64,000 nt of DNA, from NCBI GenBank assembly GCA_029555205.1, contig JAKPTB010000080.1:1-64000 (forward strand). The letters are read 5' to 3'. The notes under the pieces were generated by a model. That model was given only the letters and a program-made list of their open reading frames with translations, was not told where the DNA came from and ran no database searches. Shown here piece by piece: positions 1 through 64,000 of the stretch. Within the stretch, counting starts at the first letter, position 1. Each line of letters begins with the position of its first letter. The position numbers and the translations under genes are program-made. The DNA is from Bacillota bacterium (lineage in GTDB: Bacteria; Bacillota; Desulfotomaculia; Desulfotomaculales; Pelotomaculaceae).

Positions 1-115
1 CAAGGACTGACAGTTTCATGTCCTTGTTCATTTTCATCAGCCGGGCGGCATAAGTCGCAGCTTTTAGCGAAGTGGGCGAACCGTCGCTGGGCAACAGCAC
101 TTTACTCTTCAGCAT
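1..115 (-). CDS. Universal stress protein (UspA family), N-terminal part, runs off the window
   Basis: Reverse-strand ATG at 115 behind GGAGGC; reads MLKSKVLLPSDGSPTSLKAATYAARLMKMNKDMKLSVL, typical UspA N-terminus. Confidence 0.75.
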   Translation of the reverse strand, partial: MLKSKVLLPSDGSPTSLKAATYAARLMKMNKDMKLSVL

Positions 116-288
116 GGCAGAAGCCTCCTTGGCCGGCTTTAAAAGGCCTACACATTAATATTTTAACAGCCCCGGTCCGTTGCTGCAAGTTGAGCTCGTA
201 AGCAACTTCTTAAACTCTGCGACAAAGTGACAACTGTAGCCAGAACGGGCAATCCCCCTGTTCTTTAATGTAATCCTTTACTTAAGAT

Positions 289-1170
289 TTAATGCTGTTT
301 TTCTTTTTCCGCCAGAAGCTCTGCTAAATGCATGATTCGCCTGGCCCGGTTGGCGATTGGATATTCAATCATTTTTCCGTCTACCTGTAGAACCGCCTGC
401 CCTTTTGCTTCCGATTCGTCAAAAACAGCAACTACCTTCCTGGCCCAGGCCAATTCTTCCTCTGTGGGCATGAAAATTTCGTTTAAAGGTCCAATCTGGT
501 TGGGATGAATAGCCAGTTTTCCCTGGAATCCCATCTGGCGTACTGCCCTGGCATCGGCAACCAGTCCTTCAATATCCTTAAAGTCCGGATAAACCGTATC
601 AATCGGCGCTTCAATGCCGGCTGCCCGGGAGGCAACGACAAGTTGGGCCCGTGCATAAAATATCTCTGAACCGCCCCTGGAAAAACTGGTACCTATATCG
701 AGCACGTAATCTACGCCTCCAAAAAACATTCTGCTTACCCTTTTACAGGCAGAAGCAATAGAGTAGGCGTTAACAATTGCGTTCGCACTTTCTATAAAGG
801 GGATAATCTCCAGGGAACCGGTCGGAAGCCCCCTTTCCTTTTCCAGCTGACCAATAACCCAGTCCACCTGCCGGATTTCCTCTGCCGATTCGGACTTGGC
901 CAGGACAAGCCCCTTAACCCCGTCTGTTACAGAAGCCAGCAGGTCTGCCAGGATGTAATCTGTTTGAGCGCTGTTGACCCGGATAAAAACGTCACCTGAA
1001 CGGGGGAGGGCCAGGGCCTCCTTAAGTGCCAGCCTGGCCCTGGTTTTTTCACTGATGGCCACAGCGTCCTCCAGGTCTAAAACCACTCCGTCCGCCTTTA
1101 ACATGAGAGCCTTGCCAACTTTGCGCAGATCATTGGCGGGTGTAAACAACATCGTGCGGTAAAGCGACAT
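289..1170 (-). CDS. HpcH/HpaI aldolase / citrate lyase beta subunit (CitE-like)
   Basis: MSLYRTMLFTPANDLRKVGKALMLKADGVVLDLEDAVA... CitE-family N-terminus; RBS upstream. Confidence 0.9.
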   Translation of the reverse strand: MSLYRTMLFTPANDLRKVGKALMLKADGVVLDLEDAVAISEKTRARLALKEALALPRSGDVFIRVNSAQTDYILADLLASVTDGVKGLVLAKSESAEEIRQVDWVIGQLEKERGLPTGSLEIIPFIESANAIVNAYSIASACKRVSRMFFGGVDYVLDIGTSFSRGGSEIFYARAQLVVASRAAGIEAPIDTVYPDFKDIEGLVADARAVRQMGFQGKLAIHPNQIGPLNEIFMPTEEELAWARKVVAVFDESEAKGQAVLQVDGKMIEYPIANRARRIMHLAELLAEKEKQH

Positions 1171-1343
1171 AAGCAGATCCTCCTTGTAATTTTTTTATTT
1201 TTTAAATAAAAAAGAATATTCTTCCTGAAGAGCGCTTTTCCTTTAGCTATCATTCCTTTGTAAAAAATCTTTACCTGGCTTTTTGTAGACTCCAATTATC
1301 ACCAGGTGGTATAATTTAGGCAAAATACTAGGGAGGTGCTTGA

Positions 1344-1745
1344 ATGGATTATCCTGAGAATCAGTATATCCTTAAAGGGGACGGTATTGGTTCGATTAAA
1401 ATTTCTGATGATGTAGTCAAGGTTATAGCCGGTCTCGCCGCTGTTGAGGTTGAAGGCGTAACGGCCATGAGCGGCGGCATAGCCGGTGGTATTGCGGAAA
1501 GGCTCGGTCGCAAGAACCTTTCCAAGGGTGTTAAGGCCGATGTCGGAGAAAAAGAGGCTTTAATTGATCTCTTTGTAATTGTAGATTACGGGGCCCGCAT
1601 TCAGGACGTAGCCGGTAAGATTCAAAGCAACGTTAAAACTGCCGTAGAAAACATGACCGGTCTGAGAGTTCTGCAGGTGAACGTAAATGTTCAGGGGGTA
1701 TCCTTTGGACCCGATAATAAAGAAGAGGATGGACGAGTCAAATAA
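1344..1745 (+). CDS. Asp23/Gls24 family envelope stress response protein
   Basis: GSIKISDDVVKVIAGLAAVEVEGVTAMSGG motif; RBS GGGAGGTG. Confidence 0.92.
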   Translation: MDYPENQYILKGDGIGSIKISDDVVKVIAGLAAVEVEGVTAMSGGIAGGIAERLGRKNLSKGVKADVGEKEALIDLFVIVDYGARIQDVAGKIQSNVKTAVENMTGLRVLQVNVNVQGVSFGPDNKEEDGRVK

Positions 1746-1747
1746 AA

Positions 1748-2995
1748 ATGAGTTCCCTGCAAATGTACAAAGTCCGGCAGATCTTTACTCCCCGGGGTCT
1801 GCCTGATCCCGGGGCGGCCGTACAGGCCGCCCTGGCCTGCTCGGCTCTGGATCAAAAGTTGCAGCCCGGAATGACAGTGGGCCTTACCGTAGGGAGCAGG
1901 GGTATTCGCAACATAGTTACAATCCTGAGGAAAACAGCAGACTATGTTAAATCTCTGGGATGCCGTCCGGTATTAATTGCAGCTATGGGCAGCCATGGCG
2001 GGGGCAGCCCGGAGGGCCAGAGGGAACTGCTCGGCTCCCTGGGGATCACGGAAGAAAACACAGGGGCGGCTTTGCTCTGCTCAACAGACTGCTTTGTGGC
2101 CGGACAGGCCTTTTACGGAGATGTGTATCTAAACAGTTGTGTTCTAAAATGTGACGCGCTAATCGTGGTTAACCGGGTAAAACCCCATACTTCATTTCAT
2201 GGAGAGCATGAAAGCGGATTGCTGAAAATGCTGGCTGTGGGTCTGGGGGGGCCGCAGGGGGCGGCATCCCTGCACCGCTGCCGGCCTGACCAACTTTCCC
2301 GGGCCGTGGCCGAAGGGGGACAGTGTGTGCTTAAAGCAGCCCCGGTGGTACTGGGTCTGGCCATTCTGGAAGACGCTTATGAACAGACGGCGAAAGTGGC
2401 CGCAATCAGCCCGGAAGATTTTGTCAGCGCCGAAAAAACTCTTCTTGAAGAAGCCCGCAGCTATCTTCCACGGCTTCCTGTAGATGATCTGGATATCTTA
2501 ATTGTAGATGAGATTGGCAAGAATATCAGCGGTACAGGTATGGATACCAATGTTATCGGCCGCCTGCGGATCCAGGGAGCGCCGGAGCCGGCATCACCCT
2601 GGATCAGGAGAATTGCAGTCCTGGACCTGACCCCGGAGACGAAGGGTAATGCCTATGGCATTGGCCTGGCTGATTTCACAACCGAACGTCTTGCCGCCAA
2701 ATTTGAAAGGAATTCTGTTTATACAAATGCCCTTACCAGTACCTTCATTCAACGGGCTATGCTGCCCATGGTGCTGCCCGACGACCGGGCAGTTCTCCGG
2801 GCCTGCCAAAAAAGTCTTGGTTTGGCTAGCCTGCATGAGGCCCGGATAATCCGGATTAAAAATACCCTCCACCTTTCAGAGATTCTGGTTTCGGAAAATG
2901 TTTTCAAGGACATCTCCAGGCTCCCTTCCATCCGCTTGCTCCGGCAACCTTCGTTGATGCAGTTTTCCAGGGAAGGTTGCCTGCTGCCCTTTTAA
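1748..2995 (+). CDS. LarA-like N-terminal domain (DUF2088-like) protein
   Basis: PVLIAAMGSHGGGSPEGQRELLGSLGI and VNRVKPHTSFHGEHESGLLKMLAVGLGG; starts 2 nt after the Asp23 stop. Confidence 0.7.
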   Translation: MSSLQMYKVRQIFTPRGLPDPGAAVQAALACSALDQKLQPGMTVGLTVGSRGIRNIVTILRKTADYVKSLGCRPVLIAAMGSHGGGSPEGQRELLGSLGITEENTGAALLCSTDCFVAGQAFYGDVYLNSCVLKCDALIVVNRVKPHTSFHGEHESGLLKMLAVGLGGPQGAASLHRCRPDQLSRAVAEGGQCVLKAAPVVLGLAILEDAYEQTAKVAAISPEDFVSAEKTLLEEARSYLPRLPVDDLDILIVDEIGKNISGTGMDTNVIGRLRIQGAPEPASPWIRRIAVLDLTPETKGNAYGIGLADFTTERLAAKFERNSVYTNALTSTFIQRAMLPMVLPDDRAVLRACQKSLGLASLHEARIIRIKNTLHLSEILVSENVFKDISRLPSIRLLRQPSLMQFSREGCLLPF

Positions 2996-3097
2996 ATAAC
3001 CCCATCCCGCTTGTCAGCCCAGACTCTTTTACGCTATATTGTCTTAAAAGCGATTTTTAGACTGCTTCTGCCGGGTCCCGTTGCTGGGCCTTACTTT

Positions 3098-3487
3098 TTA
3101 ATTCTCTTCCAATAAGAGACGGACAACTTTCAGGTCGGCCCCGGCAAAATCGTAGCCCTTGAGTTCATCTAAATTTACCCATCTAAAGTCCCGGCATTCC
3201 TTCGGTTTTGCTTCCCCGCCCAGATAGCGGCACCAGTGGCAGTGAAGGAAGATCTTCCTGTCTTCGTACTGGTGCTCTATAACGGTGAATTCGCCGTCAA
3301 CCTCAATTTCCAGGTCAAGCTCCTCTTTTACTTCTCTTCTCAAACAATCTTCGATAGTTTCACCCGGCTCAATCTTTCCCCCGGGAAATTCCCACTTCAA
3401 ACCCATGTGAACATCTTTTAGCCTCTGTGCGATCAGAATTTTACCATTGTAGCGGATGATTGAAGCAGCAACACGGTAGACTTTCAT
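3098..3487 (-). CDS. NUDIX hydrolase, MutT-type
   Basis: GGKIEPGETIEDCLRREVKEELDLEI NUDIX box. Confidence 0.93.
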   Translation of the reverse strand: MKVYRVAASIIRYNGKILIAQRLKDVHMGLKWEFPGGKIEPGETIEDCLRREVKEELDLEIEVDGEFTVIEHQYEDRKIFLHCHWCRYLGGEAKPKECRDFRWVNLDELKGYDFAGADLKVVRLLLEEN

Positions 3488-3763
3488 TTGTTCACCTCTT
3501 ATATCCCCCTGCCCGGCCTGATAATAACTGGTTCTACATTAAATATCCCTTCGAATTGTACGGGTAATGCGCCTGGAAATACAAAAAGAAGGATTTTTGT
3601 TTTTATGTCCTCAAAGCTGCCTCTGAGTTTGAGCGGGATTGCCGCAAAGATTCGTTGTCTTTTTAAATTTTTCTTCTTAGTTTTCAAAACCAAGAGGGAA
3701 AAGGTCAAAAGAAATCGAATAATATTTTATTCGCATGAAATATGTGGAAGAGAGGTGGTCATT

Positions 3764-4417
3764 ATGGGTAGGGAAATGGTTGTATTTAAAGGAACAAGGA
3801 ACGGCCTCGTGATTGTCCTCGATCCAAACCGCGAATACGAAGAGATCCGCAACACCCTTTTAAAAAAGATGGAATCAGCCAAAGGATTTTTTAAAGGCGC
3901 CAGATTTTCCTTTTTTAATGGCCAGCAGGCGATCCCGGAGAATCAGAAGAGTGAACTGGAAAGTATTTGCCGTCAATTCGGGCTGGTGCCCAATGCTGAA
4001 GAAGATCAGGCCATGTTGAAAACTTCTTTTTCTAATACTTCTTCAAGACAGGCAGTTACCGCCCCTAAAGCAGTTCCTGCTTCAGGTGAGGCTGCCTATC
4101 TGGTTAAACGCTCTCTTCGTTCCGGACAGCGTGTCCAGTACCCGGGACATGTGGTTGTTCTGGGTGACGTCCATCCTGGAGCTGAGGTTGTATCCGGCGG
4201 CAGCGTAATGGTTATGGGGAGCTGCCGGGGGGTGGTTCACGCTGGAGCAGGTGGGGACCGTTCGGCAAGGGTAATAGCATTGAGACTTGCTCCCACTGTA
4301 ATCTGTATTGCGGACCGGCGGTTTGCTCCCGAGCGCTATAGACAGGCACCAGGACCACAGTTGGCCCGCCTCTCAGGTCATGAAATAGTTTTTGAAGAGT
4401 ATCAGACCGGAAGGTAA
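3764..4417 (+). CDS. minC: Septum site-determining protein MinC
   Basis: C-terminal VVVLGDVHPGAEVVSGGSVMVMGSCRGVVHAGAGGDRSARVIALRLAPT; likely ATG at 3764 behind GAGGTGG, so the tracked ORF start at 3488 is too long. Confidence 0.88.
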   Translation: MGREMVVFKGTRNGLVIVLDPNREYEEIRNTLLKKMESAKGFFKGARFSFFNGQQAIPENQKSELESICRQFGLVPNAEEDQAMLKTSFSNTSSRQAVTAPKAVPASGEAAYLVKRSLRSGQRVQYPGHVVVLGDVHPGAEVVSGGSVMVMGSCRGVVHAGAGGDRSARVIALRLAPTVICIADRRFAPERYRQAPGPQLARLSGHEIVFEEYQTGR

Positions 4418-4426
4418 GCTGCTAAA

Positions 4427-4468
4427 AACCGGCAGGTTTTAGAAACTACCTGCCGGTTTAATTTTTTT
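4427..4468. terminator. Bidirectional intrinsic terminator between convergent minC and NUDIX genes
   Basis: AAACCGGCAGGT / ACCTGCCGGTTT stem with T-tract on the plus strand. Confidence 0.8.
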
Positions 4469-5017
4469 TAGATAATGGGCTGCAAGTATACCGGCAATGG
4501 ATTTTGCGTCGCAAATATCTCCGTTCCAGATCATCTCCAGGGCTTTTAGATAAGGAACCTTCTGGACGTCGATAAACTCGTCTTCATCCAGATCCTGCTC
4601 TTGCAAAGTTAAGCCGGTAGCCAGGTAGATGTGAAGTTGTTCATTTGTAAAACCCGGTGTGCTATAAAAAAATAGCAGCTTTTCCAGGTGTTTGGCCAAA
4701 TATCCCGTTTCCTCCAGTAATTCACGCCTGGCGCTTTCTGCTAAGTCCTCGCCGGGTTCTATTCTGCCTGCCGGTATTTCCAGTAAGGTTTTGCCGGTTG
4801 CGTGCCGGTACTGCCTGACCAGAAGCAGTTCCTCCTGTTCTGTCACAGGTACCACAGCTACCGCCCCGGCATGTTCGATTACTTCCCGGATGCCTGTTTG
4901 GCCATCCTGGGGCAGGGCTACGGTATCGACTCTCAGATTGATGATTTTACCGCGATAAATCACTTCGGACGAGATAGTCCGTTCTTTTAAATGGGACAAC
5001 TGTTTTCTCCTTTCCAA
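4439..5017 (-). CDS. ADP-ribose pyrophosphatase-type NUDIX hydrolase
   Basis: GRIEPGEDLAESARRELLEETGYLAKHLEKLLFFYSTPGFTNEQLHIYLA. Confidence 0.93.
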   Translation of the reverse strand: MERRKQLSHLKERTISSEVIYRGKIINLRVDTVALPQDGQTGIREVIEHAGAVAVVPVTEQEELLLVRQYRHATGKTLLEIPAGRIEPGEDLAESARRELLEETGYLAKHLEKLLFFYSTPGFTNEQLHIYLATGLTLQEQDLDEDEFIDVQKVPYLKALEMIWNGDICDAKSIAGILAAHYLKKIKPAGSF

Positions 5018-5209
5018 CAGAGGATTTAATTTGCCATTTTCCTTGCCACGCCCTGTCTTTGAGGAACCCTGTTCGATCCTTCTTCAAATCTTTCTGCAAG
5101 TAACTTTTTTTTCCTCCTTTTAGTTTTCTATCTTTACTTAGAAATAAACGTATAAAAACGGGTAGAAGCGAGAAATTTATTATTAAAATTATTATATTGA
5201 GGTGATTAG

Positions 5210-5653
5210 ATGAGCATTATGCGCTGGGATCCCCTGGGGGAAATTTCCAATCTCAGGAATCAAATGAACAGATTCTTTGACCACAACTTCCTAAGAAGGA
5301 ATATTCTGGCGGGAACTGAACCCTATGGCCCCAGGGTTGACCTTTACCAGACCGACCGTGAAGTGGTGGCTACTGCTGAACTTCCCGGGATTCAGTCCAA
5401 AGATGATGTTGAAGTTACCCTGACGCCCGATACATTAAGTCTGCGGGGTGAATTGAAGCGCTTCCATGATCTGGAGGAAGATAATGTATTTCATTCAGAA
5501 CGTTATTACGGTTCCTTTAGCCGTACCCTGCCCCTCCCTGCCGAGATTAAGCCGGAGGAAGCCAGGGCCAGCCTGCAAAGCGGGCTGCTGGAAATCAGGA
5601 TGCCGAAAACTGAAAGGAGCCTGAAAAAAGCCCACCGTGTCCCCATCCAGTGA
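5210..5653 (+). CDS. Hsp20/alpha-crystallin family small heat shock protein
   Basis: PRVDLYQTDREVVATAELPGI...DTLSLRGE...ERYYGSFSRTLPLP. Confidence 0.95.
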   Translation: MSIMRWDPLGEISNLRNQMNRFFDHNFLRRNILAGTEPYGPRVDLYQTDREVVATAELPGIQSKDDVEVTLTPDTLSLRGELKRFHDLEEDNVFHSERYYGSFSRTLPLPAEIKPEEARASLQSGLLEIRMPKTERSLKKAHRVPIQ

Positions 5654-5680
5654 CATCCGGCCGTGTTTCCCGGAGTAAAA

Positions 5681-5710
5681 GGTGCCTTTAAGCAGGCATC
5701 TTTTTTGTTT
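5681..5710 (+). terminator. Intrinsic terminator downstream of hsp20
   Basis: GGTGCCTttaagcAGGCATC followed by TTTTTTGTTT. Confidence 0.8.
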
Positions 5711-5894
5711 TTTGATTTGGTAGTTTTTCTGTCCCAATAATTGATCCCTTTGATTTGTTAAAGATCGCTGGAGGAATTTATTGGTGAGACGAGAATTATA
5801 GACAATTATAGACTAAGAAGATGCAGGTATAACCTGCTTTCCAGTCAAGTATAGTTAAATTACAATGTTAAGAAACAAAAGGAGGAAAAACCGG

Positions 5895-6893
5895 TTGGCT
5901 GTTAAAGTAGGCATTCCCCGCGCACTGTTATTCTATCTTTATTATCCAATGTGGCAGGCCTTCTTTAATGAAATCGGTGTCCAGGTGATTCCTTCCGGCA
6001 GGACAACCAAAAGTATCCTTGATGATGGGATCCGTGAAGCCCTCGCGGATGTCTGTGTACCTATCAAGCTGTATTACGGTCACGTTATGGATTTAAAGGG
6101 AAAAGTAGATTATCTCTTTATTCCCAGGGTAGTATGTCTCAATGGAAAAACTGTTTATTGTCCCAAATTTCTGGGGTTGCCGGACATGATCAGGCATTCT
6201 GTTGATAATCTGCCGCCGATAATCGATGTACGTATGGACAGTCGTCAGGGACGATTTTCCTTATTAAATGCTTATAATGAAATCGGCAAATATTTTGGTG
6301 CAGATAGAATAACCACAATTAGGGCCTATCTAAAGGCGCTAGGTGTTCATTACCATTTTAAACGGCTGTTGCGCAAAGGCTTTAGCCCCCCGGAGGCTAT
6401 GGAACTTCTAAAAAGTCCCGGAACCGGTAAAACCGGCACTGCAACCAAAGTGAACCTCAAGTTTGCGGTTCTTGGTTACCCTTACGCCATTTACGACAGT
6501 TTTATCAGTGTCAACATTGTTGAAAGGCTTCGTCAGCTGGGTGTAATGGTCATGACAGCCGAGAACATTCACCCGGCTCTGCTTGCCCTGCAAAGGAACT
6601 GCGACCTGCCCAAGAGGCTTTTTTGGACCCTCAGCGATATTGCTCTTAAGGCAGCGCACCTGTTATTCAAGCAAGGCCGTATTGATGGGGTCCTCCATTT
6701 AACAGCTTTCGGGTGCGGCCCGGATTCCCTGCTTAACAAACTGATTGAAATGGAAGCCAAGCAGCATAGAAATGTTCCCTTTATGACCCTGATGATCGAT
6801 GAGCATACAGGTGAAGCGGGAATGGCTACCCGCCTTGAGGCTTTTGTCGATATGGTCAGGCGCCGGAAGGAGGCAGATTTATGTCGAAAGTAA
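5895..6893 (+). CDS. Acyl-CoA dehydratase activase-related (DUF2229-like) protein
   Basis: VKVGIPRALLFYLYYPMWQAFFNEIGVQVIPSGRTTKSILDDG...VCVPIKLYYGHV; likely TTG start at 5895 behind AGGAGG. Confidence 0.75.
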   Translation: MAVKVGIPRALLFYLYYPMWQAFFNEIGVQVIPSGRTTKSILDDGIREALADVCVPIKLYYGHVMDLKGKVDYLFIPRVVCLNGKTVYCPKFLGLPDMIRHSVDNLPPIIDVRMDSRQGRFSLLNAYNEIGKYFGADRITTIRAYLKALGVHYHFKRLLRKGFSPPEAMELLKSPGTGKTGTATKVNLKFAVLGYPYAIYDSFISVNIVERLRQLGVMVMTAENIHPALLALQRNCDLPKRLFWTLSDIALKAAHLLFKQGRIDGVLHLTAFGCGPDSLLNKLIEMEAKQHRNVPFMTLMIDEHTGEAGMATRLEAFVDMVRRRKEADLCRK

Positions 6894-7984
6894 CATTTCC
6901 CCGGATGGGGGAGTCCTGGCGGGCATTTAAATTGCTGCTGGAGGATCTTGGCAATGAAGTTGTGGTACCTCTCCGTCCCAATAAGCGGACACTGGACCTG
7001 GGCGTACGCTATTCCCCTGAATTTGCCTGTTTCCCCCTCAAAATATTAATGGGTACTTATCTCGAAGCCGTTGAAATGGGCGCAGGGACGATAGTTACCA
7101 GCGGGGGTGTGGGTCCCTGCCGGGCGGGGGAATACGCCATGCTCCACCATAAAATTTTGCATGATCTGGGTTATGATCTAAAAATGATTGTATTCGAGCC
7201 CCCACGCCTTTACCCTCTTAATTTTATTAAGAACGTCAGGGCTCTGAACAAAGCCCGCGTTTCCATCAGGGGCATCATTGAGCGGATCAAGCGCGGCTGG
7301 CGCATGCTCCAGGCCCTGGACAACGCCGAGAAGCTGAGTCACGTAGTCCGGCCCAGGGAAATAAAGACCGGTACCACAACCGCTGTATATAAGAAGGTGC
7401 TGGATTGGATTAGCGGGGCTTATACCATAGAACAGATCGTCGAAGCGGAAGCGGCGGCCCTGGAAGCCCTGCGCAGTATTCCCCAGGATTCTTCCAGGGA
7501 AGTCTTAAAGGTAGGGATTGTCGGTGAGATCTACGTACTCCTGGAGCCGGCAAGCAACCTGGAGATTGAAGAAACCCTGGGCAATCTTGGCGTTGAGGTA
7601 GAGAGATCCATGTTTCTGACCGGGTGGACCCGGGACAATACCTGGAATGAGACAACTCATGGTCTGACCATAAAAGAGGCGGCTTCTCCCTACCTGCCGG
7701 AACTGGTCGGCGGACACGGCCGTGATTCCATAGGCCATACCATCCTTTATGCCAAGCGGGGTTTTGACGGGATCATCCAGCTGGCGCCCTTTACCTGCAT
7801 TCCGGAAATTGTTGCCCGGACCATCCTGCCCAGGGTTAGTAAAGATTATGATATTCCTGTGCTCACTTTTTTCCTTGATGAGCAGACCGGAAAAGCTGGC
7901 ATGACAACCCGGCTGGAGGCTTTTACTGATTTAATGAGGAGGAAAAAACGCTTTCAGGCCGGTGCAAAGTGTTTAACAGGTTAA
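6881..7984 (+). CDS. Second acyl-CoA dehydratase activase-related protein (paralogous C-terminus)
   Basis: Overlaps previous gene; C-terminus DEQTGKAGMTTRLEAFTDLMRRKK parallels DEHTGEAGMATRLEAFVDMVRRRK of upstream gene. Confidence 0.75.
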   Translation: MSKVTFPRMGESWRAFKLLLEDLGNEVVVPLRPNKRTLDLGVRYSPEFACFPLKILMGTYLEAVEMGAGTIVTSGGVGPCRAGEYAMLHHKILHDLGYDLKMIVFEPPRLYPLNFIKNVRALNKARVSIRGIIERIKRGWRMLQALDNAEKLSHVVRPREIKTGTTTAVYKKVLDWISGAYTIEQIVEAEAAALEALRSIPQDSSREVLKVGIVGEIYVLLEPASNLEIEETLGNLGVEVERSMFLTGWTRDNTWNETTHGLTIKEAASPYLPELVGGHGRDSIGHTILYAKRGFDGIIQLAPFTCIPEIVARTILPRVSKDYDIPVLTFFLDEQTGKAGMTTRLEAFTDLMRRKKRFQAGAKCLTG

Positions 7985-8005
7985 AACCGTTAAGGAGGCA
8001 AAACC

Positions 8006-8545
8006 GTGGGAACAAAAGCATATAGAAAAGGCATGGTTCATGTTTATACGGGAGGCGGCAAAGGGAAAACAACAGCTGCCCTGGGCCTGGCCCTTCGGGC
8101 TATAGGACACGGCGGTAAAGTCTTTATGCTTCAGTTCATGAAGGGAAGCAAGAATTACGGAGAAATCAAGGCGGCAGAAAAATACCTTCCGGATCTGACC
8201 ATCGTTCAATCCGGTCTGGAAACCTTTGTAAGCAAGGAAGACCCTGCTGAGATAGACATCCGCCTGGCCCTTGAGGGGCTGGCCCTGGCAAAAGAGGTGG
8301 TCGCAGAAAACTATTATGATCTGGTCATTCTCGATGAGATCAATGTCGCCCTGGACTTTAAGCTAATACCGTTAGAGGATGTTCTGGAGCTGATCAAGAA
8401 TAAGCCTGAGGAAATGGAACTTGTCCTTACCGGCCGTTACGCGCCCAGGGAGATTATTGAAATGGGGGATGTGGTTAGCGATGTTACCCTCGTCAACCAC
8501 CCCTATTATCATGGCGTAGAGGCACGACAGGGCATCGAATTTTGA
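8006..8545 (+). CDS. cobO: Cob(I)yrinic acid a,c-diamide adenosyltransferase
   Basis: GMVHVYTGGGKGKTTAALGLALRAIGHGGKVFMLQFMKGS; GTG start behind AAGGAGG. Confidence 0.95.
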   Translation: MGTKAYRKGMVHVYTGGGKGKTTAALGLALRAIGHGGKVFMLQFMKGSKNYGEIKAAEKYLPDLTIVQSGLETFVSKEDPAEIDIRLALEGLALAKEVVAENYYDLVILDEINVALDFKLIPLEDVLELIKNKPEEMELVLTGRYAPREIIEMGDVVSDVTLVNHPYYHGVEARQGIEF

Positions 8546-8570
8546 GAGTTTTGAGGTCTGGAACCAGTAC

Positions 8571-9755
8571 TCAACAGCCGCAGGATTTATCCTCTTTCTT
8601 ATTAAATTTTTCTGATGGTATGGCGGCAATCTCCTGCAGGGAACGGATGGCCGTGTCCACCTCTCTTTCATCGTTAAAATAGGAAAAGCTGAAACGAACT
8701 AGTTTTTGCTCAAATGTACCCAGAGTTTTGTGAGCGTCCGGGGCACAGTGCAGGCCGGCCCGGCAGGCGATTCTATATTGCTGATCCAGCATAGTCGCAA
8801 CCGGTCCGGCCGGCTTTCCCTCCAGGCTGAAGGAAACTACGGGCGCCCTGGCATAAAGCTCCTTTGGACCGTACACAGTGAGTCCCTTAATTTCTGCCGC
8901 GCCTTCCAGAAAACGCCGGGTTAAGTTCATTTCATGACTTCTAATCTGATCCATGCCCTCCCTTCTGATAAATTTTAAGCCTGCCGCCAAACCGGCCAGA
9001 CCCACTGAATTGATTGTGCCGCTTTCATAACGCTCGGGCATAAGATCCGGTTGGTCCGGTATTTCGGATTTGCTGCCCGTGCCGCCTTCCTTAAGCGGTG
9101 TCAGTTCCAGGCCTTCGGCAATATATAGTCCACCGGTTCCAGTGGGGCCGTAAAGACCCTTGTGGCCCGGGAAGGCCAGCAGGTGGATGCCCATAAAAGA
9201 AACATCCAGATCGAAGACTCCAGCCGTCTGGGCAGCGTCCACAATCAGGCGTACCCCCCTTTTTTTAGTGAGCTGGCCGATTTCAGCAATGGGCATGAGC
9301 GTACCCGTTACATTTGAGGCATGGGTAATTACTACAGCGGCAGTGTTCGGCCTTAACGCTGCTTCAAGATCCTTTACTCTGATTGAACCATCCGCCAGGC
9401 AGGAGACCTTGGTTACCTCAACCCCTTTCGTCCCTAAAACGTGCAGCGGGCGTGTCACCGAGTTGTGCTCCATGGAGCTGGTTACAACATGGTCCCCCTC
9501 TTTCAAAAGACCTTTCAGGGCAAGGTTCAAGGCCTCCGTTGCATTTAAGGTAAACACAATCCGGTCGGGATTCCGGATCTTAAAAAGCGAGGCCAGGAGC
9601 TCCCTGGCTTCGTCCACCAAACGGCCCGCCTTTACGGCCATCTGGTGCCCGGATCTGCCCGGATTGGCTCCTGCAAATTTGATGCAGTGTTCCATCGCTT
9701 CCCAGACTTCCCTGGGCTTTGGCCAGGATGTAGCAGCGCTGTCGAAATAAATCAA
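8571..9755 (-). CDS. Cysteine desulfurase family protein (class V aminotransferase)
   Basis: MIYFDSAATSWPKPREVWEAM...LNATEALNLALKG...AFPGHKGLYGPTGTGGLYI; ends KSCGC. Confidence 0.93.
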   Translation of the reverse strand: MIYFDSAATSWPKPREVWEAMEHCIKFAGANPGRSGHQMAVKAGRLVDEARELLASLFKIRNPDRIVFTLNATEALNLALKGLLKEGDHVVTSSMEHNSVTRPLHVLGTKGVEVTKVSCLADGSIRVKDLEAALRPNTAAVVITHASNVTGTLMPIAEIGQLTKKRGVRLIVDAAQTAGVFDLDVSFMGIHLLAFPGHKGLYGPTGTGGLYIAEGLELTPLKEGGTGSKSEIPDQPDLMPERYESGTINSVGLAGLAAGLKFIRREGMDQIRSHEMNLTRRFLEGAAEIKGLTVYGPKELYARAPVVSFSLEGKPAGPVATMLDQQYRIACRAGLHCAPDAHKTLGTFEQKLVRFSFSYFNDEREVDTAIRSLQEIAAIPSEKFNKKEDKSCGC

Positions 9756-9919
9756 GATCTTACTCCCCTCTTTTTAAATATGTTAAAAATTATTTCCTTT
9801 TATGCTGTGGTGAGTTTTCATCTTGTACCGGAAACCCGTACGTTTAATTTTGTTGGATTCCGCTTTATTTTATTCAACAGCCTTTAATTTTCCACAGGTA
9901 GATCTTGTTTCGCCTCCTG

Positions 9920-9971
9920 CCCTGAAAACAGGTGTCTGCTGTCCTGCGGACTCTAAGACACCAGGGAAGCC
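9920..9971. repeat. Copy A of a two-copy intergenic element
   Basis: CCCTGAAAACAGGTGTCTGCTGTCCTGCGGACTCTAAGACACCAGGGAAGCC; 37/52 identical, no gaps, to 59156-59207. Confidence 0.6.
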
Positions 9972-10083
9972 CGCCCCGTGACTTCAAGCCCTTAGAGGAA
10001 TTACTGGACCCAACTCACTGTTTTCTAATACTTGATGCTGCCGGGGGGATAACCAGCTTGAAATGTCCCGATCAGGCCGATTG

Positions 10084-11469
10084 CTAGTAGTATTTGCCGA
10101 AAAAACCGCAGATCTTGATAATAAAGCGCACCAGGGGATTTTTTAACCTCCTTTCGATTTCACTGTTTTCTTCCCTGGCGGCGGCCAACTCCTGCTGAGC
10201 CAGAAGATAGGATCTCTGCTGTTCCTCTTCCATCCTGAGCGCCTTTTTCAGGTCATTACTCAGGGTGTTTATTTCTTCCTGCAGGCGCCGTTGTTCAATA
10301 ATATGGGAGGTTCTTTCCCGCTCTGCTTTCTGCTTGAGTTCTACAATTTCGGTTTGTAATTCGGCTATCCTGGTACTGTGCTGTTCCTTCAATTCAGCTA
10401 ACCTGGCCTTGTTTTCCCGGTCTTTTTCCTTATATTGCTGGAGTTTGGTGAAAAGGCCCTCGAGGCTTCCCTGGGTTTTAGCCAGGAGTTCCTTTTGTCT
10501 TGCGATTTCTTCCTGCGCTTCCTTTGCCCGTTTGACCCAGAGGCGGCACTGGTAAAGAATGCTGTTGGATTTAGCTTCCAGTTTGTTGATGTGTTCCCTG
10601 TAACGTAGAATCTCTCTCTTACGTAATGAGAGAAGGAGGTCTTTTTCGGCCATTTGAGTTAATAAGTGGTCATGCTGACCCTCCAGTTCCATTTTTTCGG
10701 CCAGCGCGGCTGCAGCTTCCCGTTTTCCGCTAAGAGCTTCCTGGTAGTGTTTTTGAATTGAATCATACTTGCTCTTCCACTGGGCCTTGCTGCGGTGCCA
10801 GCGGGCTTTCTGCTTATTAATCATCAGCAGAAACTTTTTTAGCAAATCTTCATACAGAACCCTTACTGTAGGATTGTAGCTCCAGACCTCTTCGCCTGCC
10901 AATTCAAAGTAGGGCATTTTTCGAAGAATACCTTCAAGGGTTTTGACATCAGTTTCACGCCAGGAATTAATTACTTTATGCAGCTGTTGCAAAGAGAGTC
11001 CACCCGGATAAATCTTCATTGCCTTGATAACCAGGTTTTTTAACGAGTAATGGCTTGTTTCAACCTCCCATTCAGTTAAGCCCCAAAAGCCGTTGTCCAG
11101 TTGAATAAACCTCCCGTCGCTAATCAGGCTGGCTTCCTCTGAAAGCAGTTTTTTCAGCTTTTTCTTCTTGTTGTTTGTGTTTTTCAAAATCTCACGAAGA
11201 TTCTGGGGCTGGCCTTTTTTTAGAAGCAAGGAGTAAAACTGATCGTTTTCCTTGTTCCCTTCCAGGTTTAGCCGCCAGTAATCCTTTTCCCGGTAAAAAC
11301 ATTCGTTCTGTTTGAGGCAAAGGCTGACCTTTTCTTCCACCTGCGGCAGGGAATAATCCTTCAGCATCTTCCTCTGGACATGGGGTGCCAGCTCAGCTAC
11401 CGACAGGGCTTCAAAAAAGAAAAGTGTTTTCTTCAAGACATCGGTCAGGGAATTAAGTTTCCCACCCAT
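10084..11469 (-). CDS. Uncharacterised coiled-coil protein with possible tandem HARE-HTH-like N-terminal domains
   Basis: Two N-terminal HTH-like blocks with FIQLDNGFWGLTEWE, then about 250 residues of K/E/Q-rich heptads. Confidence 0.65.
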   Translation of the reverse strand: MGGKLNSLTDVLKKTLFFFEALSVAELAPHVQRKMLKDYSLPQVEEKVSLCLKQNECFYREKDYWRLNLEGNKENDQFYSLLLKKGQPQNLREILKNTNNKKKKLKKLLSEEASLISDGRFIQLDNGFWGLTEWEVETSHYSLKNLVIKAMKIYPGGLSLQQLHKVINSWRETDVKTLEGILRKMPYFELAGEEVWSYNPTVRVLYEDLLKKFLLMINKQKARWHRSKAQWKSKYDSIQKHYQEALSGKREAAAALAEKMELEGQHDHLLTQMAEKDLLLSLRKREILRYREHINKLEAKSNSILYQCRLWVKRAKEAQEEIARQKELLAKTQGSLEGLFTKLQQYKEKDRENKARLAELKEQHSTRIAELQTEIVELKQKAERERTSHIIEQRRLQEEINTLSNDLKKALRMEEEQQRSYLLAQQELAAAREENSEIERRLKNPLVRFIIKICGFFGKYY

Positions 11470-11758
11470 TTAAAAGATTCACCTTCCTTGGAGGATTTTT
11501 TATGTTTCATAAAAAGATTCAACCAGCGACACTGAATTTCCTTTAATTTACATATTTGATAATAAAAAATAATTTCACCATTATTCAACATATATTTATT
11601 TCGAAAACATTTCAAGAAAGGAATATATAACTTGATTAAAAACTCCTTGATGCCATATAATAAATCTGAAAGGTCTAAAATAGGGTCCGAATGGTCGATA
11701 TTAATCCTTCAGCGGTAGCGCGGGGAATTAGATTAATGGCCTCCAGAGGTGAATCCTT

Positions 11759-12379
11759 ATGAGCATAGCCTGTTACGAAGTTGAATCGATTCAAACTTCC
11801 CAGGGAGAGGTTTTTTTGGAAGGTCCCGTAAAGACGGCCAAGCTGGAAAGCCTCTTCATGAACAGAAAGTTGACTAACTTCCGTCCCGCCGCTAAACAAA
11901 AAGAGGCGCTCATTGCAATTTCGAAATTGCCTGAAGGAATGGTTTATATTGCCAGGCATGGTTTGGAAATTATCGGGTACCTTACTTTTCATTATCCTGA
12001 TCCCTACAGCAGATGGAGTAAACACCCGCTTATCCTGGAATTGGGCGGCATCGAGATCAGTCCGGATTGGCGGAAATATGGGATTGCCGAAGCCCTCCTC
12101 AAGGAAGCTTTCAGTAATCCTGTATTAGAAAACTATATCGTCGTTACCATTGAGTTTTGCTGGCACTGGGACTTAAAAAACAGCCGCCTGGAAATGTTTA
12201 CTTATCAAAAAATGCTGGCTAAACTTTTTGGGACCGTGGGCCTGAAAAGAAGAGCCACTGATGACCCCGACATCATTGAACACCCGGCAAACGTTTTTAT
12301 GGTAAGGGTGGGTAAGCATGTAAGAAAGGACGCCATCGATCTTTTTGAGGCCATGTTGTTTGAAAATAAGCTGTTTTAG
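11759..12379 (+). CDS. acuA: GNAT acetyltransferase, AcuA-like
   Basis: FHYPDPYSRWSKHPLILELGGIEISPDWRKYGIAEALLKEAF...CWHWDLKNSRLEMFTYQKML...ATDDPDIIEHPANVFMVRVGK. Confidence 0.82.
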   Translation: MSIACYEVESIQTSQGEVFLEGPVKTAKLESLFMNRKLTNFRPAAKQKEALIAISKLPEGMVYIARHGLEIIGYLTFHYPDPYSRWSKHPLILELGGIEISPDWRKYGIAEALLKEAFSNPVLENYIVVTIEFCWHWDLKNSRLEMFTYQKMLAKLFGTVGLKRRATDDPDIIEHPANVFMVRVGKHVRKDAIDLFEAMLFENKLF

Positions 12380-12414
12380 AAAGCCCTCTTATATAGTAAG
12401 AACCTGCAATAAAG

Positions 12415-12468
12415 TAAGAACCTGCAATCCCCGGATTGTTCCGGCTGTTGCAGGTTCTTCTGATTTTT
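12415..12468 (+). terminator. Terminator hairpin downstream of acuA, part of a local repeat array
   Basis: AAGAACCTGCAA...CCGGAttgtTCCGG...TTGCAGGTTCTT then TGATTTTTTA. Confidence 0.75.
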
Positions 12469-12602
12469 TAATTAAAGTAGAACTGCACTTGTTTAATCAG
12501 CAATGCTTGACGGCTGTTGCGGGTTCTTCTGATTTTTAACCCGTCTTTGGAGCGGTCTTAGAACTCGAATTGTTCTTTTATTTTGAGAGGCTCCTAAATG
12601 AA

Positions 12603-14177
<1,575 letters not shown>

Positions 14178-14345
14178 TCAAATAGTTCAAGTTTACCTGA
14201 GAATAAACAGGTTTTCGGGTTTATACAATAGGAATTACCTGTCTTTATGTAGAATAATGCTGGTGAGGCTTTTATGACAAAGTTTACTTCTTTTAAATAT
14301 CTGACTGGGAGACCAGTGGACGTTACGGCGAAAGGAGCATAATGT

Positions 14346-14990
14346 ATGGCGGATAAAATTGAGTTTACCCGGAATTATAGTGACCTGAGTACAAGTGAGG
14401 GATTCCAGTTTGAATTTTATTGCGACCGCTGCGGTACCGGCTATCGTACGCCTTTCAAGGCCTCCTTAACCGGTAAGGTGACGAATGTGCTTGATGCTGC
14501 GGGAAGCTTTTTCGGTGGATTTCTGGGCAGGGCTGCCGATATCGGCGAGAGGGTTCGCTCCGCATCCTGGGAAAGGGCGCACGATGAAGCCTTTGTAGAA
14601 GCCATGGAGAAATTGAAGCCGGATTTTGCCCAGTGCCCGCGTTGTTCTTCCTGGGTTTGCCGCAAGAGTTGCTGGAATACCAGGAGGGGGCTGTGCAAGC
14701 AGTGTGCGCCGGACCTGGGTGTGGAGATGTCGGCAGCCCAGGCGAGCCGTTCTGTAGAGGAGGTTTGGGCCCACGCCAGGATGTCACAGGAAGATAAAAA
14801 GCTGAGCCAGGAAAACTGGGCTGAAACTATTCGTGCTGCTTGCCCGGAATGTGAAGCGCCCCTTGCTGAAAACGCCAAGTTTTGCCCGGAATGCGGTGCA
14901 AAACTAAAGAAAGCCGGCAAGTGTAAAGAGTGCGGAGCTAAACTCCCGGACAGGGCTAAATTTTGTTCTGAATGCGGTACAAAAATTTAA
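14346..14990 (+). CDS. Zinc-ribbon protein with two C-terminal double-zinc-ribbon units
   Basis: Repeated CPECEAPLAENAKFCPECGAKL / CKECGAKLPDRAKFCSECGTKI; RBS AAAGGAG. Confidence 0.85.
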   Translation: MADKIEFTRNYSDLSTSEGFQFEFYCDRCGTGYRTPFKASLTGKVTNVLDAAGSFFGGFLGRAADIGERVRSASWERAHDEAFVEAMEKLKPDFAQCPRCSSWVCRKSCWNTRRGLCKQCAPDLGVEMSAAQASRSVEEVWAHARMSQEDKKLSQENWAETIRAACPECEAPLAENAKFCPECGAKLKKAGKCKECGAKLPDRAKFCSECGTKI

Positions 14991-15108
14991 GAAGTCAAAG
15001 GTAGCAAAGGAGGTGTCAAGGGGATGTTCCCCAGGCACCTCTCTTGATCCTTTCTCATTCCATAAGCCGGCACCCTGTCAGTTGCAGGTCAACTGTCCCC
15101 AAAACAGA

Positions 15109-15342
15109 TCAGTCCTGTCCTACAATTGAATGAACTCCATGGGTATAGAAATGATCCCTGAGATGATAGATTAACTCTTCTGGGACATCAAATTCTTGAG
15201 CCATTTCGGAATCACTTTGCTCGTCCTTGATCCCTTCGATAAAACGGTCGAAATCCACCCCAACCTCCCGGGTCATTTCCTTTAAGCTGGGCTCGCTGCT
15301 CCACGGAACACGGCTTTGAAAAAAGGAATCATTGCTTTCCAT
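15109..15342 (-). CDS. Small uncharacterised acidic protein (77 aa)
   Basis: Complete ORF with GGGAGGTG RBS before ATG. Confidence 0.65.
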   Translation of the reverse strand: MESNDSFFQSRVPWSSEPSLKEMTREVGVDFDRFIEGIKDEQSDSEMAQEFDVPEELIYHLRDHFYTHGVHSIVGQD

Positions 15343-15389
15343 ATAAACACCTCCCTTTTAGGTTTATTGTTCCACGGGGAGGCTAATCG

Positions 15390-16616
15390 ATGCGTTTTAC
15401 GCTGGATAACTCAAAAAATGGAGAACTAATAGATGGAAAACTGGTCAGGCAGGAGACGGTGATCTGGAGCATGGATGAATTGATCATCTGCGGCGGTACG
15501 ATGGTGACCGGGACCCTTGAGCCCAACAGCCGTCTGGCCGTATCAAAGGGTAAAATTAGGTTTTTAAAAACCGGCGAGGAGCTTTCCGGGGTAAAAACCA
15601 TATCGGCCGAAGGTCTTTATATTGCCCCGGGTTTAATTGACCTTCATGTGCATGGCGGGTATGGCGCCGACGTATTGGACGGAACCCGCGAATCCCTCGG
15701 GCAGATCAGTGCCTACCATGGAAGGTGCGGTACCACCGGCCTTGTTGCTGCTGTTGCAGCGGCGCCACTGGAGCAAATGGCTGATGCCCTGGTTGCGGTG
15801 GCGCGGTTTGCCGGGCAGGAGAAGGGGGCGCGGATCCTGGGCACACACCTGGAAGGTCCGTTTCTGAACCCGCGTTTTAGCGGGGCGATGGAACAGAAAA
15901 CATTGAAACAGCCTGATTTGAAAATTGCTGAAGATTTACTTGCCGCCGGGTGCGGGATGGTCAAAATCGCAACCCTGGCACCTGAGCTGCCGGGTGGGCT
16001 GGAGGTTGTAGAGATGTTAGCTGCCAGTAGGGTTATTCCTGCCCTGGGCCATTCAGGGGCAAGTTTCGCAGAAACCCTTGAAGCCGGGAGAATGGGCTTA
16101 AAACATGTCACCCATATTTTCAACGCCATGGCCGGACTGCATCACAGGGAACCGGGGCCTGCAGGGGCAGCCATTTTCTCCAGGGGTTTTACTGTAGATG
16201 TTATTGCTGACGGGGTGCATATTCATCCCTGTTTGTTGAAAATGCTGTGGCAGCTGAAAAGGGAAGGGTTGTTATTAATTAGCGATGCTGTAGCAGCGGC
16301 AGGACTGCCCGAAGGACGCTACAGGCTGTGGGGCCGGGATCTTGAAGTCAGCCGGAACAGGGCAACCATGGCCGGTGACAGGCTTGCGGGGAGCACCGTT
16401 CCCCTCCTGGCTGCCATGAAAAATATGGCCCGTGCCTGTGAACTCACTTTACCGCAGGCCGTGCGCCTTGCTTCCACGAATCCTGCCCGTATTCTGGGCT
16501 TAACCAGTAAGGGGCGGATTGCTGATGGATTTGACGCAGATCTTTTACTTCTGGACCAGGATTATGATCTCCATCTGGTCATGGCCGGGGGGCGAATTTT
16601 GTTTTCTAAAATTTAA
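15390..16616 (+). CDS. nagA: N-acetylglucosamine-6-phosphate deacetylase
   Basis: APGLIDLHVHGGYGADVLDG...GTHLEGPFLNP...HIFNAMAGLHHREPGPAGAA. Confidence 0.95.
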   Translation: MRFTLDNSKNGELIDGKLVRQETVIWSMDELIICGGTMVTGTLEPNSRLAVSKGKIRFLKTGEELSGVKTISAEGLYIAPGLIDLHVHGGYGADVLDGTRESLGQISAYHGRCGTTGLVAAVAAAPLEQMADALVAVARFAGQEKGARILGTHLEGPFLNPRFSGAMEQKTLKQPDLKIAEDLLAAGCGMVKIATLAPELPGGLEVVEMLAASRVIPALGHSGASFAETLEAGRMGLKHVTHIFNAMAGLHHREPGPAGAAIFSRGFTVDVIADGVHIHPCLLKMLWQLKREGLLLISDAVAAAGLPEGRYRLWGRDLEVSRNRATMAGDRLAGSTVPLLAAMKNMARACELTLPQAVRLASTNPARILGLTSKGRIADGFDADLLLLDQDYDLHLVMAGGRILFSKI

Positions 16617-16830
16617 ACCCGCCAATCCATATCGTAAATTGGTGCCTTGAAGTTCCAGGGTTGCTCAAACAATTCTGCCTTTGCTTATTTAAACCGGCCT
16701 ATGCCTGTCAACCCCATGCCGGGGCCAGTTCAGCGCACAGGGTCCCTTCCGGAAAAACCTTATTAATCTACAGGAATCTTTCCTGGTTGAAGGCAGATTT
16801 CTCTTCTATCAAACATTAGTTAGTAAGGAT

Positions 16831-17469
16831 TTACTCTTGATTGCCGGTACAGGTGAGATGGCTGCAGTCGTTAAAGAGCATAAGAATGCCCCTTTCCCAC
16901 TGGGGGAAGTCGATAATACTGAGACTGGCGTTATCCATCCGGAGCCGCCAGTATTTGTTTAAATCCATTTCCAGGACGCTGGCTGTAATGACTCTGATGG
17001 GCCCGCCGTGGGCTACGATCAGGACATTTCCTTCCCTGTGGCGGTGGACAATCTGTTTGAGGGCGCCCAGGCATCTTTCGGCCAGCTCAGCCATGGTTTC
17101 ACCGCCAGGGATTCTTATAGACACAGGATCCTCCCACCACCGTTTATAGTCGTCATCGAAATGCGCTGCAACTTCCTGCATGGTCCTACCCTCCCATTCC
17201 CCAAAATTAAGTTCCCTTAGTTCGGGTAGGGTTTCTATTTCCAGGCAGTTGTGCTGTAGATGCTTTAAAATAATTGCGGCAGTTTCCCTGGCCCTTTTTA
17301 AATCGCTGGCATATAAGCCCTTGAATTTTTCTCTGGCCAGGCGCTTACCGAGGCAATCTGCCTGACGGCGCCCGGTATCCGAAAGGGGCACATCAGAATG
17401 CCCCTGAGCTTTCAGGATCGTATTCCACTCTGTTACTCCATGCCTGACTAGATAAATACGGCAGCTCAT
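16831..17469 (-). CDS. cobC: Histidine phosphatase, alpha-ribazole phosphatase-type
   Basis: IYLVRHGVTEWN...ELRELNFGEWEGRT...VAHGGPIRV; last gene of the cobalamin operon. Confidence 0.85.
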   Translation of the reverse strand: MSCRIYLVRHGVTEWNTILKAQGHSDVPLSDTGRRQADCLGKRLAREKFKGLYASDLKRARETAAIILKHLQHNCLEIETLPELRELNFGEWEGRTMQEVAAHFDDDYKRWWEDPVSIRIPGGETMAELAERCLGALKQIVHRHREGNVLIVAHGGPIRVITASVLEMDLNKYWRLRMDNASLSIIDFPQWERGILMLFNDCSHLTCTGNQE

Positions 17470-18567
17470 TTAACAAATCTCCTCCCGGATCGACTTGAGA
17501 GCATTAATTAACTTGATATTCTCCGGATGAGTTTTCACCGCCACCCGGATGTAACGCCCCGCCAGTCCTGAAAAGCCGGCGCAGTCTCTGACTATGATTC
17601 CCCGCCTGCCCAGCAGTTCCGTAAGTTTATCTGAGGTCAGCCCGCTCTCTGTGATCTCAACCAGGAAAAAATTAGCGGCGCCGGGCAGCGGTTTCAAACC
17701 TTGCAAGCGGTTCAATTCGCGGAAGAGAAATTGTTTTTCCTGACGCACCAGCTTGACCGTCCTCTCCATATAGTCCTGGTCGCGCAGGCCGGCCACACCG
17801 GCCACCTGGGCCAGGACATTTACGTTCCAGGGGTCTTTGGCAGCTTTCATCCTGTTGATTATTTTTTCGGGCGCTGCAATTGCGCCGAGCCGCAGGCCGG
17901 GAATGCCGAAAAATTTCGTCAGGGAGTAAAGGACGGTAAGGTTTGGGAATTCCCCCACCCTGGACATGACCGAAAAACGCTCCCTTTCCGGGATAAAGTC
18001 CATGAAAGCTTCATCCACAAGGATCATAACACCGTGGCTGAAAGCTTGATCCAGGATGTATTCAATTATTTTACTGTCCAGAAGGCGGCCTGTGGGGTTG
18101 TTGGGGTTGCAGAGGAAAACAAGGTCCACCTGGTCCAAAGATCTGACGAGATCATCCAAAGAGAGGCGAAACCCCTTTTTTTCATCCAGGGCAATTTTCA
18201 GGACTTCCCCTCCCTGGGTCAGCATGGCCAGGCCGTACTCGCAGAAAGTGGGAACCGGGATTAACGCCTTCCTGGCTTCAAGTACGCGTACCAGCAGGTA
18301 AATCAACTCCGCTGCCCCGTTGCCCATGAGCAGCAGTTCTTCCCGGATGCCCAGGCGGCTCGCCAGTACAGCCTTGAGCTCAGAGCAGTCCGGGTCGGGA
18401 TAGCTGCTGATCAGGCCCAGGTTGTCTATGATTGCTGAAACTGATTTGGGTGAAGGACCCAGGGGATTGATATTGGCGCTGAAATCCAGCAATTCGTGAA
18501 CGGGGAGATTATACCTGCGGGAGGCGAGATTAACGTTCCCCCCGTGGATGTGCTCAAGGTGCTGCAC
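17470..18567 (-). CDS. cobD: Threonine-phosphate decarboxylase
   Basis: HGGNVNLASRRYNLPVHELLDFSANINPLGPS...FLCNPNNPTGRLL...LTKFFGIPGLRLG. Confidence 0.93.
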   Translation of the reverse strand: MQHLEHIHGGNVNLASRRYNLPVHELLDFSANINPLGPSPKSVSAIIDNLGLISSYPDPDCSELKAVLASRLGIREELLLMGNGAAELIYLLVRVLEARKALIPVPTFCEYGLAMLTQGGEVLKIALDEKKGFRLSLDDLVRSLDQVDLVFLCNPNNPTGRLLDSKIIEYILDQAFSHGVMILVDEAFMDFIPERERFSVMSRVGEFPNLTVLYSLTKFFGIPGLRLGAIAAPEKIINRMKAAKDPWNVNVLAQVAGVAGLRDQDYMERTVKLVRQEKQFLFRELNRLQGLKPLPGAANFFLVEITESGLTSDKLTELLGRRGIIVRDCAGFSGLAGRYIRVAVKTHPENIKLINALKSIREEIC

Positions 18568-18630
18568 GTTAAAACTCCTTCCATATAATATGCCGGATAG
18601 TATACCGGGGGGAACCTGTTCCGGTACATT

Positions 18631-19428
18631 CTATATTCCGGCGATCAAGCGCAGGTAAGGATATACGGCTGCAAGCAAAACAACCTCAGTCATTTCGTTG
18701 ATAAAGCCATAAATGTCCCCGGTGAGTCCGCCCAGGGCGCGGGTAATCCTCCTGCCGGCCAGGCCGGTGAAGGCAGCTCCCGCAAACATCAGCCAGGCGC
18801 CCAGCAGGTTTAGGGATAGCCCAGCCACCAGGGCCGCAATCAGGGTGGCGATGAGCATTTCTTTCCTGCCGGCATAAGTTGCGTATACCTTTCCCAAACC
18901 TTCCGGCCTGGCATAGGGAAAAGCAGTGATGGCAATAACCATGCTCCACCGGCTCAGAGCAGGCACCGTAATCAGTACCGGGATTAAGGTCTGGCCGGGC
19001 ATGCCCAGGAATAAAGTGTATTTTGTAAGCAGCAGGCAAACAGCCCCGGTTACGCCAAAGGCACCCACCCGGCTGTCCCGCATGATTTCAAGCTTTCTTT
19101 CCCGGGGTCGGCCGCTGAGGAGGCCGTCAATACTGTCCATGTAGCCGTCCAGGTGCATGCCTCCAGTTAAAACAAGCATACCTGTTACAAGCAGGGCGGC
19201 CCTGAACTGCTCCGGAAAGCACCACTGGGACGCCCAGGCCAGGGCTGCCAGGATTAAGCCCAGGAAAAGACCCACGGCCGGAAAAAATGCTGTGGAACGG
19301 CCGCAGGACCTTTCCTCAAAGGGCACGGTGGGCAGGGGCAGCCTTGTCAACTGGTAAAAAGCGAGGAGAAAACTTTTCAATAATGAGCGCTCCCTGTTGT
19401 TAATCAGTAAATCCTGGATAAAAAACAA
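18631..19428 (-). CDS. cobS: Adenosylcobinamide-GDP ribazoletransferase
   Basis: TRLPLP...RSTAFFPAVGLFLG...GGMHLDGYMDSIDGLLSGRPRERKLEIMRDSRVGAFG. Confidence 0.95.
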   Translation of the reverse strand: MFFIQDLLINNRERSLLKSFLLAFYQLTRLPLPTVPFEERSCGRSTAFFPAVGLFLGLILAALAWASQWCFPEQFRAALLVTGMLVLTGGMHLDGYMDSIDGLLSGRPRERKLEIMRDSRVGAFGVTGAVCLLLTKYTLFLGMPGQTLIPVLITVPALSRWSMVIAITAFPYARPEGLGKVYATYAGRKEMLIATLIAALVAGLSLNLLGAWLMFAGAAFTGLAGRRITRALGGLTGDIYGFINEMTEVVLLAAVYPYLRLIAGI

Positions 19429-20365
19429 GCATCCCTGCCAGAACCATTAGGGCTGAGGTCAGATACATCAGTTTTACCGTCTGGAGAATATGGACGGGCT
19501 CCAGGGGAACCAGGTCTTCCCCCATGTAAGCCCGGAAAGACTCGCGGCCCTGGTAATAGTTTAAACCACCCAGACGGACTCCCAGGGAGCCGGCTACCGC
19601 AGCTTCCGGGATGCCGCTGTTGGGGCTGGGATGGCGCCGTGAATCCCGGATTACGGCCGTCAGCGCTCTTTTAGGAGGCATCCTTAAGAGGAAGGACGCT
19701 GCCAGCAGGAGAAGCCCGGTCAGGCGCGCCGGGATGTAATTGGCCAGGTCGTCCAGGCGTGCTGAGGCCCTTCCGAAGTCTATGTAGCGCTCATTCTTAT
19801 AGCCCAGCATGGAGTCAAGGGTGTTCACGGCCCGGTAGGCCATGGCCAGGGGGGCGCCTCCGATTAGTGCGTAAAATATTGGAGATATGATTCCATCAAC
19901 AATGTTTTCAGCAACGGTTTCTACGGTTGCCCTGGTGACATTTCTGCCGTCCATCTGATCCGTATCCCTGCCGACAATCCAGCCTACTTTCCGCCGGGCT
20001 TCGGCCAGGTCCCCTTTAATTAAAGATGAATAGACCTCTTTTGCAGCACCGGCCAGGCCCCGCGCAGCCAGTGTTGTATAAATGAACCAGATGGAGATGG
20101 CCTGCCCCAGCCACTGGTTCAAGGAACTGGACCACTGCAGCAGGAAGAAAGTAAAAAGCCAGCTTCCGCCTACAATCACAAAAGCCGTCAGGGCTCCGGC
20201 CGCCCGTAAGGGAGCCGGGTTTTTAAAGGCAAGACGGAATAAGCGTTCAAGAAATTCAATGGCCCTGCCCATGAAAACCACCGGGTGGGGCAGCCAGCGC
20301 GGGTCTCCCAGAGCCAGGTCCAGCAAATAGGCCAGGAAAACCTGGCAACCTGCATTTAAAGGCAT
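19400..20365 (-). CDS. cbiB: Adenosylcobinamide-phosphate synthase
   Basis: LAYLLDLALGDPRWLPHPVVFMGRAIEFLE...GRDTDQMDGRNVTRATVETVAENIVDGIISPIFYALIGG. Confidence 0.96.
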   Translation of the reverse strand: MPLNAGCQVFLAYLLDLALGDPRWLPHPVVFMGRAIEFLERLFRLAFKNPAPLRAAGALTAFVIVGGSWLFTFFLLQWSSSLNQWLGQAISIWFIYTTLAARGLAGAAKEVYSSLIKGDLAEARRKVGWIVGRDTDQMDGRNVTRATVETVAENIVDGIISPIFYALIGGAPLAMAYRAVNTLDSMLGYKNERYIDFGRASARLDDLANYIPARLTGLLLLAASFLLRMPPKRALTAVIRDSRRHPSPNSGIPEAAVAGSLGVRLGGLNYYQGRESFRAYMGEDLVPLEPVHILQTVKLMYLTSALMVLAGMLVFYPGFTD

Positions 20366-21927
20366 CTTTGTTTCCCACCCGGGGCGGGGCCTGGCAGCCC
20401 CACCACCTGGTATAATTTCTGTAGATCAAGGCTGTTGCGGACCAGGTCTGCCAGCTTGTCAAAATCCTGGCGCCTTTGTTCCAGTATGGATATGGTTGCT
20501 GAGACTGCCAGGGGTTCAAGTCCTTTTTTCCTGCGCAGGGTGTTGACTATATGCCTGCGAAAGCTGTCGTTGTCAAAGATGCCGTGGATATATGTACCGA
20601 ACACCAGTCCGTCCCGGCTGACAGCGCCATCCGGGAAATAAACCTTCTCGCCTGACCTCATCAGGATTGTAAAGGCAGGCCTCAGGTCGGGGGCCAACTC
20701 TGTTCTACCCATGTGGATTTCATAGCCCGTAATCCTGGATGAAGGCGCCCCGTACAAAAAAAAGCCGGAACCAGCCACTTCAGCTTCAATCTGATTGGTA
20801 ATCTTATCGGGTGCAAAGGTGGTGGATATGTCCAGCAGGCCAAGTCCTTTTATTTGGGGGAGTTCCGACTCAGTATGAAGGGGATCGTTTAATTCCCTGC
20901 CGAGCATTTGCAAGCCGCCGCAAATTCCTATGAGGGGTGTGCCTGCCTTCCGGTGCTCCAGGATTTGACCGGCCAGGCCCGAGCGGTTTAAAAAGGCCAG
21001 GTCTTCAATTGTGTTTTTACTGCCCGGCAAGATAATCAGATCAGGCCGGCCTAAAAAGTCATTGCCGCCAACATAACGGAGACGTACATCAGGCTCATCT
21101 TCCAGAGAATCAAAATCGGTAAAGTTAGAAATATGCGGCAGACGGATTACGGCTATTTCAACTGCTCCCGGCTCCTCCACCTGTTCAGCTTTGCTTCTGT
21201 CCTCAGGTATCGTATCTTCCTCCTGGATCCGGAAATCCTGAAAATACGGGACCACACCAAAAACCGGTTTGCCCGTCTTCTTTTCCAGAAAATCGATGGC
21301 GGGCCGGAATAAGTTGAGATCACCGCGGAACTTATTAATTATAAACCCCACAATCCGGTCCCGGTCCTCCGGGGCAACAAGTTCCAGGGTGCCCACCAGG
21401 GAGGCCAGGGCGCCGCCTTTATCAATATCTGCAACCAGAAGAACCGGTGCGCCGGCCATCCTGGCAATGCGCATATTCACAATTTCATGTTCCTGAAGAT
21501 TCACTTCGGCGGGACTTCCGGCGCCTTCGATGACAATCAGGTCGTTTTCCATCCGCAGCCGGTCCAGTGCCCCTTTAATGATGTCAAGGGAGCTGAGCGT
21601 AAATTCAGTATGGTATTTTAGGGCGGGGAAATTACCTGCCGGCCGGCCCAGCACCACCACCTGGGAAGAAGCATTTCCTGTGGGCTTTAGAAGGATCGGG
21701 TTCATATCAACGGTAGGTTCGATCCCGGCTGCTTCAGCCTGGACAGCCTGGGCCCGGCCCATTTCTCCGCCGTCTTTGGTAACAAAGGAGTTTAGGGCCA
21801 TGTTCTGGGATTTAAAAGGGGCTACACGATAGCCATCCTGGACAAAGATACGGCATAACGCAGCAACCAGCACAGTTTTTCCAACATGGGAAGCGGTTCC
21901 CTGGACCATGATTGACTTAGCTTTCAT
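20356..21927 (-). CDS. cobQ: Cobyric acid synthase
   Basis: IMVQGTASHVGKTVLVAALCRIF...PFKSQNMALNSFVT...IEGAGSPAEVNL...GICGGLQMLG. Confidence 0.98.
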   Translation of the reverse strand: MKAKSIMVQGTASHVGKTVLVAALCRIFVQDGYRVAPFKSQNMALNSFVTKDGGEMGRAQAVQAEAAGIEPTVDMNPILLKPTGNASSQVVVLGRPAGNFPALKYHTEFTLSSLDIIKGALDRLRMENDLIVIEGAGSPAEVNLQEHEIVNMRIARMAGAPVLLVADIDKGGALASLVGTLELVAPEDRDRIVGFIINKFRGDLNLFRPAIDFLEKKTGKPVFGVVPYFQDFRIQEEDTIPEDRSKAEQVEEPGAVEIAVIRLPHISNFTDFDSLEDEPDVRLRYVGGNDFLGRPDLIILPGSKNTIEDLAFLNRSGLAGQILEHRKAGTPLIGICGGLQMLGRELNDPLHTESELPQIKGLGLLDISTTFAPDKITNQIEAEVAGSGFFLYGAPSSRITGYEIHMGRTELAPDLRPAFTILMRSGEKVYFPDGAVSRDGLVFGTYIHGIFDNDSFRRHIVNTLRRKKGLEPLAVSATISILEQRRQDFDKLADLVRNSLDLQKLYQVVGLPGPAPGGKQRCL

Positions 21928-21934
21928 TTTGCCA

Positions 21935-22528
21935 TCACTCCATTTTTAATCCAGCGCAAGGTTTAATCTTAAGGGGAAGTCCGGCAATAATAAAATAAAC
22001 CTCATCAGCTTTAGAAGCCAGAATTTGGTTAACCTTTCCGGCCAGATCCCGGAAGACTCTAGCCAGGGGGTTTTCCGGGACAAGACCCAGCCCGGTTTCG
22101 CTGGCAACGATAATCAGGTCCGCTCCGTTGTTTACCGAGTCCCCCAAAAGGTGAGCCTGTTCCAGGATCCATGCTTCTTTTTTGGGGGAAACCGGAACAT
22201 CTTCCCAGGAAGCCGGAACATCCTGGAAGGGAGGGCACTGGTCCAGAAGTAAATTGGTAACCCAAAGGGTGGCGCAGTCCAGGAGGAAAACATCGCCCTT
22301 CTGACCCTTTCTAATCACATCTATAACGTTTTTTTCCTCTTCAACGGTTTCCCAGGAAGCAGGCCTCCTTGCTCTGTGTTTTTGCACCCGTTTTGCCATT
22401 TCCCCATCCTTCACGGCAGCAGTTGCAATATAAATAACGCGTTTTTCCAGCCGGACCGCCTGCTGCTCAGCGAAATCGCTTTTTCCGCTCCTGGTTCCTC
22501 CCAGGACAAGGATCAGCTTGCCTTTCAT
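21935..22528 (-). CDS. cobU: Adenosylcobinamide kinase / adenosylcobinamide-phosphate guanylyltransferase
   Basis: LILVLGGTRSGKSDFAEQQA...RRPASWETVEE...LLDCATLWVTNLL...IIVASETGLGLVPENPLAR. Confidence 0.96.
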   Translation of the reverse strand: MKGKLILVLGGTRSGKSDFAEQQAVRLEKRVIYIATAAVKDGEMAKRVQKHRARRPASWETVEEEKNVIDVIRKGQKGDVFLLDCATLWVTNLLLDQCPPFQDVPASWEDVPVSPKKEAWILEQAHLLGDSVNNGADLIIVASETGLGLVPENPLARVFRDLAGKVNQILASKADEVYFIIAGLPLKIKPCAGLKME

Positions 22529-22569
22529 AACCTCACCAGCCAGTTAACCAGGATAAAAATAGACAAACC

Positions 22570-22815
22570 CCCGTTCCTTATGGAGCGAAGGTTGTTACCG
22601 GGCAATCTAACCCGCCGACCCCTTTGCCTCGAAGGTACCGGGCGTAATCCACAGGCGGGTAGCCTGGCTTCCGGCAGGTTTAGTCTGACTTACAACCAAG
22701 CCCGTTCCGGGGTTGTGAGGTGAAACTTTGTGCCGGTTACAGTGGCGGGACCGCTCAGGTTTTACACCTGATTCCCCAATTATCCCCCACTACGGGGACC
22801 TGTGGCTTAATATGT
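22570..22815 (-). promoter_or_regulatory. Cobalamin riboswitch upstream of cobU operon
   Basis: Reverse strand GGGAATCAGGTGTAAAACCTGAGCGGTCCCGCCACTGTAACCGG...AGTCAGACTAAACCTGCC, matching the cobalamin aptamer core and a B12-box variant. Confidence 0.9.
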
Positions 22816-22874
22816 AAAATATTCAACATCCAGAGCCATAAATCCTGCCATAAAAGCCAGCGCTTAACTTTTTA

Positions 22875-23285
22875 TCACGCTATAAATTCCTTTACCCTTC
22901 TAACCAGTTCCTCAATCAAGTGAGGCAGCGGTTCGGATTTTAAGCCAACAATTTCAATACCCGAGCGGCTCAGAGGTAAAAGAATCTTGTGGGCGGGACT
23001 TGAGGCGATGGCTTCCGCCATTCCGGGGGATAGTTCACCAAGCATGGCGTTTGGTAAAAGAATGCTGATGGGGCCTACAATCAAATCCACCTTTCCGGCA
23101 TTATAGATAACGGCGCTTTCACCTGTGGCTCCTTCATTGGCTCCGGCCCGCAGCATTACCGAAGTTGCCAGCGCATTGGTGCCAAGGGCCAGTAACTCAA
23201 TATGTTCAGGCAACTCCCGGCGGAGTTTTTCGGTAATGTGCTTGCCGATACCCCCGCCCTGTCCGTCAACAATAGCTATCCGCAT
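22875..23285 (-). CDS. DUF3842 family protein
   Basis: MRIAIVDGQGGGIGKHITEKLRRELPEHIELLALGTNALATSVMLRAGANEGATGESAV. Confidence 0.85.
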   Translation of the reverse strand: MRIAIVDGQGGGIGKHITEKLRRELPEHIELLALGTNALATSVMLRAGANEGATGESAVIYNAGKVDLIVGPISILLPNAMLGELSPGMAEAIASSPAHKILLPLSRSGIEIVGLKSEPLPHLIEELVRRVKEFIA

Positions 23286-23484
23286 AATCCACCGCCTTTA
23301 GAACATTCCCAGGTATTTAAGATTAGGTTTTCCAATTTGAATCAAAGATCATAGAGCATTATACCATAAATGATCATAAAAAAAGACCCTCTCCGGGGTC
23401 CATGGGTGTCGCTTTTTTGCAGCTATTATCGTAAATTGCTAATATTAACAATTTCTGGCGCATTGTGCATAAATCTGTGGATAA

Positions 23485-23763
23485 CTAATTTTTTGCTGAA
23501 TTGTGTGGGGCATAATCCTGCAGCTTCGATTCCAGTTCAACAATCTGACGGTTTTTCCTCAACAACCAACGGGCATAGCGATAATTGTTCAATTGAAGTT
23601 TGCGGTTTTCCTTTTCAAGGCGTCTTAAGAAACCTAACTTTTCTTTCTCAATTTTTTCAATCAGGTTCATCAGTACCCTGCGGCTCAAACGCAGTTGTTC
23701 GATCTTTTCTTCCAGCTCTTGAATTCTGTGCCTCAGATAGGTAATATCCACCCTATCTTCCAC
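23485..23763 (-). CDS. Small coiled-coil protein of unknown function
   Basis: Heptad-like MEDRVDITYLRHRIQELEEKIEQLRLSRRVLMNLIEKIEKEK. Confidence 0.6.
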   Translation of the reverse strand: MEDRVDITYLRHRIQELEEKIEQLRLSRRVLMNLIEKIEKEKLGFLRRLEKENRKLQLNNYRYARWLLRKNRQIVELESKLQDYAPHNSAKN

Positions 23764-23875
23764 TGATCCATCACCTCACAGGCATCTCAAAACTAGTATA
23801 TGCCGGGGTTGCCGGGAATAGACATCGTCTGGTTGCAAGAGAGCCTGCAGGTAATAGATAGGGGCTGAGCCCGGG

Positions 23876-25045
23876 TTAGGGGTTAAATGAAAAGCACTGC
23901 CGGACCCGCTCCACAGCTTCGGCAAGGATGCTTTCGTCCTGAACCAGGGCAATCCTGACATATCCCTCCCCCCGGCTGCCGAAGGCCACTCCGGGTATAA
24001 CAACAATACCTGTTTTTTCTAAAAAATCGGCGACAAACCGGGTTGAAGAGGTATATCCAGACGGCAAGGGCGCCCAGAGGAACATTGAGGCGTTTGGCTT
24101 TGGGATCCTCCAGCCTAATTCGGCCAGCCCGTCCACCAGCACATCCCTGCGTCTCTGGTAGGCCCGGGCGTTGCTGGCCACACAATCCTGGGGACCTGTC
24201 AGGGCTGCTATACCGGCTTCCTGTACAGGAAGAAACACGCCGTAATCAATATTGGACTTGATCATAGCCAGGTTTGCCAGGACATCACTGTTGCCCACGG
24301 CGAAACCGATCCGGCAGCCGGCCATGTTGTAGGTTTTGGATAAGGAATAAAATTCAATACCCACTTCCCTGGCCCCGGGAACTTCTAAAAAGCTCATGGG
24401 CTTAAAACCGTCATAGGCCAGTTCAGCATAAGCAACGTCATGGCAAATCAGAATGTTGTATTTACGGGCAAAGTGGATGGCGCGTTCAAAAAACTCCCTA
24501 TCCGCTGAAACAGCAACGGGGTTATTGGGATAATTCAACCACATCAGCTTGGCTTTAGCAGCAATTTCAGCTGGTATTTTGCTGAAATCAGGTAAAAAAC
24601 GGTTTTCTGCGAGAAGCGGCAAGGGATAGATTTCTCCCCCGGCCATCAGGATACTGAAGCTGTAAATTGGATAGCCGGGATCGGGAACCAGGGCGATATC
24701 GCCCGGGTCCACATAAGCCATGGCCAAATGGGCCAATCCGTCCTGGGAGCCCATTAGCACCAGAACCTCATTGTCCGGGTTTAAATCAACGTTGAACCTC
24801 CTTTTATACCAGCCGGCCAGGGCTTCGTGCAGCCTTCTGGTTCCTGTCAGGGTGTAACGGTAGTGAGCCGGGTTTTTGACCGAGTCATGAAGAGCTTCAA
24901 TAATATGGGGGGCTGGAGGGAGATCAGGACTGCCCACTCCAAGGTCGATTACCTTTAGCCCCCTTGCCTCTACAGCTTGTTTTCTTGCTTCCATCTCATT
25001 AAAAATACCGGAAGCAAATCTGGTCATCCGCTTGGACATGTTCAT
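23876..25045 (-). CDS. LL-diaminopimelate aminotransferase-like class I/II aminotransferase
   Basis: VIDLGVGSPDLPPAPHIIEAL...HYRYTLTGTRRLHEA...WLNYPNNPVAVSA...FYSLSKTYNMAGCRIGFAVGN. Confidence 0.88.
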   Translation of the reverse strand: MNMSKRMTRFASGIFNEMEARKQAVEARGLKVIDLGVGSPDLPPAPHIIEALHDSVKNPAHYRYTLTGTRRLHEALAGWYKRRFNVDLNPDNEVLVLMGSQDGLAHLAMAYVDPGDIALVPDPGYPIYSFSILMAGGEIYPLPLLAENRFLPDFSKIPAEIAAKAKLMWLNYPNNPVAVSADREFFERAIHFARKYNILICHDVAYAELAYDGFKPMSFLEVPGAREVGIEFYSLSKTYNMAGCRIGFAVGNSDVLANLAMIKSNIDYGVFLPVQEAGIAALTGPQDCVASNARAYQRRRDVLVDGLAELGWRIPKPNASMFLWAPLPSGYTSSTRFVADFLEKTGIVVIPGVAFGSRGEGYVRIALVQDESILAEAVERVRQCFSFNP

Positions 25046-25114
25046 CTTTTACATCCCCTTTTGAGATACTGGAATTGATTAATAACTATTGTTTCATCAC
25101 ACTTCTTTAGCTCA

Positions 25115-25954
25115 TTAGGCCATTTTCTTTAAATCAGCCACAACGCTGCAGGGTACGGTATTTGAACCCAGCCTGCATCCGGCCGGGTGCTCCGGGCCGT
25201 GGTAATCGGAACCGCCGGTTACGATGAGGCCGTTTGCCCTGGCCAGACTGACAAGACGGGCAGCCTGCTCCGGGTCATGAGCCGGATGATAGGCTTCCAG
25301 GCCGGCAAGTCCTGCTGCCTTCAGTTCTCCGAGCAACTGTAAAGAACGGTTCGATCCCGGATGTAAAGAACGGCTCAATCCCGGATGTGCCAGAACCGGG
25401 ACCCCCCCGGCGGAATGGATTAACTGGATAGCTTCGGCGGGGGTAAGTTTGTAACGGGGCACATAGGCCGGGCGTCCCGCACCGATATAGAGATCGAAGG
25501 CTACGGCATTGGATTTAACTGCGCCCGTCTCCACCAGGGCTGCCGCCAGGTGCGGGCGCCCCAGGGAGCCTGAACCTGAAATTTCGAGAACCCTGTCCAG
25601 ATCAACGTCAAAACCGAGATTCCGGAGCTTTTGAATCATTTTTTTGATGCGGTCTACCCGGCTCGTGCGGAACAGGGAGAGCTTGTCAAGGAGTTCTTCG
25701 TGATTCAGTCTAATCAGGTAGCCAAGTATGTGAATTTCTTCACCATCATATTCCGAACTTACCTCAATTCCCGGGATAACTTCAAGGTTTTGTTGGAGCT
25801 CTGCTGCTGTTACAGCGGGCATGACACCGTCCAGAGTATCATGGTCCGTGATGGCGATGGCGCCCAGACCAGCGGATTCAGCCAGTGCGACGATCTTCTC
25901 CGGAGGATCAAGCCCGTCTGAATAAGTAGTATGAATGTGCAAGTCCGCCTGCAT
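25115..25954 (-). CDS. PHP-domain metal-dependent phosphoesterase
   Basis: ADLHIHTTYSDGLDPPEKIVALAESAGLGAIAITDHDTLDG. Confidence 0.94.
   Translation of the reverse strand: MQADLHIHTTYSDGLDPPEKIVALAESAGLGAIAITDHDTLDGVMPAVTAAELQQNLEVIPGIEVSSEYDGEEIHILGYLIRLNHEELLDKLSLFRTSRVDRIKKMIQKLRNLGFDVDLDRVLEISGSGSLGRPHLAAALVETGAVKSNAVAFDLYIGAGRPAYVPRYKLTPAEAIQLIHSAGGVPVLAHPGLSRSLHPGSNRSLQLLGELKAAGLAGLEAYHPAHDPEQAARLVSLARANGLIVTGGSDYHGPEHPAGCRLGSNTVPCSVVADLKKMA
25339..25386. repeat. 24-nt in-frame tandem duplication within the PHP gene
   Basis: tgtaaagaacggttcgatcccgga / tgtaaagaacggctcaatcccgga, 22/24 identical. Confidence 0.9.
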
Positions 25955-26220
25955 GCGATCACCTTATCATTTTAGAGTTCGACACTATTCATTTCTATAC
26001 CTTCCCCAACACCCCTAAAAAAACCTTTTTCGTACTTTCTGGAGCTATCTCTTCCATGCCTGGATACCCGTCTTTACCGGCCCTTAAGCCCGGTTTTCGC
26101 CTGTTGCAGGCTGAGAACCATTTCACAACAGGGCTTCCGGATTATATTGTGCTCAGCCTGGCTAAACCAGTTAATATGATTATTTTATACAATTATCTCA
26201 ATTTACAACAGGGCTAACAC

Positions 26221-26249
26221 AAAAAGCCGCGTTTTTAGCGGCTTTAATA
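26221..26249 (-). terminator. Intrinsic terminator downstream of spoVS
   Basis: Reverse strand AAAGCCGCTAAAAACGCGGCTTTTTGTGTT. Confidence 0.8.
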
Positions 26250-26332
26250 AACTAAAAAGTCAATTCGCTATTCTATTCTTCGCTTATTGGGAGAAAAGGG
26301 GAAGCAATTAATTAATTAAATATATGCTTAAC

Positions 26333-26605
26333 CTACCTTGGTTCTACAATCAGTTTGATTGCTGTCCTTTCTTCTCCATCAATAATGATGTCTGTAAAGG
26401 CGGGAATACAGATCAGGTCAACTCCACTGGGTGCTACGAAACCTCTGGCAATTGCTACTGCTTTTACGGCCTGATTCAGCGCACCTGCACCAATAGCTTG
26501 CATTTCTGCACATCCACGTTCCCGGAGAACATTTGCCAGGGCACCAGCTACAGAGTTTGGGTTGGATTTTGCTGAAACCTTTAATACTTCCATTCGAACT
26601 TCCAT
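26333..26605 (-). CDS. spoVS: Stage V sporulation protein S
   Basis: MEVLKVSAKSNPNSVAGALANVLRERGCAEMQAIGAGALNQAVKAVAIARGFVAPSGVDLICIPAF; ATG at 26605 behind AGGAGG. Confidence 0.98.
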   Translation of the reverse strand: MEVRMEVLKVSAKSNPNSVAGALANVLRERGCAEMQAIGAGALNQAVKAVAIARGFVAPSGVDLICIPAFTDIIIDGEERTAIKLIVEPR

Positions 26606-26796
26606 TCGAGCAACCTCCTTATTAGCGTCAATAGTTTTGATGTCCTGAACTCCCTGTACAGAAATTATATTCGCTAATGGATATAAAATACCTTTTACCG
26701 GGTTGAAAAATTTAAGTGTAAGAGCCTTTGAAAGAGGCGGGATCTGCCAGCGCGGGCCTGCCCCTGAAAGGTCCATTTATAAGGACTTAAAGCCAC

Positions 26797-27579
26797 TCAT
26801 TCTTCGTAGTTCTGGATCCGTTGAATAGCATAGGCCTCGCCGGTATATTCATCAATATCAATCATAACAGCGTTAAATTGATACGGACCGGAGGCCACTA
26901 CAAAACGCTGCGGGAGTTGGGATTTAAATTTTTCAATAACTATTTCCTTTTTTACTCCCAGCACGGAATCAAACGGCCCGGTCATACCCAGGTCTGTTAT
27001 ATAAGCGGTTCCCCCGGGTAAAATGCGTTCGTCTGCGGTTTGCACGTGGGTATGGGTACCCACCACAGCGGATACTCTACCTGCCAGGTACCATCCCATG
27101 GCAATTTTTTCTGAAGTAGCCTCGGCGTGAAAATCCACCACTACAACTTGTGCCGCCTTTTTGACCCTGGGCAGAATTTCATCCACCTTTCTGAAGGGGC
27201 AGTCAAGGGACTGAAGGAAAACCCGCCCGGCCAGGTTGATTACAGCAACCTTTACCTTACGCCGGGTCTCGAAAACGTTGGAACCATTCCCGGGCGTACC
27301 TGGCGGATAATTTGCCGGCCGGATGATTCTTGGTTCACTGTTTATGTATTCGTAGGCCTCTCTGATATTCCAGACGTGGTTACCCATGGTCAGAACGTCC
27401 ACCCCTGCCGAAAACAGTTCCTGGGCGACGTCCTTTGTGATCCCGCTGCCTCCGGCGGCATTTTCGCCGTTAGCAACGATTAGATCAAGATCGAATTCCC
27501 TTTTCAATTCGCTTAGATTATCCTTGATGGCACGACGACCGGAACGTCCTACAATATCACCAATCATCAGCAGGCGCAA
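26797..27579 (-). CDS. ymdB: YmdB-type metallophosphoesterase (TIGR00282 family)
   Basis: MRLLMIGDIVGRSGRRAIKDNLSELKREFDLDLIVANGENAAGGSGIT...TMGNHVW. Confidence 0.95.
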   Translation of the reverse strand: MRLLMIGDIVGRSGRRAIKDNLSELKREFDLDLIVANGENAAGGSGITKDVAQELFSAGVDVLTMGNHVWNIREAYEYINSEPRIIRPANYPPGTPGNGSNVFETRRKVKVAVINLAGRVFLQSLDCPFRKVDEILPRVKKAAQVVVVDFHAEATSEKIAMGWYLAGRVSAVVGTHTHVQTADERILPGGTAYITDLGMTGPFDSVLGVKKEIVIEKFKSQLPQRFVVASGPYQFNAVMIDIDEYTGEAYAIQRIQNYEE

Positions 27580-27593
27580 GAGGTTTCCTCCTG

Positions 27594-28124
27594 TTATTTG
27601 TTGAATACCAGAACCTTTCCTTCCTCACGGAAGGCAAAAAGACATTTATCCTCGGTGGAATCCTTGATGCTCTCCAGCATGTTATCGATCATTTCTTCCT
27701 GGGCCAGCAGGTCTTCTTCAATTAACTGCTCATGATCTTCCGTAACAAGGTTGGTATTGAGATATTGGCGAAACAGTTCAACAATCAGGGTTATTTCCTC
27801 CTGGGCGAGGGTATCCAGATCCCGTTGCACCTCAAGCAGGGTGAGGTTGCCGCAGGCCTGGTGAGTCAGGGAGACAAATCTCGTCTCTTTACCCTCCAGG
27901 TGATTGTATACTTCGATGCTGTCCAGCAATTTTTCTTTAATGGTATTAAGTTCATTTCCATCCAGATCCTGTAAATAGATGAAGGTAAACTTCAATAAAT
28001 GATGATCAGGATCAAAATTAATCGTAGCCACTTCCGGGTAACGTAATAGAATCGAGATCAACAGGCCAACGCTGTCTGTTACATTGTTCCTGTTTCCTTT
28101 ATAGCGGAATCCCAATGTTGTCAC
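27594..28124 (-). CDS. Conserved-looking protein of unknown function between rny and ymdB
   Basis: Complete 176-aa ORF in a conserved operon; no recognised motif. Confidence 0.7.
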   Translation of the reverse strand: MTTLGFRYKGNRNNVTDSVGLLISILLRYPEVATINFDPDHHLLKFTFIYLQDLDGNELNTIKEKLLDSIEVYNHLEGKETRFVSLTHQACGNLTLLEVQRDLDTLAQEEITLIVELFRQYLNTNLVTEDHEQLIEEDLLAQEEMIDNMLESIKDSTEDKCLFAFREEGKVLVFNK

Positions 28125-28327
28125 CTTCCTTAAGAACCTGCCGAATAAATAGAGATTCTGCTTTCAATAAAGTATTCCTGCTTTTTTTGACTGGTTTTAA
28201 AAAAACTCTTCTCCAAGACCAGATAAGACTTTAGAAACATGGCTAAAATGAGAATTAATTGATGATTTGCCAGGGTCTAATAGAGTTATTTAATTTTATA
28301 GATAAACAACTTGTAAATTTAATAAGA

Positions 28328-28361
28328 AACGGCCTCATAGTGTAAGGCCGTTTCTTTAATT
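28328..28361 (-). terminator. Intrinsic terminator downstream of rny
   Basis: GAAACGGCCT...AGGCCGTTTC with T-rich flank. Confidence 0.75.
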
Positions 28362-28366
28362 TTAAA

Positions 28367-29902
28367 CTATTTCGCATATTCCACAACCCGGGTTTCCCTG
28401 ATTATGACAACCTTAATTTGACCAGGGTAATCCAGTTCGCTTTCGATTTTTTTTGTTATATTTCTCACCAGGCGAATAGCGCCAAGGTCATCTACCTTGT
28501 CGGGCTTAACCATAATCCGGATTTCCCGCCCAGCCTGGATTGCAAAAGACTTATCCACTCCTTCAAAGGAGCTTGCAATTTCTTCAAGCTTGGTCAGACG
28601 TTTAATATAGGCTTCCAGTGTTTCCCTGCGGGCTCCGGGCCTTGCTGCCGAAACAGCGTCAGCTGCCTGTACCAGTACGGCAACGATAGTTTGAGGTTCT
28701 TCGTCACCATGGTGGGCGGCAATAGCGTGAATAATCTCGGGTGTTTCACGGTATTTTTTGGCCAGGTCAACCCCGATGGCGACATGGGGCCCCTCTACCT
28801 CGTGGTCCACGGCTTTACCGATGTCGTGCAGCAAACCAGCTCTTTTGGCTATTTGAACATCAATGCCCATTTCCGCTGCCATCAAGCCGCAGAGGTGGGC
28901 GACTTCGATGGAATGTTTTAAAACATTTTGCCCGTAACTTGTACGGAACTTCAATCGTCCCAGAAGAATGATCAGCTCCGGATGAATACCGTGCACACCA
29001 ACATCAAAAGTAGCCTGTTCGCCGGCCTCCCTGATCTGGGTATTGACTTCCTTCTGAGCCTTTTCAACCATCTCTTCAATGCGGGCAGGATGAATTCTGC
29101 CGTCGATGATCAGCTTTTCCAGGGCAATCCGGGCCACCTCTCTGCGAATCGGGTCGAACCCGGACAGAATTACAGCCTCGGGCGTGTCGTCAATAATCAG
29201 GTCAATGCCGGTTAGTGTTTCAAAAGCACGTATGTTCCGACCTTCACGGCCGATAATCCGGCCTTTCATTTCATCGCTGGGCAGGGGTATTACGGCTACA
29301 GTAGCTTCAGCAACGTGGTCGGCAGCACATCTTTGTATGGCCAGGGAAATAATTTCACGTGCGCGTTTATCCCCCTCTTCTTTGGCCTTGTTTTCAATTT
29401 CTTTAATGATCAGGGCTGCTTCATGCTGAATTTCTTTTTCAATGTCTGACAGCAGAATCTGCTTTGCCTCTTCTGAAGTAAGACCTGAGATACGTTCCAG
29501 TTCAGCAACTTGACGGTTGTAAACCGCTGTTAGCTGTGCCCTGGTTGCTTCGATCTCCGCTTCTTTCCGGCTGAGATTCTCTTCCTTTTTCTCAATGGAA
29601 TCGACTTTACGGTCCAGGGTTTCTTCCTTTTGAACGAGGCGACGCTCTAATCTTTGCAACTCCGACCTTCGTTCACGGTTTTCCCTTTCAATGTCATTGC
29701 GAAGCTTTAAAACTTCTTCCTTGGCTTCAAGTATAGCTTCCCTTTTCTTGGCTTCGGCGTCCTTTTCAGCTTCATCTAAAATCTTTTTTGCTTCGGATTC
29801 GGCGGAGGCTATTTTAGCCTCGGCCAGGGATTTCCTTACAAAATATCCTACGGCAAAAGCCGCAAGGGCAACTCCTGTTACAATAAGAATAATGCTATCC
29901 AT
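28367..29902 (-). CDS. rny: Ribonuclease Y
   Basis: [27 protein letters not shown]...[46 protein letters not shown]...HD domain [10 protein letters not shown]. Confidence 0.98.
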
Positions 29903-29950
29903 ATGCGTTCTCACCTCCTTGGAAATTCAATTTTGTCCTCCTTGCGCAAC

Positions 29951-30155
29951 AAAAAAACCGAGTCAAACTCGGTAAAAATAGAACGGGTACCACTTCTTAC
30001 TTGTCCAAATTGCGGTAAGAAAATGGCCCCTTTAACGGGCACTATTTTAACAGCCGGCGAGTAAACTCCCGGCCAGGTTCTTACCTCCGAAAGTATTGGA
30101 CTTTATCTATAATAAAACCCGTACAGTGGTATCCAATTCTATTTTCTACCAGGCT
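29951..30155 (-). ncRNA. Structured ~200-nt RNA between recX and rny: 6S-like RNA or rny leader/attenuator
   Basis: TTGACA-17-TACAAT promoter (30181-30186, 30158-30163); nested stems 30137-30145/29975-29983, 30125-30134/29985-29994, 30096-30101/30003-30008, 30078-30085/30014-30021; terminator 29951-29972. Confidence 0.6.
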
Positions 30156-30157
30156 TA

Positions 30158-30186
30158 ATTGTACAGGTTTTTTTTAAAACTGTCAA
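30158..30186 (-). promoter_or_regulatory. Sigma-A-type promoter
   Basis: TTGACA N17 TACAAT on the reverse strand. Confidence 0.85.
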
Positions 30187-30262
30187 GCTAAACCCCTTTG
30201 CCAAACTTATACACCTGCTTTGTTATCTGGGATTACAGTATTTTCCTTGAAAACCCCCGGTT

Positions 30263-30745
30263 CTAACACCGTGAATCTGTTGAATCCAGCAAAACCCTGC
30301 TGTCTGTTAGCGTCCGGCAGACCCTGCCGATAATTTCATAGGAAAATCCCCTGCGTTGGAGAAAGCCGGCCATCCGGGGCAAGGGATAATGGCCTGCTGC
30401 TTTCTGGAGTTTCTTCAGTACCAGCGCCATGGCTGCGTTGTATTCAGCATCTGGATCCAATTCTGCTATAATTTCCGAGATAAGCTCAGGTTCCACACCC
30501 TTTGCCTTTAATTCGCTTTTTAATCTGGCCAGGCCTCTTTTGGCTAACCTTTGTTCCACCCAGAGGCGGGCGAAGGTTTTATCGTCAAGATAACCATAAT
30601 GCTCCAGTTTCTCCAGAACCAGGGATGTTACTTCTAAAGAAAAGCCCTTGCGCCCAAGGTGGAGTTCCAGCTCTCTCCGGGTCCGCCGGCGGGCAGTCAG
30701 AAGTTTGCAGGCAAGGGTCATGGCTTGTTTGGTTTCCTTATTCAC
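30263..30745 (-). CDS. recX: Regulatory protein RecX
   Basis: [28 protein letters not shown]...[35 protein letters not shown]; directly after recA. Confidence 0.93.
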
Positions 30746-31785
30746 CTGGCTGTGCTGCTTTCCTGGGGTGCAACTGCAGGGGGCGCTGCTTTAACCCCGG
30801 CGATATTCAGAGCCTGCCGGATTTTAAGTTCAACTTCCCTGGTTATTTCGGGGTGTTCTTTAAGGTACTCCTTGACGTTTTCCCTGCCCTGTCCGAGCCT
30901 TTCATCCCCGTAAGAATACCAGGCTCCGCTTTTGGAGATAACGCCCATTTCAGCGGCAACGTCCAGGATGCTTCCCTCCCTGGATATACCTGAGCCGTAC
31001 ATAATATCAAAATCAGCCTGTTTAAAGGGTGGGGCAACTTTATTCTTCACAACTTTAACCCGGGTGCGGCTGCCGATAATATCTGTACCTTGCTTGATAT
31101 TTTCCTGCTTGCGTACTTCCAGCCGGATTGATGCGTAAAATTTCAGGGCCCGGCCTCCTGTGGTGGTTTCAGGCGAGCCGTAAACAACTCCTACCTTTTC
31201 CCGGATCTGGTTAATGAAAACCACCGTGGTCCTGGATTTACTGATAGCCCCGGCCAGCTTGCGCAGGGCCTGGGACATCAGGCGGGCCTGCAGCCCCACA
31301 TGGGCATCTCCCATCTCACCCTCAATTTCAGCCCTGGGTACCAGAGCAGCCACGCTGTCCACAACGATTACATCGATTGCCCCGCTGCGCACCAGGGCTT
31401 CTGCAATTTCCAGGGCTTGTTCACCGGTATCCGGCTGAGATACCAGCAGGTTTTCGATGTCTACACCTAAATTTCGGGCGTAAACAGGATCGAGGGCGTG
31501 CTCCGCGTCAACAAAAGCTGCAATTCCGCCCATCTTTTGTGATTCGGCGATAATGTGGAGGGCGACAGTTGTTTTGCCGGATGATTCAGGCCCAAATATT
31601 TCAATAACCCGGCCCCGCGGTATGCCCCCTACTCCCAGGGCTATGTCCAGGGACAGGGTGCCGGTCGGGATGACTTCCACATTTAACTTGGCTGAAGCTT
31701 CTCCGAGCTTCATTATCGAGCCTTTGCCAAACTGCCGCTCAATTTGCATCAGAGCCAGATCCAAAGCTTTCTGTTTATCCGACAA
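30742..31785 (-). CDS. recA: Recombinase RecA
   Basis: [24 protein letters not shown]...[20 protein letters not shown]. Confidence 0.99.
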
Positions 31786-31890
31786 AAGTATCCCCTCCTT
31801 AATTAATATAATCTTGACTTACGAACTGAAACATATGTTCTATTATATGGTGATTATTGGTATATGTCAATGGAAATATAAAAAAATTCG

Positions 31891-31932
31891 CAAAAAAGAA
31901 GCAGCCTTTGAACAGGCCTGCTTCTTTACCCT
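31891..31932 (-). terminator. Intrinsic terminator downstream of the DEAD-box helicase
   Basis: AAGAAGCAGGCCTGTTCAAAGGCTGCTTCTTTTTT on the reverse strand. Confidence 0.8.
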
Positions 31933-33517
31933 AATTCCTGCTACGGGCAGGTTCGACGCTAATCCGCCTTCCCCTGACAATTTGGCGGTGCAAACAGCTG
32001 ATGACGTAGTTGGCCCATTCCTCCGGCACTTCGACGAAGGAAAATGTCTCATATATGTTGATGTTGCCGATGCTGTTTTCGGGGATAGCCGTTTCATCCA
32101 CAAGGGTGCGCACCAGGTCGGCCGGTGAAATATTGTTCTTTCTGCCGATGGTTATAAACAACCGGACCATACCGGGACGGGCTCCGGTATTACCGAAAGA
32201 CTCTACGGCCAGGTCTTCCTCCATCTGGTCCAGGTCCAGGGAGAGTTTTAAAGCTGCAGCAGCTATATCCATGGGGTCGTAATCATCGACCAGGGAATCA
32301 ACGATATTGCGGTAATAGGCGAGCCTTCCGCCATCCAGCATGCGCTGCAGCCTTTCTCTGATTCCTTCCTTTTGACGCTCTTGAACATCTGCCAGGGAAG
32401 GGAGTTTATCCCTGCGGATACGTGTTTTGGTAAGGTTTTCGATAAGCCTGATTTGTTTGTAGTCCCGGGGGCTAACCAGGGTAATGGCCACACCGCTTTT
32501 ACCGGCGCGCCCCGTGCGTCCGATCCGGTGCACGTAAAACTCCGGGTCCTGGGGAATATCATAATTGATCACATGGCTGACATTTTCAACATCAAGGCCC
32601 CGGGCGGCAACGTCGGTTGCCACCAGGTGGTCGATCTGGCCTGTCCGGAACTGCCTCATGACATGATTGCGCTGATACTGGCTCAAGTCTCCGTGCAGGG
32701 CGGCAGCGGGATAACCCCTGGCCTGCAGGCTTGCCACCAGTTCATCCACACCGCGCTTTGTTCTGCAAAAAATAATTGACAGGGAGATGTTGGTTGTGTC
32801 CAGGATCCGGCAAAGGCTCTCCAGTTTTTTAGGCTCCCGTGTTTCGTAAATAACCTGTTCAATCTGGGGGACCGTGAGATTGTTTTTACTCACAGTTACA
32901 AAGTCCGGAGACTGCAGGTACTTTTTAGAAAGGCGGCGGATTTCCTCGGGCATTGTTGCGGAAAACAGCATGGTCTGCCTGGACGGGGGCGTCGCCTGCA
33001 GGATTGCTTCGATATCCTCGATAAAGCCCATGTCCAGCATTTCATCCGCTTCATCCAGCACAACCATCTTGATGTTTTGAAGGTTTAAGGTTTTCCTGTT
33101 CAAGTGGTCCAGGAGCCGGCCCGGGGTGCCGATAACCACATGCACTCCCTGCCTCAGGGCCCTGATCTGGCGGTCAATGGATTGTCCCCCGTAGATCGGC
33201 AGTGTCCGTACCCGGCGGTATTTACCGATTTTGGAGATCTCTTCAGCAACCTGGATAGCCAGTTCCCTGGTGGGGGTTACGATCAGGGCCTGTACTCCGT
33301 TACGGGTATTTACCATATCTACAATTGGAATGCCGAAGGCCGCTGTCTTCCCTGTACCGGTTTGAGCCTGGCCAATTACGTCCTTTCCTTCAAAAAGCAA
33401 AGGGATAGCCTTTTGCTGGATGGGGGTCGGCTCCTCGAAGCCCATATCTGTTAGAGCTTGTACTATGCGCCTGTTTATTACCAGGTCTCCGAAACTTACA
33501 GTGTCTTTTGAGGTCAT
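31931..33517 (-). CDS. DEAD-box RNA helicase (CshA/DeaD-type, DbpA-like RNA-binding C-terminus)
   Basis: AQTGTGKTAAFGIPI...VLDEADEMLDMGF...SATMPEEI...HRIGRTGRAG; C-terminal FITIGRKNNISPADLVRTLVDE. Confidence 0.97.
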   Translation of the reverse strand: MTSKDTVSFGDLVINRRIVQALTDMGFEEPTPIQQKAIPLLFEGKDVIGQAQTGTGKTAAFGIPIVDMVNTRNGVQALIVTPTRELAIQVAEEISKIGKYRRVRTLPIYGGQSIDRQIRALRQGVHVVIGTPGRLLDHLNRKTLNLQNIKMVVLDEADEMLDMGFIEDIEAILQATPPSRQTMLFSATMPEEIRRLSKKYLQSPDFVTVSKNNLTVPQIEQVIYETREPKKLESLCRILDTTNISLSIIFCRTKRGVDELVASLQARGYPAAALHGDLSQYQRNHVMRQFRTGQIDHLVATDVAARGLDVENVSHVINYDIPQDPEFYVHRIGRTGRAGKSGVAITLVSPRDYKQIRLIENLTKTRIRRDKLPSLADVQERQKEGIRERLQRMLDGGRLAYYRNIVDSLVDDYDPMDIAAAALKLSLDLDQMEEDLAVESFGNTGARPGMVRLFITIGRKNNISPADLVRTLVDETAIPENSIGNINIYETFSFVEVPEEWANYVISCLHRQIVRGRRISVEPARSRN

Positions 33518-33598
33518 TAATCAAACTCCTTTTTATCTAGATCCCTGCAGCTGGTAAATATTAATTAAGTCATAATTAAAACAGAAAGAAAACCGCAA

Positions 33599-34144
33599 CT
33601 ATCTGGCCGGGTTTAAAAAGCCAGGGTCCTGCAGCCTGGTTAGCAGGAATTGTTTAACCAAACTTAAAGCTGTATCAACAGTACTCTGCCTGACAGCTGC
33701 CCGTTCTCCGGGAAAGTGGTATTCCCTGCAAATTATACCGTCGCCGTAAGCCAGGGAAATGTAGACCAGGCCCTTTGGCTTGGCGGGAGTACCCCCGCCC
33801 GGACCGGCGATGCCCGTAACGGCAAGTCCCAGGTGGGAGCATGTCAGCTCACGGATCCCCCTGGCCATGGCGACGGCTGTTTCTTCACTAACAGCTCCGT
33901 ACTGGTTAAGAATAGACGGGGGTACGCCCAGAAGCGATTTTTTTAGCGCGTTGCTATAAGCAACCACACCACCTGTAAAATATTCTGAACTGCCGGGAAC
34001 ATCCGTCAGTCTGGCTGCTATGAGACCGCCCGTGCAGGACTCCGCTACAGCGATGGACAGCCCGGATTCCTTTAATAGTTTACCCACTACTATTACCGGC
34101 AACTCGAGGCCGGGGCAGGCCGGGTTTTCTTGCATGCAGATCAC
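33599..34144 (-). CDS. pncC: CinA C-terminal domain protein / nicotinamide-nucleotide amidohydrolase
   Basis: [46 protein letters not shown]. Confidence 0.95.
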
Positions 34145-34280
34145 ATCCCAACTTTAGATTCTAACATATCTTTAAGCTCATAGTACAGGTTTATATTAAA
34201 TATTTCTAGTTTAAAATAAATAAGCCGCCGGGAGCAGGCCGGCAAAACCAGGCTCGCGGCGGTTAGTGTTAAAACCCCGG

Positions 34281-35774
34281 TTATTTTTTGGGGATAAAGG
34301 AGCGGAATTCTTCACCGGTGATTTTTTCTTTTTCCAGTAAAACTTTAAGAATATCATCAAAGACATCCTTTAAGCCGGTTAAATATTCTCTTACCTGCTC
34401 CTCCTGTTCCCTGACAATGCCTGAAATAGTACGGTGTTTTAAATCCTGGGGCAGGCTTTCCAGGCAGACGATGCCCAGTTCGGACATGCCGGAGCGCAGC
34501 ATGGTTTCCGCAGCCCGTACCGCTTGTTCAAAATCATTGGCTGAACCCGTGCTGCGGTTGCCCAGGATTACCTCCTCGGCAACAGCCCCGGCCAGCATGA
34601 CGGAGATCTGATCCTCCAGGTAGTCCTTGGTGTAGAGGTAGGTGTCGTCTTCCGGCGTCTGGCGCATATAGCCCAGAGCCTCCCCCCTGGGAGTGATGGT
34701 CAGGGTGGATACGGAACCGGCCCGGACTTTTTCACTGACCAGGGCGTGGCCGACTTCATGTACGGCCACCCTTTTCATTTCTATTTCTGAAGGCCGCTTA
34801 TCCAATTTGCCACCCATCATAACTTTATCAATTGATTCGTTAAAATGATGCTGGGAAATTTCCCTGCAGCCTTCCCGCATGGCCAGAATGGCTGCCTCGT
34901 TGGCCAGGCTTTCCAGGTGGGCCCCTGACATACCAAATGTATCTTTGGCAATGAGCTCAAGATTGACATCCTTGGCCAGGGGTTTATTCCGGGTATGCAG
35001 CTGTAAAATAACCTTTCTCCCTTCTTTATCCGGCAAATCCACTTTAACCCTCCGGTCAAAGCGACCTGGTCTCAGAAGGGCCGGGTCGAGCATGTCAGCC
35101 CTGTTTGTGGCTGCTACCAGCAGAACCCTGACATTATCGTCCACCCGCAGGCCGTCCATTTCCACCAGCAGCTGGTTCAGGGTCTGGTCATATTCCAGGT
35201 GACTGGTGGTTTGACCGCGCTTACCACCAAGGATTTCAATTTCGTCAATGAAGATGATAGCGTTTGCTTTTTTCTGGCGCAGGGCGCTGTCCCTGGCTGT
35301 TTGGAAAAGTTTTCTGACCCGTTGGGCACCCACGCCGGCATACATCTCAATAAACTCACTTCCCGAGGCTGCTATAAAAGCTGCGTCGGTATAGCTTGCT
35401 GCAGCCTTTGCCATGAGAGTCTTTCCTGTCCCCGGCGGTCCTGTAAGAAGAATGCCTTTTAGCGGCCGGATGCCGAGATTCTTAATATCCTGGTGGTGTT
35501 TGATAAAATCCAGGGCTTCTCTCAGCTCTTGAATAGCAGATTCCTGACCACCGATATCCCGGAATGATATCTCGTACCGCCCTGTTCCGCTGGGACTTTT
35601 AAAACTCTTTGTGCTGACCATGCCCCTGGCCCTGGCCAGGTAAAATAGGCCGGCGCCGGCGGCAATCAAAAAGATAAAGGGTGTAACATCATAACCCATC
35701 ACAAACAGAGAAATGATTGTTGCCAGACCGAAGCCTATGCTAATTTCCTTGAACACTGCTCTCACCTCCGGCAA
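34281..35774 (-). CDS. FtsH-like AAA ATPase with M41 metallopeptidase motif
   Basis: GILLTGPPGTGKTLMAKAAA...ATNRADMLDPALLRPGRFDR...VAVHEVGHALVSE (HExxH). Confidence 0.93.
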   Translation of the reverse strand: MPEVRAVFKEISIGFGLATIISLFVMGYDVTPFIFLIAAGAGLFYLARARGMVSTKSFKSPSGTGRYEISFRDIGGQESAIQELREALDFIKHHQDIKNLGIRPLKGILLTGPPGTGKTLMAKAAASYTDAAFIAASGSEFIEMYAGVGAQRVRKLFQTARDSALRQKKANAIIFIDEIEILGGKRGQTTSHLEYDQTLNQLLVEMDGLRVDDNVRVLLVAATNRADMLDPALLRPGRFDRRVKVDLPDKEGRKVILQLHTRNKPLAKDVNLELIAKDTFGMSGAHLESLANEAAILAMREGCREISQHHFNESIDKVMMGGKLDKRPSEIEMKRVAVHEVGHALVSEKVRAGSVSTLTITPRGEALGYMRQTPEDDTYLYTKDYLEDQISVMLAGAVAEEVILGNRSTGSANDFEQAVRAAETMLRSGMSELGIVCLESLPQDLKHRTISGIVREQEEQVREYLTGLKDVFDDILKVLLEKEKITGEEFRSFIPKK

Positions 35775-36315
35775 CGGGCACTTGAGCTGTACCGGAAACC
35801 TGCCGGCTACTCAAGGGAATGATTTCATCGTAGGTATGCCCCTGGTGTTTTAAGCGAATATAGATATTTTCCTGGTCAAGATTAATCTGGGTAGCTACGC
35901 CGGAAGCCTGGGCTTCTCTGTTAACAACCCGGGCCATGTCCTGGAAACTTCCCTGGAAGGCGGCCTGATAGACGGCGTATTGGGCGTTATACCAAACCTG
36001 GTTTAAGACTTCATCGGGATTGTCTTCCAGGATGATTTGAAAGCTTTTCCGGCCCATGGTGCGGGTTAGCTCTTTATTTATTTCCTTATATGCCTGCATC
36101 AGGTTTTGATCGTACTGAATCGATATATGGATTTGAAGTTGACGCCCCTCGTTCTTTATTTGAAAAGACTCTATTGCTTCATTTTGACTCAGGGCGGCAC
36201 TTAGCGGTTCCTGATAGTTGTACTTTTGGTATAGCCATTGCACAGCAAAGATGAGCGCCAGCCCGGCCAGCAGGGAAACAATGATTATGGGAATTTTTAA
36301 GCCCTGCCACTGCAT
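35740..36315 (-). CDS. Membrane-anchored protein of unknown function, overlapping the FtsH-like gene
   Basis: One N-terminal TM helix (IIIVSLLAGLALIFAVQWLY); ATG at 36315 behind AGGAGGAG. Confidence 0.7.
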   Translation of the reverse strand: MQWQGLKIPIIIVSLLAGLALIFAVQWLYQKYNYQEPLSAALSQNEAIESFQIKNEGRQLQIHISIQYDQNLMQAYKEINKELTRTMGRKSFQIILEDNPDEVLNQVWYNAQYAVYQAAFQGSFQDMARVVNREAQASGVATQINLDQENIYIRLKHQGHTYDEIIPLSSRQVSGTAQVPVAGGESSVQGN

Positions 36316-36482
36316 AAGCGATCTCCTCCTGTAAAAGTGCAATCACGTTTCATCATTATAACACAAAAGGGTGTCCCATTTCCCCAGTAAATTACTGGTT
36401 AACAGGTCTCCAATGTGGGCTTAAAGCCGGGGGCGTTCTATTCAAGCCTGGTCATGGGGTAACGGTTAAGGGTGCTGTGTTC

Positions 36483-37031
36483 CTAATAGCCGTCTTTTTT
36501 TAAGAGCTTCCAGGACTTCATAAAGTAGTCAAGGCCGGACCAGAGGGTAAAAAACAAGGCCACAGCCATAGCTATAGAACCAAAGGGCAGGTGGATCAAG
36601 CTGAAGGGAAAATCTCTGAGGAATAAAGCAGTAATGGCAATAATTTGAGTGACGGTTTTTATTTTACCCAGATTGCTGGCAGTGATGATCACTCCTTCCG
36701 CAGCGGCGATGGACCTTAAGCCGGTTACGGCAAATTCCCGGCTGATAATCACCACTGCAATCCATCCCGGCAGTCTTCCCAGATCAACAAGGACGACAAG
36801 TGCGGCTGAGATTAGCAACTTGTCTACCAGCGGGTCCATAAATTTGCCCAGAAGGGTCACCTGCTTGTTCTTTCTGGCATAATATCCGTCAAGTCCGTCA
36901 GTAGCAGCACTCAGAACAAAAACAGCGGCAGCGATTGCATCCGTATAAAGGGATTCATGGGATATGACCAGTAAAAATACCGGAATTAAAAGAAGTCTCG
37001 CCAGGGTCAGGCGGTTAGGCAGGTTCATCAA
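36483..37031 (-). CDS. pgsA: CDP-diacylglycerol-glycerol-3-phosphate 3-phosphatidyltransferase
   Basis: NLPNRLTLARLLLIPVFLL...ATDGLDGYYARKNKQVTLLGKFMDPLVDKLL. Confidence 0.96.
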   Translation of the reverse strand: MMNLPNRLTLARLLLIPVFLLVISHESLYTDAIAAAVFVLSAATDGLDGYYARKNKQVTLLGKFMDPLVDKLLISAALVVLVDLGRLPGWIAVVIISREFAVTGLRSIAAAEGVIITASNLGKIKTVTQIIAITALFLRDFPFSLIHLPFGSIAMAVALFFTLWSGLDYFMKSWKLLKKDGY

Positions 37032-38353
37032 ACCAATTCTCCAATCAAATCATAGGGGCGGGCGGAGGTTACCCGCACATTTACGAATTCACCCGGATTT
37101 ATTGATGCGCTTGATTTAAAATATACTTTACCGTCAATATCGGGAGCATCCCCTTCGCTTCTACCATGGTAAAATCCCTTTGGGTTGCGGCCTTCTACCA
37201 GTACCGCGAGAACCTGTCCCACCCTTTGCCGGTTTTTCTTCCGGGAAATCTTTTGCTGCAAGGCCATGGCCCTGTTTTTTCTTTCCAGCTTCACTTCTTC
37301 AGGTACCTGATCCGGCAGTTCAGCGCCGGGGGTTCCCTCCTCCCTTGAATAGGTGAAAATACCAACACGGTCAAATTGGACCCCGGCTATAAAGCCCAGG
37401 AGTTCTTCAAAATCTCCCTCGGTCTCGCCGGGGAAACCTACAATAAAGGATGTCCTGAGGGTAATCTCCGGGATGGCCGCACGTATTTTCTCAATGAGCC
37501 GGGCTGACTCCTCCCCGCTGCCGCGCCGGTTCATTCTCTGCAGTACAGATGCGGAGGCATGCTGCAGGGGGATGTCCAGATAGCGGCAGATTTTCTTTTC
37601 TTGAGCCATGAACTGAATCAATTCTTCATTAATTAGGGTTGGATAGGTATAAAGCAGCCTGATCCAGACCACTTCCTCCAGCCGGCTTAAGCCTCTGAGC
37701 AGGGGCTGCAGGTAAGGCTTGCCGTACCGGTCCATACCGTAACGTGTGATATCCTGGGCAACCAGGTTCAGTTCCTTGACGCCGCGAGATGCCAGAGCGG
37801 CCGCCTCAGCCAGGATATCGCCGGCTTCCCTGCTTCTATAGGGACCCCTGAGATGCGGGATAATGCAGTAGGTGCAGCGGTTGTCACATCCTTCAGCAAT
37901 TTTCAGGTAGGCGCTATAAGAAGGTGTAGCCTGGAGTTTGGGCAATCCGGCAGTGTGGAGATAACCGGGCGCTCCTACCAGGGAGAGCCTTTCCCCGTTC
38001 AAAACCCGCTGGATTACTCCGGTGATTTCAGAAATAGAACCCGTTCCCAGCACAGCATCTACTTCAGGCATTTCCGCCATCATTTCCCGGGGATAGCGCT
38101 GGGCCAGGCATCCTGCAATAAGCAGCGCCCGGCATTTTCCAGTTTTTTTATGCTGCGCCAACTCCAGGATTGTTTTAATTGATTCTTCCTTGGCATCCTG
38201 AATAAAGGAGCAGGTATTGACAATCAATACTTCGGCATCCTGCTCCCGGTTGGTAATTTCAAATCCGGATGCCTGAAGGAGCCCCAGCATAATCTCGGAA
38301 TCGACCAGGTTTTTGGGGCAACCCAGGCTTACCAGTCCTGTTTTGAGAGCCAT
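37028..38353 (-). CDS. rimO: Ribosomal protein S12 methylthiotransferase
   Basis: KTGLVSLGCPKNLVDSEIMLGLL...IAEGCDNRCTYCIIPHLRGPYRSR. Confidence 0.98.
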   Translation of the reverse strand: MALKTGLVSLGCPKNLVDSEIMLGLLQASGFEITNREQDAEVLIVNTCSFIQDAKEESIKTILELAQHKKTGKCRALLIAGCLAQRYPREMMAEMPEVDAVLGTGSISEITGVIQRVLNGERLSLVGAPGYLHTAGLPKLQATPSYSAYLKIAEGCDNRCTYCIIPHLRGPYRSREAGDILAEAAALASRGVKELNLVAQDITRYGMDRYGKPYLQPLLRGLSRLEEVVWIRLLYTYPTLINEELIQFMAQEKKICRYLDIPLQHASASVLQRMNRRGSGEESARLIEKIRAAIPEITLRTSFIVGFPGETEGDFEELLGFIAGVQFDRVGIFTYSREEGTPGAELPDQVPEEVKLERKNRAMALQQKISRKKNRQRVGQVLAVLVEGRNPKGFYHGRSEGDAPDIDGKVYFKSSASINPGEFVNVRVTSARPYDLIGELV

Positions 38354-38568
38354 ATATGTTTCCTTTCTGTCAGTCATTCTAATAAGTATAACGGACATAC
38401 CCGCTCATAGTCAAAGTATGCCGCCGCGCTTCCCTGTTGCAGGTGTTCCTGGTGCAAAGTGTTTTTGCGCTGCTCCGATGGCCTGTTTGTACTCCGGCGC
38501 CTCCTGTAAAAAGCTTTGGGTTAAGGCTTTAAGGCGGACAGGCAGGTACTTTAATCTTGCCATTTCAC

Positions 38569-39066
38569 TTAGATTGTCCGGTAATTGACAAACTGCAGGG
38601 GGATATCAAAATCATGGTCTTTGATGATCCTTATTATTTCCTGCAGGTCATCGCGGTTTTTGCCGCTTATTCTAACCTGATCGCCCTGCACACTGGCCTG
38701 AACTTTTAATTTGCTGTCCTTGACAAGTTTGATAATAACCCTGGCAATATCCCTGTCCAGACCCTGAATAAGATCAACCCGCTGCCGTACGGTATCCTTT
38801 GCGGCAGGCTCTATTTTACCGTATCTCAAGGCCTTCAGATTAATACCCCGTTTAACCAGCTTGGCCTCAAGGATATCCACCACGTTCTTCAGTTTGAATT
38901 CATCGTCACCAATAAGGGTAATCTGCTTGCCGTCATAGTTGATTTCGCTTTTACTTCCTTTGAAATCAAAGCGGTTCTTCAGCTCTTTAACGGCCTGGTT
39001 AACGGCGTTGTTGACCTCCTGTAGATCAACCTGCGAAACAATATCGAAAGAGTTTTCCTTAGCCAT
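38569..39066 (-). CDS. YajQ family nucleotide-binding protein
   Basis: MAKENSFDIVSQVDLQEVNNAVNQAVKELKNRFDFKGSKSEI. Confidence 0.97.
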   Translation of the reverse strand: MAKENSFDIVSQVDLQEVNNAVNQAVKELKNRFDFKGSKSEINYDGKQITLIGDDEFKLKNVVDILEAKLVKRGINLKALRYGKIEPAAKDTVRQRVDLIQGLDRDIARVIIKLVKDSKLKVQASVQGDQVRISGKNRDDLQEIIRIIKDHDFDIPLQFVNYRTI

Positions 39067-39190
39067 CCGGATCTTTCACCTTTCTTTCATTCTTTTAAAT
39101 TTACAACTGATAACTTAAAATGTCAAAGGCTGACGGCAGATTAATTGTTACAGTAAGGAAAAATATACAGAGACAATGTAGTAAAAAGGT

Positions 39191-39220
39191 GTCATAAATA
39201 CTGTTTCCAATCATATTATA
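39191..39220 (+). promoter_or_regulatory. Possible sigma-E/sigma-K-type sporulation promoter
   Basis: GTCATAAA (39191-39198), 13-nt spacer, CATATTATA (39212-39220; fits CATAnnnTA). Confidence 0.45.
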
Positions 39221-39251
39221 TCTGATATAGAAAAAAAACAGGAGGCTAAAG

Positions 39252-39350
39252 ATGAATAACCAGATTTTGCAGGAAGAAATAAAAGAGAATGAACAGGATA
39301 ACGAGAACACTCCCTATGAGTTATACCTTGTTCCGCTGTTTCTTTACTAA
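39252..39350 (+). CDS. 32-aa peptide of unknown function
   Basis: MNNQILQEEIKENEQDNENTPYELYLVPLFLY; GGAGG 6 nt upstream of ATG; terminator immediately downstream; absent from the supplied ORF track. Confidence 0.65.
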   Translation: MNNQILQEEIKENEQDNENTPYELYLVPLFLY

Positions 39351-39378
39351 CCCCCTTGAGCAGGGGGTGTTTTTTTTA
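39351..39378 (+). terminator. Intrinsic terminator of the 32-aa ORF
   Basis: CCCCCttgagcaGGGGG then TGTTTTTTTT. Confidence 0.88.
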
Positions 39379-39481
39379 CGGTAGCCCGGTCCATTGACTG
39401 GTTGCCGGAGGAAAAAGAAGTTCCGGTGTCGAAATTATTAAGATAGACGTCATAATTGCTTAAAAAAGATGGAGGTAGCCT

Positions 39482-41110
39482 GTGGCAGTATATAGTTTTA
39501 ATGGTTCTGATTTGCTTATGATGCTTCGGGGTGCAGTAAACTTGCTGGGCCAGGCGAAGAATGATATCGATGCCCTCAACGTTTTCCCGGTTCCTGATGG
39601 CGACACCGGTACCAATATGTACCAGACCATAGAGGCATCCTTAAGAGAAGCTCTCGAAACTGACTCAAACCACATCGGCCTGGTTGCCCTGGCAGCGGCC
39701 AGGGGAGCCCTGATGGGCGCCAGGGGAAATTCAGGCGTAATCCTATCCCAGGTGTTGCAGGGATTTGCCGGTACACTGCAAGCAAAAGAAAAGGCTACCG
39801 CATCAGATATCTCACTTGCCCTGCAGGAAGGAGTGCAGATGGCCTACAGGGCAGTTATGAGACCTGTTGAAGGCACAATTCTCACTGTAGTCAGGAAGTC
39901 GGCGGAAGAAGCGGCCGCCCAGCGGAGTAGAAACCTGCTGAGGATGATGGTGGCAATCTCGAGGAGTGCCCTGCATGCCTTGCAGGAAACTCCGGATCTC
40001 CTCCCTGCCCTGAAACAGGCTGGTGTTGTAGACGCCGGGGGAAAGGGATTCGTGGTGATCCTGGAAGGGTTTCTCCAGGCTCTCAAATCTGCTTCACCCC
40101 TGGCCAAAGAAACTGTTTCCAGGCTGGATTCACTTAAATCAGAAGTACAGCCGGAATCAACAACGGCTGCACAGGGCTTGAATTTCACCTATTGCACCGA
40201 GTTGTTATTAAAAGGTGAAGGACTTCCCCTGCCTGAAATTAAAAGGGAATTAATCCCCTACGGGGACTGCCTGATGGTTGTGGGAAATGAACTCCTGGCG
40301 AAGGTCCACATTCATTCCAATCACCCGGGTCTTGTCCTGGAGTGTTGCCTAAAATACGGGAAACTGCATAACTTGAAAATCACAAATATGGAGGAGCAAC
40401 AACGGGAACAACAGGAAAGGCTTTACGTTGAAGAACAGACCGGAGCCACCAGACCCTTCGGCATTGTTTCAGTGGGGTACGGTGAAGGATTAAAGGCCAT
40501 TATGAAAAACCTCGGTGCTGACGTCGTGCTTGACGGGGGTCAGACCTTGAATCCCAGTACCGGTGATTTGTTAAAAGGAATTGACGAAGTTCCGGGGAAG
40601 AAGGTTATCCTTCTTCCGAATAATAAGAATATTATTCTGGCAGCAGAGCAGGCCGGCCGCCTGTCCGGAAAAGAAACCCTGGTCATTCCATCCAGGAGTA
40701 TCCCCCAGGGCTTTGGTGCCCTCCTGGCTCTGGCCCCGGAGGAAGACTTCGAATCCGCGGCCCGCAAAATGGAGCTGGCGTTGACGTCTGTACGTACCGG
40801 TGAGATTGCCACGGCTGTGCGCGATTATACCGGTAATGACGGCCTCACTCTCAATAAGGGGCATTTTATGGGGCTGGCTGACGGAGAAATAGTTGCCGCA
40901 GGTACGGAACTGGCCGGGGTTCTGGAGAAACTCCTGACTCATCTGGTAGAAGGTGAAGGCCGCCTGATAACTTTGTATTATGGACAGGCCATGGAGCGTA
41001 AAGAGGTTCTGGAGCTGGCTGACAGGATGGGTAATGTTTTCAAGGGGCAGGATTTTGATGTCCAGGACGGCGGCCAGCCGGTTTATCATTTAATAATTTC
41101 AGTGGAGTAA
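39482..41110 (+). CDS. DAK2-domain fatty acid kinase FakA-like (YloV family)
   Basis: LNVFPVPDGDTGTNMYQTIEASLREAL...GARGNSGVILSQVLQGFA; GTG start behind GGAGGT. Confidence 0.95.
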   Translation: MAVYSFNGSDLLMMLRGAVNLLGQAKNDIDALNVFPVPDGDTGTNMYQTIEASLREALETDSNHIGLVALAAARGALMGARGNSGVILSQVLQGFAGTLQAKEKATASDISLALQEGVQMAYRAVMRPVEGTILTVVRKSAEEAAAQRSRNLLRMMVAISRSALHALQETPDLLPALKQAGVVDAGGKGFVVILEGFLQALKSASPLAKETVSRLDSLKSEVQPESTTAAQGLNFTYCTELLLKGEGLPLPEIKRELIPYGDCLMVVGNELLAKVHIHSNHPGLVLECCLKYGKLHNLKITNMEEQQREQQERLYVEEQTGATRPFGIVSVGYGEGLKAIMKNLGADVVLDGGQTLNPSTGDLLKGIDEVPGKKVILLPNNKNIILAAEQAGRLSGKETLVIPSRSIPQGFGALLALAPEEDFESAARKMELALTSVRTGEIATAVRDYTGNDGLTLNKGHFMGLADGEIVAAGTELAGVLEKLLTHLVEGEGRLITLYYGQAMERKEVLELADRMGNVFKGQDFDVQDGGQPVYHLIISVE

Positions 41111-41125
41111 GAAGGTGGTTTTGGC

Positions 41126-41968
41126 ATGAAGCAAGTTCAAATAGTCACCGATAGTACCGCCGACTTGCCGGAAAAGCTTGTTCATGATTATAGTATTGCC
41201 GTGGTACCATTAAAAGTAATTTTTGACGGTAAGGTAACCTACCGGGACGGTGTGGATATCAGTACGGAACAGTTTTACCAGCGCCTGGTGGAAAGACGTG
41301 AAACAGCCACCACATCCCAGCCCACCCCCGGAGAATTTGTTTCGGTTTACACCTCTCTTTCAGCTAAAAGCATCATCTCCATACATCTCTCATCGCTCAT
41401 GAGCGGGACCTGTCAGTCAGCACAGATTGCCGGGGAAATGGTTCCCGGCGCCGATATTGAAGTTGTTGACTCAGAATCGGTCAGCATGGGGCTGGGTTTA
41501 ATTGTACTGGAGGCTGCCAGGGCAGCCGCCGAGGGAAGGACAAAGGGAGAAATCCTGAAAATAATTTCTGATTTAAAGGCCCGGATGCAGGTATACTTTA
41601 TTGTGGATTCCCTGGAGTATCTGGCGCGGGGGGGCAGGATCGGAAGGGCTACGGCTTTTTTAGGGACAATTTTAAATATTAAGCCCCTTTTGTATTTAAG
41701 TGAAGGCCAGGTCCAGCCCTATGAGAAAATCAGGGGTAAGACCAAAGCCATTGAAAGGCTGGCTCAAATAGTCGAGGAAAAAGCCGCCGGGCAAAAAATC
41801 AAGTGTTCCATTCTGCACGGGATGGATCCTGACGGCATGGAAAAGTTTTGCCAGAGGATTAAAGCAAGGTTGCCCTATGCCGAACCGATCATATCCAAGG
41901 TGGGCGCAGTTGTAGGCACCCACGCCGGCCCCGGGGTTGTAGGCATGGTTTTTGCTCCAGAGCCCTAA
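41126..41968 (+). CDS. DegV family (FakB-like) fatty acid-binding protein
   Basis: VQIVTDSTADLPEKLVHDYSIAVVPLKVIFDGKVTYRDGVDIS...SLEYLARGGRIGRA. Confidence 0.96.
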   Translation: MKQVQIVTDSTADLPEKLVHDYSIAVVPLKVIFDGKVTYRDGVDISTEQFYQRLVERRETATTSQPTPGEFVSVYTSLSAKSIISIHLSSLMSGTCQSAQIAGEMVPGADIEVVDSESVSMGLGLIVLEAARAAAEGRTKGEILKIISDLKARMQVYFIVDSLEYLARGGRIGRATAFLGTILNIKPLLYLSEGQVQPYEKIRGKTKAIERLAQIVEEKAAGQKIKCSILHGMDPDGMEKFCQRIKARLPYAEPIISKVGAVVGTHAGPGVVGMVFAPEP

Positions 41969-41974
41969 TAAAGC

Positions 41975-42006
41975 AAAGAAACCGGGATTGTTCCGGTTCT
42001 TTTTTT
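41975..42006 (+). terminator. Intrinsic terminator downstream of degV
   Basis: GAAACCGGgattgttCCGGTTC then TTTTTTT. Confidence 0.85.
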
Positions 42007-42017
42007 AGAACAAGGTT

Positions 42018-42809
42018 TTAACTCTGGGGCGGGGTAAATTCCCGGTAAACAACGGCTCCCACGCCTCCCAGGAAGCCAAGGTTCTGTTCGTTGAGGAGCA
42101 CTTCGACAACACCTGCATTGCCCAGGGTAACTGCGATCTTGTCCCTTGCTTCAAAATATTTTGACTGCCCGGCCAGAACTTCTCCCTGGAAGGCGGGGTC
42201 TCCATCCACAATAACCCTCATCCAGCTCCGGTCGCTTTTTACATTAAGAACCAGATTAACGCCGGTTTGTTCCGGTACAGCCTGTTCATCCGGCGTCTGG
42301 GTCTGGCTGCCGGGTGTCTGGTTTTGTTCGTCCGTCCGGGGGGGTGCTTGAGCAGGGTCTCTACGGACTTCTTCTCCGGTTCTGTCAGCCGGAGGGATCA
42401 GGCCCATTCCCCTGGCCCCGTAAAACAGTGATATGGTCAGACCCATTAAGACAACAAAGGCAGCAAGGTAGAGCCAGTAACGGGGTTTGCCCGGAACCTT
42501 CACTTTGACCGGCTCTTTGGCGCGCCTTGGAGTTGCCCCTGCAGGGCTCCTTTCAGGGGGTGCCTCTCTAGGTGCCTCTCTAATAAATAACCGGTTATAT
42601 GCTTCCATTGTTACCGCAACATCCAGGTTTAAGAACCTGGCGTAGTTTTTCAGGAAAGCCCTGGCATAGACCGCCCCCGGCAAAAGATCAAATTGTTCAT
42701 TTTCTAATGCCTGAAGATATTTGCGGCGGATCTTGGTTGCCTGTTCAACTTCTTCCAGGGACAGTCCCATTGCTTCTCTGGCAGCCTTCAATTCCTGGCC
42801 GATTTCCAT
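42018..42809 (-). CDS. rodZ: RodZ-like HTH and TM protein with DUF4115-like C-terminus
   Basis: IGQELKAAREAMGLSLEEVEQATKIRRKYLQALE...TM WLYLAAFVVLMGLTISLFY...DRSWMRVIVDG. Confidence 0.88.
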   Translation of the reverse strand: MEIGQELKAAREAMGLSLEEVEQATKIRRKYLQALENEQFDLLPGAVYARAFLKNYARFLNLDVAVTMEAYNRLFIREAPREAPPERSPAGATPRRAKEPVKVKVPGKPRYWLYLAAFVVLMGLTISLFYGARGMGLIPPADRTGEEVRRDPAQAPPRTDEQNQTPGSQTQTPDEQAVPEQTGVNLVLNVKSDRSWMRVIVDGDPAFQGEVLAGQSKYFEARDKIAVTLGNAGVVEVLLNEQNLGFLGGVGAVVYREFTPPQS

Positions 42810-43879
42810 TGGCTGTACCTCCCTAGATCAGTATGCTCATATTCGGGCAGGTTCTGAATGAAACAGGTTAGTTCCTGAACAGCTTTTTTCATGTCCTTTG
42901 TGTCAACAGAAAGATCGTACTCGTGAGATGGACCGTCAGGATACCGGTATAAGGGATCGTAATATTTATTTAAAAGATAAGAGAATACAGAGTCAAAGTC
43001 CCTTTCTGACAATAAATTGTTAAGTTCCTCCACCCGGGCCCGTCCGAGCCTTTTTTCCAGGGAACGGGTAGCTTTTTGCAATTCCGGGATATTTTCGCCG
43101 GGTCCTTTGGTATAAACCTCCCGGATTCGCTTGACCCGGTTTTCCAGGGAAGCATACAGAAGAACTTTATAACCGTTTTCCATTGATTTCAGCAGCGGAG
43201 TCGGTAAAATCAGATTGCCCACCCGCCTGCTTTCACACTCCACGATAAAAAGGCCTTTCTCGCCCACTGCGTTAAAAAAGCACACCAGCTCACTTTCGAA
43301 AGCTTGTTGGGAAGGCGATGGGGGCAGCCCGATTTTGCCGTAAACCGAACCCCTGTGGCGCGCCAGCCCTTCCAGGTCAAGTGCCGGGAGTCCCATTTGA
43401 GCCAGCCCCAGCAGGGCTTCTGTTTTCCCGACACCGGTGAGGCCGTGGAGGACAACGGCTTTTTGGGTTAATTCTGCCCTGTTGAAATATTCATTTATAT
43501 ATTGCCTGTAGGCCTTATAGCCCCCCACAATCCTGCTCACAGAATAACCCATGGTAGCCAGAAGCGAGGCCATGAACTGGCTGCGCAGACCTCCGCGCCA
43601 GCAGAACACAATTAATCTCCGCCCGTTCGAGATTTGATCAACGGAATTTATTTTATCAGGCAGCTTGGGTGCCGCCAGTTTCAAACCAAGCCTGCGGGCG
43701 GGTTCCGGTCCCTCCCGGTGATATATAGTTCCAATTGCTGCCCGTTCCTCATTATTAAAAATTGGAATATTAACAGCGCCGGGAATAGTTGCCCGGTCAA
43801 ACTCTTCCTCTGATCGGACATCGAGCAGCAGCGCGTTTTGTTGTTTCAAGGCTTCCTGAATTGTGATCTCCCTATACAT
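42788..43879 (-). CDS. mnmH: tRNA 2-selenouridine synthase
   Basis: LLLDVRSEEEFDRATIPGAVNIPIFNNEERAAIGTIYHREGPEPARRLGL...IVFCWRGGLRS...LHGLTGVGKTEAL. Confidence 0.95.
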   Translation of the reverse strand: MYREITIQEALKQQNALLLDVRSEEEFDRATIPGAVNIPIFNNEERAAIGTIYHREGPEPARRLGLKLAAPKLPDKINSVDQISNGRRLIVFCWRGGLRSQFMASLLATMGYSVSRIVGGYKAYRQYINEYFNRAELTQKAVVLHGLTGVGKTEALLGLAQMGLPALDLEGLARHRGSVYGKIGLPPSPSQQAFESELVCFFNAVGEKGLFIVECESRRVGNLILPTPLLKSMENGYKVLLYASLENRVKRIREVYTKGPGENIPELQKATRSLEKRLGRARVEELNNLLSERDFDSVFSYLLNKYYDPLYRYPDGPSHEYDLSVDTKDMKKAVQELTCFIQNLPEYEHTDLGRYSQWKSARN

Positions 43880-43991
43880 TGTACGCAGCCTCTTCCAGGC
43901 CTGTACCGGCCGGTTATTTTAGGTTTTCCCCTTTCCCTGAATCTATAACCTGATTTATGGAACATTCACCCGGGGTTTTTAACAAAAAACC

Positions 43992-46256
43992 CTAAAGTCG
44001 CTTTTTGAAAACCTGATTGTATTGTTCCAGTGTCATCAGGATAGCACGGGGTTTGCTTCCCTCATAACCACCGACGATACCCCGCTTCTCCATGATATCT
44101 ATTAGCCGCGCTGCTCTGGCATAACCGATATGCAGCCTCCTTTGCAGCATGGAAATAGATGCGTGACCGGTTTCAATTAAAATTAAAACGGCCTGGGAGA
44201 GCAGCTCGTCCTCCACTTCCGGAGGGCTTTCCCCGGCGGGAGCCTCTTTTAGAACCTTTTCGTCGTAAACCGGCTCTGCCTGTTTTTTTAAGTATTTGAC
44301 AAGCTCGTCAACCTCGCGGTCGGATAAATAAGCTCCCTGAACCCGGACCGGCTTGGCTGCTCCTACTGGAAAGAAGAGCATGTCCCCTTTGCCCAGGAGC
44401 TTTTCGGCACCGGACATATCCAGAATTGTCCTGGAGTCAATTTGACTGGAGACAGCAAAGGAAATCCGGGAAGGAATGTTGGCTTTGATCAGTCCCGTAA
44501 TCACATCCACGGACGGGCGCTGAGTAGCAACCACCAGGTGGATACCGGCGGCCCTGGCCATCTGGGCCAGCCTGCAGATGGCATCTTCCACATCCGCCGG
44601 GGCAACGATCATCAGGTCAGCCAGTTCGTCAATAATAACAATTACAAATGGCAGGGGCAGGCTGTTGCCGTCCGGTTCTTTTGTTTTAATGAGTTTGTTA
44701 TAGCGGGTAATGTCGCGTACCCCCGCTGCGGCAAACAGCTCGTAGCGGCGTTCCATTTCCTTGACTGCCCAGCGTAGAGATGTTGCCGCCTTTCTGGGAT
44801 CTGTAACCACCGGGGTGACCAGATGGGGTATTCCGTTATAAGTAGCCAGCTCTACCATTTTGGGGTCGATCATCAGGAGTTTTACTTCATCAGGGGTCGC
44901 TTTAAAAAGTATGCTGGCAATCAATGTGTTCAGGCAGACACTTTTTCCTGAACCGGTGGCCCCTGCTATTAATAAATGATGCATCTTACCCATATCGCCG
45001 ATGACCGGGTTGCCGGCAATGTCTTTTCCCAGCGCTATGGTAAGTTTTGATTTTGCTTGAATGAATTCCTGGGTTTCCAGCAGGTCCCTTAAATGAACCA
45101 TGGATATTTCCTTGTTGGGGACCTCGATCCCAACTGCTGCCTTGCCGGGAATAGGAGCTTCGATCCGCACACCCGGGGCAGCCATGGAAAGGGCGATATC
45201 GTCGGCAAGGCTGACGATACGGCTCACTTTTACACCTGAGGGGGGCTGGATCTCGTAGCGGGTTATGGCTGGTCCCCTGGAAACCTGAATAACCCTTGCT
45301 TTAACACCGAAGCTTTCCAGGGTATCCTCCAAAATACGGACATTTTCATTGATGTCTTTATTATAACGAATGTTTTTGATCCTGTTCGGGCGCGCCAGGA
45401 GTGTCAAAGGGGGCAGTTTATAAGAGGGCAGGCCCGCTGTTTGTTCGCGGTCAAAAATAGATATTTCGTCATCTCCGCCTTTGTCCTGGCCGGAATCAGT
45501 TTGCTCAGTGCCGGCTGGAGCAGAGTCGGGACCCTTTTCTGAAGAAGGCGAGACTTCTTTATGATCCTTTTCCTGCAAAGATTCCTCTGTTGATATTTCA
45601 GTTGATTCCATAATGGTGAAATGCTCACCGGTATCGATAATAACAGGTTTTGGGTGGCCGTCTTTTTTATTGTTCTCTTTTTCACTTGCTGCCTCTTCTT
45701 CTACATCTACAAAGAGGAAACTTTCCATCCTGCTTAAACCTTTTTTGAATAAGGTTTTGCAACGTTCTGCCAGACCCCGGGCAATGGTTACCAGGGAGAG
45801 GTTGGTAAGAAGTAATAGGGAGATGACCCCGGCTGTAATTAAAATAATATATGTTCCGGTGATACCGAAGGATTTTCTGAAACCATAACTTAAGAGCGCA
45901 CCCATAACCCCTCCACCGTCACCGGCTATACCCGCCTTGAAGGAGTCTTCGGGGGGAATCATGAGATGGAATGAAGTCAGGGCTACCAGATATAACAGAC
46001 CGGCTCCGTACATTCTTTCGGAGATCCGGGTCCTGTTGCGTTTGAGAACCAGCCTGAGGCCGGCCAGTACCAGGAGGAGTGGAAAAATGTATCTTCCTTC
46101 ACCGGCAAGGCCCTTTAAAACTCTGTCAACAAACTGACTAATCAGTCCTGAGGAAGGTGAAAGAAGGCAAACTACACCCAGCACGCCCAGAGCTACGAAA
46201 GCGATTCCCACAATTTCACATTTCAATTCTTCCTTGAACCGGCCTGTCGTTCCCAT
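43992..46256 (-). CDS. DNA translocase FtsK/SpoIIIE
   Basis: LLIAGATGSGKSVCLNTLIASILFKATPDEVKLLMIDPKMVELATYNGIPHLVTPVVTDPRKAATSLRWAV; likely ATG at 46256 behind GGAGGG. Confidence 0.97.
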   Translation of the reverse strand: MGTTGRFKEELKCEIVGIAFVALGVLGVVCLLSPSSGLISQFVDRVLKGLAGEGRYIFPLLLVLAGLRLVLKRNRTRISERMYGAGLLYLVALTSFHLMIPPEDSFKAGIAGDGGGVMGALLSYGFRKSFGITGTYIILITAGVISLLLLTNLSLVTIARGLAERCKTLFKKGLSRMESFLFVDVEEEAASEKENNKKDGHPKPVIIDTGEHFTIMESTEISTEESLQEKDHKEVSPSSEKGPDSAPAGTEQTDSGQDKGGDDEISIFDREQTAGLPSYKLPPLTLLARPNRIKNIRYNKDINENVRILEDTLESFGVKARVIQVSRGPAITRYEIQPPSGVKVSRIVSLADDIALSMAAPGVRIEAPIPGKAAVGIEVPNKEISMVHLRDLLETQEFIQAKSKLTIALGKDIAGNPVIGDMGKMHHLLIAGATGSGKSVCLNTLIASILFKATPDEVKLLMIDPKMVELATYNGIPHLVTPVVTDPRKAATSLRWAVKEMERRYELFAAAGVRDITRYNKLIKTKEPDGNSLPLPFVIVIIDELADLMIVAPADVEDAICRLAQMARAAGIHLVVATQRPSVDVITGLIKANIPSRISFAVSSQIDSRTILDMSGAEKLLGKGDMLFFPVGAAKPVRVQGAYLSDREVDELVKYLKKQAEPVYDEKVLKEAPAGESPPEVEDELLSQAVLILIETGHASISMLQRRLHIGYARAARLIDIMEKRGIVGGYEGSKPRAILMTLEQYNQVFKKRL

Positions 46257-46530
46257 ATTTTTACCCTCCAAAGATAATATACCACAGTTGGGTCCGAAAT
46301 TCCTTATAAATACACATAATAATAAGCCCACCGCAGAATTTGGGGGCTTTTTCCATGGAAAAGACGGGTGTTCTGTCTTCCTGTTACTTCCCTGGCCGGC
46401 ACTTGCATTTATTAGTGAATTCTAAACAGATTGTGCTGCCACAGCTTGGACATCTCCCGGCTCTGGAACGGGCCATTAAGGAAGGCGGGATGCGGTTGCA
46501 GCGCCGGAAGATCAAGTAACAGGCAGGGTT

Positions 46531-47316
46531 CTACAACCTGAGCAGGGCAATTAATATTACCGCTGAGCCCACGGCGAAGCGGTACCAGGCAAAAACCCCG
46601 AAACTGTGCCGGGCCAGATACCTCAGAAGGAAGCCTATGGAGATAAAACCTACTACTGCGGAAGCTATTACCCCGGTTATAAAAGCAGCATTGATTTCTC
46701 CCGGGGTGATGTCTTTTAACTTAAAGAGCCCTGCACCCACGATGATGGGAGTGGAAAGCAAAAAGGAAAACCTTGCTGCTGCTTCACGGGTCAGACCCAG
46801 GGCGCGTCCGGCAGTCATGGTGACCCCGGAGCGGGAAACACCGGGAAGGATGGCAAAAGCCTGGGAAAGCCCGATGAGCAGGCTGCCGGACAGGGACAGG
46901 CTTTGGATATCTTTAATACTGGTGGCCCTGCGGTCTACCCAGTAAAGAAGGATGCCCATTGCAATCAGCAGGGCGCCGATTAATAACGGGGTGCGGAAGA
47001 TGGTCTCAGCCTGTTCCTCAAACAGGTAACCCACCGCGGCTCCGGGAACAGTTGCCACCACCAGGTACCAGAACATTCTGGCTTCCTGCGTTCCATCCCG
47101 GCGCAGGGCACTGCAGATTAGAGAGAACCAATCCCGCCAGAAGAAAGCCACCACGGAAATCAGCGTCCCGATGTGCAGGGCTACGTCAAAAGTCAGTCCT
47201 GCGTAAGGCCAGCTGAACACCCAGGGGATCAGGACCAGGTGGGCTGAGCTGGAGATTGGTAAAAATTCCCCCAAACCCTGAAAAATCCCGAGAACAAGCG
47301 CCTGGAAAACAGTCAA
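46531..47316 (-). CDS. uppP: Undecaprenyl-diphosphatase (BacA)
   Basis: LGIFQGLGEFLPISSSAHLVLIPW...LPGVSRSGVTMTAGRALGLTREAAARFSFLLSTPIIVGA. Confidence 0.97.
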   Translation of the reverse strand: MTVFQALVLGIFQGLGEFLPISSSAHLVLIPWVFSWPYAGLTFDVALHIGTLISVVAFFWRDWFSLICSALRRDGTQEARMFWYLVVATVPGAAVGYLFEEQAETIFRTPLLIGALLIAMGILLYWVDRRATSIKDIQSLSLSGSLLIGLSQAFAILPGVSRSGVTMTAGRALGLTREAAARFSFLLSTPIIVGAGLFKLKDITPGEINAAFITGVIASAVVGFISIGFLLRYLARHSFGVFAWYRFAVGSAVILIALLRL

Positions 47317-47421
47317 ATCAACACCTCCGGATGAGCACAGGATTTAACACACTCACTCATTATAGCACGCCTGGCCCGTCCGAAAAAACAAATTAAGGGA
47401 AAATCCTGCCCAAAAATATGA

Positions 47422-47634
47422 TTAGTATTTAACCAGGTTTCCGGGCAGTAACTCCGGTCTAAGGTAATCGGCAGGCCTGGTGCTAAGAAGCTTGACGATC
47501 CTCCCGGCGCCAAAGCCGGCTTCTTCCACCAGCATGGGAACCCCGTTATAGTCCACTTCCCTGTATTCCGGGTATTTTGTCGGGTCAAAGCCTTCCAACA
47601 CCAGTTCCAGTTGCATCGGTGTATATAAAATCAC
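47422..47634 (-). CDS. YlzJ-like protein
   Basis: [16 protein letters not shown]...; position next to tepA as in B. subtilis. Confidence 0.85.
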
Positions 47635-48485
47635 TGGAGGGGCACCTCTCTTTGCTGTTTTTTCCAGGCTTCAATCATATCTTTAATTTTTTGAACAGCG
47701 TCGCCTATCCCCCCCACCGCCTCAATCAGTCCCACATCCACAGCCTCTCTGCCGATTAAGACCGTGCCGATGTCCCTGGCCAGGTCTCCTGTTCTGAACA
47801 TTAACTCACGGAATTTTTCTTCACTGATCCTGGAATGCTCTGTTGTGAAACGGACAACCCTATCCTGCATTTTGTCCAGATATTCGTAAGTTTGGGGTAC
47901 GCCGATGACGAGGCCGTTTAAACGGATGGGATGGATGGTCATGCTGGCGGTATTGGCAATAAAAGAGTATTTTGCTGCAACAGCAATGGGAACACCGATT
48001 GAATGCCCTCCTCCCAGTACAATTGAAACAGTGGGCTTTGACATGCTGGCAATCATCTCGGCTATGGCCAGGCCCGCCTCGACATCTCCGCCGACGGTAT
48101 TGAGTATTATTAAAATTCCTTCAACTTCTGTCGCCTGTTCGAGGGCGACCAACTGGGGAATGATATGCTCGTACTTTGTGGTTTTGTTCTGGGGCGGAAG
48201 CACCAGGTGTCCTTCAATCTGACCGACAATAGTAAGACAGTGGATGTTGGATTTAATCTCCGGAATAGGTGTAGCGCCCATTTCTTTTACAGCTTCCAGG
48301 GTGCCTTTGGTTTTTCCGGTGACTTTCCGGTTGGGCCGCGGGTCTTCGTGACCTGGTTCATCCCCTCTACCCGGTTCTTCCGGTTGTGCAGGATCAGGAG
48401 TTATCTCCGGTGACGGCGCAGGCGAGGGGGTGTAGGGGAAAACTCCTGGTTCAGGATCATAACTGAAGGTAGGCACAGGTTTCAC
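47631..48485 (-). CDS. tepA: ClpP-fold translocation-enhancing protein TepA
   Basis: [72 protein letters not shown]...[14 protein letters not shown]. Confidence 0.94.
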
Positions 48486-48569
48486 TCCCTGACGTAATTA
48501 TAATTTGCCGGTATGACACCTTTAGTATGTTTAAATACCATAAAAAATACACCGCCCCGGAGAAACAAA

Positions 48570-48600
48570 AATGCCCCGTCAGCCGGGGCTTTTTGTTTTC
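48570..48600 (-). terminator. Intrinsic terminator downstream of rnj
   Basis: AGCCCCGGCTGACGGGGCATTTTTGTTT on the reverse strand. Confidence 0.85.
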
Positions 48601-48635
48601 AGGCAAATGCCTTGTTTCCCTTTAACTCATAAACC

Positions 48636-50303
48636 TTATATTTCCATGATGATCGGTAAAATCATCGGCCTTCTCCTGGTTTTTTCATACAAAAACCTGC
48701 CCAGGGTATCCCTGATTTGTGCTTTAATGGACGACCATTCGGATAGACCCCGGTAATTGCATTTATCCAGGGCGCTCTTGACCTTCGTTTTGGCTTCTTC
48801 AAGAAGTTCCTCTGATTCACGCACGTAAACGAATCCTCTGGAGACGATATCCGGTCCGGCCATTACAAGACCTGTTTCACGATTGATGGTAACCACCACG
48901 ATGAGGATGCCGTCCTGGGATAAAAGTTTCCGGTCCCGCAGGACGATATTGCCCACATCTCCTACACCCAGTCCGTCCACCAGCACTTTTCCCGCAGTTA
49001 CCTTGCCTGCTACGCGCCCGGAGCGGCGTGTGAATTCCAGCACCTGTCCGTTCTCCGCGACAAATATATTATCCGGGGATACTCCTACTTCCCTGGCCAG
49101 TTCGGCGTGCTTAATCATCATTCTGTATTCTCCGTGTAGCGGCACGAAAAACCTGGGTCGCGTGAGGTTAATCATAAGTTTTAATTCTTCCTGGCTGGGG
49201 TGGCCGGATACGTGGGTACCCGAAACAGATTCGTAAATAACCTTCGCCCCCAGTTTGAAAAGCTGGTCAATAATCCGCGCTACCAGTTTTTCGTTACCAG
49301 GGATGGGCGTGGCTGAAATAATGATTAAATCGCCGGGAAGGATCTCCACCTGCCTGTGGTCGGATAAAGCCATCCTGGTCAAAGCCGACATTGGTTCTCC
49401 CTGGCTGCCGGTGGTCAGAATGACAACCTGGTTCCGGGGCAGGCGGTTGGCTTCTTCAAGCTCGATCAAGGTACCTTCCGGGATATCAATGTAGCCGAGT
49501 TCCGAGGCAATGCTAACCACATTCACCATACTTCTGCCGACTACTGCTACCTTGCGGTTGTATTTATATGCCGTATGAATGGCCTGCTGCAGTCTGTGTA
49601 CATTGGAGGCAAAAGTAGCAATGATCAGTCTTTCTTCAGTGGCCTGACGGAAGGCCTCGTCGAATGTGTTGCCCACAAACCGCTCGGACATGGTGTAGCC
49701 GGGGCGTTCAGCGTTGGTGCTGTCGGACAGCAGTACAAGGACGCCTTTTTCGCCCAATTGGCTCAGGCGTTGAAAATCCGTAACCTGACCATCAACAGGT
49801 GTGTGGTCGATTTTAAAATCGCCCGTATGCAGAATTGTGCCTATTGACGTGTGAATGGCTATGGCCACGGCATCCGGAATACTGTGTGATACCTTGATAA
49901 ATTCAACTTTAAACGGTCCGATTTGAACACTATCCCTGGGCCTCACCGTGTATAATTCCACATCGCCGGCGATATTCTGCTCCTTCAATTTTCCTTGAAG
50001 AAGTCCCAGGGTGAGTTTTGTTCCGTAAACCGGGACATTAAGCTGGCGCAGCACGTATGGCAGGGCCCCGATATGGTCCTCATGTCCATGGGTGAGGACG
50101 ATACCATGTACATATTCCCTGTTTTCCAGCAGGTAGGTAATGTCCGGAATAACTACATCAATCCCCAGCATTCCCTCTTCCGGGAACATTAAACCACAGT
50201 CAATAACCAGAATATTCTCCCCAAATCTCACCGCCAACATGTTTTTGCCGATTTCCCCAAGCCCCCCGAGGGGAATAAGGGACAATTTAGGTTCTTTTGC
50301 CAA
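48636..50303 (-). CDS. rnj: Ribonuclease J
   Basis: LSLIPLGGLGEIGKNMLAVRFGENILVIDCGLMFPEEGMLGIDVVIPD...LTHGHEDHIGALPYVL; likely TTG at 50303 behind TAGGAGGTG. Confidence 0.97.
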   Translation of the reverse strand: MAKEPKLSLIPLGGLGEIGKNMLAVRFGENILVIDCGLMFPEEGMLGIDVVIPDITYLLENREYVHGIVLTHGHEDHIGALPYVLRQLNVPVYGTKLTLGLLQGKLKEQNIAGDVELYTVRPRDSVQIGPFKVEFIKVSHSIPDAVAIAIHTSIGTILHTGDFKIDHTPVDGQVTDFQRLSQLGEKGVLVLLSDSTNAERPGYTMSERFVGNTFDEAFRQATEERLIIATFASNVHRLQQAIHTAYKYNRKVAVVGRSMVNVVSIASELGYIDIPEGTLIELEEANRLPRNQVVILTTGSQGEPMSALTRMALSDHRQVEILPGDLIIISATPIPGNEKLVARIIDQLFKLGAKVIYESVSGTHVSGHPSQEELKLMINLTRPRFFVPLHGEYRMMIKHAELAREVGVSPDNIFVAENGQVLEFTRRSGRVAGKVTAGKVLVDGLGVGDVGNIVLRDRKLLSQDGILIVVVTINRETGLVMAGPDIVSRGFVYVRESEELLEEAKTKVKSALDKCNYRGLSEWSSIKAQIRDTLGRFLYEKTRRRPMILPIIMEI

Positions 50304-50647
50304 ATCCGCACCTCCTAACTTTTCCAAATATAATCTTTGCCAGTAATTCGATAATGGTGAGATCATTTCAGGAGAAGGCGGGAGAAATATTCGGTTGACT
50401 GAAGCTATTAGGAAAGCCGTTCAAGACACTTAAACAATATTATACTATATTTTAGAATTCCAAACAACTTGTTTTATTTTGCTTTTTAGCCGTCCTCCCA
50501 CTCTGTCCTGCAGGAACACAACTGTTCCAGTTTTTCGCTTGTTGAAAGCAACAGCTCCGGTTTTTTAAGCTACTCTGATCTACCATCCTAAAACTTTAAG
50601 AGAGCCATGTTATCCGTCAGGCTCTCTTAAAGTCAGTAATCTGTTGC

Positions 50648-51541
50648 TTAGACCAGCTTCAGGTTTCCCAGAACCTGATAAATCTTTTCCTTTTCCTCCG
50701 CAGAGGCCTCAACCAGCGGCAGGCGGGGTCTACCTACCTGCCAGCCGCTCATATTCAAGGCTGCCTTGATGGGGACCGGGTTGGTTGTAATAAATAGAGC
50801 TTTGAAAAGAGGTAAAAGCTTCAGGTGGATTTCTGTGGCCAGAGTAGTATTGCCTGAGCTAAAAGCATTGACCATTTCTTTTAAGCTGTTTCCCATAAGG
50901 TGGGAGGCAACGCTGATCACGCCTTTGCCACCCAGCGCAAGAATTGGTAAGGTCAGGGAATCGTCCCCGCTGTAAATATCGAAACGGTCCGGGAGGATCC
51001 GGCGCAATTCACTGACCTGATCCATACTCCCGCTGGCCTCCTTGACGGCGACAATGTTTTCAATGCGGGCAAGTCTGGCCATTGTTTCCGGCAGTATATT
51101 TACAGATGTCCTGCCCGGTATGTTATAGAGCAGGATGGGCAGTCCGGTATTTTCGGCAACAGTTTTGAAGTGCTGGAAGATTCCTTCCTGGGAGGGCTTA
51201 TTATAGTAAGGAGCGACCAGCATGACTCCGTCAACTCCGACTTCCTGGGCTGCCAGGGTCAACTCAATGGTCTCCGAAGTGGAGTTGCCGCCCGTGCCTG
51301 CAACCACCACAGCTTTACCGCCCACCTCCTCTACCACTACCCTGAAAAGTTCGATCTTTTCCTCTCTGGAAAGTGTCGGTGATTCTCCTGTGGTTCCGGC
51401 AACAACCAATCCGTCTGATCCGGAATCAACCAGATAGCGGGCCAGTTTCCTGGCTTCACTGTAATTTACGGTCAAATCCTGATCAAAGGGTGTTACCATT
51501 GCAGTCAGAACATTTCCAAAGTCAATGTTCAAGTCACTCAC
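50648..51541 (-). CDS. dapA: 4-hydroxy-tetrahydrodipicolinate synthase
   Basis: [50 protein letters not shown]. Confidence 0.98.
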
Positions 51542-51602
51542 CTCAATTCAAAATGATGATTCCTTAAATAATAATTTAGAAAATCGCTAACAGGACCGGT
51601 TT

Positions 51603-52829
51603 TTACCGGCAGGGATCAAACCTCCGGTGCAGGGCCCGGATGCTTTTTTCCATATCCTCTTTTTTAACCAGCACCCAGATGGTTGTATAAGAATCAGCTG
51701 ACTGCAGGATAAGAACTTTTTCCTCTGCCAGGGCATCCACGATTCTGGCCATAACGCCCGGTACTCCTGTCATACCGGCTCCTACAGCCGCAACTTTGGC
51801 GCAGTCCGGCAAGACCTCGGGTTTTATTTCCATGTTTTCCAGTATTTTAACAGCCTTTCCGGCATCCGCGTTCTTTACGGTAAAATAAACAACCTCCGGA
51901 TGTACGTTAATAAAATCCACACTGATACCTGCCAGGGCCAGTGCATTAAAGATCCTTCCCTGAAAAGCGGGGATGTTTGCAGCTTCCCCCGTGTTTATTT
52001 TAATCCGGGTTATGTCCGGAATATGGGTAATACCGGTAATTGTACGATCCCTGGTAATATCAATGGCCCCTTTATTAATTTCATCCTGGGAGGTGACCAG
52101 GGTCCCCGGGGCTTCGCTGAAAGTGCACTTGATTCTGAGGGGGATTCCCTTTTGCATGGCGATTTCCACAGCGCGGGGATGGATAACTTTGGCCCCTTCC
52201 CGGGCAAGCTGGCAGATCTCGTTATAGGTAACAGTCTCAAGGGGCCTTGCGTCGGTAACTATCCTTGGGTCCGCAGTCATGATCCCATCGACGTCGGTGT
52301 AAATGTCCACACTCACAGCACCCAGGGCAACACCCAGGGCTGCAGCCGTCGTATCGCTGCCCCCCCTACCCAGGGTTGTAATTTCGCCTGCTTCAGAGAC
52401 TCCCTGAAAGCCGGCTACGACGACCACTTTCCCCTCCCGGCAGTGTCTGATAATGTGCCGGGGATCGACCTTTAAAATCCTGGCGTTATTATAAGTGCCG
52501 TCAGTAATTATTCCTGCCTGGGCGCCTGTCAGGAAAACTGCTGGACAACCGGATTTTTGCAGGGTTGTGGACATAATCACCCCTGAAATAATTTCACCAC
52601 AGGACATTAAAAGATCGGCTTCTCTTGGCGTCGGCTCTTTTTTATGTTCCCTGGCATATGACAGAAGTGTATCGGTAGCATAGGGATCTCCCGAGCGGCC
52701 AATGGCGGAAACCACCACTACCGGCAAAAAGCCGTTGTGTTTGGCCCCTATGACGATGGAAGCAACTTTTCTGCGCTTTTCATCGTCGCCAAGGGAAGTG
52801 CCTCCGAATTTTTGAATCAAATACTTCAT
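51603..52829 (-). CDS. Aspartate kinase
   Basis: LIQKFGGTSLGDDEKRRKVA...TTLGRGGSDTTAAALGVALGA; dapG position. Confidence 0.97.
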   Translation of the reverse strand: MKYLIQKFGGTSLGDDEKRRKVASIVIGAKHNGFLPVVVVSAIGRSGDPYATDTLLSYAREHKKEPTPREADLLMSCGEIISGVIMSTTLQKSGCPAVFLTGAQAGIITDGTYNNARILKVDPRHIIRHCREGKVVVVAGFQGVSEAGEITTLGRGGSDTTAAALGVALGAVSVDIYTDVDGIMTADPRIVTDARPLETVTYNEICQLAREGAKVIHPRAVEIAMQKGIPLRIKCTFSEAPGTLVTSQDEINKGAIDITRDRTITGITHIPDITRIKINTGEAANIPAFQGRIFNALALAGISVDFINVHPEVVYFTVKNADAGKAVKILENMEIKPEVLPDCAKVAAVGAGMTGVPGVMARIVDALAEEKVLILQSADSYTTIWVLVKKEDMEKSIRALHRRFDPCR

Positions 52830-52891
52830 GCCATAATCTCCTTTTCTTCAACGGGGCACAGAAAAAGGAAAAGGGGAGCCTTTAAATAAAC

Positions 52892-53911
52892 CTATTTTTT
52901 CATTAAACAGCCGTACTTAATCACAAGCTCGGCAATTTGGACGGTATTTGTCGCAGCCCCCTTGCGAAGCTGGTCTGCAACAACCCAGATATTCAGACCG
53001 TTGGGGATAGAATTATCTTCCCTGATCCGGCCGACAAAAACTTCATCCCGTCCCGAGGCATACAGGGGCATCGGGTACTTCTTGAGAGCCGGTTCATCCA
53101 GGACGATGATTCCAGGAAATTTTTCAAACAACTCCCTTGCTTCCTGGGCGGTAATTTTCTTTTCCGTTTCGATGTTAATGGATTCCGAATGGCTGCGGTA
53201 AACAGGAACACGCACTGTTGTGGCGGTTATTGCAATAGATTCATCATGGAGAATTTTCTGGGTTTCCTTGACCATTTTCCACTCTTCTTTGGTATAGTCC
53301 AGGTCCATAAATACATCAATATGGGGAATGAGATTAAAGGCAATGGGGTAAGGGAACACTTTAGGAGCGGTTTCCTCCCGCTCCATAACTGCTTTAGTTT
53401 GCAGCTCAAGCTCTTCAATACCTTCACGGCCTGCACCGGAAACGGCCTGATAGGTTGATACCACCACTCTTTTTATTTTTGCGGCATCATGGATGGGTTT
53501 TAAGGCAACTACCATTTGGATGGTTGAACAGTTTGGATTGGCGATAATACCCCTGTGCCATTTTACATCATCGGGGTTAACTTCCGTCACGATCAGGGGA
53601 ACGGCAGGGTCCATCCTGAAATTGCTGCTGTTATCAACGACCACTGCCCCGCGCTCCACTGCAGCAGGACCGAATTCCTTGCTGGCGGCGCCTCCGGCGA
53701 ATAGTGCCAGATCCATTCCGGTGAATGAGTCCGGGGTAGTTATTTCAACTGTGTAAGGCTGTCCCCGGAAAAAAAATTTTTTTCCGGCGGAGCGGGAAGT
53801 GGCACAGAGCTTTAGTTCTCCCACCGGGAAATTACGTTCTTCCAGAATTTTTAAGATTTCCTGGCCAACCGCCCCGGATGCTCCTACAACTGCTACATTA
53901 TACTCTTTCAA
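52892..53911 (-). CDS. asd: Aspartate-semialdehyde dehydrogenase
   Basis: YNVAVVGASGAVGQEILKILEERNFPV...IIANPNCSTIQMVVALKPI. Confidence 0.98.
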   Translation of the reverse strand: MKEYNVAVVGASGAVGQEILKILEERNFPVGELKLCATSRSAGKKFFFRGQPYTVEITTPDSFTGMDLALFAGGAASKEFGPAAVERGAVVVDNSSNFRMDPAVPLIVTEVNPDDVKWHRGIIANPNCSTIQMVVALKPIHDAAKIKRVVVSTYQAVSGAGREGIEELELQTKAVMEREETAPKVFPYPIAFNLIPHIDVFMDLDYTKEEWKMVKETQKILHDESIAITATTVRVPVYRSHSESINIETEKKITAQEARELFEKFPGIIVLDEPALKKYPMPLYASGRDEVFVGRIREDNSIPNGLNIWVVADQLRKGAATNTVQIAELVIKYGCLMKK

Positions 53912-54062
53912 AGGTACCCCTCCTAGTTCAAATATGTTTTTATGTTAACTTTTCAGCGTGTTTCAGATTCAGGCGGGATAACGCAAGGCCCGGCACGTTT
54001 CAGATTTGATCTTAGTTCAGATTTGATCTTAAATGAAGTTAACCCTTGAATCACAGGCTTTA

Positions 54063-54662
54063 TTAAGTTTTGTACGCAACGAGAACAGGTTGATATTGTT
54101 TGCCCTTCAATGCACTTAAAACTGTTTCCGGTATCAGTTCCCATTTGGCCATTAAGGAATTCGGTTTACTGACCGGGTTATCCTGCCCGAAGGGAACCAT
54201 GTAAAGATTTTTAATATTGAGTAAAAGGCCTATGTTTTTGGCATTCATGCTGAGACCGTCATTGGTTGAGATCGCCAGCACAACAGGCAGTTGATTGCGC
54301 AGGTGCGCTTTTACTGAAAACAATACTGCTGTATCAGTAATCCCGTTGGCCAGCTTTGCCAGGGTATTTCCGGTGCAGGGAGCTACAACCAGCACGTCCA
54401 GCAGTTTTTGGGGTCCGATAGGTTCAGTTTCCACCATGGTCGTCATTGGTTCCCTGCCGGTAATGTCTTTCAATTGTTTTTTCCAGTAATCGCTGGAACC
54501 GTATCTGGTATCTGTTGTATCAATGGCTTGGCTGATAATCGGAAAAATATCGGCACCTTCGTTGATGAGGTTGCGCAACTGGGGTATTACAGCCTCCAGG
54601 CAGCAATGAGAACCTGTTAAGGCGAAGCCGACTTTGATTCCTTGCAAACGCATAAAAAGCAC
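54063..54662 (-). CDS. spoVFB: Dipicolinate synthase subunit B
   Basis: LQGIKVGFALTGSHCCLEAVIPQLRNLINEGADIFPIIS...VVAPCTGNTLAKLANGITDT. Confidence 0.97.
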   Translation of the reverse strand: MLFMRLQGIKVGFALTGSHCCLEAVIPQLRNLINEGADIFPIISQAIDTTDTRYGSSDYWKKQLKDITGREPMTTMVETEPIGPQKLLDVLVVAPCTGNTLAKLANGITDTAVLFSVKAHLRNQLPVVLAISTNDGLSMNAKNIGLLLNIKNLYMVPFGQDNPVSKPNSLMAKWELIPETVLSALKGKQYQPVLVAYKT

Positions 54663-54684
54663 CTCCGTAACCCAAAGCCATTAA

Positions 54685-55572
54685 CTATTTACCCATTTCA
54701 TCAAGCAGAAGCCTGGATATAACCTGTGCCAAAATTAAACCGGCTGTCCTTGGTGCAACCTTTCCGGGAAGCCCCGGCGCCAGAACTGCTTTTATCCCCA
54801 AAACCTCTGCTGCCCGGAAATCTGTGCCCCCCGGCGCCGAGGCCAGGTCGATAATCACGGCTTTGGGAGATACCTTGCGCAGGACTTCCTCTGTAAGGAC
54901 TTGTGCCGGAACAGTGTTAAAGATAAGTTCGATATCGTGAAGGCATTCGTCCAGTTTATGAAAAGGAACGGGGATTAAATTAAGTTCGGTTATACGGGCC
55001 AGATACCCGGGCCTTCTTGCAGCAACCATGGTCCGTGCGCCCATGGCGCCAAGAAGCCGGGAGAGTGTTGCGCCGGTCCGGCCAAAACCCAAAACAAGAG
55101 CTTTACAGCCGTGGATTGTAACCGGCAGCATTTCCATCGCCATCTGGACTGCGCCTTCTGCAGTGGGAATTGAATTGAGTATGGCAACTTCATCCAGCTT
55201 CATCGTTTCTATAAGACGAAGGTTTGTTTGAGCGGCAATTTGAGCCAGTTTAGGCTTAGCCAGTCCCACAAAGACAGGAATGTCCGGCTGAATCCTGTCC
55301 AGCCATTCCCAGTTGAAGTTCAGCGGTCCGGCTGCAAGGGGACAGTAAAGACAGCCGTTATCATCAATTCCTGGCACCGGTAAAATCAAGGCCTGAATCC
55401 CGGAGAGTTCTTCTACCGGATTACGGATCACAGTAACGCCGGGCAAGTCTTTAACAGGCAGGCCCATAACCTTGATCGTAGCCCCCAGTGAGGCCAGTTT
55501 CTCAGTGACGACAAGTTCCCTTGCATCGCCTCCCAATACGGCAATGGATATGCCCCTCAGGTCAGGCCCCAT
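54685..55572 (-). CDS. spoVFA: Dipicolinate synthase subunit A
   Basis: GISIAVLGGDARELVVTEKLASLGATIKVMGLP...LVLGFGRTGATLSRLLGAMGA...IIDLASAPGGTDFRAAEVLGIKAVLAPGLPGKVAPRTAG. Confidence 0.97.
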   Translation of the reverse strand: MGPDLRGISIAVLGGDARELVVTEKLASLGATIKVMGLPVKDLPGVTVIRNPVEELSGIQALILPVPGIDDNGCLYCPLAAGPLNFNWEWLDRIQPDIPVFVGLAKPKLAQIAAQTNLRLIETMKLDEVAILNSIPTAEGAVQMAMEMLPVTIHGCKALVLGFGRTGATLSRLLGAMGARTMVAARRPGYLARITELNLIPVPFHKLDECLHDIELIFNTVPAQVLTEEVLRKVSPKAVIIDLASAPGGTDFRAAEVLGIKAVLAPGLPGKVAPRTAGLILAQVISRLLLDEMGK

Positions 55573-55654
55573 GGTCCTGCTACCTCCCCAAACCTTTGTC
55601 TTTCAAAACAGTATATGATTTTTTGGAAATGGAGGTGCTTATCCTATTTAGTTG

Positions 55655-56461
55655 TTAAGATTCAAACAATAACTTATCTAAGCCATAAACCACCCTTTCC
55701 AGGTTCATAACCCTGCGGATACCTAAAAGGACCCCGGGCATAAAAGATTCCCGGGTTATGGAGTCGTGCCTGATCGTAAGGGTTTGCCCCAGACCGCCAA
55801 ACAGGACTTCCTGGTGGGCCACAAGACCCGGCAGCCTTACGCTGTGAATGCGAATGCCCTTTGCAAAATCACCACCCCGGGCGCCCCGGATCTTTTCCAT
55901 CTCGCCGGAGAGGCCCTGGGAAAAATGCTCTCCCCTTTGTTCGAGAATAGCCTCGGCTGTTTTTATGGCTGTACCTGAGGGAGCATCAATTTTTTGATCA
56001 TGGTGCATTTCGATGATTTCCACGTGGGGCAGGTAGCGAACTGCTTCAGCTGCAAATTTAATCATCAATACGGCCCCAATGGCAAAGTTGGGTGCAATTA
56101 AGCCACCCAGGCCGGCCTTTTCTGATTGCTCAACGATTTGATTTATTTGTTCCTGGAGCAATCCAGTGGCGCCGATTACAGGGCGCACCCCGTAGCGAAG
56201 ATAAGTCTGCGCGTTCTGATATACTGATTCAGGTCCGGTAAAATCCACGGCGACATCCGGACGGACCCGCCTCAAGACCTCTTCCAGGTTATTTTCAAGC
56301 CTGATCTCCAGCGGCCCTGCTTCCATGAGCAAACCAACATCCATACCTTCACCGTAAGTGTCGACGGCGCCAACCAGTTCCATATCTTCGGCATTCCAAA
56401 CTGTTTTCAGGGTTTCACGTCCCATTTTTCCATTGGCGCCGACAACAACAACTCTGATCAA
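55655..56461 (-). CDS. dapB: 4-hydroxy-tetrahydrodipicolinate reductase
   Basis: IRVVVVGANGKMGRETLKTV...MHHDQKIDAPSGTAIKTAE. Confidence 0.98.
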   Translation of the reverse strand: MIRVVVVGANGKMGRETLKTVWNAEDMELVGAVDTYGEGMDVGLLMEAGPLEIRLENNLEEVLRRVRPDVAVDFTGPESVYQNAQTYLRYGVRPVIGATGLLQEQINQIVEQSEKAGLGGLIAPNFAIGAVLMIKFAAEAVRYLPHVEIIEMHHDQKIDAPSGTAIKTAEAILEQRGEHFSQGLSGEMEKIRGARGGDFAKGIRIHSVRLPGLVAHQEVLFGGLGQTLTIRHDSITRESFMPGVLLGIRRVMNLERVVYGLDKLLFES

Positions 56462-56753
56462 AATTACACCTCCTAGAATTATAAGACAATGAATGCAGAT
56501 CCGGAACCCTGCAGCTTTTAAAGTTAATTTTCTAATAACAAACTAAATATGTCAATATCCACCCGATGGTGGTATCCTTTTGAATTTCCGGAGAAGCTGG
56601 ATTAAAGTTTCTCATTTGTTATCATTTTTTATAAGAAAACTTAAATTCTGAAGGTTGTGTTCCAGTGAGTTCAGCGCTTGCGGTTATGGTTATCCGCTGA
56701 TGGGATGCTAAGACTTTCAAGACAAGCTTTAAGCTGATTTATAGAGCAATGCT

Positions 56754-56957
56754 CTAGGATTCCTGGATTGGATGAGCCGTTTTTGTGATTCTTTCCGGAA
56801 CCACAAAGCTGGTTTTATTTTTTGTGGGAATACCGGGGAAGTCGAAATCTGCCAGAGGATATCCCGAATCACCTGTTATAAGATAGTATTTCACATCATC
56901 TACCGGGTAGCTGAAATTCACTTTTCTGCTTTTGAAGATTGTTTGCTGTTCTTCCAC
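56754..56957 (-). CDS. Small protein of unknown function (67 aa, GTG start)
   Basis: AGGAGG 9 nt upstream of GTG; complete ORF. Confidence 0.55.
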   Translation of the reverse strand: MEEQQTIFKSRKVNFSYPVDDVKYYLITGDSGYPLADFDFPGIPTKNKTSFVVPERITKTAHPIQES

Positions 56958-57015
56958 AGAGATAACCTCCTGCTTATAATTTTTTTAAACTGTGTCCTGC
57001 ATGTTTTCGGAGTGG

Positions 57016-58005
57016 TTATGGGCTTAGTGTTTTCCATCCCTGCTTTAAAATGCTCACATTAACCTGACCGGGTTCAGGAAAATCCCGTCTTTCAACGACT
57101 CCGGAGAAAACAAAGGCGTCTGCTCCTTTTAAGGATTCCACATAACCACTTACCACCTCGAATTCACTTTTTGCCCCCCTTAGCTGTTCGGCGGGATTAA
57201 AGGGTTCTGTCAGAGATAATTCATTTGCGTAATCCTGGTAGAGGGACCAGATTAAAGCTTCCAGCTTACTGTCGGGAAACTTAACTGCCAGGTTAATTTC
57301 TTCTGCTGCCTCCCGCCTGGGAATCATATGATTGTGGGCGTAAAGCTTCTCGGTCAGGTTATCCACAATGTGTTCAATCGTGCTTTCTTTCAAGGGTTGC
57401 TGATGCATTGCCAGAAGTCTTTTAGCCAGGGAACGTATGAGCATGTAATTACGGTGAACATTGCCCAGGGCCAGGGGATGAATACGTTCAGCCAGCAGGG
57501 TAAAAGCTTTCACCTGCTGGTCATTGCTGCATACCCCGGCCTTTTCCCCGGCTAAGGCCAGATATGAGTAGACGTCTTCTATATTAACGGGGATCCGGGC
57601 AGAAGGATTGTTCTGGTCCTGAGGATTAAAAGCATTGACAACACTGGGGTCAATGGGTCCAAGTTCACCCATCTTACCCATCACAATTTCATCGGCGCTC
57701 AGGCAGAGCAATGTCCCTGCGCTGTAGCAGCGAAAAGGAATGAGTACAGTAAACCGGGGAGTGTATTCCCGGATCAAGTGGGCCAGGCGCCAGGGTGTGA
57801 GCACATCCCCACCACGGGTATAGAGAAATAAGTCTATTTGCTGGCATTTGCCATACATCTCCAGATGCCTGAAAAATACCTGGGTCACATCCGGCGCTAT
57901 TCTTGTACTGACGTTTTCGCGGTCTCCGGTGATGTAACAGATTACCGCTGAGCCTCTCAACTCGGAAATACTTCGAATCAGCTCGATCCTTTGCTGGCGG
58001 GCCAT
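57016..58005 (-). CDS. SDH-family (ClpP/crotonase fold) serine protease-like protein
   Basis: LRGSAVICYITGDRENVSTRIAPD...IDLFLYTRGGDVLTPWRLAHLIREY...FRCYSAGTLLCLSADEIVMGKMGELGPIDPSV. Confidence 0.85.
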   Translation of the reverse strand: MARQQRIELIRSISELRGSAVICYITGDRENVSTRIAPDVTQVFFRHLEMYGKCQQIDLFLYTRGGDVLTPWRLAHLIREYTPRFTVLIPFRCYSAGTLLCLSADEIVMGKMGELGPIDPSVVNAFNPQDQNNPSARIPVNIEDVYSYLALAGEKAGVCSNDQQVKAFTLLAERIHPLALGNVHRNYMLIRSLAKRLLAMHQQPLKESTIEHIVDNLTEKLYAHNHMIPRREAAEEINLAVKFPDSKLEALIWSLYQDYANELSLTEPFNPAEQLRGAKSEFEVVSGYVESLKGADAFVFSGVVERRDFPEPGQVNVSILKQGWKTLSP

Positions 58006-58251
58006 AACGCTCCTCCGTAATTTTTAATATTGATCCTGGTTTTAGTATGTCAATCAGGGCTTGCATTCATAACCCTTCCTTTTTAAAAGCTGTACAGGCT
58101 TCAATAAAATCCTGGGAATAACCTTAAAAAATATAACGGGATCCTAGCCCAGCGGGATCCTGCCAGGAATACGGGAGTTTTTGTAAACTTACCTTTCTTC
58201 CATATAATTCAGTCGGGTAGTAGCAACAAAATTTAAGAATAAAAATAGAAA

Positions 58252-58298
58252 GCCAAAAGAACTCCGTACTTTGCAGGCAACACGGGATTCTTTTGGCT
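58252..58298 (-). terminator. Strong stem-loop downstream of ymxH
   Basis: AGCCAAAAGAA / TTCTTTTGGCT 11-bp perfect arms; T-rich tail on reverse strand. Confidence 0.7.
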
Positions 58299-58358
58299 AT
58301 GATTTAATGAACAGTCATTACTATCTTCAACTGGTTTATAAATGCTGGCAGGATCCGG

Positions 58359-58628
58359 TTATAGAGAAAATTTTCTATAGCCCGGGCTTGTCTGGTCCAG
58401 TTCCACAATAATTACCTCCGTACCCACCTTGCGGACCGCTTCCCAGGGAATGATCAGCTGCTGCCGGTCCAACCAGAAATTTAAAATACCACCCTTCCTG
58501 GGAACGATAATCGAACGTATTTCCCCGGTTTCAAGATCAAAGGCCAGATCGGATTCTCCTACAACGCCAAGGCGGGCTCCGTTATAAATGTTCACAATTT
58601 CTTTGCCCATTAACTCCCCCAGCCTCAC
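58359..58628 (-). CDS. YlmC/YmxH family PRC-barrel sporulation protein
   Basis: MRLGELMGKEIVNIYNGARLGVVGESDLAFDLETGEIRSIIVP. Confidence 0.94.
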   Translation of the reverse strand: MRLGELMGKEIVNIYNGARLGVVGESDLAFDLETGEIRSIIVPRKGGILNFWLDRQQLIIPWEAVRKVGTEVIIVELDQTSPGYRKFSL

Positions 58629-58706
58629 CGGCTATCGCCTCCTTCCAGGCCTTCGCAATAAAGCCTTTAAAGGGAATTATGCAAGAAAAGAGATTAGCTT
58701 TGCTGA

Positions 58707-59042
58707 TTAAAGCCTGCGCCAGGCATTTAACACCCTCTGCAAATAGGGCTGGGCCAGAGCCATAAAAATTGACACAGCTGCCAGGGGCTCCAGGCTGATT
58801 CCACCCAGATGAATGAGTTCCGGAAGCTGTAGTTCCAGGAATTCAGTTAGAACCACCAGAGTTAGATAAATACCGCCGGCCACGCCAATTAAATTGGTCA
58901 GTGCTTCGGAGAGGGGACTGGCTTTTCCCTCTCCGATAAAGCTCCAGTCTTTCTCCCTGTGCAGGCGCTGCCGAATCCTTTCCCGAACCGAGATAATTAT
59001 AAGTAATAAAACTACCGCCCCGAAAACCAGACTGCCTGTCAT
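58707..59042 (-). CDS. Small membrane protein of unknown function
   Basis: Hydrophobic segments; probable ATG at 59042 behind AAGGAG. Confidence 0.6.
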   Translation of the reverse strand: MTGSLVFGAVVLLLIIISVRERIRQRLHREKDWSFIGEGKASPLSEALTNLIGVAGGIYLTLVVLTEFLELQLPELIHLGGISLEPLAAVSIFMALAQPYLQRVLNAWRRL

Positions 59043-59155
59043 CTTTCTCACTCCTTGAGAAATCTTATGATGGACAGGCAGGAAATATGATTCGGAAAAA
59101 ACCTTTAATTTAAAAGGATCTGTGCTGGAAGACATGAAAAAGGTCCGGTGCCCTA

Positions 59156-59207
59156 CCTTGAAAACAAGTATTAACGATCCTGCGGACTATAAGCAATAAG
59201 GAAAACC
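59156..59207. repeat. Copy B of a two-copy intergenic element
   Basis: CCTTGAAAACAAGTATTAACGATCCTGCGGACTATAAGCAATAAGGAAAACC; see 9920-9971. Confidence 0.6.
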
Positions 59208-59411
59208 GGCATCGTTACGCCAGACCTCAAAGAAGTCAATCAGCAAACTCAATTTTTTCATAATTACATAGTGCTGCCGCTGGAACATGGACAACTATAC
59301 TGAATAGACATTTCATCCTTCTACTGGAGCCACGCCGGCGGCATTGATGTCTAACTAATAATTTCAGCAAACAGATCTGTTAGGCATTGAACTGGAGTTA
59401 TAATTAGCTGC

Positions 59412-59876
59412 CTAGAAACGCCCCGTAGAACCAAACCCCCCCTTGCCACGGGAGGATTCACCCAGCTCTTCCACTATTTTAAAAAGAACATGAAAAACAG
59501 GGATGAATACCAGCTGAGCAATCCTTTCTCCGGGCTTAATGGTGTATTCACGCTCGCTTTGATTAACAACAGCGACAATTATTTCCCCTTTATAATCGCT
59601 GTCTATCAAGCCCACGGCGTTTGCCAGGGTTATGCCGTGGTTTGTGGCCAGGCCGCTCCTGGGGAAAATCAAGCCGGCCACATGCCTGTGCGGGAGCTCA
59701 ATGGCAATGCCTGTGGGTATTTTTACCCGCGCCCCCGGTGGTATTATTAATGGTTGTTCAAGGCAGGCCGGCAAATCAAGGCCGGCAGATCCCTCTGTGG
59801 CGTATTCTGGAAAAGCTATGCTTTTACCTATTCTTTCCGAGCATTTTTTAACCTTAATGACCATTTTTTGTTCCAT
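59412..59876 (-). CDS. dut: dUTP diphosphatase
   Basis: PEYATEGSAGLDLPACLEQPLIIPPGARVKIPTGIAIELPHRHVAGLIFPRSGLATNHGITLANAVGLIDSDYKGEI; likely ATG at 59876 behind GGGAGG. Confidence 0.97.
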   Translation of the reverse strand: MEQKMVIKVKKCSERIGKSIAFPEYATEGSAGLDLPACLEQPLIIPPGARVKIPTGIAIELPHRHVAGLIFPRSGLATNHGITLANAVGLIDSDYKGEIIVAVVNQSEREYTIKPGERIAQLVFIPVFHVLFKIVEELGESSRGKGGFGSTGRF

Positions 59877-59971
59877 AAAATCCTCCCAGGGAACCAAAAA
59901 GGCCCGAGTATAGAATTTACCGGGTGCTTTATATTATTAAGTTGGGTTTAATCCTGGTTTTTGCGGGAAAT

Positions 59972-61231
59972 CTACAGATTTCCCAGCAATCTGGCAAAAC
60001 TTCCGTTGTCTTTCCAGGGGCCTATAGCTGCCAGAGAAAAATTTTCGGGTTTCAGCATTTCTCCCGCCAGTTCCTGGATTTCTGCCGCAGTTACTTTATT
60101 TATCCTGGCTACAATTTCTTCCGGTGGAATCACTTGACCCAGGTATAACTCTGATTTTCCCAACCTGCTCATTCTTGTGCTCACGTTTTCCAGACTGAGC
60201 AGCAGGTTTCCCCTTAATTGATCCTTGGCTCTCTGCAGTTCCTCATTTTTCACACTATTCCTTTGCAGATCCCGAATTTGAGCGATGATTAGTTCCAGCG
60301 CCTGCTCCATATTCTCTTTGCTCAGGCCGGCGTAGATACAAAAAAGTCCTGTATCATGGTAGGATGTATGATAGGAATAAACAGAGTAAACCAACCCCCG
60401 TTGTTCCCTGATCTCCTGAAAGAGCCGCGAACTGATGCCTCCACCCAGGATGGTGTTTATGAGCTGGAAGGTATATATTCTGTCGTGAGCCAGTTTTAAG
60501 CCGGGCGTGCCCACACAGAGGTGAACCTGCTCAGTATCTTTATAACGGCACGTAATTTTGCGACTGGGTAAAGGGGTGGTCATCAGCCTGGGAGTGGTCC
60601 TGCCCCTTTTAGTTTCGAAGATACTGCGCAGCTTTTCCACAACCTGCTCATGACTAATGTTTCCAGCCACGGCGACAATGATTTTGTCCGGAGTATAATG
60701 GGTCCTGTAAAAATCAATGAGATCAGCTCTGTTTAAACCAGCAATTACTTCACTAGTTCCAATGATGGGCCTGCCCAGTTCATGCCCCTCCCAGATCGTT
60801 GCCGCAAACAGATCATGGACCAGTTCATCGGGAGCGTCTTCATACATTTTAATTTCCTCAATGATCACATTTCGCTCCCGATCGAGATCAGATAGATCAA
60901 ATTTGGAAGCAAAGAGCATATCACTGAGAAGATCAACAGCCAGCTCGAAATGCTCGTCCAGGACCCTGGCGTAGTAACAGGTATATTCTTTGGTTGTGAA
61001 GGCATTTAACTGACCACCTACGGCGTCAAGGGCTTCGGCAATGTCCTTGGCTGTCCGCCTGGCTGTGCCCTTGAACATCATGTGTTCGATAAAATGCGAT
61101 ACGCCGCTTATTTCCGGAGGCTCGTAGCGTGAGCCGACATCTACAAAAAAGCCCACAGCTACAGAACGGACATGGGGAACAGCTTCTGTCAGGATTTGTA
61201 CTTCGTTTTCCAGGGTGACCTTTTGAAACAT
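59972..61231 (-). CDS. M16-family zinc peptidase (MlpA/YmxG-like)
   Basis: GVSHFIEHMMFKGTARRTAKDIAEALDAVGGQLNAFTTKEYTCYYAR (HxxEH). Confidence 0.96.
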   Translation of the reverse strand: MFQKVTLENEVQILTEAVPHVRSVAVGFFVDVGSRYEPPEISGVSHFIEHMMFKGTARRTAKDIAEALDAVGGQLNAFTTKEYTCYYARVLDEHFELAVDLLSDMLFASKFDLSDLDRERNVIIEEIKMYEDAPDELVHDLFAATIWEGHELGRPIIGTSEVIAGLNRADLIDFYRTHYTPDKIIVAVAGNISHEQVVEKLRSIFETKRGRTTPRLMTTPLPSRKITCRYKDTEQVHLCVGTPGLKLAHDRIYTFQLINTILGGGISSRLFQEIREQRGLVYSVYSYHTSYHDTGLFCIYAGLSKENMEQALELIIAQIRDLQRNSVKNEELQRAKDQLRGNLLLSLENVSTRMSRLGKSELYLGQVIPPEEIVARINKVTAAEIQELAGEMLKPENFSLAAIGPWKDNGSFARLLGNL

Positions 61232-61387
61232 TAAGCTACCTCCTCTATATACAATCCTCCAAAATATTCGTTAAGTACAGGATAATTCCTTTTTAGCGGG
61301 AAAAAATACTTATCTATCACTATTTTTACAGGATGAGCGGGATTTACCCGTTTCGTGGGTAGAAATGATACAATTAGCGAATAAAGG

Positions 61388-62116
61388 TTAATTATGATTA
61401 CCAGCACCTGTTTGCAGGCCTTGTAGAAGTGTGGAAACGCTTACCATTTCATAACCCATATTTTTTAATTCCAGGATTATCTGCGGTAAGGCCTTGACGG
61501 TTGGAGCCGTGGGGTGCATCAGGATAATAGCCCCGTTATGTATTTTTTCGGTTACCCGGCGGGTAATTATGGAAGGATCGGGGCGTTGCCAGTCGATGGT
61601 ATCAATGCTCCACAGGATGGTCCGGTAACCTGCTTCCTTTGCCGCTTTTAAAACAACATCCCCCCTCTCGCCATAGGGCGGGGCGAAAAGCGATGGTTTA
61701 AAACCAGTCAGACGGAACAGGACTTCATCTGTTTTTTTTATTTCATCTATATTAGCAGACAAAGATAATTTGTCCGGGTGCGGGTGTGAATAGCCGTGGT
61801 TGCCGATTTCATGCCCGGCCTGGGCAATCCGCCCGGTTAAAACCGGAAAATCTTCGGCCCACTGTCCTCCGATAAAGAAAGTGGCTGTAACCTCATTTCT
61901 CTTTAGAGTATCAAGAATTTGAGGGATGTATTCCTCTCCCCAGACTACATTGAAGGTCAGGGCTATCTTTTTTTCCAGTTCATTGCCCTGGTAAACGGGG
62001 GCCATGGCAGCTATTACCGGTTCAGGCAGCGGCCTGTTCAAATTAAACTCTGTCGCAATTAACGCTGCCAGGATTATTACCAGACCCAGGACCCTACCTT
62101 TCCGGAAAGTGCGCAT
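61388..62116 (-). CDS. Polysaccharide deacetylase (YlxY-like)
   Basis: KKIALTFNVVWGEEYIPQILDTLKRNEVTATFFIGGQWAEDFPVLTGRIAQAGHEIGNHGYSHPHPDKLS. Confidence 0.94.
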   Translation of the reverse strand: MRTFRKGRVLGLVIILAALIATEFNLNRPLPEPVIAAMAPVYQGNELEKKIALTFNVVWGEEYIPQILDTLKRNEVTATFFIGGQWAEDFPVLTGRIAQAGHEIGNHGYSHPHPDKLSLSANIDEIKKTDEVLFRLTGFKPSLFAPPYGERGDVVLKAAKEAGYRTILWSIDTIDWQRPDPSIITRRVTEKIHNGAIILMHPTAPTVKALPQIILELKNMGYEMVSVSTLLQGLQTGAGNHN

Positions 62117-62342
62117 GGATAAAGAAAAACCCCCTTCACTGCATCCTCAGTAAAACCTATGTCGCGCCGGCCGGATTTATATTAAAAATTCTCAGAGCCT
62201 AACGCATCAAAAAGGCAGCGTTATCCTCGCTGCTGTTAATCTAATAAAAAACGGCGTAAAACTCTATTTTGAGGGTAGTGGATCACTTCCCTTGAGTAAT
62301 TAAAACAGGCATTTGAACGCGTATGCTGGAGAGGGTAAATAA

Positions 62343-62373
62343 AAAAACCTCTACTACGAGGTTTTTTGTGTAT
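62343..62373 (-). terminator. Intrinsic terminator downstream of pnp
   Basis: AAAAAACCTCtactacGAGGTTTTTT, bidirectional. Confidence 0.85.
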
Positions 62374-62415
62374 TGTTTCTGATCCTGAGTGGAAAAACAG
62401 GATTATGACTTGTGT

Positions 62416-64000
62416 TTAATGAGTTGAATTCCTGCGCCTGTGCGGCCTTCCAGGCCTGTCTTCTTTGTGAGTTGCGCCCTCCGGAGGTGCTGAAGCTTCT
62501 TTTTTGGAGAGCTTTAAGCGGCCCTGGTTATCGTACCCAAGCACTTTTACCAGGATATAATCTCCTTCCTTAACTACATCTTCAACTTTATTGACCCTGT
62601 GGTGGGCTAACTGGGATATGTGGACGAGGCCTTCTTTTCCGGACAGTCCCATTACACCGGGGATGATTTCCACAAAACATCCGAAATCCGTTATTTTAAC
62701 AACCTTGCCGTTGTACAGTTCGCCGGCCTGGACTTCTTTAGTAAGAGTTTCGATAATCTCAAGGGCCCTTTTCCCCTTTTCCTGGTCCACTGCTGCGATA
62801 AAGACCCTGCCGTCATCCTCGATGTCGATGTCTGCGCCTGTTTCCTCAACGATTTTTTTGATAATCTTACCGCCGGGTCCAATGACATCCCTGATCTTAT
62901 CCGGATCAATGGTGGTGTGAATAATCCGGGGGGCGTGGGGGGATAATTCCGGCCTGGGTGAGGGAATAACGTCCAGCATTTTCTTCATGATCAGCATGCG
63001 GCCCTCATGAGCCTGAGCCAAAGCCTGCTCAAACACTTCCAGAGCAATGCCCGGGATTTTTATATCCATCTGAAGAGCAGTAATTCCTTTTTTGGTGCCG
63101 GCCACTTTGAAGTCCATATCTCCCAGGTGGTCTTCATAACCCTGGATATCTGTAAGGACCTTGTATTGTTCATTTTCTTTAATGAGTCCCATCGCTACAC
63201 CGGCCACCGGCGCACTGATGGGAACACCGGCATCCATCAAGGCCAGGCAACTGCCGCAAACGCTCCCCATTGATGTGGAACCGTTGGATTCCAGGGCTTC
63301 AGATACGATTCTGATGGTGTAAGGGAAGGCTTCTTCACCGGGAATAACAGCTGATAATGCCCGCTCTGCAAGGGCCCCATGGCCGATCTCCCTGCGTCCG
63401 GGGGAGCGGATGGGCCTTGTCTCGCCAACACTGAAAGGAGGAAAGTTATAATGGTGCATGAATCTCTTTGATTCCTCTACGCCCAAGCCGTCCAGGATCT
63501 GTTCCTCGGATATGGTGCCCAGGGTTACTGCTGAGAGTATTTGCGTCTGGCCGCGGGTGAAAAGACCGCTGCCGTGGGGACGGGGAAGTACTCCCACTTC
63601 CACTGTGATGGGCCGGACCTCATTCAAGGAGCGGCCGTCGATGCGCAGACCTTCTTGTACAATCATCTGCCGCACAAGATTCTTTTCGATGGCGTTTAAC
63701 TGTTGTCTGATAGCGCTTTCTTCTTCCGGATACTGTTCCAGGAACTGCTCAACAATCTCGTCCTTGAGACTATCCAGATAGTTATCCCTGTCATGTTTGG
63801 AAAGTCTCTCAAGGGTGCAGCGCCGCAGTGCCGCATCTATTTTCCCGGTGGCAACGGCTGTTATGGCCTCAAGCATGGCCGGATCAGGAAGGGGTACCTC
63901 GAAAAGCATTTTCTCCCTGGCCAATCCCAGGCGAAGGGCTTCTTCACGGTATTCTTCGATAAACTCCACAATTTCCTTAACTACAACATGGCCGTAGGCA
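62416..64000 (-). CDS. pnp: Polyribonucleotide nucleotidyltransferase, C-terminal part (5' end beyond window)
   Basis: [45 protein letters not shown]...KH and S1 domains; frame stays open to 64000. Confidence 0.98.

Follow-up and report, generated by a model that had tools for sequence, protein, structure and literature searches.

The region upstream of rny in this genome is best read as an unrecognised attenuator-type leader of the ribonuclease Y gene, and perhaps as a feedback sensor for RNase Y. In many Bacillota this enzyme sets off most of the decay of mRNA. Chance is far from accounting for the leader: about 100 species have kept its promoter, its 5′ end, the pairing of its stem and its terminator. 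Among the functions considered, we regard as reasonably probable that of a dedicated cis-acting leader of rny. Through conditional termination it would most likely set how much RNase Y is made, and probably regulate it, the likeliest signal being the activity of RNase Y itself.

Promoter, transcript and predicted fold

The window (the whole stretch of 64,000 nucleotides that was analysed) carries the leader on its minus strand, upstream of rny, with recA, recX, rny and ymdB as flanking genes. The features of the locus are as follows (minus sign, reverse strand):

30158-30186 (−): sigma-A type promoter of the leader, TTGACA-N17-TACAAT, matching 11 of 12 consensus positions
29951-30151 (−): rny leader RNA of ~200 nt (202-nt transcript), with ends predicted from promoter and terminator
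30135-30151 (−): conserved 5′ end UGGUAGAAAAUAGAAUU, the 5′ strand of closing stem P1; class consensus UGGGAGAAAAUAGAAUU, nearly invariant in the class
30125-30134 (−): 5′ strand of P2, GGAUACCACU, pairing with 29986-29994; compensatory changes across families
30098-30121 (−): hairpin P3, CGGGUUUUAUUAUAGAUAAAGUCC, with a conserved AUAGAU at 30105-30110; motif enriched relative to shuffles
30107/30106 (−): G-A, candidate RNase Y site by analogy with PMC11780869
30014-30085 (−): internal arm P4 (GGUAAGAA/UUCUUACC) bearing hairpins P5 and P6; MFE fold
~30053-30074 (−): hairpin P5, on arm P4; MFE fold
~30020-30048 (−): hairpin P6, on arm P4; MFE fold
30001-30006 (−): conserved GGACAA on the 3′ side of the internal loop, near-invariant in the family and found in several other families
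29975-29994 (−): 3′ strand of closing stem P2+P1 (AGUGGUACCCGUUCUAUUUU); MFE fold and covariation tests
29951-29973 (−): intrinsic terminator ACCGAGUUUGACUCGGU plus U tract (ACCGAGTTTGACTCGGT-T6), recognised by sequence; core conserved in the class
28370-29914 (−): rny, ribonuclease Y (TIGR03319, 796 bits; Pfam RNase_Y_N, KH, HD)

The near-consensus promoter noted in the sequence-only reading is confirmed by its conservation: the −35 element is TTGACA in 93 of 94 class members, the spacer is 17 nt in 85 of 94, and the −10 element is TACAAT, TAAAAT or TAGAAT in all 94 class species and TATAAT in none (counted with the search pattern TA, three free bases, T). In the window's family the promoter spacer AAAACCTGTAC is also conserved; with TTGACAG it makes up an imperfect inverted repeat. 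Transcription is predicted to begin at 30151/30150, ~7 nt past the −10 element and close to UGGGAGAAAAUAGAA, which is nearly invariant across the class, and to end at the T run of the terminator. The likely start codon of rny is the ATG at 29902, with a Shine-Dalgarno sequence at 29914-29920. Elsewhere in the window, a cobalamin riboswitch (RF00174, 81.4 bits) lies at 22637-22818 (−), and a gene for a 176-amino-acid protein that matches neither Pfam nor NCBIfam lies at 27594-28124 (−), between rny and ymdB, where it is kept in most class members whose locus extends that far.

The proposal of a structured RNA with a closing stem held up well. The MFE of the 202-nt transcript was −68.2 kcal/mol, against −48.8 ± 4.2 kcal/mol for 200 dinucleotide shuffles (z = −4.6; no shuffle as low). 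Both the closing stem AAAATAGAATTGGATACCACT / AGTGGTACCCGTTCTATTTT and the pairing GGTAAGAA/TTCTTACC are present in the MFE structure, so that part of the nested complementary segments originally described is recovered; GTCCAA/TTGGAC and TGGCC/GGCCA are absent from it, the former because it competes with hairpin CGGGUUUUAUUAUAGAUAAAGUCC. The long rod shape was not recovered either: the MFE structure branches, and at least one additional hairpin lies within what had been taken for a 5′ bubble.

Within the leader, ATAGAT occurs in 19 of 49 genus-level leaders (1.6 ± 1.3 in shuffles) and the looser ATA[TG]A[TA] in 40 of 49 (12.6 ± 2.4 in shuffles); GGGUUU followed by a AUAUAGAU-like sequence is enriched as well. 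The internal arm P4 varies between families in both sequence and length, and is absent or reduced in versions of 140 to 160 nt. Leaders in the class measure between about 140 nt and 350 nt or more, and the shortest leaders overall about 90 nt; three minimal leaders of ~95 nt (L188, L229, L192) consist of closing stem and terminator with little between. In one Pelotomaculum-like genus (L007, L008, L010) the stem of the best fold runs on into the base of the terminator. As to a possible conserved leader peptide, the Shine-Dalgarno-like GGAGGTAAG of the window's copy was not kept in relatives compared by eye.

Covariation, conservation and linkage to rny

The sequence-only reading proposed covariation in relatives as a check, and the closing stem does covary. 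A sequence-only alignment of 36 class members contained 78 cells with double changes (shuffles, 43 ± 4.8; slid controls, at most 42), and a model-fitted alignment of 95 sequences contained 372 (128 ± 9.5). An alignment-free partner swap gave a mean of −18.0 kcal/mol for each leader's own 5′ and 3′ segments and −12.0 kcal/mol for permuted ones (best of 5000 permutations, −13.8 kcal/mol), a comparison in which a few mis-anchored segments bias against the result.

By blastn, the leader was matched in 34 of 41 relatives, and none of the 25 species of the GTDB family lacked it. Within the family its DNA remains 70 to 95% identical, while the RecX protein drops to 40 to 50% in the more distant genera. 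A covariance model built from 23 family sequences found it in 94 of the 113 species of the class Desulfotomaculia (order and class are the same species set), in every case immediately ahead of rny and in the same orientation, which bears out the placement of the RNA in the 5′ leader of rny. In the window's own genome (G000) the model gave a single hit. The description “between recX and rny” is accurate in the window; elsewhere recX and even recA can be absent, and in several genomes neither lies upstream of the leader, while rny is still downstream.

Among the 19 class species negative for the model, one (G026) has a diverged leader at its rny locus; the other 18 comprise 6 without detectable rny, 9 with a diverged promoter-leader-terminator arrangement, some of them carrying a changed stem ACCGT/ACGGT, and 3 without a leader. 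With diverged copies included, the leader is present in about 104 of 107 class species with detectable rny. Three loci, L304 and L305 (one genus) and L302, have rny and lack the conserved leader terminator; L304 and L305 retain the promoter, but the hairpin ahead of rny differs. A scan of 84,980 genomes with an exact pattern gave 53 matches, of which L147, L149, L155, L165, L167 and L172, all in unrelated bacteria, had no rny nearby and were judged to be chance.

Beyond the class, 399 genomes of the phylum were searched, and among the model hits inspected all but two weak cases lay upstream of rny; these two were judged to be chance. Across 90 rny upstream regions sampled from the phylum, mostly one per family, a strong terminator preceded the Shine-Dalgarno sequence in 53 (3.7 in shuffles) and a CCGRG..CTCGG core was found in 47 (0.5 in shuffles). 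About half of the 90 sampled phylum genomes share this layout ahead of rny, and in many of them the terminator core is shared as well. None of 20 phylum rny loci compared with Rfam gave a match.

Termination, read-through and competing explanations

The terminator placed after the structured RNA in the sequence-only reading is well supported (29973-29951 (−)), its core CCGAG...CUCGG being nearly invariant in the class; in the sequence-only alignment CCG.G of the core is invariant, whereas P2 covaries freely. We rejected the explanation that this core is a genome-wide habit, since in ten genomes the pattern fell at 0 to 2 distinct sites per genome and, where matching, was almost confined to the rny leader (the pattern misses variants, hence some of the ten score 0). 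The gap from the end of the terminator stem to the Shine-Dalgarno sequence has a minimum of 13 nt and a median of 42, and in 61 of 89 loci it does not exceed 45 nt. Gaps of 13 to 45 nt are too short to hold a promoter and start site, so in those species rny must, judging from the spacing, be reached by transcription through the terminator. The RNA had been called independent; it does have its own promoter and terminator, but independence is doubtful because it never leaves rny and because the space between terminator and gene is often too small for another promoter.

Control of rny by partial or conditional termination in a cis leader is therefore the likely reading of this arrangement of sequences. 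Under the proposed mechanism, transcription would start at the conserved promoter, the first ~25 nt of the ~200-nt leader would pair with the segment just ahead of the intrinsic terminator, and rny mRNA would come only from the fraction of polymerases reading through. RNase Y might cut the leader while it is still being made, with the conserved AUAG|AU as one candidate site, and so cut loose the 5′ strand, whose pairing partner adjoins the terminator. Both the regulation of termination and the part of RNase Y in it are inferred; the activity of the enzyme as the signal is plausible, since in B. subtilis rny is autoregulated in part through its leader (PMC10303841) and RNase Y prefers G|A sites (PMC11780869).

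Some leaders of the phylum have a 5′ end (GGGAGAAACU and variants) able to pair with the loop and arm of the terminator (AGUUUCUACUC), an arrangement that resembles an antiterminator. This pairing was stronger than in shuffles (P < 0.05) in 12 of 49 leaders, with a combined P = 6 × 10−10 across 35 leaders longer than 130 nt that are related and so not independent. In the window's class it was no stronger than in shuffles (L204: P = 0.20; L205: P = 0.79; L206: P = 0.14); there the partner of the 5′ end lies immediately ahead of the terminator, and the MFE structure accommodates both stem and terminator. For both reasons no clear antiterminator is demonstrated in the window's class, and a clean one, unsupported by energies and shuffles, finds support only in other families. 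Of the two identities offered in the sequence-only reading, the rny attenuator is the better. As in a terminator-type attenuator, an intrinsic terminator lies between promoter and gene, and the spacing indicates indirectly that the gene is reached by read-through. A more speculative extension, which we consider doubtful, is a phylum-wide device that gauges RNA-decay capacity: the 5′ end of the leader would compete for the rny terminator and RNase Y cleavage would remove that strand, so that excess enzyme would shut off rny transcription co-transcriptionally. The sequence pattern read here as conditional termination would look no different if partial termination were constitutive or if the released RNA were functional.

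A rival reading, a trans-acting small RNA merely encoded ahead of rny, with read-through of a leaky terminator feeding the gene, strikes us as unlikely. An almost invariant strong promoter and a strong terminator would yield a discrete ~200-nt RNA, and the conserved internal motifs (GGGUUU..AUAUAGAU and GGACAA) resemble a binding surface. Yet none of the 94 class members has the RNA detached from rny, and the phylum hits inspected show no exception but the two weak matches judged to be chance; the internal arm, on which such an RNA would depend, is conserved less than any other part; and whole leaders vary from about 90 to 350 nt. We give still less credence to a riboswitch-like leader that senses a small molecule or ion. 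Its attraction is that conserved sequence motifs sit within a covarying scaffold followed by a terminator, but no Rfam riboswitch matches, the motifs and the internal arm degrade between families, and rny offers no metabolic logic.

The identity as 6S RNA, or as a second copy of it, was suggested by length, promoter and terminal closing stem and is now scarcely credible: a clear 6S gene lies at another locus of the genome (G000:C169:31317-31498; 100.5 bits, cutoff 46.4), which weakens the 6S reading by the standard that reading had itself set, and the leader gives no 6S score at E ≤ 10, is branched both in its MFE structure and in the individual folds of relatives, and keeps a constant rny context. 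Against Rfam as a whole, no family reached its gathering cutoff, and at E ≤ 10 neither 6S (RF00013) nor T-box, the two covariance models proposed for comparison, matched; the one match at that level, to ncr1175 (15.7 bits, gathering 60, E = 2.7), was taken as chance. Conservation of the region, which the sequence-only reading had made the other half of that standard, is present in 25 of 25 family and 94 of 113 class species, and the interpretation as a functional RNA therefore stands although the 6S interpretation falls.

Relation to known systems

The closest parallel is the rny 5′ UTR of Bacillus subtilis, where RNase Y autoregulates partly via a 164-nt 5′ UTR of its own mRNA (PMC10303841). 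The gene is the same, with a dedicated sigma-A promoter and a ~160-nt leader through which the enzyme partly controls its own message; control there is described as cleavage plus RNase J1 entry, whereas here the leader is a conserved fold that bears a terminator. The text of the B. subtilis study does not mention a terminator or describe a conserved leader fold (PMC10303841). In Escherichia coli, RNase E autoregulates via a hairpin of the rne 5′ UTR (cited in PMC10303841), the leader of the gene for the main decay endonuclease there serving as a sensor of the enzyme, as is proposed for rny here; that RNA is unrelated, however, and acts on mRNA stability rather than on a terminator.

T-box, riboswitch and ribosomal protein leaders share the order of promoter, structured leader, intrinsic terminator and regulated gene; none of them matches here, and the gene presumably regulated here encodes an RNase. 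The likeness to 6S RNA (RF00013) extends to ~200 nt, a strong promoter and a long terminal closing stem, whereas the leader lacks a model match, is branched, always lies upstream of rny and shares its genome with a separate 6S gene. The raiA motif RNA, or ModT, is described as a large structured noncoding RNA conserved across many Bacillota (PMC11706538); the rny leader resembles it in being large, structured and found in many Bacillota, and differs in matching no Rfam model and in appearing cis-tied to rny. Within the open-access PMC literature, neither an rny attenuator nor this leader RNA was found.

The leader RNA thus has no Rfam family despite its presence in about 100 species, and in a looser form across much of the phylum. 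What sets the amount of RNase Y has been studied mainly in B. subtilis, for which cleavage by the enzyme of its own message was described. If a conserved leader with a terminator acts on the gene as well, control of RNase Y gains a transcriptional layer, one older than the class.
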